Source of the DNA: Bifidobacterium apousia
GTDB taxonomy: Bacteria; Actinomycetota; Actinomycetes; Actinomycetales; Bifidobacteriaceae
NCBI RefSeq assembly: GCF_007559275.1
Contig: NZ_VMHK01000002.1
Coordinates: 434,001-498,000 of the forward strand
Reading direction: 5' to 3'
Length of the DNA: 64,000 bases
Below, piece after piece: positions 1 to 64,000 of the stretch (positions are counted from its first letter, which is position 1; the number at the start of each line of letters is the position of its first letter). The position numbers and the translations under genes were made by a program. Below the pieces are notes generated by a model, which ran no database searches, was not told the DNA's origin, and saw only the letters and a list, made by a program, of their open reading frames with translations.

Positions 1-1332
1 CGGGTTGATCATGCTGTTCATCATGTCCTCGGTCAGTCCCTTATGCTGAGGCACCTCCCGGGCGATGACCGTATTCATGACGATGCCGAAGATGGAGACC
101 ATCAGGGTCTGTCCCAGGGAACGGGCCAGGGTGTTGAAGCTGGTCGAGGCGCCCACGTCACCTGCAGGCACCACACTCTGGGCGGTGATGGTCGAGGTGG
201 TGATGGTCAGGCCGAAGCCGAAGCCGACCACGGCGGAGATGACCAGGAAGATCCAGTAGGCAGTGGCCTGGGGGACGGCTATGTAGCAGAGGCAGGCCGT
301 CAGAATGAAGGCCAGACCGATGTTGGTGGCCCGGTGCGGCGGGTGGTGCATGGTCAGCGGTCCGGCCATGTAGGCTCCCAGGAGCCAAAGGATGGAGGAG
401 GGGGTGACCACGAAGCCGCCCAGCGAAGGGTTCATTCCCAGAACAGACTGCATCCAGATGGGCATGTAGGTGTCAAAGCCCATGAGGAATCCGGCCACCA
501 GGAGCATGCAGATGTTCTGGATGACGAAGGTTCTGATGCGGAAGAGCCGCAGGGGCAGGATGGGATCCTCCTGGCGCCCCTCCACATGAAGCAGCAGGGC
601 AAAGGTGACCAGGGTGGCCGCAGCCAGGACCAGGGTGATTCTGATATCGCCCGCCGATCCCAGGCTCTGCAGGCAGAGCATCAGGCAGATCAGACAGACG
701 CTGAGCAGTCCGATGCCGATGTAGTCGACGCGGGTTTCACGCGCCTGGATATGCTCGCTCAGGAAGATCTGGATCATGATGATGACCAGCAGGCCGATGG
801 GCACGTTGATGGCGAAGACCCAGTGCCAGCTTATCTGCTGGACGATGAAGCCTCCCAGCAGGGGGGCGATGATGGAGGCGATGCCCCAGGCCGAGCCGTT
901 CAGGCCGATCATGCCCGCCCGCTTGTCCAGGGGATAGATGTCGGCCAGAACCGTGTAGGTCAGCGGCTGGATGGCGCCGGCCCCCAGGCCCTGCAGAAAA
1001 CGGGCGCCTATCAGCTGGGGCATGGACTGGGAGAGGGCGCACAGGGTGGATCCGATCACGAAGACCAGCAGACCGATGGTCAGCAGCGGCTTGCGGCCAA
1101 AGCGGTCTGAAAGCTTGCCGTAGATGGGCGTGGTGACCGCCGTCATGAGCAGATAGATGGAGTAGACCCAGTTCATGATAGACAGCCCATGCAGGTCCCC
1201 GATGATGGTGGGCATGGCGGTGGAGACGATGGTCCCCTCGATGGCCGTCATGAAGGTGGCGATGAAGACCGCCACCGTCACCAGGGTGCGGTTGGTCTTC
1301 CTGCCGCTGCCTGTATCGACTGTCTGTGACAA
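1..1332 (-). CDS. DHA2-family MFS drug/solute exporter (partial)
   Basis: Proton-driven efflux transporter of the major facilitator superfamily, 14-helix DHA2 (EmrB/QacA) type. I translated the minus strand: after a short polar N-terminus it reads TVAVFIATFMTAIEGTIV, then motif A-like GKLSDRFGRKPL between helices 2 and 3 and a motif C-like stretch (GLNGSAWGIASIIAPLLGG). The TTG start at 1332 is chosen because a strong purine-rich ribosome site (AAAGAGGGGG) lies just upstream; the first ATG would cut into helix 1. The 3' end runs off the window. A consensus-grade promoter lies upstream (1409-1437). The substrate cannot be read from the sequence. Confidence 0.85.
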   Translation of the reverse strand, partial: MSQTVDTGSGRKTNRTLVTVAVFIATFMTAIEGTIVSTAMPTIIGDLHGLSIMNWVYSIYLLMTAVTTPIYGKLSDRFGRKPLLTIGLLVFVIGSTLCALSQSMPQLIGARFLQGLGAGAIQPLTYTVLADIYPLDKRAGMIGLNGSAWGIASIIAPLLGGFIVQQISWHWVFAINVPIGLLVIIMIQIFLSEHIQARETRVDYIGIGLLSVCLICLMLCLQSLGSAGDIRITLVLAAATLVTFALLLHVEGRQEDPILPLRLFRIRTFVIQNICMLLVAGFLMGFDTYMPIWMQSVLGMNPSLGGFVVTPSSILWLLGAYMAGPLTMHHPPHRATNIGLAFILTACLCYIAVPQATAYWIFLVISAVVGFGFGLTITTSTITAQSVVPAGDVGASTSFNTLARSLGQTLMVSIFGIVMNTVIAREVPQHKGLTEDMMNSMINP

Positions 1333-1408
1333 TCCGAACCCCCTCTTTATATGGTGTATATGGAGTGTTGCTCTGCTTTTGCGGACCAGGCCCGCGAATT
1401 CCTAGTGG

Positions 1409-1437
1409 ATTATAGCCGCACCGTGCGGCCTTGTCAC
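1409..1437 (-). promoter_or_regulatory. Promoter of DHA2 exporter with embedded palindrome
   Basis: On the minus strand, -35 GTGACA (1432-1437), a 17-bp spacer and a perfect -10 TATAAT (1409-1414). The spacer (1415-1431) holds the palindrome GCCGCA-CCG-TGCGGC (1415-1429). A dyad between -35 and -10 is the classic repressor position for TetR/MarR-type control of exporters. The regulator is not in the window. Confidence 0.7.
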
Positions 1438-1463
1438 CGTGTATTCTGCTAAGGTAGTGTGCT

Positions 1464-1537
1464 GGTCCCGTGGCTCAGTTGGTTAGAGCGCCACCTTTAC
1501 ACGGTGGATGTCCCCGGTTCGAGTCCGGGCGGGACCA
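1464..1537 (+). tRNA. tRNA-Val (anticodon TAC)
   Basis: Full cloverleaf: acceptor stem GGTCCCG (1464-1470) pairs with CGGGACC (1530-1536). The anticodon stem CCACC/GGTGG encloses loop TTTACAC, with anticodon TAC at 1498-1500, which reads valine codons. The T-arm carries GGTTCGAGTCC. The 3' CCA is not encoded: the discriminator A (1537) is followed by CAG. No convincing -10/-35 pair was found for it. Confidence 0.95.
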
Positions 1538-1638
1538 CAGGGGTTTTTGAGGGGGCGTGCCCGAAGTCGCGTCTTAGCGCTCACGTAGAATCGATGCACG
1601 ACGATCGTTGGCAAGAAAGGTCAGGAGGTCGATGCCTG

Positions 1639-3354
1639 ATGTCAGCTAAGCCTGATGCCCGTGGAACCGAGGCGACCATCGCGCGCTCGGGCAAGCGCAA
1701 GTGGGGATATGACACCAAGCAGGTGGATGCCTTCCTGGAGCGGGCGCACTCGCTCTATGAGAGCCAGGACCCTGATCTGACCCAGGAAGAGATAGCCAAC
1801 GCCTCCTTCGACCTGTGCAAGAACGGCTACATCATCACCCAGGTGGATGCAGCCCTCTCCCGGCTGGAAAGGGTGATTTCCGACAGGCAGACCAGCCTGG
1901 AGATAGCCCGGGTGGGCGTGGATGGTTGGACGACCAGAATGGTCAGTCTGCAATCCGAGCTGACTACTCATGCCGGCAGGCCTTCGGGCAGCGTCTTCAA
2001 GCGCGGGGATCCCGGCATGCCTTCATACGACTGCAAGCAGGTGGAGCGGCTGATCGAGCAGGTCCTCAACAAGACTTCTGACCAGCTCAACCTGCAGGAG
2101 GGGCGGAAGACGGATTCGGGCAAGTCAAAGAACACCGACATCACGGCTGACCGCGTCTCCAACGTCATCTTCACCCAGCGGCGGGGGCCCAAGGGTTATG
2201 ACGAGCGCCAGGTGGACTTCTTCCTGGCCAAGGCCGTCGAGCTTCTGGAGCAGCTGGAGTCCTTCGCCAGGGTCAGCGAGAGGGCCAAGAGAGCAAGTGC
2301 GAGTTCAACGGCGCCTGCCGCTGTTCCTGCGCAATCGCAGCTTCCTGTGCAGGACTCTTCAGTCTCGGGCGTTCAGCCGCTGATCGGACAGAGTCAGGAA
2401 CCCGCTTGGAGCATCCCCAATGCTTCCCCTGTTGCGGAGGACCAAAGCAGTCAGGACGATTTCGCTCAACTGCATCAGGCGGAACGGGCCATCTTCGATG
2501 CTCCCGCTGCCAGCACGCAGACGGTGCCGACGGCCCAGCCCAACAGCTCCCTGAGTGCCCTGGCTTCAGCGGTCAACCAGCGACTGGCTCAGGACGGCGC
2601 TGGAGCGGCTGTGGATACCGGCGTCACAGGTGCCGGTGCAACGGATGCTGGTACACCTTCAACAGCTTCAGCTCGGTCTGCATCCTCGGTCGATGTCGGC
2701 GCTGGAGCGGCCGCTGCTCCTGCAAATCCGGCTGTCTCCGGTCGGCCTGAATCGGTTATGCCCACCTCTGCGCCAACCAGCTATACTCCTGCAGGCTCAG
2801 CTGCACCCGCGCCGGCTGCGCAATCCATGCCTGTCAACTCGACGGCCTCTTCTTCGCCTTCCCCAGCACCGCAGACTCCTGAGCCGACGGTATTCCAGCC
2901 GACCCCTTCGACACCTGCCGCATCCGCCCCGTCCACATCGACAGGGGCTGCGTTCGTTCCTTCCACAGGTCCGGCATCGCCGGTGCCCCCCTCAACCGAT
3001 GCTGACGCTGACAACTCGTCTGCGCCAGGATCCACCTCAGTTATCTCTTCGCCGTTCGTTGACGGCCCTCTGGGCGCAGGCGGGCCCTTGGGCAGCTATG
3101 CGGAGCCGGCGCCAGCAGCGCCTGAGACCCAGGAGCGTCCCTGGGCCGAAACAGCCGAAAGCAGCACGGATACGCCCGACTGGGCCAAGCCTCGGTACTC
3201 ACAAAACACGCAGGGGAATAAGCAGGCCCAGGATCCGGATTCCTACCTGAACTCCCTGCTCAACCAGGATCTGCCCAAGATGGATCTGGACATCCCCGAT
3301 ATTTCATTCCCAGCCTTCGGTGACGAGGGAGAGCAGGATAAAGGCGGTCGATGA
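1639..3354 (+). CDS. DivIVA-like protein with four DivI1A motifs and Pro/Ala/Ser tail
   Basis: Protein of 571 residues. The first ~210 residues hold four copies of a DivIVA-type helix-start motif (glycine/tyrosine turn followed by QVD and a hydrophobic helix): KWGYDTKQVDAFLERA (21-36), KNGYIITQVDAALSRL (61-76), SYDCKQVERLIEQVL (129-143) and KGYDERQVDFFLAKAV (185-200). Residues ~215-530 are low-complexity Ala/Pro/Ser/Thr and probably disordered. The ATG at 1639 follows AGGAGG at 1623-1628; an open frame reaches back to 1459, but that would overlap the tRNA. It overlaps dxr by 4 nt (ATGA). A role in polar growth or division scaffolding is inferred from the motif only; no enzyme domain is visible. 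Confidence 0.75.
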   Translation: MSAKPDARGTEATIARSGKRKWGYDTKQVDAFLERAHSLYESQDPDLTQEEIANASFDLCKNGYIITQVDAALSRLERVISDRQTSLEIARVGVDGWTTRMVSLQSELTTHAGRPSGSVFKRGDPGMPSYDCKQVERLIEQVLNKTSDQLNLQEGRKTDSGKSKNTDITADRVSNVIFTQRRGPKGYDERQVDFFLAKAVELLEQLESFARVSERAKRASASSTAPAAVPAQSQLPVQDSSVSGVQPLIGQSQEPAWSIPNASPVAEDQSSQDDFAQLHQAERAIFDAPAASTQTVPTAQPNSSLSALASAVNQRLAQDGAGAAVDTGVTGAGATDAGTPSTASARSASSVDVGAGAAAAPANPAVSGRPESVMPTSAPTSYTPAGSAAPAPAAQSMPVNSTASSSPSPAPQTPEPTVFQPTPSTPAASAPSTSTGAAFVPSTGPASPVPPSTDADADNSSAPGSTSVISSPFVDGPLGAGGPLGSYAEPAPAAPETQERPWAETAESSTDTPDWAKPRYSQNTQGNKQAQDPDSYLNSLLNQDLPKMDLDIPDISFPAFGDEGEQDKGGR

Positions 3355-4625
3355 GTCATTTGGCAGTGACGAGTGAAGGAGGGCAGGCCGGTTTGTCGGT
3401 CGAGCGTGAACGCACCTTGGCGGATTGGTCGCCCAGGGCCGATGCTGACCAGTCTCGCAGTCTGGTCATCCTGGGATCCACAGGATCCATCGGTACACAG
3501 GCCTTGGATCTGATCAGTCGTCATAGGGATCGGTTCCAGGTGACTGGATTGGCTGCCGGTGGCGCCCATGTCGAACTGTTGGCCCGTCAGGCCCGTGATT
3601 TTGGCGTGACCCGTCTGGCTCTGGCCGACAGGGCCCAGCTTCCGGCCCTGCAGCAGGCGCTCAAGGCCTTGGGATTGACTGGTATCCAAGTAGAAGCAGG
3701 CATGGAGGCGGTCCAGGCTCTGGCCGGCTCCGGAAGTGATCTGGTCCTCAACGGCATCACCGGATCAGTCGGTCTGCGCCCGTCCATTGCGGCCCTGCAG
3801 GCCGGATCCCAGCTGGCTCTGGCCAACAAGGAGTCCGTGGTGGCCGGCGGCCATCTGCTCTTTGATGCCGAGATACGGCCGGGTCAGATCAACCCGGTCG
3901 ACTCCGAGCATTCGGCCATCTGGCAGTCCCTGCGTTCAGGGCAGCACGGAGAGGTGGCCCGTCTGGTGGTCACCGCTTCTGGCGGTCCCTTCCGGGGCTG
4001 GAGCCGTGACGCTATGCGCCAGGTCACCCCTGAGCAGGCCCTGAACCATCCGACCTGGTCCATGGGGCCGGTGGTCACCATCAACTCCTCCACCATGGTC
4101 AACAAGGGTCTGGAGGTCATCGAGGCCAGCAGGCTCTTCCGGATCGAGCCCGAGAGGATCACCGTGGTGGTTCACCCCCAGTCCGTGGTTCACTCCATGG
4201 TCCAGTTCCAGGACGGGGCCACCATAAGCCAGGCTTCCCCTCCGGATATGCGTCTGCCCATCGCCCTGGGCCTGTCGGCGCCCGTCCGTCTCGACCATGT
4301 GGCTGCGGCCTGCGACTGGTCCAAGTCCAATACCTGGACTTTCGAGCCCTTGGACGACCAGGCCTTCCCGGCGGTCAACCTGGCCAGGCGGGCCCTGGGC
4401 AGCTGCGAGCCCATGACCGCGGTCTTCAATGCCGCCAATGAGCAGGCGGTCAGGGCCTTCCTGGATCACCGGCTGCCCTACCTGGGCATCGTCGAAACCA
4501 TCCGTTCGGTCATGGATGCCATGGAAACGCATCTTCCGGGAACATTCACATCCGTGGAGGTAATGGAGCAAGTCGAGCATGAGGCACGCCAAAGGGCTGA
4601 TGCTTTGATAGACATGACAGCGTGA
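3351..4625 (+). CDS. dxr: 1-deoxy-D-xylulose 5-phosphate reductoisomerase
   Basis: Second step of the MEP isoprenoid pathway: NADPH-dependent conversion of DXP to MEP. Family signatures in order: nucleotide-binding [26 protein letters not shown], metal/substrate loop [20 protein letters not shown], the long motif from HPTWSMGP to KGLEVIEA, and [14 protein letters not shown]. At 424 residues it is ~25-30 longer than usual at the N-terminus. The ATG overlaps the upstream stop, with only AAAGG before it. A much better ribosome site, AAGGAGGG (3376-3383), precedes an in-frame TTG at 3393, giving a 410-residue product closer to family length. Next gene ispG overlaps by 4 nt, so the two are probably co-transcribed. 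Confidence 0.95.
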
Positions 4626-5851
4626 GTAGCATTCCCAAGACCGAACAGTCAACATCCTCCCAGGGGTTCCGCAAGACAGGCGAGCAGGCCATCAGCCAGA
4701 CTCCGCTGCATCCTCGTCGCCGCTCCCGTCGGATCATGGTGGGGCCTGTGCCGGTCGGCGGGGGAGCCCCCATATCGGTGCAGTCCATGACCAACACGGT
4801 CACTGCTGACATCAATGCCACCCTGCAGCAGATCGCCGAGCTGGCCGCCGCCGGCTGCGACATCGTACGGGTGGCCGTACCCAGCCAGGACGATGCCGAC
4901 GCGCTGCCCATCATTGCCAAGAAGTCGCCCATCCCGGTCATCGCCGACATCCACTTCCAGAGCAAGTACGTCTTCCAGGCCATCGATGCCGGCTGTGCAG
5001 CCGTCAGGGTCAACCCGGGCAACATCCGCAAGTTCGACCAGGTCGGCCCCGAGATCTGCAAGGCCGCCACGGATGCAGGCATCTCCCTGCGCATCGGGGT
5101 CAATGCGGGCAGCCTGGACAAGGACATCTACGCCCGCTACGGCGGACCCACCCCCGAGGCCTTGGTCGCCTCGGCCTTGAAAGAGGCCCACATGTTCGAG
5201 GACGTGGGCTTCCATGACTTCAAGATCTCCGTCAAGCACCACGATCCCGTCACCACGGTCCAGACCTACAGGCTCCTGGCCTCCAAGGGCGACTGGCCCC
5301 TGCACCTGGGCGTGACCGAGGCCGGGCCCTCCTGGCAGGGGACCATCAAGTCCTGCCTGGCCTTCGGCGCACTGCTGGCCGAGGGCATCGGCGACACCAT
5401 CAGGGTATCCCTGTCCGCGCCGCCTGTGGAAGAGGTCAAGGTGGGCTGCAAGATCCTCGAGTACCTAGGGCTGCGCCAGCGCCACTTCGACATCATTTCC
5501 TGCCCCTCCTGCGGCAGGGCCCAGGTGGACGTGATCGAGCTGGCCAAGGAGGTCACCGAGGGGCTCAAGGACATCACCGCCCCCATCCGGGTGGCCGTCA
5601 TGGGCTGCATCGTCAACGGACCTGGCGAGGCCAGGGAGGCCGACCTGGGGGTGGCATCGGGCAACGGCAAAGGCCAGATCATCATCAAGGGCAAGGTGGT
5701 GCAGACCGTGCCCGAGGATCAGATCGTCCCCACGCTGCTGGAACGGGCCAAGGAAATCGCCGCCCAGATGGATGCCAAGGCGGCGGCCCAGGGTGAAACC
5801 CTGCCGGAGGCAGGGCCCATGGTGGTCCCGGTCACCGGCCGTGCCAGCTGA
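4622..5851 (+). CDS. ispG: 4-hydroxy-3-methylbut-2-enyl diphosphate synthase (flavodoxin/ferredoxin)
   Basis: Penultimate MEP-pathway enzyme: a 4Fe-4S protein converting MEcPP to HMBPP. TIM-barrel signatures are present ([37 protein letters not shown]). Cluster-ligand cysteines lie in [12 protein letters not shown] and in [13 protein letters not shown]. Length 409 is normal, with a short polar N-terminal extension. Start is GTG at 4622, overlapping the dxr stop (GTGA). Encoded directly after dxr, so two MEP steps are coupled and feed the undecaprenyl synthase further downstream. Confidence 0.96.
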
Positions 5852-5879
5852 GGGCGTAAGCGCCATCCCCGCCACCGGC

Positions 5880-5885
5880 TACAAT
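5880..5885 (+). promoter_or_regulatory. Candidate -10 of a leaderless promoter
   Basis: TACAAT (5880-5885) followed by 7 nt and then an in-frame GTG at 5893. No Shine-Dalgarno is present before either 5884 or 5893. Actinobacterial leaderless genes commonly show TANNNT about 7 nt before the start codon. No good -35 is visible (TAAGCG at 17 bp). Confidence 0.4.
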
Positions 5886-7605
5886 GGCCGACGTGTCCCA
5901 AGAGGTTGAGCGTTCCCTCCCTGCAAGCGGGTGGAGCAGGGTCAGGCGGCTCATGACCAGCCTGCCCGTCTTCATCATCCTCATGGGTCTGCTGGCCTCG
6001 GTCTCCCACTTGACCGCTGTCCCCTGGAAATACGAACCGGTGGATCAGAATTTTCCCACCCTGACTTCGGACACCGCGGTTACCTTCGACTGGCCTGCCG
6101 GGGTTGACAGGGATAACGTGGGGCAGTACGAGGTCGAATCCCGTCACCAGGAACTGAACGTGGAGCGGCCCTCCACTGGCGAGCACCAACGCATCCGAAT
6201 ACTGATTCGCGCTCCCAAGGAGGCTTCAGGGCATCGGCCGGCCGTGGTCTTCATGCACGGCGCAGGTTACGGCACCTGCGACAACTCCTTCGGGGACGTG
6301 GCTCGTACCTTGGCCTCTGCCGGGTTCGTCACCGTCGTGCTGGACAAGCCGGTCTGGTCCACCACGGACGCAGACCGGGACTATCCTGCCTCGGCCAAGG
6401 CTTACGAACGGGTTGCCAATCTGTTGCGCGACCGGGACGATGTGGATGCATCCAAGGTAGGCATCTATGCCACCAGCGAGAGTACTTGGATCGCCGCCAT
6501 GCTGCTGAGCATGGACCACCGGATCGCTTTCCAGATCCTGCTGAGCCCCATGGTCTATTCCCCGCGGCACGCCATGGGCTTCTTCGTAGCCCAGGATTTC
6601 GCCATTGCCGGAGCCAACCAGGGCTACCAGTCGGTGGTCCGTCGGCTCTTCAGCACCGATGCCTCCCTCTTGGGCCTGAATAATCTGGATATCGATCCCA
6701 CCGACCGCAACACCTATGCCATTCCCACCCTGCTGGCCTACGGGGCCAAGGATGTCATGACTGCCCAGGTGGAGGGGGTGCAGCGCGTGCTCTCCCAGGC
6801 CCATGCCTCGGGCAACGAGAACGTCACTGTGCGGTCCTACCCGGTCTCCAACCATGTGCTGCGGCTGGGGGATGAAGCCCGGACCGGCACGCCCCTGGCC
6901 GACCACTACCAGCAGGACATGGTCGACTGGGCGGTGGGTCAGGTCCATGGCCTGCACCAGACCAGCCCCAGCGTGGGTGGGGCCACCATCCACCAGTCCA
7001 TCGCGGTGCCCACTGACCTGCGGGGTCGGCGCTCGCTGACCGTGTACATGCTGGTCCTGCACCTGCTGACCCTGGTGCTTTTGCTGGCATCCCTGGTCAT
7101 GGCCCTGGTGGCCGGGCTGATGAAGTTGTTCCGTCTGCGCCGACGCAAGGATCCGGTCCTGGGCTTCAGCCATGGCTTCGGCGGCACCTTGGTCACCATT
7201 ACCGGCACCACCCTGGCTACCCTGGTCCTTTTCGGAGCTGGTCTGGGTCAGGTCATCATGGCCGTGGTACGCCTGGGCTGGGGCGGCGTGCCCGACCAGG
7301 CTGGAGTCAGCTACTGGAGCTGGCCGGTCATCCAGGTGGTCTGTGCCCTGGTGATCTGGGCCTGGTCGCGCACTTTCGCCCGCATGGTCGAGGTAGCCTC
7401 ACTCAGGGGATTGGACCGGCTGCCCGACCAGGTGCGCACAAGCAAGGCCGGCGGCCCCAGTCTGCGTCAGCAGATGCGGAGCATGGATCCCAGGCCTGTG
7501 CTGGCCTCCACCCGCTTTGGCGTTGCCCTCTTCACCGTTACCACCCTGGCCATGTTCGGGGTCCTGCTGATCTTCGCCTTCTGGGGTCTGTTCATCTACC
7601 AATGA
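5884..7605 (+). CDS. Membrane-anchored alpha/beta hydrolase with polytopic C-terminus
   Basis: Protein of 573 residues. One membrane segment near 27-45, then an alpha/beta-hydrolase domain (~95-365): oxyanion-type VVFMHGAGYG, a nucleophile-elbow region GIYATSESTW (Ser198 or Ser200; the usual GxSxG is degenerate), acid loop YGAKDVMT and histidine loop YPVSNHVLRL. Four further membrane segments follow (~382-412, 428-455, 472-492, 546-571). The predicted active domain is probably outside the cell. Substrate unknown. ATG 5884 lies within a -10-like TACAAT; GTG 5893 may be the true leaderless start. It sits between ispG and recO, which gives no functional clue. Confidence 0.7.
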   Translation: MADVSQEVERSLPASGWSRVRRLMTSLPVFIILMGLLASVSHLTAVPWKYEPVDQNFPTLTSDTAVTFDWPAGVDRDNVGQYEVESRHQELNVERPSTGEHQRIRILIRAPKEASGHRPAVVFMHGAGYGTCDNSFGDVARTLASAGFVTVVLDKPVWSTTDADRDYPASAKAYERVANLLRDRDDVDASKVGIYATSESTWIAAMLLSMDHRIAFQILLSPMVYSPRHAMGFFVAQDFAIAGANQGYQSVVRRLFSTDASLLGLNNLDIDPTDRNTYAIPTLLAYGAKDVMTAQVEGVQRVLSQAHASGNENVTVRSYPVSNHVLRLGDEARTGTPLADHYQQDMVDWAVGQVHGLHQTSPSVGGATIHQSIAVPTDLRGRRSLTVYMLVLHLLTLVLLLASLVMALVAGLMKLFRLRRRKDPVLGFSHGFGGTLVTITGTTLATLVLFGAGLGQVIMAVVRLGWGGVPDQAGVSYWSWPVIQVVCALVIWAWSRTFARMVEVASLRGLDRLPDQVRTSKAGGPSLRQQMRSMDPRPVLASTRFGVALFTVTTLAMFGVLLIFAFWGLFIYQ

Positions 7606-7620
7606 AAGGACGGGGCCGTC

Positions 7621-8343
7621 GTGGCCATCTATCGTGACGAGGGCTTGGTCCTCAGAACGGTCAAACTGGGCGAGGCCGACCGGATCGTCACCATGCTGAC
7701 CAGGGGACACGGCAAGGTCAGGGCCGTGGCCAAGGGGGTGCGACGGACCAAGTCCCGCTTCGGCGCGCGGCTGGAGCCATTCATGCGTGACGATCTGCTC
7801 ATCTCTCGCGGCCGCAACCTGGACATCGTCTCCCAGGCGGTCTGCATAGCCGCCTATGCGGATGCCATATGCGCCGACTATGACCTCTATGCCAACGGGG
7901 GCGTCATGCTGGAGACCGCTGACAAGCTGGTGGTGGGCGAGCACGAGCCGGCTCCGGAGCAATATCGTCTGCTGGCCTCCGCCCTGGCCAGCCTGGCAGG
8001 TCACCGGCATGGTCCACGTGACATCGGCGCCTCCTATTTGCTGCGGTCCCTGGCGCTGGCTGGCTGGAGGCCCCGGCTGGATTCCTGCATCGTCTGCGGC
8101 CGGACCGACCAGCTGACCCATTTTTCGGTGCCTGGCGGTGGGGTGGTCTGCAGCCGGGACAGGCCTACCGATGCCGTGGCGGTGGATCCCGCCACCCTGG
8201 CACGCTTCCGGGCCCTGAGCAGCGGGGACTGGTCCAAGCTGGACGGCAGGGGCTCCACCCCCCTGTGCGACGGTCTTGTTGAGAAATGGGGCGAATATTA
8301 CCTGGAGCGACCCATCAGATCCCTGAGGCTATTAGATTCTTGA
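7621..8343 (+). CDS. recO: DNA repair protein RecO
   Basis: RecFOR mediator that helps load RecA on SSB-coated DNA. The N-terminal OB-fold begins YRDEGLVLRTVKLGEADRI, followed by the typical TRGHGKVRAVAKGVRR stretch. The helical C-terminus carries a four-cysteine zinc motif (CIVCGR...VVC). Length 240 is normal. Start is GTG 7621, with GAAAGGA upstream. Only 3 nt separate it from uppS, an arrangement common in actinobacteria. Confidence 0.93.
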   Translation: MAIYRDEGLVLRTVKLGEADRIVTMLTRGHGKVRAVAKGVRRTKSRFGARLEPFMRDDLLISRGRNLDIVSQAVCIAAYADAICADYDLYANGGVMLETADKLVVGEHEPAPEQYRLLASALASLAGHRHGPRDIGASYLLRSLALAGWRPRLDSCIVCGRTDQLTHFSVPGGGVVCSRDRPTDAVAVDPATLARFRALSSGDWSKLDGRGSTPLCDGLVEKWGEYYLERPIRSLRLLDS

Positions 8344-8346
8344 AGC

Positions 8347-9141
8347 ATGAGCTTTGACCCCGTCGACTACACCTCCCTGGATGTGCCCGCAGCCCCTTTC
8401 TCCGATCCCACGCGTATCCCGCAGTTCCCCAAGGGCTCAGTCCCGCGGCACCTGGGTGTGATCATGGACGGCAATGGCCGCTGGGCCAAGCAGAGGGGCA
8501 TGGAGCGCACCCAGGGTCACCGGGCCGCCGAGCCGGTGGTCTTCGACACCATAGCCGGGGCCATTGAAGCTGGGGTCCGGTACCTGAGCCTGTATACCTT
8601 CTCCACGGAGAATTGGAAGCGCTCGCCGGCCGAGGTCCGCTTTCTGATGGGCTTCTCCCGGGACATCATCCACCGTAGGGTGGCCCAAATGGATGACTGG
8701 GGGGTGCGCGTGCGCTGGGCTGGCCGTCGGCCTCGACTCTGGAAGTCGGTCATCGACGAGCTGGAAGCGGCCATGGAGCGCACCCGGCACAACAGCAGAA
8801 TCGATGTGATCTTCTGCATCAACTACGGGGGCAGGGCTGAGCTGGCCGATGCGGCCACAGACATCGCCCGAGAAGTTGCGGCCGGGCAGATCAAGGGTTC
8901 CAAGGTGACCGAAAAGATGATCGCCCAGCACCTCTACAACCCCGACATTCCGGATTGCGACCTGGTTATGCGCACCTCTGGGGAGCAGCGCACCTCCAAT
9001 TTTCTGCCCTGGCAGGCGGCCTATGCGGAGCTGGATTTCGTCCCTGAGCTCTTCCCGGACTGCGGGCGTGAGGTGCTCTGGCGCGCCATCGACGATTACA
9101 TCCACCGGGACAGGCGCTTCGGCGGCGTGGAGAATGCCTGA
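8347..9141 (+). CDS. uppS: Undecaprenyl (polyprenyl) diphosphate synthase, cis-type
   Basis: Condenses isopentenyl diphosphate units in cis to make the polyprenyl carrier for peptidoglycan and other glycans. The family signature HLGVIMDGNGRWAK contains the catalytic Asp; GHRAAEPVVFDT, LYTFSTENWKR, INYGGRAEL and the C-terminal RTSGEQRTSNFLPWQ/AELDF blocks are all intact. 264 residues with a ~34-residue N-terminal lead. The start lacks a clear Shine-Dalgarno; TAGATT (8333-8338) lies 8 nt before ATG, so it may be leaderless or coupled to recO. Confidence 0.95.
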   Translation: MSFDPVDYTSLDVPAAPFSDPTRIPQFPKGSVPRHLGVIMDGNGRWAKQRGMERTQGHRAAEPVVFDTIAGAIEAGVRYLSLYTFSTENWKRSPAEVRFLMGFSRDIIHRRVAQMDDWGVRVRWAGRRPRLWKSVIDELEAAMERTRHNSRIDVIFCINYGGRAELADAATDIAREVAAGQIKGSKVTEKMIAQHLYNPDIPDCDLVMRTSGEQRTSNFLPWQAAYAELDFVPELFPDCGREVLWRAIDDYIHRDRRFGGVENA

Positions 9142-9229
9142 GAAGACAGAGCTTCCAATTTTGTGAGGTTAGCCATAATAGTCCAAATTTACAGGTCTGA
9201 ACACTCTCGTAACGCCCATGAAAGGTAGT

Positions 9230-9245
9230 CTGTGACGTATCACAG
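9230..9245. promoter_or_regulatory. Perfect palindrome, candidate operator
   Basis: CTGTGACGTATCACAG: 6-bp arms CTGTGA/TCACAG around CGTA. It lies 63 nt before the GTG start of the M20 hydrolase (11 nt before the alternative ATG 9257). It resembles GntR- or CRP/FNR-class half-sites (TGTGA), but the 4-bp spacer is shorter than the CRP consensus of 6. No regulator gene is adjacent. Confidence 0.5.
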
Positions 9246-9307
9246 CGGAGCAGGCCATGTCCGCCGTGGAAATCAGCGCAGCAAACGAAACGAAGGAGTC
9301 GACAGGC

Positions 9308-10738
9308 GTGGACGACAAGCAACGCATCATGCAGATCATCGAAGACAAGTCACAGGAGTTCATCGAGGCAGCCGATCATATTTGGGGCACCCCCGAGACC
9401 AGGTTTGCAGTCAAGGAGTCGGTCCAGCAGCACTACCAGGTGCTGGAGCAGGAGGGCTTCGAGATCGAAAAGGGCGTGGGCCATATGGACTATGCCTATG
9501 TGGCGACCTGGGGTTCGGGCCGTCCGGTGATCGGCATCACCGGCGAATACGATGCCCTGGGAGGACTCAGCCAGGTGGCCGACCTGGGCGAGCATAAGCC
9601 CCTGGTCGAGGGCGGCAACGGGCAAGGCTGCGGCCACAACATCCTGGGCATGGCGGCCGTCGCGGCAGGCGTGGGCATCAAGACCTTCATGCAGGAGAAG
9701 GGACTCAAGGGGACCATCAAGGTCTTCGGTTGCCCAGCTGAGGAGTCGGGTTACGGCAAGGCCTTCATGGCCAGGGACGGGGTCTTTGACGGGCTGGATC
9801 TGGCCCTGTCCTGGCATCCCTCGGATGTGACCCAGGCCTGGGGTTCCTCCAGCCTGGCGGTCCTGCAGGCCTACTTCGACTTCACCGGCGTGCCGGCGCA
9901 CGCGGCTGCGGCCCCCGAGCTGGGCCGGAGCGCCCTGGATGCCGCAGAGCTGATGAATGTGGGTGTGCAGTTCCTGCGCGAGCACATGATTGATCAGGCC
10001 CGCGTGCACTACGCCTTCATCGACGCAGGCGGCGAGTCAGCCAACGTGGTGCAGTCCCATGCCCGGCTCTACTACTTCGTGCGCGCCCCCAGGATGGACC
10101 AGGCTCAGGATCTGTTCAAGCGTGTTGAGAAGATCGCCCAGGGTGCGGCCCTGATGACCGAGACCCAGGTCAAGGAGGAGTTCGACGCGGCCTGCTACAA
10201 CTTCATTCCCAATCATCCGCTGACCGAGGCCATAGACAGGAACCTGGACCTCGTCGGCCCCCTGCCCCTGGATCAGCAGGAGTTGGACTACGAGCGCCGC
10301 TACACCGATACGGTCCCCGAGGCCGGCAAGCAGCGGGTGCTCAGCCGCACCAAGGAGGCCTTCCCTGATCTGACGGATGAGGAAGTCAGGAAGATGGCCG
10401 AGTCGACCATGGCCCTGAAGAAGTACCCGCTGGTCTTCACCGATACCGCATCGGGGTCCACCGATGTCGGCGATGTCAGCTGGCAGACGCCCACCGCCCA
10501 GTTCAGCGGCGGATTCGAGCCTCAGGGAACCTCGGCCCACTCCTGGCAGTGGGCGGCCAACGGCAAGTCCTCGGTGGCCCACAAGGGTCTGCTGGCTGCG
10601 GGTAAGACCCTGGCCCTGACCGCCTATGATGCGTTTACCGACCCGGATCTGGTCAAGGCCGCCAAGGAGGACTTTGACAAGACCTTCGCCGGCCAGGAGT
10701 ACGAGGTCGTCATCCCTGACGATGTGATGCCCCACTGA
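9308..10738 (+). CDS. M20-family amidohydrolase (AbgB-like)
   Basis: Zinc-dependent aminoacyl hydrolase of peptidase family M20D, most like p-aminobenzoyl-glutamate hydrolase subunit B. Motifs: ITGEYDALGG, metal-binding GQGCGHNILGM, PAEESGYGKAFM with the catalytic Glu, a dimerisation domain (~190-310), and a C-terminal metal region ending PQGTSAHSWQW. About 476 residues from GTG 9308, which has AAGGAG 9 nt upstream; ATG 9257 would add 17 low-complexity residues and also has a weak GGAG. Followed by an MFS transporter, so it probably hydrolyses an imported amide or folate fragment; the substrate is unproven. Partner AbgA and transporter AbgT are not here. Confidence 0.8.
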   Translation: MDDKQRIMQIIEDKSQEFIEAADHIWGTPETRFAVKESVQQHYQVLEQEGFEIEKGVGHMDYAYVATWGSGRPVIGITGEYDALGGLSQVADLGEHKPLVEGGNGQGCGHNILGMAAVAAGVGIKTFMQEKGLKGTIKVFGCPAEESGYGKAFMARDGVFDGLDLALSWHPSDVTQAWGSSSLAVLQAYFDFTGVPAHAAAAPELGRSALDAAELMNVGVQFLREHMIDQARVHYAFIDAGGESANVVQSHARLYYFVRAPRMDQAQDLFKRVEKIAQGAALMTETQVKEEFDAACYNFIPNHPLTEAIDRNLDLVGPLPLDQQELDYERRYTDTVPEAGKQRVLSRTKEAFPDLTDEEVRKMAESTMALKKYPLVFTDTASGSTDVGDVSWQTPTAQFSGGFEPQGTSAHSWQWAANGKSSVAHKGLLAAGKTLALTAYDAFTDPDLVKAAKEDFDKTFAGQEYEVVIPDDVMPH

Positions 10739-10752
10739 CCCACTGTTCGGCT

Positions 10753-10797
10753 GCCGCCAGGCCCTGTGATCTTTGCGGGATCACCTTGCCCGGCGGC
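10753..10797 (+). other. Large two-part hairpin between hydrolase and transporter genes
   Basis: Outer arms GCCGCCAGG/CCCGGCGGC and an inner perfect stem GTGATC/GATCAC separated by an internal loop. No T-run follows. It could be an mRNA stabiliser or partial terminator that sets the ratio of the two products. Confidence 0.45.
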
Positions 10798-10827
10798 GGC
10801 CGGTTTCTACTGAAGGATGACAGACCA

Positions 10828-12024
10828 ATGGCAATCAAGCGATCCTCAAAAACGGCGAGCGGAACGCTGATCTTTTCCCTGATGGCCGGTTACTCGATCG
10901 TGTACATGGACAAGAACATGATCTCGACCGCCATCATCCCCATCTCCGAGCAGTTCCACCTGGACTCGGGGCAGACAGGCATCATCATGTCGGCCTTCTT
11001 CCTGGGCTACTCGCTCATGCAGATTCCCAGCGGCTGGCTGGCCGACCGGCTTGGGGCCAAGCGTGTGCTGATGGCCTCCATGATCATCATCGGTCTGTTC
11101 AGCTACCTGTTCGGCCTGGCCAATGGTCTGGCCTTCTTCATCATCGTGCGGTTCTTCGCTGGCATGGGCCACGGCGGCTACCCGCCCTCCTGCTCCAAGT
11201 CGATCGCGGAGAACTTCCCCCAGGAACGGCGCACCTTCGTCCAGTCGCTGATCCTGTCGACCTCGGGCATCGGCGGCATTCTGGCCTTCGTCCTGGGCGC
11301 CAACCTGGTCGCCATCAACTGGCACCTGGCCTACGCTGTGCTGGGCACCCTCTACCTGCTGGCCTTCGTCTGCATCCTGATCTTCGTGCCCTCCAAGCCC
11401 CGCCAGCCCGAGGCTGACCAGAAGCCCGGAGCCAAGGGGGCAGGGTTCCTCGAGGTTCTGAAGAACAGGAACGTGCTGGTCCTCTTCGTGGCCATGCTGC
11501 TGCTGAACATCCTCCTGTATGGCAATATCTCCTGGATGCCCACCTTCATCAAAAACACCTTCGGTCTCTCGATCGGCCAGGCTGGCATCCTGCTGGCGGT
11601 CAATGCGGTCTTCACGACCGTCGCCACCATCTACGCCGGCCAGTTGCTCTCGAAGCTCTTCCTGGGCAGGGAGAAGTTGGCCATCCTGGGTGCCGGGGTG
11701 ATCAGCGCCGTCCTGGTCGTATGCTTTGTCTTCTCGCGCAACATCTGGCTCTCCCTCCTGCTGCTGATCCTGGTATCCTGCGTCTCCGTGGTGGCCTTCA
11801 CCGGCATCTTCACCTGGCCCCACAAGATCATGGACCCGCATATCATCGGCTCCGCCATCGGCATCATCAATACCGGCGGCACCCTGGGCGGATTCCTGGC
11901 CCCCATGATCATCGGCTACCTGGTCAAGGCGGCCGGCGGTTCCTTCGTCGGAGCCTTCCTCTTCATGGGCGCGGCAGCCATCGCCTCCGGGCTGATGGCT
12001 CTGCTGGTCAAGGTCGGCAAGTAA
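10828..12024 (+). CDS. MFS transporter (organic anion/ACS-like)
   Basis: 398-residue, 12-helix major facilitator permease. Motif A-type GWLADRLGAKRVL follows helix 2; a central loop (~190-205) separates the two six-helix halves. ATG 10828 is preceded by GAAGGA; an upstream in-frame start at 10786 has no ribosome site. It lies 89 nt downstream of the M20 hydrolase in the same direction, so it is probably the uptake system for the hydrolase's substrate or an exporter of its product (inference). Sequence alone does not fix the substrate. Confidence 0.8.
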   Translation: MAIKRSSKTASGTLIFSLMAGYSIVYMDKNMISTAIIPISEQFHLDSGQTGIIMSAFFLGYSLMQIPSGWLADRLGAKRVLMASMIIIGLFSYLFGLANGLAFFIIVRFFAGMGHGGYPPSCSKSIAENFPQERRTFVQSLILSTSGIGGILAFVLGANLVAINWHLAYAVLGTLYLLAFVCILIFVPSKPRQPEADQKPGAKGAGFLEVLKNRNVLVLFVAMLLLNILLYGNISWMPTFIKNTFGLSIGQAGILLAVNAVFTTVATIYAGQLLSKLFLGREKLAILGAGVISAVLVVCFVFSRNIWLSLLLLILVSCVSVVAFTGIFTWPHKIMDPHIIGSAIGIINTGGTLGGFLAPMIIGYLVKAAGGSFVGAFLFMGAAAIASGLMALLVKVGK

Positions 12025-12119
12025 AGCCGGGGCCGAGGCAGCCTCGTACAGGCTTCCGGTCCCGAAGCTCAAAGGTCTGAGACCGAGTCGTGGCTGACTA
12101 TCTATGGCAAGGAGTCACT

Positions 12120-12167
12120 GTGAAAGGACCGGTATCTCTTCTAGGATCTCCGATTCTTTGGTTTTGA
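12120..12167 (+). CDS. Possible 15-residue small ORF
   Basis: GTG start with AAGGAG 5 nt upstream, product MKGPVSLLGSPILWF. The ribosome site is excellent for such a short frame, between the MFS gene and a bidirectional terminator. It may be a remnant or chance; nothing recognisable. Confidence 0.15.
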   Translation: MKGPVSLLGSPILWF

Positions 12168-12200
12168 CCATGGCTGCTTGAAAGCGATGCTTGCAAGATA

Positions 12201-12240
12201 AAGGGCCCGCCCCCTGAGGGATTTCAGGGGGCGGGCCCTT
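12201..12240. terminator. Bidirectional rho-independent-type terminator
   Basis: Perfect 17-bp inverted repeat (12201-12217 with 12224-12240), GC-rich core GGGCCCGCCCCC, loop GGGATT, ending in short A/T runs on both sides. It sits between the convergent MFS gene (+) and cscA (-) and serves both. Confidence 0.85.
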
Positions 12241-12264
12241 CCTATGCCGACTAGAGGAGTAGGA

Positions 12265-13788
12265 TCAGCGATCCGGCTCTTCCCAGATGGTGCCCAGCCT
12301 GGCGATGGAGAGGGAGTCGATCAGGGCCTTGCCCTCGCCGGATTCGGCGATCAGGCGGATGCCGCGGGGCCCTTCGGCGGGGAAGGAGTAGGAGGACATG
12401 ATCTCCAGCCCGTCGTTGATGACGACCTCGATCGAGCCCCGGTCCACGATGATGCGCAGCTTGAGCTTGCCCGAGGACTTGTCGACTGGAGCAGTGCGGT
12501 AACCCCGGTCCCCGTAGGTGTTGCAGTGGCGGTCGAGCACCACGCGGCCCAGCTGGTCGTCATAGCAGACCAGCGTGTGGTCGCCGGATTGCGTCCGGTG
12601 AATCTCCAGACCGATGCGCTCTGCCTGGGACTTGGCCAGGTCGATTTCCATAGCGATGTCGGCGGTCTGCGCGTCGTCAACCAGATCCTGGCTGCCGTTG
12701 ACCTCCAGCTCGATGGAGCCGAAGTCCTGCCTGTCCTGGTCCAGGTCGGAGAACTCGCGTACCGGCAGGCAACGCAGGTGATCGCCGGCCAGGGTGACCT
12801 CGCGGGGTACCGTGAACTGGCCGCACCAGCCGTCCTCCTGCATGGGGATGGGCTCGGTGAAGGGGCTCATCCAGCCGAAGACCAGCCGGCGGCCGTCAGG
12901 GGCTTGGAAGGTCTGCGGGGCATAGAAGTTATGGCCGTCATCCCAGAGGTGGAACTCAGTCTCCTGCTGGAAGTCGCCGCCGGGCTGCCAGCTGCCGATC
13001 ACGTAGCCGGCGTTGTTGTGGTTGCGGGCTTCGAATCCATGAGGTTTCAGGCCCATGGCCGAGTAGCAGATCACCCACTTGTCCTCCAGGGGGAACATGT
13101 CGGGGCATTCCAGCATGAAGACCTCAGGGTCGGGGTGCCGGTAGACGACCCGGTCAAAGGTCCAGTGCTCCATGTCATTGGAGGTATACATCCAGATTTC
13201 GCCTCGATGGGCTGGGGTGCTGACTCCGAAGACCATGTACCAGAGCCCGCCCATCTTCCACACCTTGGGATCGCGGAAGTGCAGGATCTTGTCGTCCGGG
13301 CAGGGGATCACGACCCCCTTCTTTTCGAAGTGGATCCCGTCTGAGGAGACAGCCATGCACTGCTCCTGGAGGTTGCCTTCATCTTCGTTGACCCCGTTGC
13401 GCCAGCGGTGACCGGTGTAGTAGATGGTCAGGCGGCCGTCGTCGCCCACAACGGCCGATCCGGAGAAGACCCCGTCCTTTTCGACCTCCAGGGTGGGCGC
13501 CATGGCCAGGGGCTCGCGCCGCCAGGTGACCAGATCGGCGCTGGATACGTGCCCCCAGTGCATGTTTCCCCACTCGCTCCCATAGGGGTTGAGCTGGAAG
13601 TAGGCATGGTAGCGGCCCTTGTAATAGCTCAGGCCGTTGGGGTCGTTGATCCATCCGGCCTTGGAGGCGATGTGGCACTGGGGATACCAGCGGTCATTGC
13701 GGGTGGCGAAGAGCCGGTCGATGCTCTTCTGGGCCTTGTCCAGCTGAGCGCTCATGTCGGCGTTTTCCTTGGTTGTTGGCTGGTTCAT
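12265..13788 (-). CDS. cscA: GH32 sucrose hydrolase / beta-fructofuranosidase
   Basis: Family GH32 enzyme cleaving sucrose or short fructo-oligosaccharides in the cytoplasm. The nucleophile Asp is in WINDPNGLSYY, the transition-state Asp in HFRDPKVW, and the acid/base Glu in MLECPDMFPL. Five-bladed propeller followed by a C-terminal beta-sandwich; 507 residues, normal length. The ATG at 13788 has AAGGA 7 nt upstream. It follows cscB with a 50-nt gap, and a permease of the oligosaccharide:H+ type suggests it acts on unphosphorylated sucrose (CscA) rather than sucrose 6-phosphate (ScrB). Confidence 0.9.
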   Translation of the reverse strand: MNQPTTKENADMSAQLDKAQKSIDRLFATRNDRWYPQCHIASKAGWINDPNGLSYYKGRYHAYFQLNPYGSEWGNMHWGHVSSADLVTWRREPLAMAPTLEVEKDGVFSGSAVVGDDGRLTIYYTGHRWRNGVNEDEGNLQEQCMAVSSDGIHFEKKGVVIPCPDDKILHFRDPKVWKMGGLWYMVFGVSTPAHRGEIWMYTSNDMEHWTFDRVVYRHPDPEVFMLECPDMFPLEDKWVICYSAMGLKPHGFEARNHNNAGYVIGSWQPGGDFQQETEFHLWDDGHNFYAPQTFQAPDGRRLVFGWMSPFTEPIPMQEDGWCGQFTVPREVTLAGDHLRCLPVREFSDLDQDRQDFGSIELEVNGSQDLVDDAQTADIAMEIDLAKSQAERIGLEIHRTQSGDHTLVCYDDQLGRVVLDRHCNTYGDRGYRTAPVDKSSGKLKLRIIVDRGSIEVVINDGLEIMSSYSFPAEGPRGIRLIAESGEGKALIDSLSIARLGTIWEEPDR

Positions 13789-13838
13789 CCGTGAATCCTT
13801 TCGGGTTGGATGGGTGCTGATGATGGTTGGTATGGGGA

Positions 13839-15131
13839 TCAGCCCTGGGTTACGGCGGACTTCTGCGAATCCCTGATGAAGGGATCGCCGTCCACCTGCT
13901 GGTCGTCGCGCTTGAGCACGAAGATGCCGTAGATCAAGGCGGCCAGCACTACCAGTGAGATGGTGTAGAAGGTGACCTGGTCGCCGGCGCGGTCGTGGAG
14001 GATGCCCAGCGGGGTGGACATGGCCACCTGGCCGACCTGGGAGGCGATCTGGAAGCCCACCATGTACAGGGTGGCGGACAGCTTGGGGTTGAAATGCAGA
14101 GTGAAGTAGCGGAAGGCAGGCAGGCTGAAGAGCGGGACCTCAATGGAGTGGAAGAGCTTGACAACGGAGACCATGACCGGGTCGTGGAAGAAACCGCACA
14201 GACCGATCCTGGCGAACATGACCGTAGCTCCCAGCAGAAGGGAGTTACGCACGCCGATCTTGCGCATGATGATGGGAACCACGCCCATCATGGCTGATTC
14301 CAGGAACACTTGGATGGAGTTGAGGATGCCGTAGACCTCGTGACCCTGTTCCGGGGTGGGGAAGAGGTTGGCATAGTAGTTGGGGAACATCTGCTGGTCG
14401 AAGACCGTGTAGAAGGTGTTGGTGAAGATCACAAAGACGATCAGGAGCCAGAGGGCAGGCATGCCCAGGACATGGATCATGTCGCGCAGGGAGGGCTGGG
14501 ACTTTTCGCCCTCGGGGGTGGACTCTCGCTTGATCTCCTCGCGTTGCTCATCGGGGATCCAGAAGGCGTAGACCAGGAGCATGCACGCGCCGAAGGCGGA
14601 CCCCAGCCAAAAGTTGATCATCGGGTTGATGTTGAAAGTGAACCCTGCGATCAGAGCCACAATGGCGTAGCCGAAGGAGCCCCAGGCGCGGGACTGGCCG
14701 TATTCGAATCCGAATTTGCGGCTGTACCGCTCGGTGATGGCCTCGATCAGGGAGCAGCCTGACATGAAACCTGCGGATAGAACGATTGAACCGAGTACGG
14801 CGCCCAGGATCAGGTTGGAATGCATGAGGGGGGCGTAGATAAATTGCACGAAAGGTCCAACCAGCGCTGCAATGGCCGCGATGAAGATGGCGAGTCTACG
14901 CTTGACCCCCAGTTCGTCCTGTATTACCCCGTAGACAAACATTATTATCAGCGTGCCCACGGAGTTGATGGAGTAGATGTTGCCGACCTGGGTGTTGGTC
15001 ATGCCAAGGCCGTTGATCAGCCATGGCGAGTAGAAGGACCACCAGATGCCCCAGGCGCAGAAGAAGAAGAATATTCCGGTAGAGGATTCCAAATATGATG
15101 GATTCCTCCATGCTGATGATTTGGCGGCCAT
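13839..15131 (-). CDS. cscB: Sucrose/oligosaccharide:H+ symporter (MFS, CscB/LacY-like)
   Basis: 430-residue, 12-helix permease of the oligosaccharide:H+ symporter family. The start FFFFCAWGIWWSFYSPWL and the VYGVIQDELGVKRRL loop are typical; a central hydrophilic loop rich in Glu/Arg/Lys (~195-215) separates the halves. RBS GAGGGAGGGG precedes the ATG. Read together with cscA. Its promoter is overlapped by two LacI-type operators, so expression is expected to respond to the sugar through CscR. Confidence 0.85.
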   Translation of the reverse strand: MAAKSSAWRNPSYLESSTGIFFFFCAWGIWWSFYSPWLINGLGMTNTQVGNIYSINSVGTLIIMFVYGVIQDELGVKRRLAIFIAAIAALVGPFVQFIYAPLMHSNLILGAVLGSIVLSAGFMSGCSLIEAITERYSRKFGFEYGQSRAWGSFGYAIVALIAGFTFNINPMINFWLGSAFGACMLLVYAFWIPDEQREEIKRESTPEGEKSQPSLRDMIHVLGMPALWLLIVFVIFTNTFYTVFDQQMFPNYYANLFPTPEQGHEVYGILNSIQVFLESAMMGVVPIIMRKIGVRNSLLLGATVMFARIGLCGFFHDPVMVSVVKLFHSIEVPLFSLPAFRYFTLHFNPKLSATLYMVGFQIASQVGQVAMSTPLGILHDRAGDQVTFYTISLVVLAALIYGIFVLKRDDQQVDGDPFIRDSQKSAVTQG

Positions 15132-15221
15132 GCTGCCCCTCCCTCACTTGTTGTGCACCGCTTCTCCGCAGTGCCTTCCGGTTCGATGCACTTACTGTGT
15201 GCAGAGCGAATCCTGGTAGGT

Positions 15222-15258
15222 ATAGTAAGCTGTCAATCGATTTACGTCAAACGATTGA
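15222..15258 (-). promoter_or_regulatory. cscBA promoter with tandem LacI-type operators
   Basis: Minus-strand promoter: -35 TTGACG (15245-15250), 17-bp spacer, -10 TACTAT (15222-15227). Operator O1 TCAATCGATTTA (15233-15244) fills the spacer; O2 TCAAACGATTGA (15247-15258) covers the -35. Both fit TCAAnCGnTTnA with the central CG typical of LacI-family sites, centres 14 bp apart. Binding would occlude RNA polymerase. Confidence 0.7.
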
Positions 15259-15391
15259 CGATTGTTGTGCATGCCTTTGAGCACGATTAGCGACCAGCAA
15301 AGGGTGCTGGCCGATTGGTAATTGGCGCGAAGCCCTCCGGAATTCGACCTTGTTTTACCATCTTGCGATGAGGAGGGAGTGTGATTCGGCT

Positions 15392-16465
15392 TTAGTCGCT
15401 GGTCGGGGCCGAGTCTGAGGCGGCATCGAGGCGGGTGGAACCTTTGCGGATCAGGGCGCAATGGATGCGCACCCCGCCAGCCTGATCGAGCGGCGGCAGG
15501 ACGGCACGGGTTTCAGGCAGAGGCAGGGCAACGCGACGGGGATTGATTTGCGCCAGCAGTCGTCGCACCGCCCAGAAGCCCATCTCGTAGTGGGGGAGTT
15601 CGATTGTGCTCAGGGGAGGTGCCATTGTCTCGGCTATGACCTGGTGGTTGTCCACGCCCACCAGATTGAGGTCCCTGCCGATGACCAGATGGCGGGCTGC
15701 GGCCGCCTGGTAGAGGTAAATGGAGCGCGAATCATTGAAGCAGAAGACCCCATCGGGGTGCTGGTCGTCCATCAGGTCGTTCGCCTGATCCATGGCATCC
15801 TGGTTGAAGCCCACCAGTCGGATCAAGGACTGGCCTGCAGGTAACCCAGCTTCCTTGAGAGCGGCCTGATATCCGCGCATTCGCTCTTCTTGCGCGGGCA
15901 GATCCTGTGTGGTGCCCAGGTAGGCCACCCGGCGGCAGCCTGATTCAATCAGGTGACGGGTGGCATCGTAGCCGATCAGGAACTCGTCAGGGGCGATGCT
16001 GGGACAGCGGTTGGCCCGCTCCGCCGCGTTGACCACCACGGCAGGGCAGGAGCGCAGAGCCTGGGGCAGGTCAACATCCTGGTCATACATCTTGGCGAAG
16101 AGGAATCCGTCCACCCCATAGCGCTTCAAAGCCCGGATCTGCTCTGGTTCCCGGATGCCTCCGTCGGTGGAGACGGTGAGAAGCACATATCCGCGCTCAG
16201 CTGCCGCATCCTGTGCGCCCTGAATGATGGCGCCGGCGTAGGGCGTGGTGGCCACCTCTTCGCTGATGAAGCCCAGGATGCCGGTCTTGCTGGTGCGCAG
16301 CGACCGGGCCATGGGATTGGGCCGATAGCCCAGGGTCTTGGCTGTGCTGCGCACCTTTCGGGCGGTCTCCGACTTGACTCTGCCCTTGTCGCGGCCGTTG
16401 AGCACCAGAGAGACTGTGGAGACGGACACGCCTGTGCGTTCGGCGATCTGCTTCATCGTGATCAT
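15392..16465 (-). CDS. cscR: LacI-family transcriptional regulator of sucrose genes
   Basis: 357 residues. N-terminal helix-turn-helix MKQIAERTGVSVSTVSLVLN plus hinge helix near YRPNPMARSLRT; periplasmic-binding-protein-like effector domain with LGFISEE, VDGFLF, FNDSRS and VGVDNHQV. ATG 16465 is preferred (AAGG 7 nt upstream); GTG 16471 is possible. It lies upstream of cscBA on the same strand, and LacI-type palindromes overlap the cscB promoter, so repression relieved by sucrose or a derivative is inferred. About 130 nt of spacer with a weak CCAGCA/TGCTGG hairpin (15294-15310) follow its stop. Confidence 0.85.
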   Translation of the reverse strand: MITMKQIAERTGVSVSTVSLVLNGRDKGRVKSETARKVRSTAKTLGYRPNPMARSLRTSKTGILGFISEEVATTPYAGAIIQGAQDAAAERGYVLLTVSTDGGIREPEQIRALKRYGVDGFLFAKMYDQDVDLPQALRSCPAVVVNAAERANRCPSIAPDEFLIGYDATRHLIESGCRRVAYLGTTQDLPAQEERMRGYQAALKEAGLPAGQSLIRLVGFNQDAMDQANDLMDDQHPDGVFCFNDSRSIYLYQAAAARHLVIGRDLNLVGVDNHQVIAETMAPPLSTIELPHYEMGFWAVRRLLAQINPRRVALPLPETRAVLPPLDQAGGVRIHCALIRKGSTRLDAASDSAPTSD

Positions 16466-16526
16466 GGGCACACCTTAACTTGCTCAGGCGATTTCAGCCC
16501 GGCTGATCGTCAGTGACAGGGAGCTT

Positions 16527-16862
16527 TCAGCGGCTTTCCCCGCCCAGGATCCGGTCGACCCGCTCCACCTTCTCGTGGATCTGATCCCGCTTGCCGGGAC
16601 GGATGTCCAGCCTAAGGCTGACGCCGGTCCTGTATCCCTGCTCGGCCAGGACCCGTGTGGCTTCTTCCACGACCTCCATGACCCGATGCAGATCCCCTTC
16701 GACGACGGTGCTCATGGCATTGGTCTGGTTGGGCAGCCCCGAATCCCTGATGACCTTGATGACCTGGGCCACATAGGTGGACAGCTCCTCACCCTGACCA
16801 GAGGGCGCAATGGTGACCTCGGCTACGGTGTTCAGGTAAGATGGATCGTTCATGTCGGGCAT
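16527..16862 (-). CDS. MTH1187-type thiamine-binding protein (UPF0045)
   Basis: Small 111-residue ferredoxin-like protein. The hallmark pattern of the MTH1187/YkoF family is visible: VAEVTIAPSGQGEELSTYV, then TNAMSTVVEGD and VLAEQGYRTGVSLRLDIRPG. Family members bind thiamine or its pyrimidine moiety in the cytoplasm. GAGGAAAGG lies 8 nt before ATG 16862. It is divergent from glyS. No TPP riboswitch signature was found upstream. Confidence 0.8.
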   Translation of the reverse strand: MPDMNDPSYLNTVAEVTIAPSGQGEELSTYVAQVIKVIRDSGLPNQTNAMSTVVEGDLHRVMEVVEEATRVLAEQGYRTGVSLRLDIRPGKRDQIHEKVERVDRILGGESR

Positions 16863-16969
16863 ATCGGGAACCTTTCCTCGTCGACTGGGGTTGGCAGGCA
16901 GGACGTCCGGTGTCCCCCTGCGGTCACCTGCGCGGCCTCCCGCACCTGCCTCGATGGTAGGCCTCCACG

Positions 16970-17000
16970 CTGACAGCAGGTCACCCGCCGAAGGTATGCT
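16970..17000 (+). promoter_or_regulatory. Candidate glyS promoter
   Basis: -10 TATGCT (16995-17000) with CTGACA (16970-16975) 19 bp upstream (or TGACAG with 18). The predicted start is ~50 nt before the GTG. No T-box or riboswitch fold is seen in this 198-nt divergent region. Confidence 0.4.
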
Positions 17001-17060
17001 GGAGGCCGGTCATCAGGTCGTATGTCCCCAGGAGGGGCTCCCGAGCAGAAGGTGTGATCA

Positions 17061-18578
17061 GTGGCAGTATCGAAACTGGATGAGGTCATCTCCCTGGCCA
17101 AGCGCCGAGGATTCGTCTTTCCCGCAGGGGAGATATACGGCGGGACGCGCTCGGCCTGGGACTATGGCCCCTTGGGCGTGGCCCTCAAGGACAACATCAA
17201 GCGTGAGTGGTGGCGGACCATGGTGGTCACCCGCGACGACGTGGTCGGCGTGGATACCTCGGTCATCCTGCCCACGGCGGTCTGGGAGGCCTCGGGCCAC
17301 GTGTCCGTCTTCAACGACCCCCTGATCGAGTGCCTGAACTGCCACAAGCGGCACCGGGCCGACACCCTGGAGGAGGCCTACGTCGAGAAGCACGGCCATG
17401 ATCCGGAAAACGGCCTCAAGGACATCCCCTGCCCGGACTGCGGCACCAAGGGCCAGTGGACCGAGCCGCGCGACTTCAACATGATGCTGCAGACCCACCT
17501 GGGACCCGTCCAGGACGAGAAGAGCCTGCACTACCTGCGTCCCGAGACCGCCCAGGGCATCTTCGTGGACTTCAAGTCCGTCATGGCGTCCTCCCGTTCC
17601 AAGCCTCCCTTCGGCATCGCCAATATGGGCAAGAGCTTCCGCAACGAGATCACACCCGGCAATTTCATCTTCCGCACCCGCGAGTTCGAGCAGATGGAGA
17701 TGGAGTTCTTCGTCCACCCCGGCACCGACGAGCAGTGGCATCAGTACTGGATCGACGCCAGGACCCGCTGGTACGTGGACCTGGGCGTCAAGCCCGAGAA
17801 CCTGCGCCACTACGAGCACCCCAAGGAGAAGCTGGCCCACTATTCCAAGCGGACCGTGGACATCGAGTACCGGTTCGGCTTCCAGGGCTCCGAGTGGGGC
17901 GAGCTGGAGGGCGTGGCCAACCGCACCGACTACGACCTCAAGGCCCATGCCGAGCACTCGGGCGAGGATCTGAGCTACTTCGACCAGGCCAGCGGGGAAC
18001 GCTACATCCCCTACGTGATCGAGCCCGCTGCCGGCCTGACGCGCTCGCTGATGGCCTTCCTGGTGGATGCCTATGACGTGGACGAGGCCCCCAACACCAA
18101 GGGCGGGGTCGACCGGCGCACCGTGCTGCGCCTGGATCCGAGGCTGGCCCCGGTCAAGGCAGCCGTCCTGCCCCTGTCCAAGAAGCCTGATCTGCAGCGG
18201 ATCGCCCATGACCTGGCTGCCGACCTGCGCCAGAACGAGTGGATGGTGGACTACGACGAGTCCGGCGCCATCGGCCGTCGCTACCGTCGTCAGGACGAGA
18301 TCGGTACACCCCTGTGCATCACCGTGGACTTCGACACCTTGGACGACAAGGCGGTCACCATCCGCAGCCGAGACTCCATGCAGCAGGATCGGGTGGCCCT
18401 GGACCAGGTGGAGGACTATGTGCGCCGGGTCGTCGGCGAGCGGCGGGTGCGCTACCCCATGGGGCCGTCTGACCTGACCGGAGCGCGTGCCGCTGACGGC
18501 TACACGGACCTGGCCAGCGAGCCGGGCACGGACGAGAGCGAACCCATCAAGGTGGCCGAGGCCGGTGGCCGGTACTGA
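17061..18578 (+). CDS. glyS: Glycyl-tRNA synthetase (single-chain, class II)
   Basis: Charges tRNA-Gly. Single-chain dimeric type found in actinobacteria, archaea and eukaryotes: [16 protein letters not shown], motif 2 region with [19 protein letters not shown], motif 3 near [15 protein letters not shown], and a C-terminal anticodon-binding domain from ~390. A zinc-ribbon-like pair of motifs CLNCHKRH and CPDCGTKG sits at ~93-132. 505 residues, normal. Start GTG 17061 with GAAGGTG upstream. Its 3' end overlaps the likely dusB start by 14 nt. Confidence 0.96.
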
Positions 18579-19743
18579 GACTGATCGCCCGACCCCGAAG
18601 GTTGCCCCGGTGCAGCTGGGCCCGATAACCGTGCCTGTGCCCGTCATGCTTTCGCCTATGGCGGGCGTGACCAACTGGCCCTTCCGCCTGCTCTGCCGGC
18701 AGTATGGTCCCGATGGACTGTATGTGGGGGAGATGGTGACGGCCCGGGCCCTGGTGGCGCGCAACCCCAAGGCCTTCCGTCTCTGTCGCTTCGCCCCGCA
18801 GGAGAAGGTGCGCTCCCTGCAGCTGTACGGGGTGGACCCGCAGATCATGGAACAGGCCACCCGGATGGTGGTTGATGCGGGCTGGGCCGATCATATCGAC
18901 ATGAACTTCGGCTGCCCGGTTCCCAAGGTCACCAGACACGGCGGCGGGTCCGCCCTGCCATGGAAGACCGACCTCTTCGCCGAACTGGTCCATCGGGTGG
19001 TCGCCGTCTGCTCGCCTGCCGGGATCCCCGTCACCGCAAAGATCCGTGTGGGCATCGACCACCAGCACGAGACCTTCCTGGAGGCGGCGCACATCGCCCA
19101 GGAGGAGGGATGCGCCGCCGTGACCCTGCACGCCAGAACCACGGCTGAGTACTATGGCGGCCATGCCGACTGGGACCGGATCGCCCAGCTGGTCCAGGCC
19201 GTTGATATCCCCGTCTTCGGCAACGGCGACATCTGGACCGCCGAGGATGCCTTGGCCATGTTCGCCCAGACCGGCTGCGCAGGCGTGGCCATCGGCCGGG
19301 GCTGCCAGGGCCGTCCCTGGCTCTTCGCCGACATCGCGGCGGCCCTGGCTGGCTCCCCGGAACGGCAGGAGCCCACCCTGGGCCAGGTGGGGGCCATCAT
19401 GGCCCGCCATGCCCGGCTTCTGGCCGAGTTCTACGACGGCGACGAGCGCATGGCTGTCCACGACATGCGCAAGCACGTGGCCTGGTATTTGAAGGGTTTC
19501 GCGGTTGGAGGCCAGGTGCGCCGCGACTTCATGGCCTGCGAGAGCCTGGAGGAGCTGGACCGCTGCATCGCCGATCTGGATCAGGACATGCCCTATCCAC
19601 GAGCCGTGGCCGGCAAGCCCCGTGGCCGGGTCCGCTATGCCAAGAAGGTCCGTCTTCCCTATGGCTGGCTGGATTCGCGGACCACCACCCATCAGGAGCG
19701 CGAGACGCTCTTCGGCAACGACCCCATGGACGCCTCCTACTGA
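18565..19743 (+). CDS. dusB: tRNA-dihydrouridine synthase
   Basis: FMN-dependent reduction of uridines in tRNA D-loops. TIM-barrel start [16 protein letters not shown], catalytic Cys in [39 protein letters not shown] and phosphate-binding [31 protein letters not shown] 18565 gives 392 residues starting just inside the glyS 3' end; the open frame extends further upstream but only within glyS. Probably co-transcribed with glyS. Which Dus subclass acts on which position is not certain; the annotation follows the DusB-like C-terminus. Confidence 0.9.
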
Positions 19744-19974
19744 AGCCGGAAATATTCTCGTCACCAACCATGCGCATCCGGGTCTAGAATCAGGGTTTAG
19801 AATACGGACAGAACGGCGTGGAGGTTCTTTCGGAAGGCTGGGGCGGTTGGCTCTGACCTCCCGGACCCTAGGCCCACGGCCGTCAGGGAGGGTCGGAACG
19901 CCTGTGGGCAAATGCGTGTTGGCGTATACGACCTGCGCTAGAGTTGAGCGTAACGTGAGTGACGGGAGCATACT
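19744..19974 (+). promoter_or_regulatory. Intergenic region with candidate ftsZ promoters
   Basis: 231 nt without a gene. Two TAGAAT hexamers (19785-19790 and 19798-19803) and TAGAGT (19939-19944) fit actinobacterial -10 elements; the last predicts a start ~25 nt before ftsZ. -35 matches are weak. An imperfect inverted repeat (GACCTCCC ... GGGAGGGTC, ~19855-19895) lies between them. Multiple ftsZ promoters are common in actinobacteria, but these are predictions. Confidence 0.4.
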
Positions 19975-21147
19975 GTGAGCGAGATTGCCCAGAATGACAA
20001 TTTCAACGACAAGACCAACATCAAGGTCGTTGGTGTTGGTGGAGCCGGTGGCAATGCTGTCAATCGCATGATCGCCGAGGGTCTGCAGAATGTCGAGTTT
20101 GTTGCCATCAATACCGATGCCAAGGATCTCCTGCGCTCAGAAGCCGATGTGAAAATCTCTCTGTCGGATGCCAACAGCCGCGGCCTTGGGGCCGGGGCTG
20201 ATCCAGAGAAGGGCGCCAAGGCTGCCCAGGACCACCAGTCCGACATTGAAGAGGTTCTCAAGGGCGCCGACATGGTCTTCGTCACTGCAGGGGAGGGCGG
20301 CGGCACAGGCACTGGCGCCAGCCCACTGGTGGCGCGTGCAGCCCGTCAGCAAGGCGCGCTGACCATCGCCGTAGTCACCCGGCCGTTCACCTTTGAGGGA
20401 CCCAGGCGCTCCGCTTCCGCTGAATCGGGCATCGAGAACCTGCGCAAGGAGGTCGATGCCCTTATCGTTATCCCCAATGACCGGCTTCTGGACCTCTCGG
20501 ATCGCACAGTCTCGGTCATGGATGCCTTCAAGACCGCCGACACGGCCCTGCTGGCCGGCGTTCAGGGCATCACTGACCTGATCACCATGAACTCCTATAT
20601 TCACGTGGACTTCTCCGATGTCACCGCCATCTTGAAGGATGCAGGCACCGCCCTCTTCGGCATCGGCGCAGCCAGGGGCGAGGATCGAGCCACCCAGGCC
20701 GCCGAGATCGCCATCTCCTCCCCGCTCCTGGAGGAGAGCATCGAGGGTGCCCACGGGGCCCTGATCAACGTGGCCGGCCCCACCGACCTGAGCATGCAGG
20801 AGGCATCTGCCGCCGCCCAGCTGGTTCAGGATGCCATCCACCCCGAGGCGCAGATCATCTGGGGCCTGGCCTTGGACGACGCCTACGGGGACGAGGTGCG
20901 GGTCACGGTCATCGCCGCCGGATTCGATCCCACACCAAAGAAGGACGAAACCCCGGCCCCTGCAGTGGACACGACCACCACGCCGGCAGCGGCCGCCCCG
21001 GTCCAGCAGCCCCAGCAGCCGCTGACGACCCCTTCCGCCCAGGCGGAGTCAGATGAGACTTCCGAACACGATGTGGTGCCCCCCGCCTCCGGCGACGACG
21101 GCACCTCCGACCCGGGATATCTGGATATCCCTGACTTTCTGCGGTAA
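19975..21147 (+). CDS. ftsZ: Cell division protein FtsZ
   Basis: Tubulin-like GTPase that forms the division ring. IKVVGVGGAGGNAVNRMI, tubulin signature GGGTGTGASPLVA, synergy-loop region and a variable acidic/Pro/Ala/Gln linker (~320-375) ending in the conserved tail DIPDFLR. 390 residues. Start GTG 19975 with GGGA upstream. In many actinobacteria ftsZ directly follows ftsQ; here it lies ~42 kb from ftsQ and leads a separate ftsZ-sepF-yggT-wag31 group. Confidence 0.97.
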   Translation: MSEIAQNDNFNDKTNIKVVGVGGAGGNAVNRMIAEGLQNVEFVAINTDAKDLLRSEADVKISLSDANSRGLGAGADPEKGAKAAQDHQSDIEEVLKGADMVFVTAGEGGGTGTGASPLVARAARQQGALTIAVVTRPFTFEGPRRSASAESGIENLRKEVDALIVIPNDRLLDLSDRTVSVMDAFKTADTALLAGVQGITDLITMNSYIHVDFSDVTAILKDAGTALFGIGAARGEDRATQAAEIAISSPLLEESIEGAHGALINVAGPTDLSMQEASAAAQLVQDAIHPEAQIIWGLALDDAYGDEVRVTVIAAGFDPTPKKDETPAPAVDTTTTPAAAAPVQQPQQPLTTPSAQAESDETSEHDVVPPASGDDGTSDPGYLDIPDFLR

Positions 21148-21165
21148 TCAGGCGAAGGAGCAGGT

Positions 21166-21633
21166 ATGGCAGGATTGATGAAGAACGCAATGTCCTTTTT
21201 CGGCATGTCGGACGTCGTAGACGACGATGACGACGACCTGGCCGACGATGACGAGGCCCGCGATGGCTTCGACACCGATCACTCTGTGACTCCCATGGCT
21301 CCGCAATCCACGTCCAGCAGCCAGGAGGCCGAGTCCACGCCCTTCCAGAGCCGGATCAACCGCATCACCACCATCCATCCCAAGTCCTATGAGGATGCCC
21401 AGATGGTCGGCAGGGCCCTGCGGGACGGAGTGCCGGTGGTCCTCAACCTGACTGGCGTGTCCGAGTCGGTGGCCTACAGGATCGTCGACTTCTCGGCAGG
21501 CGTGGTCTTCGGGGTACGCGGGTCCATCGAGCGGGTCACTCCCAGGGTCTTTCTGCTCAGTCCTGCGCAGGTCAACATCAAGGTGGAGGAGCCCGAGTCA
21601 GGCTCTTCGGCCAAGGGGCTTTTCGCCCAGTGA
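21166..21633 (+). CDS. sepF: Cell division protein SepF
   Basis: Membrane-binding partner that tethers FtsZ and is essential in FtsA-lacking actinobacteria. N-terminal amphipathic helix (MAGLMKNAMSFFGM), a strongly acidic linker with a run of Asp residues, then the globular SepF core (~68-140) with RITTIHPKSYEDAQ, VVLNLTGV and RIVDFSAGVVFG. 155 residues. AAGGAG 6 nt before ATG; 18 nt after ftsZ. No ftsA is present in the window, consistent with SepF as the anchor. Confidence 0.93.
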   Translation: MAGLMKNAMSFFGMSDVVDDDDDDLADDDEARDGFDTDHSVTPMAPQSTSSSQEAESTPFQSRINRITTIHPKSYEDAQMVGRALRDGVPVVLNLTGVSESVAYRIVDFSAGVVFGVRGSIERVTPRVFLLSPAQVNIKVEEPESGSSAKGLFAQ

Positions 21634-21674
21634 GCGATGCCCTGGCAGCCGTGGCTGCAGGAGCCTAGAGACGC

Positions 21675-21959
21675 ATGCTTCTTCTTTTTATTCGATATCT
21701 GATAGACATCTGCATTGAGACCTACCTGCTGATCCTCTTCGTGCGGATGATTCTGGACTGGGTTCTGGTTCTGTCGCCTCGCTGGTACCCTCGTGGCTTC
21801 GTGGCCTCGCTCATTCGGGTCATCTATGCCTTGACTGAGCCGCCCCTGCGCTGGCTGCGCCGGTACATTCCGCCTCTGCCCATGGGCAGGATCCAGCTTG
21901 ATGTCTCCTTCATGGTGCTCTACGCGGCCCTGATCATCATCCAGGTGCTGTTGGGGTAA
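21675..21959 (+). CDS. YggT-family membrane protein
   Basis: 94-residue protein with two hydrophobic segments (~2-27 and ~68-94) around a conserved basic loop (PRWYPRG, LTEPPLRWLRRYIPP). The family is conserved next to sepF/divIVA in Gram-positive bacteria; the biochemical role is poorly defined. AGGAG lies ~10 nt before the ATG. Position between sepF and wag31 suggests an envelope or division role (inference). Confidence 0.85.
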   Translation: MLLLFIRYLIDICIETYLLILFVRMILDWVLVLSPRWYPRGFVASLIRVIYALTEPPLRWLRRYIPPLPMGRIQLDVSFMVLYAALIIIQVLLG

Positions 21960-22050
21960 GAGCAAGAACGCGGATACGGCAGACTCCGTGCTAGCATGCA
22001 GTAAGAGAACACAATCGGGCTGGTTGGCCTGAAGCGAGGTGGAGAAACAT

Positions 22051-23358
22051 ATGGCTCTATTGACGCCTAATGACATAAGGGAGCATACCTTCCAGACAGT
22101 GCGGTTTAAGGAAGGCTACGACGTCGACGAGGTCGACGACTTCCTGGATCAGGTCACCGATACGGTTGAAGCTCTGGGTAAGCAGGCCATGCAAGGCAAC
22201 GCCGCTTCCACCCAGTCCCTGGGTACCGATGTGGCCTCGCTGAACTCGAAGATTTCCGACCTGACGGCTCAGGTCGAATCCCTGCAGAAGGAGAACCGGG
22301 ATCTGAAGCAGCAGGCCCAGGGGTCCGCCGCCCAACAGCCTGCCGTGGATGCCCAGACCAAGCGACTGCTGGCCGAGTCCCAGAGCCAGGTCAAGACCCT
22401 GGCCTCCCAGAACGACCAGCTCAAGCGTCAGGTCGAGCAGCTCAACTCCCAAATCGACCAGCTTACCGCCCAGGCCGCCGCGGGCAACAACACCCAGGCG
22501 CTGACCAACCAGCTGACGGCCATGCAAAAGGAGCGCGACCAGGCCCGCCAGCAGGTCCAGGCTCTGACCAACCAGCTCAATGCCTCCCAGCAGGGCATGG
22601 CCACGGCCCGTCAGCAGGTCACCCAGGCCCAGAAGGCTTCTCAAGAGCAGCAACAGCGCACCGAGCAGCTGAACAAGGAGCTGGAAGAGTCCCGCAAGCG
22701 CGAGGAGCAGCTGCGTCAGCAGGTCTCTAAGGCCGAGCCCTCCACCGAAACGGGCAGCCTGCAGCGGATCGCGGGCGCTGGCGCCGAGGCCAGCAGCGAA
22801 CCCGAGAGGGCCACCGCCATGCTCACCCTGGCCATGCAACTGCACGACCAGTACGTCGACAAGGGCAAGGCCAATGCCTCCCAGCTGGTGGCCGAGGGCC
22901 ACGCCCAGCACGACGACATCGTCAAGAAGGCGGAGGATTACTCCAAGAGGACGCGCGCCGAGGTGGACGAGTACTCCAAGCGAGTCCACTCCGAGGCCGA
23001 TGGCTACTCACAGCGTGTACGCTCCCAGGCTGACGAGTACTCGGTCAAGACCCGTTCCGATGCCGACGCCTATTCCAAGCGCCAGCACAGCCAGGCCGAC
23101 GAGTACGAGACCCAGGTGCAGACCCGGGCCCAGGAGTACGACAAGAACACCCGCGACAGCGCCGACCGCTATGCCGCCGATGTCAAGAACAAGCTCATGG
23201 ATCAGTCCAAGGTCCTGGAGGAGAACATCCAGGGTCTCAAGCAGTTCGAGGCGGGCTACCGCAGCAAGCTGACCGAGTTCCTCAACCAGCTCATCAACCA
23301 GATCTCGGACACCAGCAATTACCAGTCCATGGAAAAGAAGTCCGAACAGGCCCACTGA
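22051..23358 (+). CDS. wag31: Polar growth protein Wag31/DivIVA
   Basis: Coiled-coil protein that marks negatively curved membrane and directs polar wall synthesis. N-terminal DivIVA domain LLTPNDIREHTFQTVRF then KEGYDVDEVDDFLDQV; a long Gln-rich coiled coil (~60-230) with a linker around 230-260; and a C-terminal zone of eight tandem 11-residue repeats beginning with Tyr (residues 297-384). 435 residues. Start ATG 22051 after GAGGTGGAG; ATG 22039 upstream lies inside the ribosome site. A -10 TAGCAT lies ~60 nt upstream. Confidence 0.92.
   Translation: MALLTPNDIREHTFQTVRFKEGYDVDEVDDFLDQVTDTVEALGKQAMQGNAASTQSLGTDVASLNSKISDLTAQVESLQKENRDLKQQAQGSAAQQPAVDAQTKRLLAESQSQVKTLASQNDQLKRQVEQLNSQIDQLTAQAAAGNNTQALTNQLTAMQKERDQARQQVQALTNQLNASQQGMATARQQVTQAQKASQEQQQRTEQLNKELEESRKREEQLRQQVSKAEPSTETGSLQRIAGAGAEASSEPERATAMLTLAMQLHDQYVDKGKANASQLVAEGHAQHDDIVKKAEDYSKRTRAEVDEYSKRVHSEADGYSQRVRSQADEYSVKTRSDADAYSKRQHSQADEYETQVQTRAQEYDKNTRDSADRYAADVKNKLMDQSKVLEENIQGLKQFEAGYRSKLTEFLNQLINQISDTSNYQSMEKKSEQAH
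22939..23202 (+). repeat. Eight tandem 33-bp repeats encoding YxxxxRxxADE hendecads
   Basis: Within wag31, units of 11 codons start with Tyr at 22939, 22972, 23005, 23038, 23071, 23104, 23137 and 23170 (e.g. YSKRVHSEADG, YSQRVRSQADE, YSKRQHSQADE). Period is exactly 33 bp with no slip; copies are diverged at DNA level. A hendecad period favours a straight or right-handed coiled coil. Confidence 0.85.
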
Positions 23359-23370
23359 TTCCATCCGGCA

Positions 23371-23901
23371 ATGACCAAGAACACATACAAGAGACGGCTG
23401 CGCGGGCGCGTGGCCGTCTTCGTCGCTCTGGCGGCAGTGGCTATAGCCCTGGATCAGGTGACCAAGGCCTTGGCCTTGGCCCGGCTGGGCAACGGGGTCA
23501 GTGTGGCTCTGCCGGGGCCCCTGCACGGTCTGCGACTGGTGCGCAACCCCGGGGCTTCTCTGGGATTGGGGTCAGGGAGTACCTGGGTCATATCCCTGAT
23601 CGCCCTGGCCGCCTGCCTGCTCATCATTGTTCTGGCTCTGCGCACCACCTCCATGGTCTGGACCCTGGCCCTGTCCCTGGCCTTTGCCGGGGCGGCAGGC
23701 AATCTGATCGACCGGGTGGCCTATGCATCAGGCTTTCTTGACGGTGCCGTGGTCGACTTTCTGGACTACGGCTGGTCGGTGGGCAATGTGGCCGACATCT
23801 ATCTGACTCTGGCCGGTGTTGTCGTGGTGGTGCTCATTGCCTGCAATGTGCGCTTCAGCGGCAGGCCCCAAACCACAGAACACGGGGGAGCGGCCAAGTG
23901 A
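23371..23901 (+). CDS. lspA: Lipoprotein signal peptidase (signal peptidase II)
   Basis: Aspartic membrane protease that removes lipoprotein signal peptides. Four hydrophobic segments; catalytic Asp motifs GAAGNLIDRV and VDFLDY...GNVADIYL, plus the conserved VRNPGASLG loop. 176 residues. No Shine-Dalgarno is evident before ATG 23371, only 12 nt after wag31, so translation may be coupled or weak. It overlaps the next gene by 4 nt (GTGA). Confidence 0.93.
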   Translation: MTKNTYKRRLRGRVAVFVALAAVAIALDQVTKALALARLGNGVSVALPGPLHGLRLVRNPGASLGLGSGSTWVISLIALAACLLIIVLALRTTSMVWTLALSLAFAGAAGNLIDRVAYASGFLDGAVVDFLDYGWSVGNVADIYLTLAGVVVVVLIACNVRFSGRPQTTEHGGAAK

Positions 23902-24827
23902 CCCGGCTTCTTCCCGCGCCGGATGCCCTGGTGGGTCGGCGCCTGGATATGGCCCTGTCCAAGATGCTGGGCCTGTCCAGGGCCAAGGCCAGCGATCTGG
24001 TGGCCCGGGGCCATGTGCGGATCATGGGCCGTCGGGTGAATAAGGCCACCACCCTGATGAGCGGCGATCTGATAGAGCTGGACGAGCCCGAACCGGCCAA
24101 GCAGGTGGAGCCCGTGGCCGAGGACATGCCCGTGGTCTATGAGGACGAGGACGTGGTCGTCGTCGACAAGCCAGTGGGGGTGGCAGCACATCCCTCCATC
24201 GGCTGGACTGGACCAACCGTTCTGGGCAGCCTCCTGCAGCGGGGCACCCACATCACCTCCATGGGTGCCCAGGGCCGTCAGGGCATCGTCTCCCGCCTGG
24301 ACGCAGGCACCAGCGGCCTTATGCTGGTCTGCAAGTCCGATCTGGCCTACAAGGAGATGCGCCGGCAGTTCGCCCGGCATGAGGTGGTCAAGATCTACCA
24401 CGCCCTGGTTCAGGGCAATCTTTCCGAGGACAAGGCCACCATCGAGGCCCCCATCGGACGGGCCCGGGTCTCGGACTTTCGCTTCACCGTCACCCCCGCA
24501 GGCAAAGAGGCCATCACCCACTGGGACGTACTGGAGCGCTTCGGCTCGGCCACCCTGGTCAGCGTCAATCTGGAGACCGGGCGCACCCATCAGATACGCG
24601 TGCACTTCTCTTCCATAGGCCATCCCCTGGTGGGCGACCACATGTATGGGGCCAACCCCGACCTGGCGGACAGGCTGGGCCTGAAGCGGCAGTGGCTGCA
24701 CGCCATGCGCCTGGAATTCCGCCATCCCCGCACCAAGATCTGGACCAAGGTGGTCTCCTCCTATCCGGCTGACCTGCGCCGCTCCCTGCAGATCGAACGC
24801 CAGAGCGCCACTGGTATACGCAGCTAG
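23898..24827 (+). CDS. RluD-family RNA pseudouridine synthase
   Basis: Isomerises uridine to pseudouridine in rRNA. N-terminal S4 RNA-binding domain (RLDMALSKMLGLSRAKASDL), then the catalytic core with Asp in GIVSRLDAGTSGLML, VVDKPVGVAAHP, and the C-terminal ETGRTHQIRVHF motif. 309 residues. GTG start overlaps the lspA stop; GGGGGAG upstream. The lspA-rluD pairing is widespread. The exact target position is not deducible. Confidence 0.92.
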   Translation: MTRLLPAPDALVGRRLDMALSKMLGLSRAKASDLVARGHVRIMGRRVNKATTLMSGDLIELDEPEPAKQVEPVAEDMPVVYEDEDVVVVDKPVGVAAHPSIGWTGPTVLGSLLQRGTHITSMGAQGRQGIVSRLDAGTSGLMLVCKSDLAYKEMRRQFARHEVVKIYHALVQGNLSEDKATIEAPIGRARVSDFRFTVTPAGKEAITHWDVLERFGSATLVSVNLETGRTHQIRVHFSSIGHPLVGDHMYGANPDLADRLGLKRQWLHAMRLEFRHPRTKIWTKVVSSYPADLRRSLQIERQSATGIRS

Positions 24828-24858
24828 CGGACTCCGGCGATTCGGCCAGGGTCCTGGG

Positions 24859-24864
24859 TAAGTT
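24859..24864 (+). promoter_or_regulatory. Candidate -10 before dnaE (possible leaderless start)
   Basis: TAAGTT ends 6 nt before ATG 24871. The intervening GGAGAT could mimic a ribosome site, but a 2-nt gap to ATG is too short to work well. Confidence 0.35.
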
Positions 24865-24870
24865 GGAGAT

Positions 24871-27800
24871 ATGTCCTCAACCCGGTCAGACTTCGTTCAC
24901 CTTCACACCCATACCCACTATTCCACCCTGGACGGGGCCAGCAGGATCCCCGACCTGGTTGCCGAGGTGGGGCGGCTGGGGCAGCCGGCTGTGGCCATCA
25001 CCGACCACGGCAACATGCACGGGGCCTACGAGCTCTGGCGCACGGCTGTGGATGCCGACATCAAGCCCATCATCGGCATCGAGGCCTACGTGACCCCTGA
25101 GACTGCCCGCCAGGACAAGAGCCGGGTCCACTGGGGAACCGACGAGCAGCGTTCTGACGATGTCTCCGGCGGCGGCTTCATCACCCACATGACCCTCTGG
25201 GCCAGCGACGACACTGGTCTGGTCAACCTGATCAAGGCCTCCTCGGTGGCCAACCTGGAGGGCCTGGTCGGCAAATGGCCCCGCATGGACAAGGACCTGC
25301 TGTCCACCTACCACCAGGGGGTCATCGCCACCACCGGCTGCCCCTCGGGCATCGTCCAGACCAGGCTGAGGCTGGGCCAGTTCGACGAGGCCCTGCGTGC
25401 CGCAGGTGAGTTCCAGGACATCTTCGGCAAGGAGAACTACTACGTGGAGCTGATGGACCACGGGCTGGAGATCGAGCATCGGGTGACCAAGGAACTGCTG
25501 GAGATCGCCCGTCGTCTGGATGCCCCCCTGGTGGCCACCAACGACTCGCACTATGTGCGCAAGGAGGACGCCTCGGCCCAGGATGCCCTGCTCTGCATCA
25601 ACTCGGGGTCCCGGCTGACCGACCCCGGCCGCTTCAAGTTCGACGGCACCGGCTACTACATCCGCTCGGCCCAGGAGATGCGCGAGATCTTCAAGGAGTT
25701 CCCCGAAGCCTGCGACAACACCCTGGAGATCGCGGAACGCTGCAACGTCATGTTCGACGACCACGAGGACGGGGCCTTCATGCCCCGCTTCGACTGCCCG
25801 GAGGGCTGGGACGAGACCTCCCTCTTCCTGAAGAAGGTGGACGAGGGACTCAAGAACCGCTATCCGGATGGGGTGCCCGAAGAGGTCTCCCACCAGGCCG
25901 ACTACGAGTGCGGGGTCATCTGCCAGATGCAGTTCACCGGATACTTCCTGGTGGTGGCCGATTACATCAACTGGGCCAAGCAGCATGGCATCATGGTGGG
26001 GCCGGGCCGTGGATCGGCGGCAGGATCCATGGTGGCCTACGCCATGGGCATCACCGAGCTGGACCCGCTCAAGCACGGGCTGATCTTCGAGCGCTTCCTC
26101 AACCCCGAGCGCGTCTCCCTGCCCGATATCGACGTGGACTTCGACCCCGAGGGGCGCATGAAGGTCCTGGACTACGTGGGCCGCAAGTACGGCTCCGACA
26201 AGGTGGCCCAGTGCGTGACCTACGGCACCATCAAGACCAAGCAGGCCCTGAAGGACTCGGCCAGGATCATGGACTACGAGTACTCGGTGGGCGACCAGGT
26301 CACCAAGGCCCTGCCGCCCACGGTCAACGGGAAGGACATGAGCCTCAAGGAGATCTTCGATCCCCAGTCCAAGCGCTACCCGGAGGCCAAGGAGTTCCGC
26401 GATCTGTACGAGTCCAACCCGGACGTCAAGCGGATCACCGAGGAGGCCAAGGGCATCGAGGGCATCATCCGCCAGACCGGCGTGCACGCCTGCGCCACCA
26501 TCATGGCCTCCAACCCCATCACCAACACCTCGCCCTTGATGGAGCGCACCGACGGCACGGTGACCACCACTTTCGAGTACCACACCTGCGAGACCTTGGG
26601 GCTGGTCAAGATGGACTTCCTGGGGCTGTCCAACCTGACGGTTATCAGGGACACGGTCACCAACATCAAGCGCAATGGCAAGGAGCCCATCAGCATCGAG
26701 AAGGTCCCCCTGGACGACAAGGAGACCTATCAGCTGCTGTCCCGGGGCGACACCCTGGGCGTCTTCCAGCTCGATGGCGACGGGATGCGATCCCTGCTGC
26801 GCATGCTCAAGCCCGATAACTTCAACGACATATCCGCCCTGATCGCCCTCTACCGACCGGGGCCCATGGATATGAACTCGCATATCAACTATGCCAAACG
26901 CAAGAACGGGCAGCAGAAGATCGAGCCCATTCATCCGGAGGTAGCCAAGCCCCTGGCGGGCGTGCTTGACGAGACCTATGGTCTGATCGTCTACCAGGAG
27001 CAGGTCCAGTCGGCAGCCCGGATTCTGGCTGGATACTCGCTGGGCCGAGCTGATGTGCTGAGAAGGGCCATGGGCAAGAAAAAGCCCGATGTCCTGGCCA
27101 AGGAACAGGTGCCCTTCTTCCAGGGCATGAAGGAGCACGGCTACTCCCAGGAGGCTGCCCAAGCGGTCTGGGACGTCCTGGTGCCCTTCTCCGGCTACGC
27201 CTTCAACAAGGCTCACTCTGCGGCCTACGCCCTGATCGCATACTGGACCGCCTACCTGAAGACCCACTATCCGGTGGAGTTCATGGCCGCTCTGCTGCAG
27301 AACGAGAAGACGAACAAGGACAAGACCGCCCTCTACCTGGGTGAGGCCAGAAGGATGGGCATCCGCATCCTGGCGCCTGACATCAACGAGTCTGTGGCCG
27401 AGTACTCCGCTGTCGGCGACGTGGTCCGCTTCGGCCTGGGCGCTATCCGCAATGTGGGCGACAAGGTGGTGGCGGACATCATCAAGGAGCGCCAGGGGCC
27501 ACGCGGCAAGTATGTCAACTTCATGGACTTCGTCAAGCGGGTGCCCATGGAGGTGCTCAACAAGCGAACCGTGGAATCCCTGATCAAGGGCGGCGCCTTC
27601 GACGGCATCGATCCCAACAGAAGGGCCCTCTTCCAGATTCATGACGAGGCCGTCGACCAGGTCATGCCCATCAAGCGCAAGCAGGCCGAGGGTCAGTTCG
27701 ATCTCTTCGCTGACCCCGATGACGACGTGCCCCAGCAGGATGCCTTGGGCGACGCCCAGGTGACCGTCCCTGACATCGACGAGTGGGACAAGTCCACCAA

Positions 27801-28428
27801 ACTCAACTTCGAGCGTCAGATGCTGGGTCTGTACGTGTCCGACCATCCGTTGAGCGGCATGACCTCGGTTCTGGCTGGCATGCGGGACATGTCCATCGCC
27901 CAGCTGCTCAACCGGTCCAAGGGCATGGACGGCAAGGCGGTGACCCTGGCGGGGCTGGTCACTGCTGTGGACCGACGGGTCTCCAAGAAGGGCAATCCCT
28001 GGGCCATCGTCACCATCGAGGACCTGGAGAGTTCCATCCAGTGCATGTTCTTCGGCAAGGTCTACGACGCCCACTCCGACGACCTGGTCCTGGACTCGGT
28101 CATCCGGGTGAAGGGTGTGGTCGAGCTGCGGGACGAGGCCACCAACATCCGCGTCAACGATATGGAGGTGCCCGTTTTGGAGTCGGCGGACGAGCGGCCT
28201 CTGACCATCACCCTGCCCAGGCAGGCCCTGGATCGGGGGCACATGGAGCGGCTGGCCCGGATACTCAAGTCCCACCCCGGCTACTGCCAGGTCCGTCTGG
28301 CGGTCACCGACGATCGGGGCAACGTCCGTTTGCTGACCTTCGGCGACGGATTCCGCACCAGGCACGACACCTCTATGATGGCCGAGATCAAGTCCGTTTT
28401 CGGACCCTCCTGTCTGCCGTCAGCCTAG
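24871..28428 (+). CDS. dnaE: DNA polymerase III alpha subunit
   Basis: Main replicative polymerase, 1185 residues (DnaE1 type). N-terminal PHP domain has its metal ligands intact (HLHTHTHYSTLDG, ITDHGNMHG, TTGCPSG, NDSHYV), as in actinobacterial enzymes with built-in proofreading. Polymerase palm has GPGRGSAAGSMVAY and the catalytic aspartates in LPDIDVDFDPEGR; fingers follow, then a helix-hairpin-helix region and a C-terminal OB domain (~990-1080). It may start leaderless (TAAGTT 6 nt upstream). It stands alone between the lspA group and hisD. Confidence 0.96.
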   Translation: MSSTRSDFVHLHTHTHYSTLDGASRIPDLVAEVGRLGQPAVAITDHGNMHGAYELWRTAVDADIKPIIGIEAYVTPETARQDKSRVHWGTDEQRSDDVSGGGFITHMTLWASDDTGLVNLIKASSVANLEGLVGKWPRMDKDLLSTYHQGVIATTGCPSGIVQTRLRLGQFDEALRAAGEFQDIFGKENYYVELMDHGLEIEHRVTKELLEIARRLDAPLVATNDSHYVRKEDASAQDALLCINSGSRLTDPGRFKFDGTGYYIRSAQEMREIFKEFPEACDNTLEIAERCNVMFDDHEDGAFMPRFDCPEGWDETSLFLKKVDEGLKNRYPDGVPEEVSHQADYECGVICQMQFTGYFLVVADYINWAKQHGIMVGPGRGSAAGSMVAYAMGITELDPLKHGLIFERFLNPERVSLPDIDVDFDPEGRMKVLDYVGRKYGSDKVAQCVTYGTIKTKQALKDSARIMDYEYSVGDQVTKALPPTVNGKDMSLKEIFDPQSKRYPEAKEFRDLYESNPDVKRITEEAKGIEGIIRQTGVHACATIMASNPITNTSPLMERTDGTVTTTFEYHTCETLGLVKMDFLGLSNLTVIRDTVTNIKRNGKEPISIEKVPLDDKETYQLLSRGDTLGVFQLDGDGMRSLLRMLKPDNFNDISALIALYRPGPMDMNSHINYAKRKNGQQKIEPIHPEVAKPLAGVLDETYGLIVYQEQVQSAARILAGYSLGRADVLRRAMGKKKPDVLAKEQVPFFQGMKEHGYSQEAAQAVWDVLVPFSGYAFNKAHSAAYALIAYWTAYLKTHYPVEFMAALLQNEKTNKDKTALYLGEARRMGIRILAPDINESVAEYSAVGDVVRFGLGAIRNVGDKVVADIIKERQGPRGKYVNFMDFVKRVPMEVLNKRTVESLIKGGAFDGIDPNRRALFQIHDEAVDQVMPIKRKQAEGQFDLFADPDDDVPQQDALGDAQVTVPDIDEWDKSTKLNFERQMLGLYVSDHPLSGMTSVLAGMRDMSIAQLLNRSKGMDGKAVTLAGLVTAVDRRVSKKGNPWAIVTIEDLESSIQCMFFGKVYDAHSDDLVLDSVIRVKGVVELRDEATNIRVNDMEVPVLESADERPLTITLPRQALDRGHMERLARILKSHPGYCQVRLAVTDDRGNVRLLTFGDGFRTRHDTSMMAEIKSVFGPSCLPSA

Positions 28429-28440
28429 GACGCGCCCGCA

Positions 28441-28468
28441 ACCGTCTCACCATTTGGGACGGTGGTGA
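28441..28468 (+). other. Overlapping alternative hairpins after dnaE
   Basis: ACCGTC (28441-28446)/GACGGT (28458-28463) and TCACCA (28447-28452)/TGGTGA (28463-28468) are both perfect and share a base, so only one can form. No T-run. It may terminate dnaE or act as a leader element if his transcription begins upstream. Confidence 0.35.
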
Positions 28469-28498
28469 ATCGCTGGCTTTGGGGACACAAAAGTTCAC

Positions 28499-28504
28499 TA
28501 CCAT
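28499..28504 (+). promoter_or_regulatory. Candidate -10 before hisD (possible leaderless start)
   Basis: TACCAT is followed by 6 nt and ATG 28511; no Shine-Dalgarno precedes that ATG. Weak -35 CTTTGG lies 16 bp upstream. Confidence 0.35.
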
Positions 28505-28510
28505 CAAAGT

Positions 28511-29908
28511 ATGTCAAAGCTCATGATGAGAACCATGGATCTGCGCGGGAAAACCATGTCCCGCGCCCAACTCCTCGCCGCCATGCCCCGAGCCGATATG
28601 GGTACCCGGGAGGCCAGCGCCCAGGTGCAGCCCATACTGGATCAGGTGCGTGAGCATGGGGCCGGCGCCTTGCGCGACCTGGAGGAGAAGTTCGATCATG
28701 TGCGTCCTCATGATCTGAGGGTCCCGGCATCGGCCATGCAGGAAGCCTTGGATGGGCTGGACCCCAAGGTCAGGGCGGCAATAGAGGAGTCCGTTGCCCG
28801 CATCCGCAAGGTCTGCACCACCCAGGTGCCCAAGCCTATGGCCACCGACCTGGCCCGCGGCGCCCGGGTCAGCGAGCGGTGGATCCCGGTTCAACGCGTA
28901 GGTCTCTACGTGCCGGGAGGCAAGGCCCTGTATCCCTCCTCGGTCATCATGAACGCGGTGCCTGCCCAGATTGCCGGGGTCGATTCCCTGGCCGTGGCCA
29001 CTCCGCCCGCCTCCGACGACCCCCGTGGCCTGCCGGCGGCCATCATCCTTGCCACCTGCGCCATCCTGGGGGTGGACGAGGTCTATGCCGTGGGTGGTGC
29101 CCAGGCCATAGCCATGTTCGCATACGGGGCCAAGGGATCCGAGCCTCAGGATGGGGAGATTCTCTGTGACCCGGTCGACAAGATCACCGGCCCGGGCAAC
29201 ATCTTTGTGGCAACGGCCAAGCAGATGGTCTCCGGCATGGTGGGCATCGACGCCGTGGCCGGACCCACGGAAATCGCTATTCTTGCCGACGGCCAGGCCA
29301 ACCCCGACTGGGTTGCGGCAGACCTGATCGGCCAGGCCGAGCACGATGAGCTGGCCGGCTCGGTGCTGATCACCGACAGCCAGGACCTGGCCCAGGGCGT
29401 TCAGGAGGCTCTGGAGCGCAGGGTCCCTCGAACCGAGCATGCCGACCGGGTGCGCACCTCCCTGGGCGGCAACCAGTCGGGAATCATCCTGACCGACGGA
29501 ATCGACCAGTCCATCGACGTGGCCAATGCCTATGCCGCCGAGCATCTGGAGGTTCAGACCGCCGATCCTGACGCCGTCATCGACCGGATCCGGAATGCCG
29601 GCGCCATCTTCCGCGGCCCTTACTCTCCTGTACCCCTGGGCGACTACATGTCCGGATCCAACCACGTCCTGCCCACCGGCGGCACCGCCAGGTTCGACGT
29701 GGCCCTGGGCGTCCACACCTTCATGAAGCCTGTCGAAGTCATCGAATATGACCAGGAAGGGCTCAAACCCATCGCTGCCAAGATCAACGATTTCGCCGTA
29801 GCCGAGGACCTGCCCGCCCACGGCGAGTGCATCCTGAGCCGGTTCCTGGACGACCCCTACGACAAGGCCGACCTGGAAGCCAACGAAGAGAAGGCCGGTC
29901 TGCGGTGA
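28511..29908 (+). CDS. hisD: Histidinol dehydrogenase
   Basis: Last two steps of histidine synthesis: NAD-dependent oxidation of L-histidinol to histidine. Zinc- and substrate-binding signatures: RVGLYVPGGKALYPSSV, VDEVYAVGGAQAIA, DKITGPGNIFVATAKQ, GPTEIAILAD, DLIGQAEHDE and the C-terminal AAEHLEVQ and GSNHVLPTGG. 465 residues. Several ATGs cluster at the start; 28511 fits a leaderless promoter, and the internal ATG 28523 and 28535 have no better ribosome site. Overlaps hisC by 4 nt. Confidence 0.95.
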   Translation: MSKLMMRTMDLRGKTMSRAQLLAAMPRADMGTREASAQVQPILDQVREHGAGALRDLEEKFDHVRPHDLRVPASAMQEALDGLDPKVRAAIEESVARIRKVCTTQVPKPMATDLARGARVSERWIPVQRVGLYVPGGKALYPSSVIMNAVPAQIAGVDSLAVATPPASDDPRGLPAAIILATCAILGVDEVYAVGGAQAIAMFAYGAKGSEPQDGEILCDPVDKITGPGNIFVATAKQMVSGMVGIDAVAGPTEIAILADGQANPDWVAADLIGQAEHDELAGSVLITDSQDLAQGVQEALERRVPRTEHADRVRTSLGGNQSGIILTDGIDQSIDVANAYAAEHLEVQTADPDAVIDRIRNAGAIFRGPYSPVPLGDYMSGSNHVLPTGGTARFDVALGVHTFMKPVEVIEYDQEGLKPIAAKINDFAVAEDLPAHGECILSRFLDDPYDKADLEANEEKAGLR

Positions 29909-31053
29909 GTGCCATACCTGCCGATCTGCCCCTCCGCACGGATCTGGTGGGGGAGGAGCCCTACGGCGCCCCCCAGCTGGATGTCCCGGTCTGTCTGAAT
30001 GTCAACGAGAACCCCTACCCCCTGGACCAGGAGGTGGTCGAGGCCATCTGCCAGCGTGTCCGCCAGGTGGCTCCAGGCCTCAATCGCTATCCGGACAGGG
30101 AGCATGAGGACCTGCGGCGGGCCCTGGCAGCCTACCTGAAAAAGGAATCAGGGACCTCGCTCCGACCCGAGCAGATCTGGGCGGCCAACGGGTCCAACGA
30201 GATCATGCTCCAGCTCTTCCAGGCCTTCGGCGGGCCGGGGAGGACCGTCTTGGGCTGCGACCCGACCTATTCCATGTACCCCGAGTACGCCCGTGACACC
30301 TTCACCGACTGGGAACTGGCCCACCGGCTGCCTGATTTCAGCCTGGATATGGATACGACCATCGAGCGCATCGAGGCTTTGGGGCCAGCCATGGTTCTGG
30401 TGACCAGCCCCAACAATCCCACGGGGACGCCCCTGCCCATGGATCAGCTAACCAGGCTTCTTGAGGCCTGCTCCAAGGTCCCTGTAGCGGGCGCGGATCC
30501 CTCCGCCCGACCCATCGTGGTCGTGGACGAGGCCTACATCGAGTTCCGCGACCCGGGCACGCCCTCGGCGGTCAGCCTGATCGGGCAGTACGACCACCTG
30601 GCAGTCAGCCGGACCATGTCCAAGGCCTTCGCCTTCGCCGGCGCCAGGGTGGGCTACCTGGCCGCATCCCAGGGGATAGTCGACGCGGTCCGCATCGTCC
30701 GGATGCCTTACCATCTGAGCGCCCTGACCCAGGCTGCGGCCCTGGCTGCCCTGGAGCACACCGACCTCCAGCTGGCTCGGGTGGATCAGCTCCGCCGGAC
30801 CCGTCAGGAAACCGCCCGGTGGCTGGCCGGGCAGAAGTTCCATGGCCGGCCCTTGACCGTGGTCCCTTCGGCCTCCAACTTCATCCTCTTCGGTACCTTC
30901 CCCGACCGCGATGCCGTCTTCGAGGCCATGAAGGATGAAGGCGTGCTGATCCGGGCCGTGGGCCCCGAGGGCTACCTGAGGGTCTGCATGGGCACGGACG
31001 CGGAGATGGAGCGATTCCGCCAAACCCTGGTCCAGGTCCTCAAGCGGTTCTAG
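29905..31053 (+). CDS. hisC: Histidinol-phosphate aminotransferase
   Basis: PLP-dependent fold-type I transaminase converting imidazole-acetol phosphate to histidinol phosphate. [10 protein letters not shown] at the N-terminus, [38 protein letters not shown] and the PLP-lysine motif [17 protein letters not shown]. 382 residues from GTG 29905, which overlaps the hisD stop; the longer frame upstream lies wholly within hisD. Co-transcribed with hisD. Confidence 0.94.
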
Positions 31054-31077
31054 GAGGATACAGACCAGCGGCACGGC

Positions 31078-31083
31078 TATGCT
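31078..31083 (+). promoter_or_regulatory. Candidate internal -10 (TATGCT) before hisB
   Basis: TATGCTGG matches the hexamer and next two bases found before glyS and ldh. The 98-nt gap here breaks an otherwise overlapping gene string, so an internal promoter is plausible; no good -35. Confidence 0.3.
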
Positions 31084-31151
31084 GGTGGTCTAGACGTCGT
31101 GCAGAAGACCTAGTGCGGACGGAGTGCGCGGCAGAAAGCGGAGGAGCAGCA

Positions 31152-31754
31152 ATGGCAGGCAGAACAGCCACCATCACCCGCCAGACCAGTGAATCCAAGG
31201 TGAGCCTGAGTCTGGACCTGGATGGCACCGGAGTGACCGACATCGACACCTCGGTTCCCTTTTATGACCATATGATGACGGCCCTGGGCCGCCATTCCCT
31301 GATCGACCTGACCATCAAAGCCAGCGGGGACACCCAGATCGACGTTCATCACACCGTCGAGGACGTGGCCATCGTCTTTGGCGAGGCTCTGGCCCAGGCC
31401 CTGGGCGACAAGCGGGGCATCAAGCGCTTCGCCGACGCCACCGTCCCCCTGGACGAGGCCCTGGCGCGAGCCGTGGTCGATATTTCCGGCAGGCCCTATG
31501 CGGTCTGCACCGGCGAGCCTGAGGGGTTCGAGTACGCCATGATCGGCGGGCACTTCACCGGCTCCCTGGTCAGGCACGTCATGGAGTCCATTGCCCTGCA
31601 TGCCGGCATCTGCCTGCACCTGACCCTCTTGTCGGGCAGGGATCCGCACCACATCGCCGAGGCTGAGTTCAAGGCCCTGGCCAGGGCTCTGCGCTTCGCC
31701 GTGGAGCCGGATCCCAGGGTGAAGGGCATCCCCAGCACCAAGGGGTCGCTATGA
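31152..31754 (+). CDS. hisB: Imidazoleglycerol-phosphate dehydratase
   Basis: Removes water from IGP to give imidazole-acetol phosphate; manganese enzyme. Metal-binding histidine motifs [16 protein letters not shown] and [17 protein letters not shown] in the first half are repeated in the second half as [15 protein letters not shown] and [17 protein letters not shown]. 200 residues, monofunctional (no HisN-like phosphatase domain). ATG 31152 follows GGAGGAGC; an upstream start at 31113 has none. Overlaps the next gene by 4 nt. Confidence 0.95.
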
Positions 31755-32503
31755 GTGCTGATGAACACGACGAGAATGACAGCGAGGATCAGGGTTTGCC
31801 GGATTCCGGCCATCATCTGAGCGAGGAAGAGGTCGAGCGGGCCCTGGCCAGCTTTGAGGCCGAGTTCGATGAAGGCCAGAATCAAGCGGATCAGCCCGTT
31901 GAACACTCCGGATCAGGCGTGGATGACGAGGCTGGTTTGGATTCCGCGCCCGCTGACGAATCGTCGATGGGACCGGACGGGGCCAATGGCGTTGCTGCCG
32001 ATTTCGACCAAGAGCTTGAAGGCCTGATCGGCAACCGGGCTAAGGCCGCCGTCATGGTGACCCGTCTGGCTTCGGCAGAGCTTCTGGCGGCCTTCTGCCA
32101 GATCTCCGATATTTCGGCCTGGTGCATCCAGGCCCGTGAGGGTGCCGTGGCTGTCCTGAGAAACCTGGACGGTGACGGACCCGAGGCAGCCATCCGCGAT
32201 CTGACCACGGTCGTATCCGGGCTCAGCGCCATCCTGGCGGTCAACCGGGCCGACAAGCTCGAAGTGACCCTCTGGATCAGCGGGCAGTCGGGGCAGACGC
32301 TTGCGCCGCCCATCCTCTTTGCCGCCACCGCTGACTTCGTGGAGGACCTGATGATCGGGACCACCACCGTGGACAGGCTGCGCCAGGATGGGGCCGCCAT
32401 CTTCGACTCGGGGGAGTACAACCGCGAGAAGGCCATGGGCATCATCGCCTCGCACACCAGGTTCGGGGCCGGAGGATCGACCCGCAAGGGTCGCGTCGAG
32501 TAG
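31751..32503 (+). CDS. Uncharacterised protein in the histidine block
   Basis: 250 residues, not recognised. The first ~85 residues are very acidic and probably disordered. A compact C-terminal domain (~90-235) has an Ala/Leu-rich helix pair ([20 protein letters not shown]), a central [21 protein letters not shown] and a VTLWISG strand. No signal peptide, membrane helix or catalytic motif is visible. ATG overlaps hisB by 4 nt and hisH begins 31 nt later, so it is translated with the histidine enzymes. An assembly or regulatory role in the pathway is only guilt by association. Confidence 0.7.
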
Positions 32504-32534
32504 ACGTTGGGACAACAGACCTGCTAGGAGGAAC

Positions 32535-33284
32535 ATGACCAGGATACAGGTGCTTGACTATGGGTTCGGCAATGTCAGATCCATGGTGCATGCCCTCTCC
32601 CAGCTGGGGGTCGATGCGCAGATCAGCGCCGACCCGCACCTGGCTATGAAGGCCGACGGCCTGGTCATTCCCGGCGTGGGGGCCTACGGGGCCTGCATGG
32701 CAGGGTTGCGCGCCGTCGGCGGCGACCGGATCATCCTGGACCGCCTGGCCCAGGGCCTGCCGGTTCTGGGGGTCTGCATAGGCCTTCAGATCATGTTCCA
32801 GTTCGGGGACGAGGACGGCCGCAGCGAGCCCGGACTGGGCCTGATCCCCGGCCGGGTGACCAAACTGGACGCTGATGTGGTGCCCCATATGGGCTGGGAC
32901 CATGTCCAGGCGCCTCAGGGGACACAGCTGTTGGCGGGGGTCCAGGACCAGCGTTTCTACTTCGTCCACTCCTATGCGGCCATGACGGTGCAAGGGGATG
33001 ACCGGGCCGGCGTGGCGCAGCCCGATCTGTCCTTACGAGTATCGGCGTTGAATGAGCATGGCGACAGGCATCCAGGGTCAACAGAGGGTGCATCGTTCGG
33101 TGAACCGCTGGTTACCTGGGCCACTTATGGGCGCAGCAGGTTCGTTGCTGCCTATGAGTGCGGTCCCTTGAGCGCCACCCAGTTCCATCCTGAAAAGTCC
33201 GGTCAGGCCGGGGCACGGTTGCTGACCAATTGGGTGCGGACCCTTCCCGGGGCTTCCGGACTCCCCTCTGAGAAAGGTGAATGA
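32535..33284 (+). CDS. hisH: Imidazole glycerol phosphate synthase, glutaminase subunit
   Basis: Class I glutamine amidotransferase that supplies ammonia to HisF. Nucleophile Cys in [11 protein letters not shown], oxyanion GNVRSM at the N-terminus, catalytic His/Glu in [12 protein letters not shown]. 249 residues, slightly long because of a ~20-residue insertion near 175-195. Start ATG 32535 with TAGGAGGA; the long upstream frame overlaps the previous gene. HisF is not in this cluster. Confidence 0.93.
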
Positions 33285-33285
33285 G

Positions 33286-34017
33286 ATGCTGACGCTCCTG
33301 CCCGCTGTTGATGTCCGCGACGGAAAGGCGGTCCGCCTCAGGCAAGGGGTCTCCGGCTCCGAGAAGGTCTACGGCGAGCCTGCCGATGCGGCCAAGGCCT
33401 GGGTCGACCAGGGTGCCCAGTGGCTCCACCTGGTGGATCTGGATGCGGCCTTCGGCACTGGAGACAACCGTGACAAGCTGGCCGCCCTGGTCAACGAGCT
33501 GGGCGATCGCGTCAAGGTGGAGTTGAGCGGCGGCATCCGTGACGATGCCAGCCTGGAGGCCGCCCTGGATGCGGGTGCCACCCGGGTCAACATCGGCACG
33601 GCGGCGCTGGAGGATCCGGAGTGGACCAGCCAGGTTCTGGCTCGCTACGGGCAGAGGGTCTGCGTGGGTCTGGACGTGCGCGGACACACCCTGGCCGCAC
33701 GGGGCTGGACCAGACAGGGCGGGGACCTTTTCGAGGCCATGGAGCGACTGGACCGGGACGGGTGCAGCCGGTACGTGGTCACCGACGTGACCCGCGACGG
33801 GATGATGACCGGCCCCAATCTGGACCTGCTGGGCCAGGTGGCTGACCGGACTCCGGCCAAAGTGACCGCATCAGGCGGCATATCCAGCCTGGATGATCTG
33901 AGCCGCATCCTGGATCTGGTTGATCGGGGCGTGGACAGCGCCATTCTGGGCAAGTCCCTCTATGAGGGAGCCTTCACCCTGGGGCAGGCACTGGACCTGG
34001 TCTCGGGGCATTGTTAA
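33286..34017 (+). CDS. hisA: Phosphoribosyl isomerase HisA/PriA
   Basis: ProFAR isomerase of histidine synthesis. (beta/alpha)8 barrel with Asp in [66 protein letters not shown] and [11 protein letters not shown]. The ARGWT...GGDLFE loop resembles actinobacterial PriA, which can also do the TrpF step; whether this one is bifunctional cannot be told. ATG 33286 has GAAAGG 8 nt upstream; GTG 33277 is an alternative. 243 residues. Confidence 0.92.
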
Positions 34018-34063
34018 CGCTATAAGCAAGTCTGCGAAATATAGGAATGGGAGCATAAGCTCT

Positions 34064-35401
34064 ATGGATAAGCAAGAGGAGTTCGCGCTGCGCACTGTCG
34101 AGGAGCGCGATGTCCGGTTCATTCGTCTCTGGTTCACCGACGTCTTGGGAACCTTGAAGTCGGTGGCCATAGCGCCCACCGAGCTGGAAGTGGCCTTCGA
34201 GGAGGGGCTGGGCTTTGACGGCTCGGCCATCGAGGGCATGACCAGGGTCTCCGAGGACGACATGATCGTCAAGCCCGACCCGTCCACCTTCCAGATCCTT
34301 CCCTGGAGGGGCGGACCGCAGGGCACAGCCCGGATCTTCTGCGACGTGCTCACCCCGGACGGCGAGCCCAGCAGCGGGGATCCCCGGCACGTGCTCAAGC
34401 GGGCCCTGGCCAAGGCCAAGGAGAAGGGATTCATCTTCTACACCCATCCGGAGATTGAATTCTACTTGTTCGAGAATCAGGAGGACTGGTCCCAGACCCC
34501 GACCCCCATCGACGAGGGCGGATACTTCGACCATGTGCCCCGCAGCCCGGGGATGGACTTCCGCCGGGCCTGCGTCAACATGCTGGAGCAGATGGGCATC
34601 TCGGTGGAGTACTCCCACCATGAGGCCGGACCGGGGCAGAACGAAATCGACCTGCGCTATGCCGACGCCCTGACCACCTCCGACAACATCATGACCTTCC
34701 GGACCGTGGTCAAGGAGATCTCCTTGGAGCGGGGGATCTATGCCAGCTTCATGCCCAAGCCCTTCACCGACCAGCCGGGATCGGGCATGCACACCCATCT
34801 GAGCCTGTTCGAGGGGGACACCAACGCCTTCTACGAGGTAGGGCAGGAGTTCAACATGTCCCAGACGGCCCGGCAGTTCGCCGCCGGCATCCTGGCCCAT
34901 GCGGCCGAGATCTGCGCGGTGACCGACCAGTACGTCAACTCCTACAAGCGTCTCTGGGGCGGGGCCGAGGCGCCCAGCTACGTCTGCTGGGGGCACAACA
35001 ACCGGTCCGCCCTCCTGCGCATACCCCAGTACAAGCCTGGCAAGGGCAACTCGGCCCGGATGGAGTTCCGTGGGCTGGATCCGGGGGCCAACCCCTACCT
35101 GGCCTACTCGGTGCTGCTGGCCGCCGGCCTGGACGGGATCGAGCAGAAGATGACCCTGTGCGAGCCCACCAGCGATGATGTCTGGGAGCTGACCGACGCC
35201 GAGCGGCAGGCCATGGGCATCGAGCCCCTGCCTGACAGCCTGGACGCGGCGCTCAAGGTCATGGAGAAGTCGGACTTCGTGGCCCAGGTGCTGGGCGAGC
35301 AGACCTTCGAGTACTTCCTGCGCAACAAGCACCGGGAGTGGGCCGGATACAGCCGGCAGGTCACCCCCTACGAGCTGGCCTACTACCTGCCCAGGCTTTG
35401 A
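34064..35401 (+). CDS. glnA: Glutamine synthetase, type I (GlnA2-like)
   Basis: Makes glutamine from glutamate, ammonia and ATP. GS signatures: FDGSAIEGMTRVSEDDM, HHEAGPGQNEIDLRYADAL, GSGMHTHLSLFEG, NRSALLRIP. 445 residues, the short GlnA2-type. Where GSI-beta enzymes carry the adenylylated Tyr (NLYDLPPEE), this protein has DDVWELTDAER, so it is probably not adenylylated. ATG 34064; GGAG is 11 nt away. TATAAG (34020-34025) and TATAGG nearby could be -10 elements. The preceding hisH/HisA block consumes glutamine, a plausible reason for linkage. Confidence 0.92.
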   Translation: MDKQEEFALRTVEERDVRFIRLWFTDVLGTLKSVAIAPTELEVAFEEGLGFDGSAIEGMTRVSEDDMIVKPDPSTFQILPWRGGPQGTARIFCDVLTPDGEPSSGDPRHVLKRALAKAKEKGFIFYTHPEIEFYLFENQEDWSQTPTPIDEGGYFDHVPRSPGMDFRRACVNMLEQMGISVEYSHHEAGPGQNEIDLRYADALTTSDNIMTFRTVVKEISLERGIYASFMPKPFTDQPGSGMHTHLSLFEGDTNAFYEVGQEFNMSQTARQFAAGILAHAAEICAVTDQYVNSYKRLWGGAEAPSYVCWGHNNRSALLRIPQYKPGKGNSARMEFRGLDPGANPYLAYSVLLAAGLDGIEQKMTLCEPTSDDVWELTDAERQAMGIEPLPDSLDAALKVMEKSDFVAQVLGEQTFEYFLRNKHREWAGYSRQVTPYELAYYLPRL

Positions 35402-35410
35402 AACCAGGAC

Positions 35411-36298
35411 TCACTGGTCCGATCGGCCGAACCAGTTGTTGTAGATGATGACGAAGTTGCGGTTGCCATAGCTTGAGCAGCGGTCGCCTTCGCCGTCGCC
35501 TGCCTGCAACGCTGCCTCGTTGGGCTGGTAGGGCGTATAGATATAGAGCAGGGCAGTGGCGTCGTTCTCGATGTAGACCTTGCCGCTGCCGCAAGAGGCA
35601 TCGGGGCTGAAGCGCACATCGTTCAGGGCCTTGGTCTGGTAGGCATACTGATCCCGATGGGCCTGGTAGTAGCGGAATCGGTGGGCGGCCCCGTAGACCT
35701 GATTGAAGAATCCGGCATAGCGGGTGTCGCAGTCTGCATCATCCGGGCAGGAAAGGCCCATGGCCGACTTGAGCTGAACCTGTGTGGGGGACTGGTTGGT
35801 GGCCACCAGATGCTGCTCCTTTTGCAGCATGGTCAGGAGGACCTTCTGGCTGATTCCACAGGAGCGGGCGGCACCGTCGATGATCTGAGCCGCGCTCTGT
35901 CCCTTGCCGCCCTTGTAGGCATCACATAGACCGTCACCGGGACGGTCGGGGACATCCATCTGCAGGCTGCGCAGGCAGGTGGATCCGCTGCATGAGGCCT
36001 CATGTTTGTTGAAAAAGTCCTGGACATCGTCGGCGTTCATGTCCACGGTGTCATGGAAGCGGTGATCGGTGATGATCTTGCCAGGATTGAAAACGTACTC
36101 CTGGGAAAGCTCCTCCTGGTGGCGGATGACGCGGCCGACCATCAGCCGGTAGGAGACGAAGCGGACAGCCAGGATGCACAGGGCGACCACCAGGACTATG
36201 GCCATCAGGGCGGCCCCCAGGGTCTGCGCGCGGCGGAGGGTCATCCGTCCGCGTTTGGTGCTGCCCCTGCGTGATCGTCCCGATGGCCTTGTGCTCAT
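35411..36298 (-). CDS. Membrane-anchored, cysteine-rich extracellular protein
   Basis: 295 residues. Basic N-terminus, one membrane segment (~27-47), then an extracellular domain with eight cysteines (CSGSTC, GLC, RSC, SCP, ADC, ASC, RC), i.e. up to four disulfides. Conserved-looking core ISQKVLLTMLQKEQHLV and YAGFFNQVYGAAHRFRYYQ; C-terminus NFVIIYNNWFG. I recall similar actinobacterial secreted proteins with an LQKEQ...FFNQV pattern, often labelled hypothetical; a lysozyme-like fold is possible but unproven. ATG 36298 has GGAAGGA and overlaps the hrpA stop (ATGA). Confidence 0.7.
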   Translation of the reverse strand: MSTRPSGRSRRGSTKRGRMTLRRAQTLGAALMAIVLVVALCILAVRFVSYRLMVGRVIRHQEELSQEYVFNPGKIITDHRFHDTVDMNADDVQDFFNKHEASCSGSTCLRSLQMDVPDRPGDGLCDAYKGGKGQSAAQIIDGAARSCGISQKVLLTMLQKEQHLVATNQSPTQVQLKSAMGLSCPDDADCDTRYAGFFNQVYGAAHRFRYYQAHRDQYAYQTKALNDVRFSPDASCGSGKVYIENDATALLYIYTPYQPNEAALQAGDGEGDRCSSYGNRNFVIIYNNWFGRSDQ

Positions 36299-39200
36299 GG
36301 TTTTCCTTCCAGCGCCTTCCTGATTCGTTGCAGGCTGACAGGGATGGCTGTCCCCAGCTCCTGGGCCCAGATGGAGACGAAGTACTCCTCCATCATCCAG
36401 CGTCCCCTTCGCGCACGGTCCATGGCCTGGTCTCGTCCGGGACCGGCGGGCAGAGCCTGGGCCGTCTTGGCCGCCTGGTCCACCAGATCCTGGGCGGTCT
36501 GCGCCTGCCAGGCCCATCGTACGTCACGGTCCTTGTCCCTGCGGGCCTTGTCCAGACGCATCTGATCCGCCTTCAGATATGTGCGCAGGCGGGGGAGGGC
36601 GTAGGGCGGGTCGGTGCCGATGAAGCCCTTGGCCACCAATCCGCCGGCGTGCTGGCGTATCCACTGCAGGACCGAGAGCAGCGGCAGATCAGCTGGGCCT
36701 GATACGGCCTTGTCCACCTGGGCCGAGGTCTCCAGAATGGCGACCACATCCTTGGCCACCTGGTAGACGGTATCCTCGTAGACCTGGCTGACGCCGGCCA
36801 CAGCCTCTTGCAGGGACCGGTCGTCGGTGATGGCCTCAGTGTGGGGGATCAGGCGCTTGACAGCAGCCATCTGCAGGTCCTCGGCAAGGGCAGAGGTGTC
36901 CGGGTAGGGGGCCGAGGCCAGCATCAGGGCCTCCCGGCTCAGCCAGCGTGAGGAGATCCTTTGGGCAGGCAGGTGGAGCTTGTCCAGGGCGGCCTGCCAG
37001 ATCAGCTCCTCTCGCGATTTGGTGGTGGCGCCGGACTGGTGAAGCAGGTCGGCGCTCTTGACCACCTGGCCCTGTCGGGCGGCCTTGCTGGCCTGGGAGT
37101 CAACCCGGGACCGGGCCGACTGCCGGGCCTGTCCGGCCAGGTCGCGCTGCAGGTCGGTCAGGGACTTGGACCGGCCCAGGACCTTGGGATGGCCATGGCG
37201 CCGTTTCTCCTCCACCTGGAAGGTGGGCCGCAGGTAGTCGGGCAGTCGTTCCAGCCTGTCCTGGGTGAAGACCTCCGGGTGCAGCTGGGCTCCGACCGTG
37301 TCTATGGCCGCGGCGGTGAAGGCCTGCTCGAAGTCCGGCCAGTCCTCGGCGGGGATGGCTTCTGCACCGTTTTCGTTCCCGGACGCAGACTGCTGGTCAG
37401 CCGATCCGTAGGTGGCCTGCTCTGCCGAGTCAGGATCGGCGCCGGGCAACAGGGGATAGTGGCCGTCTATCCAGGCGCGGATGGTCCGGGCGGCGTCAGG
37501 GGCGGGGACGAACTGGACCCGCAGGGCCTTGGGCAGGGACTTGATGGTGGCTGTGATCAGGTCGTCCAGGAGGCCGGGCACGGTCCAGCTGAACTGCCCT
37601 GGTGTCAGCTGGTTCAGGCAGTGCAGGGGGATGTGGACCGTGATGCCGTCGTCCGGCTCTCCCGGCTGATAACGGTAGGTCAGGGGCAGGTCCATGGGCC
37701 GGCCGTCGGTGCCCAGGGTGTGCCAGTGGTCGGGGTAGTCTCCGGGTCGGTAGGAGACGGACTGGTCGTTCAGGCGCTCCACCTTGTCAGGGTCGAAGTC
37801 CAGCAGGTGGGGGTCCGCATCGTGATGCCGCCGCCACCAAGAGCCCAGTGCGGCCAGGGAGGTGGCCTCCTGGGGAATGCGCTCCTGGTAGAAGTCGTAA
37901 AGGTCCTCCTCGGTGACCGTGCCGGTCACCTGGCGGGTCCGGCTGGTCCGCTCGCCGGCCTCGCTGAGCACCTGACGGTTGGCCTGGATGAAGCCGTCAT
38001 GCGGGAAGCGCTCGCGCACGTCGCCCTGGACCAGGCCCTGGCGTATCAGCATGTCCCTGGCTTGGCCGGGGTTGATACGGGCCCACTGGACCGTCCTGTC
38101 GCGCACGATGGGCAGTCCGTAGAGCAGAACCTTGGAGGTTGCCACCGCGGCACCACGGGAGGCCGACCAGTGGGGTTCGGCGTAGGTGGTCCTGGTCAGG
38201 GACTTGGCCAGGGGTTCGGCCCAGGCCGGATCAATGGCCGCGCAGCAGCGCGCCCAGAGCCGGGAGGTCTCCACCAGCTCGGCGGCCATGATCCAGGGCG
38301 GATTGGCCTTGGAGAGTGCAGAACCGGGGAAGATCGCGAAATGCGTGCCACGCGCCCCCTGGTAGTCGTTCTTGGCCTGCCGGCGCGCCCGCTTCATGGC
38401 CTTGGCCCGGGCCGCGCCATGCAGGCCGGCGAAATCGGAGGCCTTGGGCTCGTGGATCACCTGCATGCCCAGGCTGGAGAGCAGGCCGGCCAGCATGGAA
38501 CGATGGATGCCCTGGTCGTCCCAGGAACAGACCAGGGCGTGTGCCGCCTGCTGCCCCATAGGCAGGGCCAGGAGGGCCTGGTCCGGGCCCTTGACGGGAG
38601 TGGGGGAGCCTACCTTCATGTGCAAACCCCGGCACATCTGGGCCAGCTGCCGGTAGAGGTCATGCCACTGCCGCATGCGCAGGAAGGCCATGTACTCCTG
38701 TTTGCAGGCCTTGCGCAGGGTCCCGTTGGAGGGCTCCTTGTCCTGCGGGAAGAAATGGTTCCAGATGTTCAGGGCCGTCAGGAAGTCGCTGGAGGGGTCC
38801 TCGTAGCGGGCGTGGATCCGGTCGGCCTCCTCGCGCTTCTCCTCCGGGCGCTCCCGCGGGTCCTGCAGGGAGAGGAAGGCCACGACCACCAGAACGGCGG
38901 CCAGGGTGTCCGGGGTGGCGTCCTGGCCGGCCTGCAGGATCATTCTGCCCAGACGGATGTCGATGGGGATCCTGGCCAGCCGCCGTCCCAGGCTGGTCAG
39001 CCGGATGAGGCCCTGCTGGCGGGAGATGGCTTGCAGCTCGGTCAGCTCCCGCAGACCGTCGCTGACTGCCCGGGTGTCGGGCGGATCGATGAAGCCGAAG
39101 TCGGTGACGTCCTCGGCCGTATGGGCCACGCCCACCGAGAGCATGTGCAGGATGACCGAGCCCAGGGAGGTGCGCAGGATCTCAGGATCGGTGAACTTGG

Positions 39201-40365
39201 GACGGGTGTCATAGTCATCCTTGGCATACAGACGGATGGCGATGCCGTCGGCCACGCGCCCGCAGCGGCCTGCACGCTGATCGGCCGAGGCCTGTGAGAT
39301 GGGTTCGATGGGCAGGCGCTGGACCTTGGCCGACTTGGAGTAACGGCTGATCCTGGCCAGCCCGGGATCCACCACATAGCGGATGCCCGGCACCGTCAGG
39401 GAGGTTTCGGCCACGTTGGTGGCGATGACGATGCGCTGATGGCCATGGTGTTCGAAGACCCGGTGCTGCTCCTTGGCCGACAGGCGGGCGAAGAGGGGGA
39501 TGATCTCCAAGGCGTCCAGGCGGCGCATGTCGGAGGTCCTAGGGCCGAAGTGCCGTCGCAAGGCGGTCTCGTACTCGCGGATATCGCGTTCTCCGGCGGC
39601 GAAGACCAGGATGTCCCTGGGGCCGTCCACGTGGGTGGAGTGGATGACCAGCTCGGCGCAGGCCCGGGCCACCGCCTGGGGCATGTCCGGCTCCTCCCTG
39701 TCCTGGCCCTCTTGATCGGAGTCGAACCCGGGGACATGCCGCATCAGGGCAGGGGCCGACCCGGCAGGCTCGTAGAGCGTCTGGACCGGGTAGGTGCGGC
39801 CGGAGACCTCCAGCACGGGCACCTGGGTGTGCAGGGCCCTGGCGAAGTGGTCGCGGAACTTGACCGAATCGATGGTGGCCGAGGTGATGATCAGCTTCAG
39901 ATCTGGCCGTTTGGGCAGCAGGGCGGTCAGATACCCCAGCAGAAAGTCGATGTTCAGGCTGCGCTCGTGGGCCTCGTCGATGATGATGGTGTCGTAGGCC
40001 CGCAGCTGGGGATCGCCCTGGATCTGCGCCAGGAGGATGCCGTCGGTGACCACTCGCAGGCGGGTGCTGCGGCTGGACTTGTCGGTGAACCGGACCTGGT
40101 AGCCGATCTGGTCGCCCAGCCTGGTGCCCGTCTCCGAGGCGATGCGCTCAGCCACGGTTCTGGCGGCGATCCTTCTGGGCTGGGTGTGCACGATCTGATG
40201 CCCGTGGTCGCCGCGACCCATTTCCAGGAGAATCTTGGGGATCTGGGTGGTTTTGCCCGAGCCGGTCTGGCCCGAGACGATGACCACCTGGGAGGACTGC
40301 ACGGCATGGACGATGTCCTCCTTGGCCGCGCTGATGGGCAGCTCGGCAGGATACTCGAACCTCAT
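36295..40365 (-). CDS. hrpA: ATP-dependent RNA helicase HrpA
   Basis: DEAH-box helicase of 1356 residues. Walker A GQTGSGKTTQIPKILLEMG, DEAH box IIDEAHERSLNIDFLLGYL, SATID, then motifs IV-VI including ATNVAETSLTVPGIRYVVD and SQASADQRAGRCGRV. The long C-terminal DUF3418-type region (~600-1350) is typical of HrpA. Start ATG 40365 overlaps the upstream methyltransferase stop. Acts in mRNA or ribosome processing; ribosome-rescue roles are known for the family. Confidence 0.93.
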   Translation of the reverse strand: MRFEYPAELPISAAKEDIVHAVQSSQVVIVSGQTGSGKTTQIPKILLEMGRGDHGHQIVHTQPRRIAARTVAERIASETGTRLGDQIGYQVRFTDKSSRSTRLRVVTDGILLAQIQGDPQLRAYDTIIIDEAHERSLNIDFLLGYLTALLPKRPDLKLIITSATIDSVKFRDHFARALHTQVPVLEVSGRTYPVQTLYEPAGSAPALMRHVPGFDSDQEGQDREEPDMPQAVARACAELVIHSTHVDGPRDILVFAAGERDIREYETALRRHFGPRTSDMRRLDALEIIPLFARLSAKEQHRVFEHHGHQRIVIATNVAETSLTVPGIRYVVDPGLARISRYSKSAKVQRLPIEPISQASADQRAGRCGRVADGIAIRLYAKDDYDTRPKFTDPEILRTSLGSVILHMLSVGVAHTAEDVTDFGFIDPPDTRAVSDGLRELTELQAISRQQGLIRLTSLGRRLARIPIDIRLGRMILQAGQDATPDTLAAVLVVVAFLSLQDPRERPEEKREEADRIHARYEDPSSDFLTALNIWNHFFPQDKEPSNGTLRKACKQEYMAFLRMRQWHDLYRQLAQMCRGLHMKVGSPTPVKGPDQALLALPMGQQAAHALVCSWDDQGIHRSMLAGLLSSLGMQVIHEPKASDFAGLHGAARAKAMKRARRQAKNDYQGARGTHFAIFPGSALSKANPPWIMAAELVETSRLWARCCAAIDPAWAEPLAKSLTRTTYAEPHWSASRGAAVATSKVLLYGLPIVRDRTVQWARINPGQARDMLIRQGLVQGDVRERFPHDGFIQANRQVLSEAGERTSRTRQVTGTVTEEDLYDFYQERIPQEATSLAALGSWWRRHHDADPHLLDFDPDKVERLNDQSVSYRPGDYPDHWHTLGTDGRPMDLPLTYRYQPGEPDDGITVHIPLHCLNQLTPGQFSWTVPGLLDDLITATIKSLPKALRVQFVPAPDAARTIRAWIDGHYPLLPGADPDSAEQATYGSADQQSASGNENGAEAIPAEDWPDFEQAFTAAAIDTVGAQLHPEVFTQDRLERLPDYLRPTFQVEEKRRHGHPKVLGRSKSLTDLQRDLAGQARQSARSRVDSQASKAARQGQVVKSADLLHQSGATTKSREELIWQAALDKLHLPAQRISSRWLSREALMLASAPYPDTSALAEDLQMAAVKRLIPHTEAITDDRSLQEAVAGVSQVYEDTVYQVAKDVVAILETSAQVDKAVSGPADLPLLSVLQWIRQHAGGLVAKGFIGTDPPYALPRLRTYLKADQMRLDKARRDKDRDVRWAWQAQTAQDLVDQAAKTAQALPAGPGRDQAMDRARRGRWMMEEYFVSIWAQELGTAIPVSLQRIRKALEGKP

Positions 40366-41024
40366 GCCCGGCCCACCTCGATGATCCGGTAGCCCTTGGA
40401 CGAGGCATACTTCTCCGCCGTCCATCCGGAGCCCAGGGCCTCAGCCAGCCAGGGGATCAGGGAGTCGGCGCCCAGGTTGCGCTGGACCACCAGGTAGGCC
40501 CGGCCTTGGGGCTTCAGCCTGGGCAGGTAGGTCATCAGCAGGTCGTGCAGGGCCGCCTTGCCCACCCGGATGGGCGGATTGGACCATATCAGGTCGAAGC
40601 GCAGATCGTCCGGCACCTGTTCCGGGGTCAGGGTGCGCACCCTGTCAAGATCCTGGGTTTGTGCATTGCGGGAAGTCAGATCCAGAGCCCGCAGGTTGGT
40701 GTCCACAGCATAGACGTTGGCCTTGGGCGCCTGCATGGCCATGCTCAGAGCGATAGGCCCCCAGCCGCAGCCCAGGTCCAGAAAGTCGCCCTTGGCCGGG
40801 GGCTGGGGGACGCGTTTGAGCAGGACCGAGGTGCCCAGGTCAAGCCTGCCCGATGAGAAGACCCCGTGGGAGACCTCCACCTGGCAGGTGCGGCCGGCCA
40901 GCTCCACCTGGATGGTCCGCCGCTGGTCGGGGGAGGCCGGACGGGCTACGAAGTACTGTTCGCCTCCGTCCGTCCCGGTCCTGGAGGATTGCCCCCGGCT
41001 GCTGCCATGGTCCCTGTGCGTCAT
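40362..41024 (-). CDS. RsmC-like class I SAM-dependent methyltransferase
   Basis: About 220 residues. SAM motif I LDLGCGWGPIALSMAM, acidic loop YAVDTN, and the base-methylase motif IWSNPPIRVGK (NPPx), as in 16S rRNA G1207 N2-methyltransferase RsmC/RlmG. Only the C-terminal catalytic half of the E. coli-type protein is present, which is usual in Gram-positives. GGACAGG is 6 nt before ATG 41024; ATG 41030 is possible. An open frame continues far upstream, antisense to hflX, but has no start support. Operon with hrpA. Confidence 0.85.
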   Translation of the reverse strand: MTHRDHGSSRGQSSRTGTDGGEQYFVARPASPDQRRTIQVELAGRTCQVEVSHGVFSSGRLDLGTSVLLKRVPQPPAKGDFLDLGCGWGPIALSMAMQAPKANVYAVDTNLRALDLTSRNAQTQDLDRVRTLTPEQVPDDLRFDLIWSNPPIRVGKAALHDLLMTYLPRLKPQGRAYLVVQRNLGADSLIPWLAEALGSGWTAEKYASSKGYRIIEVGRA

Positions 41025-41159
41025 GTCCATCCTGTCCGTCTTTGAAATCTGCCCGTCCCTCGGGCATCCGCTGATGTCTGCTAAGAAGATGATAATAAAG
41101 ACTGTGTCATGATTCCGCCTACACCGGATTCGTTCCCTAGTCCATAGATCGATGCAGAG

Positions 41160-42713
41160 GTGCCTTTGACCCAAGAACAACCGACCCAAGAGCATAGCCC
41201 AGCAGCTGTCGAAGCGCACCAGGACCCGCTCGCCCACAAGTCCGAGGTGCTGACCGGCAGCGAAGGGCAGGTCGGGCAGGGCCAGGATCAGGAGTGGCAG
41301 GAGCGCAGCCGCCGCAACGCCTTCCGTCATGTCGAGGGGCTGGGTGAGCTCCAGGACGTCACCGAGGTGGAGTACCGCAAGGTCCGTCTGGAGCGGGTGG
41401 TCCTGGTCGGCGTCTGGTCGGGTTCGCGGACCACGGTCGGTCAGGCCGAGGAGTCCCTGCGCGAGCTGGCCGCCCTGGCGAGGACGGCCGGGGCCGAGGT
41501 GCTTGACGGGCTGCTCCAGCAGCGGGTCAAGCCGGATCCGGCCACCTACCTGGGTTCGGGCAAGGCACGGGAGCTGGCGGATATCGTGGCTGGGCTGGGT
41601 GCCGACACCATCATCACCGATGACGACCTGCATCCCTCCCAGCGGCGGGCCCTGGAGGATGTCACCAAGGTCAAGGTGGTCGACAGGACGGCCCTGATTC
41701 TGGACATCTTCGCCCAGCATGCCACCAGCCGCGAGGGCAAGGCCCAGGTGGAGCTGGCCCAGCTGGAGTACATGCTGCCCAGGCTGCGCGGCTGGGGCGG
41801 ATCCCTCTCCCGCCAGGCCGGCGGCCAGGCTGCCGGGCAGGCCGGCGGCATAGGCTCCCGCGGCCCGGGAGAAACCAAGATCGAGACCGACCGTCGGGTC
41901 ATCCGGCGGCGGATTTCGCGGCTGAAGCGTCAGATCGCCCAGATGGCCCCCTCTCGCCAGGTCAAGCGTGGGTCCCGGCGGCGCTATCAGCTGCCGGCCG
42001 TAGCCGTGGTGGGGTATACCAACGCCGGCAAGTCCTCGCTGACCAACCGGCTGACCGGGTCCGAGGAACTGGTGGAGAACGCCCTCTTCGCCACCCTGGA
42101 TACGGCCGTCAGGCGCACCAAGGCGGCAGATGGCCGACTCTACGTCTATGTGGACACGGTCGGGTTCGTCCGCCGCCTGCCTACTCAGCTGGTCGAGGCT
42201 TTCAAATCCACCCTGGAGGAGGTGGGTCAGTCCGACCTGATTCTGCACGTCGTGGACGGCTCCCACCCCGATCCCTTTGGGCAGATCAGGGCTGTGGATG
42301 CCGTGCTGGCGGATATCCCCGGCGCTGAGTCCATTCCCCGTCTGCTGGTCTTCAACAAGGTTGATCTGATCGATCAGGATGCCCGGCAGCGGCTTGTCAA
42401 CCTTGAGCCCGAGGCCTTTTTGGTCTCGGCCCGACAGGGTCAGGGTCTGGAGTCCCTGCGCAGACGGGTGGAGGAGCTGCTGCCCGCCCCCGCTGTGCAT
42501 GTTCAGGCCATCCTGCCCTACACCAGTGGCTCCCTGCTGGAGCAGGTACGGCGGCTGGGACGGGTGAATTCATTGGAATACCGGGCCGATGGGGTTGCGC
42601 TGAGCGCTGATGTGGACGACCGGCTGGCGGCTGCCGTGCTTGACCAGGCCATTGATCAGAAGCCCTTGCAGGCCCCAGTGGGTGACACGCCATCAGCCGG
42701 GCTGAGCTCCTAA
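41160..42713 (+). CDS. hflX: Ribosome-associated GTPase HflX
   Basis: Splits stalled or stressed 70S ribosomes. Long N-terminal domain with VVLVGVWSG and TYLGSGKARELADIV, glycine-rich linker (GGSLSRQAGG...GIGSRGPGETKIETDRR), G1 GYTNAGKSSLTN, G3 DTVGF, G4 NKVD and G5 SARQGQG. 517 residues. GTG 41160 is directly preceded by CAGAG; a TTG at 41166 with AGAGG upstream is an alternative. Divergent from the methyltransferase/hrpA pair. Confidence 0.94.
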   Translation: MPLTQEQPTQEHSPAAVEAHQDPLAHKSEVLTGSEGQVGQGQDQEWQERSRRNAFRHVEGLGELQDVTEVEYRKVRLERVVLVGVWSGSRTTVGQAEESLRELAALARTAGAEVLDGLLQQRVKPDPATYLGSGKARELADIVAGLGADTIITDDDLHPSQRRALEDVTKVKVVDRTALILDIFAQHATSREGKAQVELAQLEYMLPRLRGWGGSLSRQAGGQAAGQAGGIGSRGPGETKIETDRRVIRRRISRLKRQIAQMAPSRQVKRGSRRRYQLPAVAVVGYTNAGKSSLTNRLTGSEELVENALFATLDTAVRRTKAADGRLYVYVDTVGFVRRLPTQLVEAFKSTLEEVGQSDLILHVVDGSHPDPFGQIRAVDAVLADIPGAESIPRLLVFNKVDLIDQDARQRLVNLEPEAFLVSARQGQGLESLRRRVEELLPAPAVHVQAILPYTSGSLLEQVRRLGRVNSLEYRADGVALSADVDDRLAAAVLDQAIDQKPLQAPVGDTPSAGLSS

Positions 42714-42737
42714 GGGGCATGCGCACGCCAGGTCACC

Positions 42738-43775
<1,038 letters not shown>

Positions 43776-43846
43776 GTATTTCACAGAAAACTCTTGCCTT
43801 GCAGCCGCTGGTGGCATACTTTGGTGTCTGACGAATCGGGGTATGC

Positions 43847-44776
43847 ATGAGCGCTCATGAAGGTGGTATCCAGGGCGGCGGATCCGCCCATCGTCGACAG
43901 TTGTTGACGACCCTGGCTCTGACGGGCTCGGTCTTTGTTGCCGAGGTCGTCGGCGCCTTGGTCACCCGCAGCCTGGCTCTGTTGGTCGATGCCGGGCACA
44001 TGATGACCGATATGGCTGTGCTGATCGCCTCCACGGTTACTGCTGTCTTGATGGAGCGCCGCCCAACGAACCGACGGACCTGGGGCTGGTCCCGTCTGGA
44101 GGTCATCACGGCGGCTGGCGGTGCTTTGGTTCTGCTGGCAGTGGGCATCTATGCCATCGTGGAGGCTGTCCTGCGGCTCTGGTCGCCCGGTCGGGATCAG
44201 GTCCATCAGCAGGGGCTGCTGCTCTTCTTCGGACTTTTGGGTCTGGCTGCCAATGTGGGATCGATTCTGGTCTTGGCCTCCGGGCACAAGGACAATTTGA
44301 ACATGCGTGCCGCTTTTCTCGAAGTGGTCAACGATGCATTGGGTTCGGTGGCGGTCCTGGTTTCAGCCGTGGTTATGATGATCACCGGCTGGGCCGGGTT
44401 CGATGCCGTGGCGGGAGCCCTGATCGCTCTGCTGATGATTCCCCGCGCGATCAAACTGCTGGCCAGCAGTGTCTCTGTGCTGCTTGAGGAGACTCCGGCG
44501 GACCTCGACATGGCCAAGGTCAGGAAGCACTTGGAGGGCGTGCCTGGCGTACTTGAGGTACATGACCTGCATGCCAACAGCGTTTCCACCGGTCTGCCGC
44601 AGCTGACGGCGCATGTGGTAGTGCGTCAGGGCACGACGGCTGTTGAGAGCGAACGCATTCTTACCAGCATGCAACGCTGCCTGCGCGATCATTTCCCTGT
44701 TTCGGTCGAACACACGACCTTTCAGATAGAACCCCAGGGCCACCGGGATAGCAGCGGCGAGCATTTGGACATGTAG
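43847..44776 (+). CDS. Cation diffusion facilitator (Zn/Co/Cd-type exporter)
   Basis: Metal/proton antiporter, 309 residues, six membrane segments and a C-terminal cytoplasmic dimer domain (~215-295). Helix II carries the metal site DAGHMMTD (HxxxD), but the helix V position, usually HxxxD, reads LEVVNDALGS (ExxxD). No long His-rich loop. -35 TTGCCT, 17-bp spacer and -10 TACTTT lie upstream. GGGGT before ATG 43847. Convergent with lexA, with only 3 nt between stops. Confidence 0.85.
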   Translation: MSAHEGGIQGGGSAHRRQLLTTLALTGSVFVAEVVGALVTRSLALLVDAGHMMTDMAVLIASTVTAVLMERRPTNRRTWGWSRLEVITAAGGALVLLAVGIYAIVEAVLRLWSPGRDQVHQQGLLLFFGLLGLAANVGSILVLASGHKDNLNMRAAFLEVVNDALGSVAVLVSAVVMMITGWAGFDAVAGALIALLMIPRAIKLLASSVSVLLEETPADLDMAKVRKHLEGVPGVLEVHDLHANSVSTGLPQLTAHVVVRQGTTAVESERILTSMQRCLRDHFPVSVEHTTFQIEPQGHRDSSGEHLDM

Positions 44777-44779
44777 TCC

Positions 44780-45595
44780 TCAGACCTTGCGCAGAACGGT
44801 GACTACCTTGCCCATGATGACGGCGTGGGTGCCGTCGATGGGGGAGTAGGCCGGGTTGTGGGGAATCAGCCAAACGTGGCCCTCCTCGCGGCGGAAGGTC
44901 TTTACCGTGGCTCCATCGTCCAGCAGGGCTGCGACGATATCCCCGTTCTCAGCCTCCTGCTGGCGGCGGACGACGACAAAGTCCCCGTCGCAGATGGCGG
45001 CATCGACCATGGAATCTCCATGGACCTCAAGCATGAAGAGCTCGCCGGACCCGGTCAGACGCTCGGGCAGACGCATGACATCGTCCACATGCTGCTCGGC
45101 CAGAATGGGCTGGCCGGCGGCGATTCTGCCGACCAGGGGCACGTCGCGCGACTGCATGATGGCCTCGTCGGCCTGCGCATCAGGGAAGGGCATGATCTTG
45201 GCGGTTCCAGCAGTTGGCTCAGGCTGATCCTGGACCAGCTCTATGGCACGTCCCTTGTTTGCAGTCAGACGGATGTAGCCCAGATCCTGTAAGACCTGAA
45301 GCTGGTGCTTGACGGAAGAAGTGCTGCGCAGTCCCGCATCTCTGCCGATCTCCCTGTAGGAGGGCAGGAATCCGCGCTCTGACAGATGCCGTTTTATGGC
45401 TTCCAAGACCTTGGCCTGGCGATCGGTCAGTTTGGGTCTGGACCCCTGATTCGGACTCTTGGAGGCCGCTGCCTTTTCTTTCGTCGTGTCCTTGGCTGAG
45501 GGTGAGCCGGTTTCCTGAGATCCGGCGCTGTTGGCAAGAGTGGACTGGTTGAGGGAGCTCGTGGCCGTGGACCCGGTAAAGGGGATGGTACTCAC
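44780..45595 (-). CDS. lexA: SOS repressor LexA
   Basis: Represses the DNA-damage regulon and self-cleaves when RecA is activated. Winged-helix N-domain (KLTDRQAKVLEAIKRHL, REIGRDAGLRSTSSVKHQLQ), cleavage site Ala160-Gly161 in GRIAAGQPI, catalytic Ser195 (GDSMV) and Lys232 (TVKTF). 271 residues: a ~53-residue Ser/Ala/Thr-rich extension precedes the DNA-binding domain. Start GTG 45595 with AAAGGAG 7 nt upstream. Its promoter holds a LexA box, so it is autoregulated. Confidence 0.96.
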   Translation of the reverse strand: MSTIPFTGSTATSSLNQSTLANSAGSQETGSPSAKDTTKEKAAASKSPNQGSRPKLTDRQAKVLEAIKRHLSERGFLPSYREIGRDAGLRSTSSVKHQLQVLQDLGYIRLTANKGRAIELVQDQPEPTAGTAKIMPFPDAQADEAIMQSRDVPLVGRIAAGQPILAEQHVDDVMRLPERLTGSGELFMLEVHGDSMVDAAICDGDFVVVRRQQEAENGDIVAALLDDGATVKTFRREEGHVWLIPHNPAYSPIDGTHAVIMGKVVTVLRKV

Positions 45596-45625
45596 GATGG
45601 GCTCCTTTCCTTGGAAACTGAACTC

Positions 45626-45665
45626 AGTCTAACCTGCCCGAAGTGAAAAATCAAACAAATGTTCG
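45626..45665 (-). promoter_or_regulatory. lexA promoter with SOS box
   Basis: Minus-strand -35 TTGATT (45649-45654), 17-bp spacer, -10 TAGACT (45626-45631). SOS box CGAACATTTGTTTG (minus; 45652-45665) overlaps the -35. It matches the Gram-positive consensus CGAAC-N4-GTTCG with one mismatch. Confidence 0.8.
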
Positions 45666-45673
45666 AATCAGCC

Positions 45674-45733
45674 TTGCCAAATAACCGTCACGGTGCCAGA
45701 ATGAGAACATCTGTTCGATAGAACAAATGTTCG
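45674..45733 (+). promoter_or_regulatory. Promoter of LysM gene with two SOS boxes
   Basis: -35 TTGCCA (45674-45679), 17-bp spacer, -10 CAGAAT (45697-45702). SOS boxes AGAACATCTGTTCG (45704-45717) and AGAACAAATGTTCG (45720-45733) follow, centres 16 bp apart, covering the predicted start site. This predicts tight LexA repression. Confidence 0.8.
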
Positions 45734-45746
45734 AAAGAGGTGTGCC

Positions 45747-46175
45747 ATGGTTGATCGTACCTGTGCCAGTTCCCGCATGTCTGCACCGACGAACCTGTTT
45801 TCGGTCTGCCTGGCGCATGCAAGTTCTGTGTTCTCGTCCGTCATGGTCCGTCTTCGCAGAGCTGCCGATGCCTGTCTGCCTGATCAGGGTTTTGCGGGTG
45901 TCGTCGTGCGCAGAGTCGCGGTTTTCCTAGTTGCCGGCGCTTTGACCCTGGCTGGGTTAGGATGGATGGCTCGACCGGCCAGCTCCGCTCCAGGACCACA
46001 GGAGGTTGTCACCAGAACAGTTCGCCCGGGCGATAATGTCTGGTCTTATGCGGCCTCAATCACCCCGCAAGGCGAGGATGTCACCAAGAACGTCGACCGC
46101 ATCATGCAGATCAACAACATGTCCTCACCCAATCTGCGCGTTGGGGACCGAATTCTGATTCCTAGCGACGAGTGA
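45747..46175 (+). CDS. SOS-regulated LysM protein, candidate cell division inhibitor
   Basis: 142 residues: a ~55-residue N-terminal part, one membrane segment (~57-74), and a C-terminal extracytoplasmic LysM domain (~86-138: VRPGDNVWSYA ... INNMSSPNLRVGDRILIP). Start ATG 45747 has GAAAGAGG. It is divergent from lexA, has two SOS boxes and precedes nrdR; the same arrangement holds the LysM-type division inhibitors YneA (Bacillus), DivS (Corynebacterium) and Rv2719c (Mycobacterium). Function here is inferred from context and domain layout, not from close sequence similarity. Confidence 0.75.
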   Translation: MVDRTCASSRMSAPTNLFSVCLAHASSVFSSVMVRLRRAADACLPDQGFAGVVVRRVAVFLVAGALTLAGLGWMARPASSAPGPQEVVTRTVRPGDNVWSYAASITPQGEDVTKNVDRIMQINNMSSPNLRVGDRILIPSDE

Positions 46176-46319
46176 GGCAGCGATCTTCGGTTCAGGGAAT
46201 GAACAATGGGTCTTTAATAGCCTGTCGCCTGGATAAAGGCACTAGCTGAAATCGAGGAGTTTGTCCAGTGTTATACGCTGATAGGCCTGGTATACGTGGG
46301 TCTTGAGGTTCTTTGGCGC

Positions 46320-46325
46320 TATGAT
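46320..46325 (+). promoter_or_regulatory. Candidate -10 of leaderless nrdR promoter
   Basis: TATGAT ends exactly 7 nt before ATG 46333, and the spacer GTTGCAT offers no ribosome site. Fits the TANNNT-N7-ATG layout of leaderless actinobacterial genes. Confidence 0.5.
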
Positions 46326-46332
46326 GTTGCAT

Positions 46333-46815
46333 ATGCACTGTCCTTTCTGCCAGAATCCCGATACCAAGGTTGTGGATACGCGAATCAGCGACGACGGCCA
46401 TGCCATCAGACGCCGCCGTGAGTGTCCGCAATGCTCGCGTCGGTTCACCACGGTGGAGACCTCAATCCTCTTGGTTATGAAACGCTCAGGCAATGCCGAG
46501 CCCTTCAACCGCGACAAGGTCATTGCTGGCGTGAGGAAGGCCTGCCAAGGCAGGCCCATCGACGAGAATGACCTGAAACTCTTGGGCCAGCAGGTTGAAG
46601 AGGACCTGCGTTCACGTGGCCTGGCACAGGTCGATTCGGAAGAGGTCGGCAGGGCCATCCTGAAGCCTCTCAGGGAGCTGGACGAAGTGGCCTATCTGCG
46701 CTTCGCCTCGGTCTACCGCAACTTCAGCAACTTGGAGGACTTCCAGCAGGCCATCGACACCCTGCGCGCCGAAGACCAGTCTGCCGAAGAGCAGTCTGCG
46801 ATTCAGCAGTCCTAG
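46333..46815 (+). CDS. nrdR: Transcriptional repressor NrdR
   Basis: Zinc-ribbon/ATP-cone regulator that represses ribonucleotide reductase genes according to ATP/dATP. Zinc ribbon [17 protein letters not shown]...CPQC at the very N-terminus, RRFTTVE, then an ATP-cone (~46-136) with [17 protein letters not shown] and [13 protein letters not shown]. 160 residues. ATG 46333 is the family start; a longer frame from 46303 would add 10 residues before the first zinc Cys. Likely leaderless. Confidence 0.95.
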
Positions 46816-46927
46816 AATTAGCTATTCAGACATCGGCCATTTTGACTGGAACAGGCCACCAGCTTTCGTCAGTGTGCGACTGGGCTGATTTGTAACGAGA
46901 TCGGACTGTGATTAGAAGCGAACGGGG

Positions 46928-46955
46928 GTGCCGGGCCACGATACAGGCCCGGCAC
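46928..46955. terminator. GC-rich hairpin between nrdR and helD
   Basis: Perfect 10-bp stem GTGCCGGGCC/GGCCCGGCAC with loop ACGATACA, between convergent genes and 10 nt from the helD stop. No strong T-run, so termination strength is uncertain. Confidence 0.7.
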
Positions 46956-46965
46956 TGAGGGCGCT

Positions 46966-49200
46966 TCATCCCAGGTCCAGCAGCCTCTGATCCTCGGAAG
47001 TCTGGGCGATGACCAGCTCCTGGGTGGGGCGCGTCATGGCCACATAGAGGTCGGCCGCCGCGCTCAGCCTGGAGGGGGCCTCATCCTGGATGGCCCCAGG
47101 CTCAACCAGAACCACGGCATCGAACTCCAGGCCCTTGGTGTGACCGGTGGTCGTGACAGTGATCTGGTGCTCCTGAGCCTTGTCAATATGCATCCGTGAG
47201 ATTACTTCGGCGTCCAGGGCGCCAGGAACGATGATGGCCAGGCGTCCGGTGCCGTCCTTGCCCAGATGACGTTTTGCCAGCTCGCTTACCAGGTCAGGCA
47301 GCTGGTCCAACAGGCTTGCTTGATCCTCTGCCCGCAGGTGGCTGACCGAGCCCTCCACCTCTCGCACGGCCTTGAGCGTTGAAACTTCAAGACCTTCGGA
47401 GGCTGCGAAGGAGGAGGCCAGGTTGGATACCTGACGAGGGTTGCGATAGTCGATGGTCAGCAGCCGCAGGTCCCAACCATCCGGTCCGAAAAGCGTGTCC
47501 ATGGTGGAGGCCCAGGACCTGGTGCCTCCCAGAGCAGCCGTCTGTGCCACGTCCCCGACGATGGTGAAGGATCGGGAGGGGCAGCGCCGGACCAGCATCC
47601 TCCAGTCCATGGCCGTCAGCTCCTGGGCTTCGTCGACCACGATGTGCCCGTAGACCCATTCACGGTCGGCGGCTGCCTGAGTGGCCGCCTGGTTCTCGTC
47701 CTGACCGTTGATGGAATCAAGCAGCATCTGCGAGGTTACGATGCCTGTGCCGATGCCGTTCTGGGCCAAGGTGTCGCTGGCAAAGCGACGTTCCTCATCG
47801 CGGCGGGCCTTTTCGGCCTGGTCGCGATCCGCCTGGCGGGGGTCGGGGCCCAGCAACTCCATGGCCTCATCCAGGATAGGGATGTCGGATACGGTCAGTT
47901 CGGCGCCGTCCTGGCGGGTCAGCAGATCAATCTGTTCTGGGGTCAGCCAGGGGGCGAACCGGCGCAGACGGTCCGGCCTGGACCAGAGGTCATTGACCAG
48001 CCAGCGGGGGTTCATGGGCAGCCAGGCTAGATTGAGGGTCCGCCGCACCTGGTCGTTCAGTCTCAAGAGGGAGGTGACCCGGGCAAGTTCCTCGGCTCCG
48101 GGCTGATAGTCCACCCCTTCGGCATAACGGGCGGTCATGGCGTTCAGAGCCGAGCGCACGAAGGTGTTCCGGGCCTTGTTATGGGGCTGGTGGCTGCGTC
48201 GGGCATCGATCAGGGCCTGCTCCAGGTCGACCGCCAGCATGGGGACGGCCACCCCGTCCACCTTGACCGTGGGCAGGGAGGCAGGCACCCGTTCCCGGGA
48301 GGCGACGGCGTTGGCTACAGCCTCAGCCATGCGAATGTCTCCCTTGAGACGAGCCACGTGCGGGTCCTCCCGGCGTTCAGTGCTGATGCCGGGGATGAGG
48401 TCGCCCATGGTGCGGCTGAGCACTCCGGTCTCGCCCAGGGAGGGCAGGACCTGGTCGATGTAGTGCAGGAAGGCGCTGCTGGGCCCAACGATCAGCACGC
48501 CCGAACTCTCCAGTCGACGCCTATGGGTGTAGAGCAGATAAGCCGCCCGGTGCAGAGCCACGGCCGTCTTGCCGGTGCCAGGTCCGCCCTGGACCACCAG
48601 TGGACGGGTCATGGGGGAGCGGATGATCCGGTCCTGTTCAGCCTGGATGGTGGCCACGATGTCGGTCATCTGCCCGGTGCGGCGACTGGACAGGGATGCC
48701 ATGAGCGCGCCCTCGCCGGCCAGGGTGCCGCCCTGGGCCGCCTTGTCCACTTCCGGGGCCGACAGGTCCAGAACCTCATCCTCGATGCCGGTGACCTGGC
48801 GGAAGTTGAGGGTGATGTGCCTGCGCATGACAATGTCGCCATGGTCCGCCGGGGTGGCCTCATAGAAGGGGCGTGCGGCCTCGGCACGCCAGTCGGTCAG
48901 GATGGGTTCATGGTTGCTGTCAAGCAGGCCCAGTCGCCCGATATATCGCCGGCCGCCCTGGGCTGTATCCAGTCGGCCGAAGACCAGACGGTCCTCTACG
49001 GCCCGCAGCTGGGTGAGCCGGTCCTCGTACATGTTGGCGAAGGAATCCCGCTCGGTACGCTGGGTGGGTGAACCGTGGGAGCCGGCGGCCCGAACCGCGT
49101 CCAGTCTGGTCCTGGCCTGCGCCCGCAGCTCGTCCAGACGGCCGTAGGCCCTGTCCACCGCCGTCTGCTCTTCATGCAGCTGTGAGGAATAGCTCGACAT
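46966..49200 (-). CDS. HelD-like UvrD-family ATPase/helicase
   Basis: 744 residues. N-terminal coiled coil (~1-60), Walker A VQGGPGTGKTAVALHRAAY, Walker B VVDEAQELTAMDW, and C-terminal helicase motifs including DYRNPRQVS and TTGHTKGLEFDAVVLVE. Matches the HelD group of RNA-polymerase-recycling factors rather than DNA repair UvrD. Start ATG 49200; the -10 TATATT at 49241-49246 (minus) rules out the upstream ATG at 49242, which overlaps that element. Confidence 0.85.
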   Translation of the reverse strand: MSSYSSQLHEEQTAVDRAYGRLDELRAQARTRLDAVRAAGSHGSPTQRTERDSFANMYEDRLTQLRAVEDRLVFGRLDTAQGGRRYIGRLGLLDSNHEPILTDWRAEAARPFYEATPADHGDIVMRRHITLNFRQVTGIEDEVLDLSAPEVDKAAQGGTLAGEGALMASLSSRRTGQMTDIVATIQAEQDRIIRSPMTRPLVVQGGPGTGKTAVALHRAAYLLYTHRRRLESSGVLIVGPSSAFLHYIDQVLPSLGETGVLSRTMGDLIPGISTERREDPHVARLKGDIRMAEAVANAVASRERVPASLPTVKVDGVAVPMLAVDLEQALIDARRSHQPHNKARNTFVRSALNAMTARYAEGVDYQPGAEELARVTSLLRLNDQVRRTLNLAWLPMNPRWLVNDLWSRPDRLRRFAPWLTPEQIDLLTRQDGAELTVSDIPILDEAMELLGPDPRQADRDQAEKARRDEERRFASDTLAQNGIGTGIVTSQMLLDSINGQDENQAATQAAADREWVYGHIVVDEAQELTAMDWRMLVRRCPSRSFTIVGDVAQTAALGGTRSWASTMDTLFGPDGWDLRLLTIDYRNPRQVSNLASSFAASEGLEVSTLKAVREVEGSVSHLRAEDQASLLDQLPDLVSELAKRHLGKDGTGRLAIIVPGALDAEVISRMHIDKAQEHQITVTTTGHTKGLEFDAVVLVEPGAIQDEAPSRLSAAADLYVAMTRPTQELVIAQTSEDQRLLDLG

Positions 49201-49240
49201 GTGCGTCCGTTCTGTGGAATGTTCAAAAATCGGATGATCC

Positions 49241-49246
49241 AATATA
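49241..49246 (-). promoter_or_regulatory. Candidate -10 of helD
   Basis: TATATT on the minus strand (plus AATATA), predicting a start near 49234 and a ~35-nt leader to ATG 49200. No clear -35. Confidence 0.4.
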
Positions 49247-49373
49247 CCGCTCGACCTCTACTTTTTCGGACCAGCTGACCCTTGGCCGCGTCCGCTTTGC
49301 CGAGTGGCGAAACGCCGAGGCGGATTCTTTGGCGAGGCGAATGGTTGGATTTGGGCCTGAAGCGGTGTCAAGG

Positions 49374-49408
49374 TGGTGAGCAATGGGGATAAGTGGGGTA
49401 AAGTGGGG
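49374..49408 (+). promoter_or_regulatory. MraZ-binding repeats upstream of mraZ
   Basis: TGGTG (49374-49378), TGGGG (49384-49388), TGGGG (49394-49398) and TGGGG (49404-49408), each separated by exactly 5 nt. Period-10 TGGG repeats before mraZ are the known binding sites of MraZ, which autoregulates the dcw cluster. The -10/-35 of this promoter could not be fixed; TATGGT at ~49447 is one option. Confidence 0.75.
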
Positions 49409-49477
49409 AGCACTGCGTAGGGGACGCTACCCGATGGGGCCGTCCTATGGTTACCAAACTGGCATTGGAGGTGGGGC

Positions 49478-49960
49478 ATGGCCGATATATATGACGCAGA
49501 TGCCGCCTCGCCTTCCCTGCCGCCCATGCTGCTGGGCACCTACACCCCCAAGATGGATTCCAAGGGCCGCCTGGCGCTGCCAGCTAAGTTCCGTGCCCAG
49601 CTGGGTCAGGGCCTGGTCATGGCCCGTGGGCAGGAACGTTGCGTCAGCCTGCTGCCCACCGAGGAATTTCGACGGATGGCCGTGCGCATCCAACACACTT
49701 CCATGGGCGACAAATCGGCCAGGGACTACCTGCGTGTATTTCTGTCCGGTGCCGTCGACCAGGTCCCCGACAAGCAGGGCCGCATCCTGGTTCCCCCCAT
49801 GCTGCGCTCCTATGCACGGCTAACGGGCCCCGTCGTGGTCATCGGCGTGGGCACTCGTGCTGAGATCTGGGATCAGGATTCCTGGACTGCCTACCTGGAG
49901 AGCAAGGAGCAGGGCTACGCCGACATTGCCGATGATGTTCTTCCGGCGGTGGATTGCTGA
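49478..49960 (+). CDS. mraZ: Transcriptional regulator MraZ
   Basis: AbrB-like ring-forming regulator, first gene of the dcw cluster. Two tandem SpoVT/AbrB-type half domains: YTPKMDSKGRLALPAKFR and VPDKQGRILVPPMLRSYARL. 160 residues with a short N-terminal tail. Strong GGAGGTGGGG before the ATG. Upstream TGGGG repeats are its expected operator. The next gene follows 11 nt after its stop. Confidence 0.94.
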   Translation: MADIYDADAASPSLPPMLLGTYTPKMDSKGRLALPAKFRAQLGQGLVMARGQERCVSLLPTEEFRRMAVRIQHTSMGDKSARDYLRVFLSGAVDQVPDKQGRILVPPMLRSYARLTGPVVVIGVGTRAEIWDQDSWTAYLESKEQGYADIADDVLPAVDC

Positions 49961-49971
49961 TGGAGGCCCTG

Positions 49972-51063
49972 ATGTCAGATCACAATCCTCCCGACCAGGA
50001 GGCCGTGGACAGCGGCAAGGTCCACCGTCCCGTCCTGCTGGAACGCTGTCTTGCACTGGCCCGACCCGCCTTGGAGCACCCGGGGGCCGTGGCTGTGGAT
50101 TGCACGCTGGGCCTGGCTGGTCACGCCACCGCCTTCCTCAAGTCCTGCCCTGGGGCCCGTCTTATTGGCATAGACAGGGATAGCCAGGCCCTGGATCTGG
50201 CCACTGGCCGGATGCGCGACGAGGGTCTGGCCGACCGCTTCACGCCGGTGCACGCCCCCTTCGATCAGCTGGACCAGCAGCTGGATGCCCTGGGCCTGGG
50301 GCAAGTGGACCTGGTCTTCATGGATCTGGGATTGTCCTCCCTGCAGATCGACCAGCGCGACAGGGGATTCACCTACCGTCAGGATGCCCCGCTGGACATG
50401 CGCATGGACACCAGCCAGGAGCTGACGGCCGCACGGGTTCTGGCCGAGTATGACCAAGACCAGTTGGCCGACATCTTCTCCCGGTACGGGGAGGAGCGCT
50501 ATGCAGGCCGCATCGCACGGGCCATCGTCGAAACCAGGCAGGAGCAGCCACTGACCACCTCTGCTCAACTGGACCGTCTGGTGGATAGGGCAGTGCCGCG
50601 TGGCCATCGTCCGCCAGGCAATCCGGCCAAGAGGGTCTTCCAGGCCCTGCGCATCGAGGTCAATGGAGAGCTGGACCGTCTCAGGCGCACCCTGCCCCAG
50701 GCCATGCTGCGGCTGGCCAAGGGAGGTCGTCTGGTCGTGGAGTCCTATCACTCCCTGGAAGACCGCATGGTCAAGCGCTTCATGGCGCCGGGACTGCACG
50801 TGGATCTGCCGGCGGGCATGCCGGTGGTGCCGGATCAGGCCCGCCCCTACCTGTCGGATCTGACTCATGGCGCCATCAAGGCCGACCTTGCCGAGCGGGA
50901 ACGCAACCCCAGGTCCGCTTCAGTGCGCCTGCGGGCTGTTGAGATGATCGGAGACATTCCTGAGGAGCGTCGTCGCCGGCTTCAGGCCGAGGCCCGTGGG
51001 CAGGGCTCAGCAGGTCGCCATCGTCGTGCCGGCCACGGTTCGGAATCGAGGCGCCGGTCATGA
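49972..51063 (+). CDS. rsmH: 16S rRNA (cytosine1402-N4)-methyltransferase
   Basis: SAM-dependent methylation of C1402 in 16S rRNA. HRPVLLERC, VDCTLGLAGHATAFL (SAM motif), IGIDRD, VDLVFMDLGLSSLQID, FTYRQDAPLDMRMD and the C-terminal VVESYHSLEDRMVKRF. 363 residues. ATG 49972 is chosen because GGAGG sits 5-10 nt upstream; TTG 49954 and ATG 49960 are alternatives. Overlaps ftsL by 4 nt. Confidence 0.95.
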   Translation: MSDHNPPDQEAVDSGKVHRPVLLERCLALARPALEHPGAVAVDCTLGLAGHATAFLKSCPGARLIGIDRDSQALDLATGRMRDEGLADRFTPVHAPFDQLDQQLDALGLGQVDLVFMDLGLSSLQIDQRDRGFTYRQDAPLDMRMDTSQELTAARVLAEYDQDQLADIFSRYGEERYAGRIARAIVETRQEQPLTTSAQLDRLVDRAVPRGHRPPGNPAKRVFQALRIEVNGELDRLRRTLPQAMLRLAKGGRLVVESYHSLEDRMVKRFMAPGLHVDLPAGMPVVPDQARPYLSDLTHGAIKADLAERERNPRSASVRLRAVEMIGDIPEERRRRLQAEARGQGSAGRHRRAGHGSESRRRS

Positions 51064-51542
51064 CCATGCCAGCACGTTCAGTCCGTTCCAAGGCCTCTCC
51101 GGACAAGGGTCATCCTCGCATCCAGGAGATGCCCACCAGGCCTGAGCTCAGTCTGATCAAGGGCACAGGCAAGGCCCGCCGTCCCGAACGAGGTCCAGTG
51201 GCTGAGGGGGCCCGGCGTCTGATCGGCTGGACGCGGACCCGTGGCAATCCTCTCTTGCGCATCATGGCCTCCGTGATCTTTCTGGCCGCCTGCATGTTCG
51301 GATCCCTGATGCTGCGCACCCAGATGGTCCAGGACTCCTTCGAGGCCACCAGGGTTCAGCATGAAATCAGCAATCTGACCCAGGACGTCCAGGATGACCA
51401 GAACAAGCTCGACCAACTCCAGGCCTCCCTGCCGGACAAGGCCCAGCAGTTGGGCATGCAACCCCAGCAGGGCCTGAACTCCATCGATCTGCAAGGCTAC
51501 AAGCCCCCTCAGGGTGCCCAGGGCAAGGCGGGGCATCCATGA
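51060..51542 (+). CDS. ftsL: FtsL-like septum protein
   Basis: 160-residue bitopic protein: basic cytoplasmic part (1-64), one membrane helix (~65-85) and a short extracellular coiled coil (~88-120) ending in a Gln/Pro/Gly-rich tail. Sequence is poorly conserved across bacteria; the call rests on topology and on position between rsmH and ftsI, where FtsL sits in Gram-positives. ATGA overlaps on both sides. Confidence 0.8.
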   Translation: MTMPARSVRSKASPDKGHPRIQEMPTRPELSLIKGTGKARRPERGPVAEGARRLIGWTRTRGNPLLRIMASVIFLAACMFGSLMLRTQMVQDSFEATRVQHEISNLTQDVQDDQNKLDQLQASLPDKAQQLGMQPQQGLNSIDLQGYKPPQGAQGKAGHP

Positions 51543-53320
51543 GCGGCAAGGGAACCAAACGCTCCTGGCACCTGTCTTTCTGCAAACGTTCCTTGTCTGT
51601 GGGTCTGATTCTGGTCCTGGTGGCCGCCTTGGCCCTGGGTAAGCTGGCCTATATCCAGCTCTTCGACGGAAGGTCCATGGCGCAAGCGGCTGCGGCGGGC
51701 CGCACGGTGCCGCACACCATCAAGGCCCAGCGTGGCCGCATCCTTGATGTCAATGGCCGGGTGCTGGCCCAGAGCCTGGAACGATACAACATCATCGGTG
51801 ATCCCGAGGCGGCCGCATCCTTCATACCTGTCAACTGCACCAAGCGCACAGGCAGTGACTGCCACAGCATCAAGGGGCATCCGGTGGGCGCTGACGGTGC
51901 CGCCGGCGTGGCCCGCCTCTTGGCGCCAGCCTTGGGCATGAACGCCATGGAGCTGGGCGGCAAGCTCAGCGTCCCCGGACGGTACGTGGTCTTGGCCAAG
52001 CGGGTGACTCCCGAGGTCAAGCGCTCCATCGACAAGCTGGGGCTGCAGGGGATCATCACGGCAGAGCTGAGCAGCGAACGCACGTATCCGCATGCGGATC
52101 TGATGGGAGCCCTGATCGGGGGCATCGACGACAGCGGCAAGGGCGTGGCCGGGATCGAGCAGATGGAGAACCGGCAGCTGACCGGCTCTGACGGCTACAC
52201 GGTCTACCAGCAGGGGATGCTTGGCCAGGAGATCCCCGGAACCGTGACCCGTCAGCGCAATCCGGTCAACGGCAAGGATGTGACCCTGACCGTTGATCAG
52301 GACGTTCAGTGGTACGTCCGTCAGGCCCTCAAGTCGGGCTGCCAGCGCTTTCATGCCGACTGGGCCCTGGCCGTCGTCCAGGACACCCGCACCAACGAGA
52401 TCCTGGCCCTGGCCGACACTGACGATTACCAGGCTGGCAGCGACCAGGCCAAGGTCAACTCCTCGCGGGCGGTGGCGGAGACCTTCGAGCCCGGCTCCAT
52501 CGGCAAGACCATCTCGATCTCCGGCATGCTTCAGGAGCAGGTGCACTCCATGAGCGACCGCTTCACTGTGCCCGACCACATCACCGTGGACAACCAGCAG
52601 TACAAGGATGCCTTCGACCATCCAGCCGAGCACTGGACCCTTGCCGGCATTCTGCAGAACTCCTCCAACGTGGGCATGGTCATGGCCGGCGAACACTACC
52701 CGGATCAGAAGCGCTACGACTATCTGACCCGCTTTGGCATCGGCCAGGCCTCGTCCCTGGGCCTGCCGGGGGAGTCCAAGGGCCTGCTGACTTCGCCTCA
52801 GACCTGGGACCGACGCACGCGCAACACGGTATTGTTCGGCCAGGGCTACGCCACCAACGCCATCCAGCTGACCAACGTCATCGCCACCCTGGCCAACAAG
52901 GGGGTCCGGGCCGACCAGACCATCATCCGCGGCCAGGATGCCGTCAACGCCAACCGGGTGAGGGTAGTGGACGAGAAGGTGGCGGCTACGGTCATGAACG
53001 GCATGGAGTCGGTGGCTGAAAAGTACCAGAATACAGCCAAGGTGGATGGCTATCGGGTGGCTTCCAAGACCGGCACCGCCGAGGTGGCCGACAGCTCGGG
53101 CGGCCTGGGCGGCATCATCAGCGACTGGGTGGGCATCCTGCCTGCTGACGATCCCCATTATGTCGTCACCGTAGTCCTGAAGAATCCCCACAGCAGCGAT
53201 GGCGTTTTCGGCAGCATCACCGCCGGCCCCATCTTCGCTCAGATCGGTGAATTCCTTATGCAGAAATACCAGGTCCCCACGTCTGCGCCCAGAACCGATG
53301 CTATCCCGGTAACATGGTGA
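51539..53320 (+). CDS. ftsI: Septal peptidoglycan transpeptidase (class B PBP, FtsI/PBP3)
   Basis: Cross-links septal peptidoglycan with FtsW. N-terminal membrane helix (~18-40), PBP dimer domain starting AQRGRILDVNGRVLA, transpeptidase with Ser320 in EPGSIGK (SxxK), S375-S-N (SxN) and K510-T-G. No PASTA domains. 593 residues. Contains the Cys pair VNCTKRTGSDC in the dimer domain. Overlaps ftsL by 4 nt. Confidence 0.94.
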   Translation: MSGKGTKRSWHLSFCKRSLSVGLILVLVAALALGKLAYIQLFDGRSMAQAAAAGRTVPHTIKAQRGRILDVNGRVLAQSLERYNIIGDPEAAASFIPVNCTKRTGSDCHSIKGHPVGADGAAGVARLLAPALGMNAMELGGKLSVPGRYVVLAKRVTPEVKRSIDKLGLQGIITAELSSERTYPHADLMGALIGGIDDSGKGVAGIEQMENRQLTGSDGYTVYQQGMLGQEIPGTVTRQRNPVNGKDVTLTVDQDVQWYVRQALKSGCQRFHADWALAVVQDTRTNEILALADTDDYQAGSDQAKVNSSRAVAETFEPGSIGKTISISGMLQEQVHSMSDRFTVPDHITVDNQQYKDAFDHPAEHWTLAGILQNSSNVGMVMAGEHYPDQKRYDYLTRFGIGQASSLGLPGESKGLLTSPQTWDRRTRNTVLFGQGYATNAIQLTNVIATLANKGVRADQTIIRGQDAVNANRVRVVDEKVAATVMNGMESVAEKYQNTAKVDGYRVASKTGTAEVADSSGGLGGIISDWVGILPADDPHYVVTVVLKNPHSSDGVFGSITAGPIFAQIGEFLMQKYQVPTSAPRTDAIPVTW

Positions 53321-53366
53321 TACCGGCAGGCATCATGGCGTTCCCGGACGAAGGAGAGATTGCAGC

Positions 53367-54248
53367 ATGAGTGCGCTGAGTGAATCAATCTCCCGACGGT
53401 TGACCCTGGGTCAGCTCAAAGGACGCTACGGGCTGACCCTGGTCCCCGATTTCGCTGAACCAGTTACGGTGACCTCACTGGTGGACGACCTGCCCTCAGT
53501 GCGGCCCGGCAGTCTGTATGTGCCAGCAGACCAGCAGGTGGACCAGGGCATGATCGAGGAGGCCGAGCGTCGAGGGGCCTACGCAGCCCTGCTGCCGACC
53601 TCGGCCCGTCAACAGGTGGGACGAGCCCGCATACCCCTGCTCTTCGGCACCATGCACGCCTGGCAGATGGGCCAGCTGCTGTCCAATGCCGCAGGGGACC
53701 CTTCGGGAGCCCTGGCCGTCTTCGCCCTGGTCGGTTCCCAGGTGCAGGAGCAGGTGGATCTCTTGGCCGACTTCCTGCACGTGCTGGGCAATCCCGTCGG
53801 CATTCTCAGCTCCAAGGGTTCGTACTCGCTGGACCGGCGACTGGACCTGGAATATCCCCTGAGCATGTTCGATGTGCAACGCAGTCTGTCCATCGCCCTG
53901 GAGGACGGGGCGGCCGCCGTGGTCATCTCCGTGGACGAACAGACCCTGGCCAGGGATGCCCTGCAGGCGGTGGATCTGGATGTAGTGGCCCTGGGCGCCC
54001 AGGAGGGCTCCACGCGCGATATGCGGCACGTACGGCTGATCTCCAGGGCCCGCCGATATGGGTTCAGCCTGGGCGGGCACACCATCGTAGCCCGGCGCAA
54101 CGAGGAATCCGACGGGCTGGCCCGGCAGTCCCTGCCCGCCGAGGCACAGAGCGACGACCTGTCCCTGTGCATCGCCATGACCATGGCCGCCGGCGTCAAA
54201 CGCAACAACATCAGGAGCGCCCTGCGCGTCTCCCGCGAAATGTCCTGA
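53367..54248 (+). CDS. MurE-like pseudoenzyme in the murE position
   Basis: 293 residues between ftsI and murF, where murE normally sits. Residues ~33-80 look like the MurE N-terminal domain (VTSLVDDLPSVRPGSLYVPA...GMIEEAERRGAYAALLP). Residues ~117-150 align by eye with the MurE ATP-binding strand and helix, but the P-loop GTNGKT is replaced by LVGSQVQEQ. The expected VSSHAL reads ISVDEQTL, and the FTNL-RDHLDYH block is missing. It ends with a helix like the Mur ligase AAIA-LGI segment, and there is no ligase C-terminal domain. ATG 53367 has AAGGAGAG. So it is unlikely to be a working ligase; the ORF is intact, arguing for a retained structural or regulatory role. Confidence 0.65.
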   Translation: MSALSESISRRLTLGQLKGRYGLTLVPDFAEPVTVTSLVDDLPSVRPGSLYVPADQQVDQGMIEEAERRGAYAALLPTSARQQVGRARIPLLFGTMHAWQMGQLLSNAAGDPSGALAVFALVGSQVQEQVDLLADFLHVLGNPVGILSSKGSYSLDRRLDLEYPLSMFDVQRSLSIALEDGAAAVVISVDEQTLARDALQAVDLDVVALGAQEGSTRDMRHVRLISRARRYGFSLGGHTIVARRNEESDGLARQSLPAEAQSDDLSLCIAMTMAAGVKRNNIRSALRVSREMS

Positions 54249-54257
54249 GAGGTGAGG

Positions 54258-55784
54258 ATGAGTCAGTCTGTAGGGGCCGGGTCCATGCCCATGACCCTGG
54301 AAGAGGTCGTCGAATATGTGCACGGTCGGCTGGTCGAGGTCAGTCCTGGTCACGAATCCGACCAGCGGTCCGTGCGCATGCGGGTGGTGACCGACTCCCG
54401 TCAGGCCAAGCCCGATGGACTCTTCGTAGCCATCAAGGGCGAGCACGTGGATGGCCATGACTATGTTCCCGGCCTGGGAGCCAAGGGCTGCCGGGCGGCC
54501 CTAGTCGACCATCTCGTTCCGGGCGCTGACCTGCCCCAAATTCTTGTGGACGATACGGTTGACGCCTTGGGGCTGCTGGCCCGGGCCAGCATAGACCGTC
54601 GGCGCGCAGCGTCAGAACCCTTTACGGTAATTGGCATCACCGGATCCGTCGGCAAGACCACCACCAAGGATCTGCTGTCCTCTCTGCTGGCACTCCTGGG
54701 TCCGGTGGTGGCCCCTGTCGGGTCTTTCAACAACGAGATCGGCCTTCCTCTGACAGCCTTGGAGGTCGGGCCTGACACCCGGTATCTGGTGGCCGAGATG
54801 GGTGCCAACCACCTGGGTGAGATCGCCCGGCTGACCACAATGGTTCCTCCGGACATGGCTCTGGTCCTCAAGGTAGGAGTGGCCCACCTGGGCGAATTCG
54901 GCTCCGTGGATCGCATCGCCCAGGCCAAGAGCGAGATCGTGCAGGGTCTGGTGCCGGGCGGGACCGCCGTGCTCAACGCAGACGATTCCCGGGTGGCTGC
55001 CATGGCTGATCTGGCCTCTGGCCCTGTTCTGCGGTTTGGCATGGCCGCTGAGGACGGCGGTCAGGACCGCAGCCTGGACGGCTCGGCTCGCTACCTTGAC
55101 AGCGACAGCCTGGACAGGCCGGCCTTCGAGCTGCGTCTGCCTGGCCAGCAACCAGTGCGGTTGCGTCTGGGCATCCCGGGGCGGCACAATGTCATGAACG
55201 CCCTGGCTGCCGCCACGGTAGCCCACGCTCTGGGTCTGGACGCAGGGCGCATCGCCGATGAGCTGGGTCGACAGCGGCAGATCAGCCCGCATCGGATGGC
55301 CCTGTCTTCGGTCCGGCTGCCGGATGCCTCCTTCACCCTGATTGACGATTCCTTCAACGCCAATCCCGACTCCGTGCGGGCCGGTCTGGACGCTCTGGCC
55401 GCCTGGAGGGGATCCGACGGTCCGGTCTATCGTATAGCTGTCCTGGGGGTCATGCTTGAGCTGGGCGGCCAAGGGGAGCGGCTGCACCAGGAGATCGGCG
55501 CCTACTGCCGTCGGTTGGGCATTGATGCATTGGTCGCGGTGGGCTGCCGGGATCAGCAGATGGACGGGTTGGTTCATGCCCTTGTCCGTGGCGCTGGCGG
55601 CCTATCTGGTCGGAGTGAGGAACAGCCTGGGGCCATGCGCGTCCTCTTCGCCCAGGATGCTGACCAGGCCGATCACATGGTTCGCCGCCTATGCGCCAAG
55701 CATCCTGACCGGCAAAATCTTGTCCTGCTCAAGGGCTCGCACATGTCCGGCCTGTCCGGTCTGGCCGACCGGTGGCAGGGCTGA
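54258..55784 (+). CDS. murF: UDP-MurNAc-tripeptide:D-Ala-D-Ala ligase
   Basis: Adds D-Ala-D-Ala to the UDP-MurNAc-tripeptide. N-terminal VVTDSRQAKPDGLFVAIKGE, ATP loop GITGSVGKTTTKDLL, NNEIGLPLTAL, VAEMGANHLGEIA, NADDSR and C-terminal DDSFNANPDSVRAGL. 508 residues. ATG 54258 after GAGAGG; GTG 54252 possible. A true murE must lie elsewhere in the genome to supply its substrate. Confidence 0.95.
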   Translation: MSQSVGAGSMPMTLEEVVEYVHGRLVEVSPGHESDQRSVRMRVVTDSRQAKPDGLFVAIKGEHVDGHDYVPGLGAKGCRAALVDHLVPGADLPQILVDDTVDALGLLARASIDRRRAASEPFTVIGITGSVGKTTTKDLLSSLLALLGPVVAPVGSFNNEIGLPLTALEVGPDTRYLVAEMGANHLGEIARLTTMVPPDMALVLKVGVAHLGEFGSVDRIAQAKSEIVQGLVPGGTAVLNADDSRVAAMADLASGPVLRFGMAAEDGGQDRSLDGSARYLDSDSLDRPAFELRLPGQQPVRLRLGIPGRHNVMNALAAATVAHALGLDAGRIADELGRQRQISPHRMALSSVRLPDASFTLIDDSFNANPDSVRAGLDALAAWRGSDGPVYRIAVLGVMLELGGQGERLHQEIGAYCRRLGIDALVAVGCRDQQMDGLVHALVRGAGGLSGRSEEQPGAMRVLFAQDADQADHMVRRLCAKHPDRQNLVLLKGSHMSGLSGLADRWQG

Positions 55785-55858
55785 GCCATGAATCTGCTGG
55801 CATCCCCACAGCGGGGTAGAACGTTCAAGGACAGCATCCAAGAGTTGGAGTACACACT

Positions 55859-56962
55859 GTGATTGCCCTCATCATCGGAATCCTGGTCGCCCTGGTGGTG
55901 ACGCTGGCAGGCACCCCCCTGCTGATACGGCTGGTCCACCGTCTGCACTACGGCCAGTACATCCGCCAGGATGGGCCCAAGTCCCACCTGGTCAAGCGCG
56001 GCACCCCGACCATGGGCGGGCTGATCATCAACCTGGCCATCCTGCTGGGTTGGGCAGCCTCGGCGCTCTACCGCTACCTGTCGCGGGGGGAATCCGTGTC
56101 CCTGTCGGCCATGCTGGTGCTGTTCGCCATGCTCTCCATGGGCTTCCTGGGCTTCATCGACGACTTCGCCAAGGTGCGCAAGAAGCAGAACCTGGGCCTG
56201 TCGGTCAGGGCCAAGTTCATCGGCCAGTTCATACTGGCCACCATCTACGCGGTGCTGGCTCTGAAGCTGCCCACCAAGAACGGGTACCCCAGCGCCCAGG
56301 CGGGCATCTCCTTCGTGGAGCAGCCCATCATCGACTTCAGAATGGCAGGTAGCGTCCTGTCCGTGGTGCTGTTCATCATCTGGGTCAATCTGCTGATGAC
56401 GGCCTGGAGCAATGCGGTCAACCTGACTGACGGCCTTGACGGGCTGGCTTCAGGCTCCTCCATGATCGCCTTCGTGGGTTACACGGTCATCGCCTTCTGG
56501 GAAAGCTACCACTTGAAGGGCGGCAGCCATCCCGGCCATGCCTATGCGGTCTCCGATCCCCTGGACCTGGCCATCATCGCCTGCTGCGCGGCCGTGGCCT
56601 GCTTCGGCTTCCTCTGGTACAACACCAATCCGGCCTCCATCTTCATGGGCGACACCGGATCCTTGGCCCTGGGCGGGCTCTTCGCAGCCCTGTCCATCGC
56701 CACTCATACCGAGCTTCTGGCGGTCATCCTGGGCGGGCTCTTCGTGGGCGAGGCCGCCTCCGATGTCATCCAGGTGGGCTACTTCAAGCTCACCCACAAG
56801 CGGGTCTTCAAGATGGCGCCCATCCACCACCACTTCGAGCTGATGGGTTGGCAGGAGTCCAAGGTGGTTGTCCGGTTCTGGATGGTGGACCTGATCTTCG
56901 TCCTGCTGGCCCTGGTCTGCTTCTATGCAGACTGGGTGGTCCGCTCTGGGCTGCCCATCTGA
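55859..56962 (+). CDS. mraY: Phospho-MurNAc-pentapeptide transferase
   Basis: Integral membrane enzyme that forms lipid I from UDP-MurNAc-pentapeptide and undecaprenyl phosphate. Ten hydrophobic segments; DGPKSHLVKRGTPTMGG, MGFLGFIDDFAKV (Asp pair), NLTDGLDGLASG, FMGDTGSLALGG and MAPIHHHFELMGW. 367 residues. GTG 55859 with GGAG 9 nt upstream, 74 nt after murF. Confidence 0.96.
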   Translation: MIALIIGILVALVVTLAGTPLLIRLVHRLHYGQYIRQDGPKSHLVKRGTPTMGGLIINLAILLGWAASALYRYLSRGESVSLSAMLVLFAMLSMGFLGFIDDFAKVRKKQNLGLSVRAKFIGQFILATIYAVLALKLPTKNGYPSAQAGISFVEQPIIDFRMAGSVLSVVLFIIWVNLLMTAWSNAVNLTDGLDGLASGSSMIAFVGYTVIAFWESYHLKGGSHPGHAYAVSDPLDLAIIACCAAVACFGFLWYNTNPASIFMGDTGSLALGGLFAALSIATHTELLAVILGGLFVGEAASDVIQVGYFKLTHKRVFKMAPIHHHFELMGWQESKVVVRFWMVDLIFVLLALVCFYADWVVRSGLPI

Positions 56963-57041
56963 GCGCGTCCATTCACGGTACCGGACTTCGGCAGCCGGTA
57001 TCATGCCAAGCAGATGTCGGAGCTAGCGGAATGAGGTGTTC

Positions 57042-58481
57042 ATGGATATGGACTTGAGCCAGAAGCGGGTGCTGGTCGCCGGGCTGGGCATTTCCGGACG
57101 GAGCGTGGCCGCAGCCCTGCGAGGCCGGGCGGCCGGGGTGATCACTGTGGACCAGCGCGCCCCGCAGGCCGATCTTCATGACTTCGACCAGGTGGACTGG
57201 AGCCAGGTGGACCTGGTCATGGCCTCGCCCGTCTTCAATCCGCGCACCCCATTTATCCTTGAGGCGCAGCGTCGGGGCATCCCTGTGGTCAGCGAAGTGG
57301 AGATGGCTTGGATGCTGCGGGTGCCCGCAGCCCTGACCGGCCGGCCAGCCCCCTGGATCGGAATCACCGGCACCAATGGCAAGACATCGACCACCAGGAT
57401 GGTCGCCGCCATGATGCAGGCCAGCGGGTTCACGGCCCCTGCGGTGGGCAACATCGGCAAGGCCGTCTCCACAGCCGTTCTGGACTCCGACAACGACATG
57501 CTCTGCGTAGAGCTGAGCTCCTTCCAGCTGCACTTCACCTTCTCGCCGACCCTGGAGTGCGCGGCCATCACCAATCTGGCCGACGACCACCTGGACTGGC
57601 ACGGTGGCTTTGAGGCCTATGCGGCCGACAAGGCGCGCATCTACCGGGGCGTGCGCAAGGCCCTGGTCTACAACGCTGACGACTCCCGGGTCTCTGAACT
57701 GGCCAGGCAGGCGCAGCCAGCCCCAGGCTGCCGACGTGTGGGGTTCACCCTGGGTCGGCCCGAGCCTGGGCAGTTGGGCGTAGAGGATGGCTGGGTCATA
57801 GACCGCAGCGGATTGACCGGTCATGACTTTGAGGAGGGCGTCAGGCTGGTCCGGGTGGCCGACCTGACGGATCTGTGCGAGCCTGACGGCACGGTCTACC
57901 CCCATCTGCTGGCTGATGCCCTCTGCGCCCTGGCTCTGGCCCTGGGTGCTGGGGCCAAGGTCGACGCGGCCATCGAAGCCATGCGTGCTTTCACCCCTGG
58001 CGACCACAGGATCAGTACGGTGGCCACCCTGGGCCAGGGTTCGCAGGCCATCCGTTTTGTCGACGACTCCAAGGCCACCAACGCCCATGCCGCCGAGGCC
58101 TCCCTGGCCAGCTACCATGACGGCCAGGTGGTCTGGCTGGCCGGCGGGTTGGCCAAGGGCGCCCGCTTTGACGATCTGGTCCGGTCCCGCAGGTCCAAGC
58201 TGGCTGCAGCCGTGATCATCGGCCGGGATCAGCAGCCCATGGCCCAGGCCATCAAGGACCAGGCGCCCGATCTGCCGGTTACCCTGATCGACCCTGGTGC
58301 CAGCGATCAGGTTATGGCCCGGGCCATCCGTGCAGCCGGCTCCTACGCAAAGCCCGGCCAGGTGGTTCTGCTGGCCCCCGCCTGCGCCTCCATGGACCAG
58401 TTCGCCTCCTATGCCGACCGGGGTGACCAGTTTGCCCAGCAGGCCGAACAGTGGGTCCACGAGCATGAAGCGCGACACTGA
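57042..58481 (+). CDS. murD: UDP-MurNAc-L-alanine:D-glutamate ligase
   Basis: Adds D-Glu to UDP-MurNAc-L-Ala. N-terminal [22 protein letters not shown] loop [44 protein letters not shown], and C-terminal [13 protein letters not shown]. 479 residues from ATG 57042 (GAGG 5 nt upstream); ATG 57048 is also possible. The ftsW start lies inside its last codons (17-nt overlap). Confidence 0.95.
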
Positions 58482-59688
58482 TCCGCACAAGGCTCCCTCC
58501 CGGGGGTCTGGCGGCAAGGGGGACTACCGGGGCTGGCGGGCCATTCTCAACCCGCTCTGGTGCTACTACGGCTTTTTGGCCACAGTCGTCGCCACCACGG
58601 TTTTCGGCCTGATGATGGTCTTTTCCTCCTCGGCTGTGGATCTGGTGGCCCAGGGCAGCTCTCCCTGGAGCCAGGTTATTCGTCAGAGCATATACGCCGT
58701 GGTGGGGCTGTTGCTGGCCCTTTTGGCCGTGAGGATCAGCATCGACCGCTACCGGAGCTGGAGTACCGGGTTTCTGATTGTCAGCCAGGGTATTCAGCTG
58801 CTGACGCGTACTCCCCTGGGGCGGTCCGCCAACGGCAATGAGGGCTGGATCTCGGTGGGGGGCATCTCCATGCAGCCAGCCGAGCTGCTCAAACTGGCCC
58901 TGTGCCTGTGGCTGCCACAGGCCCTGATCGAAGCCCAACGGCAGGTTGGCAAGGATTCCGACCTGAAGAGCCTGGCCAAGGCCTATGCCAAGCCTGCCGC
59001 CGGTTTTATCGTCAGTTTCCTGCTGATCATGCTGGGCAAGGATCTGGGAACGGCCATGATCATCGTCATCATCGGCTTCGTGGCCTTCCTGGTCTCGGGC
59101 TTCCCCCTGCGCTGGCTGCTCAGCCTGGCAGTTCTGGGGATGGCCGCGGTCATCGGCTTTTCGGTCTACGGCAATAGCAACCGGACCCAGCGGATCATGG
59201 CCGCCTACGGCAAGTGCTCGGCGGATGACATTCAGGGTGTCTGCTACCAGTCCATCCACGGACTGTATGCCATGGCCTCGGGGGGCCTGACCGGGGTCGG
59301 GCTGGGCAACTCCAGGGAGAAGTGGAACTACCTGCCCGAGGCGCACAATGACTTCATCTTCGCTGTCATCGGCGAGGAGCTGGGCTTTGTAGGGGCGGCC
59401 ATGCTTATTCTGGTCTTCGTGGTCATGGGCTGGTGCATGCTGAGGATCGCCCTGACCACCAGGAACCGGTATGCGGGCATGGTGCTGATCTGCCTGGATG
59501 TATGGCTGGTGGGTCAAGCCCTGGTCAACATCTGCGTGGTTCTGGGCCTGTTGCCGGTCATCGGCCTGCCCCTGCCCTTCGTGTCGGCTGGAGGGACCGC
59601 CCTGATCTCCTGCCTGGCTTCGGCCGGGGTGGCCCTGCAGATGATTCGGACTCAGCCGGACGTGAAGGCGGCCACGGACGGGTCATGA
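58465..59688 (+). CDS. ftsW: Septal peptidoglycan glycosyltransferase FtsW (SEDS family)
   Basis: Polymerises lipid II at the septum together with FtsI. Ten hydrophobic segments; [32 protein letters not shown], the long extracellular loop ending [18 protein letters not shown], and [14 protein letters not shown]. 407 residues from ATG 58465, inside the murD 3' end. The loop includes a [10 protein letters not shown] cysteine pair, possibly a disulfide. Confidence 0.94.
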
Positions 59689-59728
59689 GATATGGAATGG
59701 ATATGGCGGAAAGGAAGCGGATTCAGGG

Positions 59729-60991
59729 ATGACGACAGCGACGAGGACCGAGAGCGGGATGCCTGGGGACGACCAGGAGCATGCCGGTAAGGGCGCTGGT
59801 CCCCATCTGGTGCTGGCCGGTGGTGGGACGGCAGGGCATGTCAACCCCCTGCTCAGTGTGGCTGCGGCCATTCGGGAACGCTGTCCCCAGGCGGCTGTCA
59901 GCGTGATCGGTACTGCTGTCGGGCTGGAGCACGACCTGGTGCCGGCCGCCGGCCTTCCCTTGGATCTGATTGAGAAGGTGCCCTTCCCTCGTCGTCCCAA
60001 TAAAGCTGCCCTGGACTTCCCCCGGCGTTGGCGGCATGAGGTGAAGCGTGTCCGAGGGTATTTGCAGGATCGGTCGGCCGACCTGGTGGTAGGTTTTGGC
60101 GGCTATGCCTCGGCGCCGGCCTACAGGGCTGCACGGAACCTGGGCCTGCCCATCGTCGTCCACGAGCAGAACGCCCGGGCAGGCATGGCCAACAAACTGG
60201 GTGCTCGCTGGGCTGATTTCGTAGGCACGGCTTATGAGGATACCGGTATCCGAGCCCGGGCCGGAGTGCCTGTGCGCCGCGTGGGTCTTCCCCTGCGGCC
60301 GGCCATCGCCCGACTGGCCAAGCAGATGGAGGCTGATCCCTCGGGCGCTCGCAGGAAGTCCGCACAGTCCTTGGGTCTGGATCCCGATAGGCCCATCCTG
60401 CTGGTCACCGGGGGTTCCCTGGGCGCGCTCAGCCTGAATAAGGCGGTGGCTGGCGCGGCCCGGCAACTATTGGAGCGAACCCAGGTCATCCATCTGACTG
60501 GTCGTGGCAAGGCCGACCAGGTCAGAGAGCAGGTGGCGGCTGATCTGGGCGATGCGGCCATCAACGATTTGGACCCGGCCCACCAGGGCCGGGGGGACTA
60601 CCACATGGCCGAATACTTGGAGCGGATCGATCTGGCCTTCGCCTGCGCCGATCTGGTGGTCTGCAGGGCTGGTGCCGGCTCTGTCAGCGAGCTGGCCGCC
60701 CTGGGGGTGCCCGCCGTCTACGTGCCCCTGCCCATCGGCAACGGCGAGCAGCGATTCAACGCCCAGCCAGTGGTTCAGGCCGGGGGAGGGCTCATGGTCG
60801 ATGATGCGGCGCTGGACGCCAAATGGGTGGCCCAGCACGTCCCTGCTCTTATGGCTGATAAGGATAGGCTGGCTGACATGCGCAGCCGGGCCTGGGGGTA
60901 CGGGATTCGCGACGCTGCCCAGGTGATGGCTGAGCAGATCCTGACCATGGCCGACCAACACCTTGCCCGCAAGGACTCTGGGAGGGCCTAA
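59729..60991 (+). CDS. murG: Lipid II synthase (UDP-GlcNAc transferase MurG)
   Basis: Adds GlcNAc to lipid I on the inner membrane face, making lipid [60 protein letters not shown] and the donor-site stretch [20 protein letters not shown]. 420 residues including a ~25-residue polar lead; GGAAG lies 11 nt before ATG 59729. Confidence 0.95.
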
Positions 60992-61064
60992 TCGGGCATA
61001 ATGGAGGCAGGCGACGGGCGACCGTCCTGAACGGTCCTGAACTGTTGGAGGAGATGCAACTACT

Positions 61065-62699
61065 GTGCCCAAGCATGAATTGAATACTGTGCCCGGTCGG
61101 CAGGACGGCGGCGACCGGTCCCTGCCGGTTCTGGACCCCTGCCTGCCTGCCTTGGCCCGAGCCGGAGTGCGCGACCCCAGGGATTTGGGGCCCACCCACT
61201 TCATCGGCATCGGCGGGGCCGGGATGAGCGTGCTGGCCGAGATGCTCCACCAGGAGGGGGTGCAGGTCTCAGGCTCCGACCGCGCCGAGGGGGACAAGAC
61301 CCGCCGTCTGCGTCAGCTGGGAATCCCGGTCGCCATCGGTCAGGACGCCAGCAACGTGGCCGGGGCCCGCACGGTGGTCTGGTCCAGTGCCATCAAGCCC
61401 GACAATCCCGAGATTCTGGCAGCTCGCGAGGCCGGCGCCCGGCTGGTCCATCGCAGTGACATTCTGGCCCTGCTCATGGCCTCCAGAATCTCAGTCACCG
61501 TGGCCGGTGCCCATGGCAAGACCACCACCAGCGCGCTCTTGGCCCACCTGCTGACCAAGGGCGGCCAGGGGGATCTGGCCGATCCCAGCTACGCCATCGG
61601 GGGCAGCCTTCAGAGCGGCCAGGGGCCCATGGACGGGGGGCATGTGGGATCCGGACGGGTCCTGGTGGCCGAGGCGGACGAGTCCGACGGCAGCTTTGGC
61701 AAGTACACTCCCGACATCGCCATCATCACCAACGTGGAGCCCGACCATCTGGACCACTACGGCACGGCTGACGCCTTCCACCAGGCCTTCGTGGAACATG
61801 CCCGGCATGCCCGCCGCTTCCTGGTGGTCTGCGGGGACGACCAGGGCGCTCTGGAGGTGCTGCGGCGGCTGCACGGGGACTGCCAGGCCAAGATCATCGT
61901 CTATGCCTCGGATCCCCAGCTGAATATGGACTCTTTGCCCGGGGTCCTCGGCCTGGTTCGCATCGAGTCCGAGTCCGAAAGCAGCGGCAGCGGTCGTGAG
62001 CATTGCCGTTTGGCTCTCCCGGCGCAGGTGTTTCAGGCAGCAGGGTTGGATGCCGGCAAGCCGCTCGAATTGCAGGTGGACTTGGCGATTCCCGGCATTC
62101 ACAATGCCCGCAATGCAGCCGCGGCCATCATCGCCGCCATCCTGTTGGGAATGGATCCCGATGCAGCCGCCGCTTCTGCAGCCGACTTCCGTGGGGCCTC
62201 TCGACGCTTCGAGATCCGCGGAATCCAGCATGGGGTCACCGTAGTTGATGATTACGCCCATCATCCTACGGAGATCGCCGCCCTGCTGACCGCCGCCAGA
62301 CGGCGTTATCCGGGGCGGACCATCAGGGTGCTCTTCCAGCCTCATCTGTATTCGCGAACGGCCATCTTTGCTGACCGGTTCGCAGATGCTTTGTCCCTGG
62401 CGGACGATGTGACCGTAACCGACATCTTCCCCGCCCGCGAGCTGGCCAGCGATTTTCCGGGCGTGGATGCCGGGACCATCCCTGCCGCCGCTCGCAAGGC
62501 ATCGAACCATGAGTCCCAGGATTCCGGGAAGAGGTCGACCGGAGCTGTCTTCCGGGCCTGCCCGGACATGCATCAGGCAGCTCTGGATCTGGCCGGGCGG
62601 GCAGAGCCGGGGGATGTGATCCTGACTGTGGGCGCCGGCGATGTCACCGCCATGGGACCGGTCATTCTTGACAAGCTTGCTGAACGGGACGAGCAGTGA
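61065..62699 (+). CDS. murC: UDP-MurNAc:L-alanine ligase
   Basis: First amino-acid addition to UDP-MurNAc. FIGIGGAGMSVLAEML, VVWSSAIKPDNPEI, ATP loop VAGAHGKTTTSALL, VAEADESDGSF, TNVEPDHLDHYG, and DDYAHHPTEIAALL with LFQPHLYSRTAIF. 544 residues, somewhat long from a ~40-residue N-terminal lead and a linker near 475-500. GTG 61065 with GGAGGAG ~10 nt upstream. A CATAAT -10-like element lies in the 73-nt gap after murG. Overlaps ftsQ by 4 nt (GTGA). Confidence 0.95.
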   Translation: MPKHELNTVPGRQDGGDRSLPVLDPCLPALARAGVRDPRDLGPTHFIGIGGAGMSVLAEMLHQEGVQVSGSDRAEGDKTRRLRQLGIPVAIGQDASNVAGARTVVWSSAIKPDNPEILAAREAGARLVHRSDILALLMASRISVTVAGAHGKTTTSALLAHLLTKGGQGDLADPSYAIGGSLQSGQGPMDGGHVGSGRVLVAEADESDGSFGKYTPDIAIITNVEPDHLDHYGTADAFHQAFVEHARHARRFLVVCGDDQGALEVLRRLHGDCQAKIIVYASDPQLNMDSLPGVLGLVRIESESESSGSGREHCRLALPAQVFQAAGLDAGKPLELQVDLAIPGIHNARNAAAAIIAAILLGMDPDAAAASAADFRGASRRFEIRGIQHGVTVVDDYAHHPTEIAALLTAARRRYPGRTIRVLFQPHLYSRTAIFADRFADALSLADDVTVTDIFPARELASDFPGVDAGTIPAAARKASNHESQDSGKRSTGAVFRACPDMHQAALDLAGRAEPGDVILTVGAGDVTAMGPVILDKLAERDEQ

Positions 62700-63961
62700 A
62701 GACCGGCAAGGGTCGCAGCGCCTCCGGCGGAGCCTCTTCCAGAAGCAGGGCCGTTCGGGCTGCCAAGGCCGCACGGACAGCCCGGTCTGGGCGCACCACC
62801 AAGCCTTTGGGAGAGGAACCGCAGACCGGCAGAACCGCCAGATCGGGCAGGTCGGCCGCTTCCGATGCTGCGGGATTGGCAGGTCGCCGGTCCAAGGCTG
62901 AAAAGACAGGCGGCAGGGGCAGGCGTCTCAAGCGGTCCAAGCGTCTCAAGGGTCGTCCCAATCGTGCCAAGAATGCAGGCGGCTCCAGGACACGTAGCCC
63001 AAGGTCGGCCTCTTCATCCTCCCGCTCTCTAGTCAAAGGCAGCAGCGCCTCAGCCTCCAAGTCTGTGACATCCAAGTCTGCAGAATCTCGTTCGACGAGT
63101 TCGGCCGGCGGATTCGTCGATGCCCGGACCATACCGCCGGACCGACCCGTCTCAGGCAGGATTGGCACCGACCAGGAGGATCAGGGGCTGGGGATCTTCG
63201 TACGGCCCAAGGTTCTGGACTTTCAGGCCCGGGTGCGCGAGAAGAAGAAGGTCAGTCGCAGGCTGGTCCTGATCCGGACAGGTGTCGTGCTCTTGGTCAT
63301 GGCTCTGATAGCAGGACTGGCATGGTTGTTCTTTCTCTCTCCGGTCTTCCGCCTACAGACTGACAAGATCGGTGTCAGCGGCGGCAATGCCTGGGTGTCC
63401 AACGATAGGGTGGCTTCAATCGTGGCCCGTCAGGGGGATCGCTCATTGTTGCTGATTTCCACCAATGGCGTTGAGGAGGAGATCAGCGGCATGGCCGGGG
63501 TGACCGATGCCAAGGTCCGCAAGAGTTTTCCGCACGGTCTGGAGGTGAGCTTCGATGCCCAGGAGCCCACTGCGGTCTTCAAGGATGCACAGGACAAACT
63601 GACGGCCGTAGACAGACAGGGAAGGGTGCTCAATACTGTGTCCAAGCCGGTGAAGGGAGTGCCGGTCATCCAGGTGTCCACCGTCAATCGTGCCCAGCAG
63701 GATCAGGCGGTCAGGCAGACCCTGCGGATATTGTCGACCATGCCCGAGGCCATGCGCCATTCGGTGACCAAGGTGACTGCGGAAACCCAGGACTCCATCA
63801 CCACCGAGCTGGACCAGGGCAAACATGTCATCATCTGGGGCGACGGCTCCGACCTGAAGCTCAAGCAGGCAGTGGTCGACAAGATCATCAACGATCCATC
63901 CAAGATCGGCGACAAGCATCAGTTGGATGTGTCAGCGCCCCTGCGGCCCATCGTCAAATAG
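62696..63961 (+). CDS. ftsQ: Division protein FtsQ with long basic N-terminal extension
   Basis: 421 residues. A ~188-residue cytoplasmic part, very rich in Arg, Lys, Ser and Ala over the first ~135 residues; one membrane helix (~189-213); then the POTRA domain (VFRLQTDKIGVSGGNAWVS) and FtsQ beta domain with the typical RKSFPHGLEVSF and VDRQGRVL. Most FtsQ proteins have far shorter N-termini. GTG start overlaps murC. Last gene of the dcw cluster here; ftsZ does not follow. Confidence 0.9.
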   Translation: MKTGKGRSASGGASSRSRAVRAAKAARTARSGRTTKPLGEEPQTGRTARSGRSAASDAAGLAGRRSKAEKTGGRGRRLKRSKRLKGRPNRAKNAGGSRTRSPRSASSSSRSLVKGSSASASKSVTSKSAESRSTSSAGGFVDARTIPPDRPVSGRIGTDQEDQGLGIFVRPKVLDFQARVREKKKVSRRLVLIRTGVVLLVMALIAGLAWLFFLSPVFRLQTDKIGVSGGNAWVSNDRVASIVARQGDRSLLLISTNGVEEEISGMAGVTDAKVRKSFPHGLEVSFDAQEPTAVFKDAQDKLTAVDRQGRVLNTVSKPVKGVPVIQVSTVNRAQQDQAVRQTLRILSTMPEAMRHSVTKVTAETQDSITTELDQGKHVIIWGDGSDLKLKQAVVDKIINDPSKIGDKHQLDVSAPLRPIVK

Positions 63962-63990
63962 CTGATGAAGAAGCTGTCGGCTTCATCAGC
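63961..63990 (+). terminator. Hairpin ending the dcw cluster
   Basis: Perfect 10-bp stem GCTGATGAAG/CTTCATCAGC with a 10-nt loop, starting at the last base of the ftsQ stop codon. Any T-run would lie at or beyond the window end. Confidence 0.6.
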
Positions 63991-64000
63991 CTGTCGGTGT

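Follow-up and report, generated by a model that had tools for sequence, protein, structure and literature searches.

It has long been asked whether the Mur enzymes act in cells as an ordered complex. PAP11, the MurE-like subunit of the plastid RNA polymerase (8r6s, 8xzv, 8w9z), offers an earlier example of a MurE body serving a structural purpose, and in MurE-MurF units (8f5d; NF008896) MurE is joined to MurF. The window, i.e., the whole stretch of 64,000 nucleotides of Bifidobacterium apousia DNA analysed here, carries in its dcw cluster a gene for a MurE remnant, termed pseudo-MurE. This protein is a MurE under selection from which the entire C-terminal domain and the residues for catalysis and substrate binding have gone. 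The role proposed for it resembles that of PAP11 in placing a MurE body in a multiprotein complex, and PAP11 was the top Foldseek match of the pseudo-MurE model; PAP11, in contrast, has a chain of 768-774 aa and belongs to a chloroplast transcription complex. Whereas NF008896 is described as bifunctional, no pseudo-MurE-MurF fusion was present in nine loci read, six of which had been picked for long frames.

The first-pass annotation had placed an intact 293-residue gene in the murE slot between ftsI and murF, and this was borne out: the frame starts with ATG, is uninterrupted and encodes 293 aa. The gene and its immediate surroundings are as follows.

51539..53320, plus strand: ftsI, upstream neighbour of pseudo-MurE
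53351..53358, plus strand: ribosome-binding site AAGGAGAG, 8 nt upstream of the pseudo-MurE ATG, read from the sequence
53367..54248, plus strand: pseudo-MurE gene (ORF and sequence, family-wide conservation, profile, fold and tree)
54252..55784, plus strand: murF, downstream neighbour of pseudo-MurE, with all three Mur ligase domains (Pfam)

Pseudo-MurE is separated from ftsI by 46 nt and from the start of murF, as called, by 3 nt. The cluster in the window reads mraZ, rsmH, ftsL, ftsI, pseudo-MurE, murF, mraY, murD, ftsW, murG and murC, and probably continues with ftsQ; we assigned these names by inspecting the translations and comparing the order with that in relatives, Pfam having been run on murF only. 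The surroundings were compared in 164 loci from 162 distinct genomes (L115 and L116 duplicate L037 and L039), with MurF at most 600 nt downstream of pseudo-MurE in all 164 and FtsI at most 600 nt upstream in 162. Nine of the ten named relatives found are Bifidobacterium mellis, B. asteroides and close species (92-97% protein identity), and the tenth is B. [indicum] (73%). Apparent fusions to MurF or FtsI in six genomes (G090, G098, G145, G078, G056 and G082) were rejected as stop-to-stop frames overlapping the neighbouring genes. In deep genera, divergent frames of 500-560 aa that resembled MurE were likewise rejected as full-length intermediates, being MurF and MurD frames; measured between stops, pseudo-MurE in those genera has 284-437 aa. 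Inserts of low complexity, tens of residues long, were observed near residue 54 or 212 in separate lineages (L036-L043, L103-L105). Searches of the open literature returned no description of pseudo-MurE, and the main text of the B. breve TraDIS paper (PMC5514069) contains no word beginning in mur.

The relationship to MurE was assessed with sequence profiles, a structural model and a tree. Pfam gave no match for the window protein at E up to 10, and none of the 28 members of the family alignment (window protein included) matched a Mur family, five stray weak matches being obtained. The NCBIfam matches were weak, to NF008896 (MurE/MurF, E 1.2e-5) and to TIGR01085 (E 7e-4), the latter with 18.6 bits and thus below its curated cut-off of 257.3. 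In the PDB, Mtb MurE was matched at E 3e-4 with the single sequence and at 2.9e-15 with the 28-member family profile, which also matched PAP11 (3.9e-15) and a MurF (3.6e-5). Profile comparison by hhalign gave E 3.7e-22 against the dcw MurE of nine outgroup loci, which come from other families within the order, 1.6e-8 against the genome's own MurE type and 3.8e-6 against MurF. The genome's own type is named MurE2 here, meaning the complete MurE encoded elsewhere in the genomes that carry pseudo-MurE (carriers). Profile columns 12-302 of 325, which correspond to residues 12-293 of the window protein, were aligned with MurE columns 33-373 of 548; the alignment included a deletion inside domain 2 and stopped at the boundary of domains 2 and 3. 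The AlphaFold2 model of pseudo-MurE (mean pLDDT 92.0, pTM 0.89) had the Mur fold, and Foldseek ranked PAP11 (8r6s, E 1e-14) and Mtb MurE first, followed by E. coli MurE, with the first MurF at rank 31. By both the hhalign E values and the Foldseek ranking, homology to MurE exceeds that to MurF.

In a tree of 208 columns, pseudo-MurE joined dcw MurE at 94/87 on a long stem (1.8). Grouping it with MurE2 or with MurF was not rejected in the same tree (p-AU 0.152 and 0.137). For the remainder, the argument for descent relies on synteny and shared residues. All 11 outgroup loci read, the best-matching ones, hold an ordinary MurE between FtsI and MurF. Moreover, A71, P90, G141, E179, V206 and M271 of pseudo-MurE are dcw MurE residues in 9/9 rows and are not fixed among 17 other MurE rows. 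With dcw MurE of the same taxonomic order, pseudo-MurE shares these six residues, the cluster slot and the fold of domains 1 and 2; it differs from it in lacking the P-loop, the TTP/SSHA/R substrate residues, the carbamyl-lysine block and the C-terminal domain. The descent from murE that had been suggested from the sequence is thus supported by hhalign, fold, slot and shared residues, and descent from the ancestral MurE of the same cluster slot is well supported but not proved.

The domains and motifs of MurE were located in the window copy as listed below.

53367..53705, plus strand: what is left of the N-terminal, UDP-binding domain of MurE, residues 1 to about 113, border approximate (hhalign and column table)
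53706..54245, plus strand: shrunken MurE central domain, about residues 114-293, ending with MurE domain 2 (hhalign)
53730..53753, plus strand: former P-loop, VGSQVQEQ, residues 122-129, highly variable in relatives except G123
53850..53858, plus strand: residues 162-164, EYP in place of the TTP substrate motif, with the P kept in 163/164
53901..53909, plus strand: EDG, residues 179-181, the E present in 9/9 dcw MurE rows and in 1/17 other MurE rows
53934..53948, plus strand: residues 190-194, DEQTL in place of the SSHAL substrate motif (column table)
54150..54242, plus strand: conserved C-terminal helix pair, matching the last helices of MurE domain 2 (hhalign and model)

Across the family, 164 pseudo-MurE copies were tabulated at positions fixed in 26/26 canonical MurE rows. 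The P-loop G..GK[ST] was found in 0/164 copies. The canonical residues T174, T175, S201, S202, R209 and the P-loop lysine are replaced, the commonest residues in pseudo-MurE being A/C/V at T131, D/Q at K136, E/T/D and Y at the two threonines of TTP, D and D/E at the two serines of SS, and A at R209; the window copy reads E-Y-P, D-E-Q-T and A at the TTP, SSxA and R positions. H231, Y237 and K241 of the carbamylated-lysine block (DHLD.H...Y..K) correspond to gaps in the window copy. The C-terminal Mur ligase domain is absent, the protein ending with domain 2 and giving no Pfam Mur_ligase_C match. The first-pass annotation had read the motifs correctly, with GTNGKT changed to GSQVQEQ (residues 123-129), SSHAL to DEQTL, and the RDHLDYH block and C-terminal ligase domain missing (hhalign and column table), and the loss of catalytic residues that it described is supported. 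Judged by these residues, Mur ligase activity of pseudo-MurE is very unlikely.

In the alignment, 115/164 copies have a gap where canonical MurE has the invariant G63; the loop around this position is not kept, and inserts tens of residues long occur nearby in several lineages. Together with the replaced substrate and ATP positions, this indicated that the ATP site and the UDP-sugar site have both lost their known form. These losses bear on the idea that pseudo-MurE binds UDP-MurNAc peptide or a nucleotide and reports the level of wall precursors. The UDP-binding domain of MurE is retained as a fold in the model and in the Foldseek matches, which would suit such a sensor, but the residues for ATP and substrate are replaced, deleted or very variable, and the G63 position is mostly gapped and carries inserts in some lineages. 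We regard a small-molecule sensor as decidedly unlikely, and the nucleotide-sugar sensor put forward from the sequence is not supported.

The gene was present in 27/27 genomes of the genus and in 177/189 genomes of the family, including all 161 of high quality (>=90% complete, <=5% contaminated), and no internal stops occurred among the matches listed in the genus and family searches. The conserved open frame and its presence in relatives across Bifidobacteriaceae were thereby confirmed. For 78 pairs from the asteroides group, dN/dS, calculated as a ratio of means, was 0.057 for pseudo-MurE compared with 0.107 for FtsI and 0.122 for MurF, the latter two each sampled in part. For 45 disjoint close pairs outside the genus, the median was 0.145 for pseudo-MurE, 0.134 for FtsI and 0.178 for MurF, with pseudo-MurE below MurF in 27 pairs and below FtsI in 10. 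The medians of 1821 pairs outside the genus (FtsI 0.476, pseudo-MurE 0.559 with a maximum of 1.262, MurF 0.377) were unusable, since dS near saturation lifts all three genes at such distances, and the close pairs were relied on instead. These demonstrated that evolution of pseudo-MurE is constrained rather than relaxed, at a level comparable to that of its neighbours without in general exceeding it. At distances between genera, pseudo-MurE diverges more rapidly than the enzymes (mean distance 1.28 vs 0.45-0.86). A chance ORF or a pseudogene was rejected on the basis of conservation and dN/dS.

The selection data also concern a reading in which the protein is a by-product and the frame persists because it couples the translation of murF within the operon. 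The short distance to murF in the window and the presence of murF close downstream in every locus would agree with coupling. However, purifying selection acts on the amino acids about as strongly as in the neighbours, conserved residues are distributed along the whole protein in the 164 copies, and the model is a confident, compact fold. Moreover, the sister genera, which have another MurE type, do without the gene: in the five of their loci with both neighbours readable (non-carriers L107, L117, L118, L249 and L251), FtsI directly precedes MurF. A by-product is therefore highly improbable.

The distribution of the gene was followed through the order. In a profile search of 119 genomes, the 9 with a match to the protein belong to Bifidobacteriaceae, 37 had no match, and the matches of the other 73 (E up to 1e-3) lay in frames of at least 431 aa and not in a short protein. 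The 12 genomes of the family without pseudo-MurE were also empty in a profile search at E up to 1, an absence that is less sure as all are <90% complete. A tree of FtsI and MurF was built from 37 rows, namely 20 carriers, 6 non-carriers and 11 outgroup loci. The carriers formed one clade (100/100), with the non-carriers beside them (89/81; the branch of L121 is very long, and three rows cover 31% of the columns) and the outgroups outside (97/97). In the genomes sampled, pseudo-MurE is confined to one clade, consistent with a single origin at the root of the main Bifidobacteriaceae.

A complete murE was indeed found elsewhere in the genome. MurE2 of the window genome (C7:540847) lies about 43 kb beyond the window; the protein (L002) has 522 aa, the domains Mur_ligase_M and Mur_ligase_C and, by eye, the P-loop and substrate motifs, and MurE2 formed a separate clade (100/100) in the 208-column tree. 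Both proteins belong to the MurE family, but MurE2, unlike pseudo-MurE, has the motifs and the Mur_ligase_C domain and is encoded outside the cluster. The MurE type, read by eye, was GTKGK in 17/17 carriers and GTDGK in 8/8 non-carriers. A MurE2 match of at least 415 bits was obtained in 23 of 24 further carriers; in the remaining one, G171, the best match reached only 312 bits, either because its MurE has diverged or because the assembly is incomplete (87%). Among 12 non-carriers, nine gave at most 245 bits, two gave no match and G162 gave 763 bits. The assembly of G162 is 76% complete and has no match to pseudo-MurE or MurF; the region may be missing from it, so G162 is no counter-example. 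The cluster MurE has thus lost catalysis where a different MurE is encoded elsewhere, in line with one historical event.

Some further Mur-type genes were observed in these genomes. In the window genome, MurE2 is located between a DNA polymerase III epsilon-like and an ATP-grasp-like gene (L124, G000:C7:536000-552000, at 2928-7461), and the gene order is similar in L064; these surroundings are possibly a wall-type cassette. A search for a D-Asp ligase beside MurE2 gave sub-threshold ATP-grasp matches only, and the gene of the window genome had no PDB match. Tandem pairs of MurE2-type genes are present at G045:C1:716187-719343 and G160:C32:52753-55874. A further Mur-ligase-type gene (L004, G000:C6:209159-209824) lies next to a DnaB-like helicase gene and looks like MurT, both names having been given by eye.

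Covariation of evolutionary rates was analysed in 15 genomes. Residual correlations with pseudo-MurE were weak for FtsI (0.33), FtsW (0.32), MurG (0.31) and MurE2 (0.28), and no link was seen to MurF (-0.20), MurD (-0.10), MraY (0.00) or MurC (0.08); as a partner finder, rate covariation was uninformative. The higher value for MurE2 than for MurF, the pairing of pseudo-MurE with the GTKGK type and the strong MurE2 matches of 23 of the 24 further carriers are what might be seen if the dead MurE paired with the live one, as an allosteric partner or stabiliser of MurE2 specifically. The co-occurrence may, however, go back to a single event because the carriers are one clade, MurE2 is encoded about 43 kb beyond the window in this genome, the rate signal is weak, and the best MurE2 match of the carrier G171 has only 312 bits. 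A dedicated MurE2 partner is in our opinion doubtful.

The genus g12 (G174-G180), with genomes of 0.6-0.9 Mb, has a reduced cluster. In the two loci read (L099 and L100) the order is rsmH, pseudo-MurE, murF, mraY, murD, murG and murC, with ftsL, ftsI and ftsW absent. One SEDS gene, close to a transpeptidase gene, was found in each of 6/7 genomes and none in G176, whose assembly is 87% complete. There are at most two transpeptidases per genome, and a tubulin/FtsZ match was obtained in 7/7; division in g12 may proceed without an FtsI/FtsW pair of its own. All seven genomes retain pseudo-MurE, even though the cluster has lost ftsI and ftsW in both loci read, which ties the protein to precursor synthesis more than to septal synthesis. 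This weakens the view that the protein belongs with the division machinery (FtsI/FtsW) and not with precursor synthesis, for which the near-constant ftsI neighbour and the weak rate correlations with FtsI and FtsW could be cited; we consider such a division role unlikely.

Newly conserved residues were examined in the same 164 copies. One conserved block is new:

53778..53795, plus strand: conserved block HVLGNP, residues 138-143 (column table, 164 copies)

In this block, H138 is found in 163/164 copies, L140 in 162/164, and G141, N142 and P143 in 164/164 each; outside it, Y72 is invariant (164/164). Canonical MurE varies at the positions of Y72, H138, N142 and P143. According to the model, the HxLGNP loop would sit at the end of the helix leaving the former P-loop, on the side of the sheet opposite the old active site. 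Since the P-loop positions vary freely while Y72, N142 and P143 are invariant, a binding surface is indicated rather than a ligand site. Free variation of the active site combined with invariance elsewhere is the pattern expected of a binding partner, and argues for one.

Our preferred reading, to which we give a probability of roughly 0.55, is that the old dcw MurE lost catalysis and is now a non-catalytic adaptor in the cytoplasmic assembly of lipid-II precursors. The observations suggest that an enzyme became a structural helper once its reaction had passed to another MurE. Catalysis would have been transferred to MurE2, and the old protein body would have persisted, we propose, because other proteins docked on it. 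The docking surface would be marked by Y72 and the HxLGNP loop. The contact would most plausibly be MurF, perhaps with recruitment of MurE2 or MurG; MurF comes first among the candidates since MurE is joined to MurF in other systems (title of 8f5d; NF008896). The MurF/MraY scaffold suggested by the first-pass annotation would fit the constant adjacency of murF, but not the rate covariation. More tentatively, the displaced MurE might have been rebuilt as a docking subunit that acts as a frame for its replacement and for MurF and is needed for growth in the family.

The finding adds a protein family without a Pfam Mur match inside one of the most studied bacterial gene clusters. A member of the row that is kept without its catalytic residues, even in the 0.6-0.9 Mb genomes of g12 with neither FtsI nor FtsW in the cluster, separates structure from chemistry, and the question of the Mur complex becomes testable in a gut commensal.
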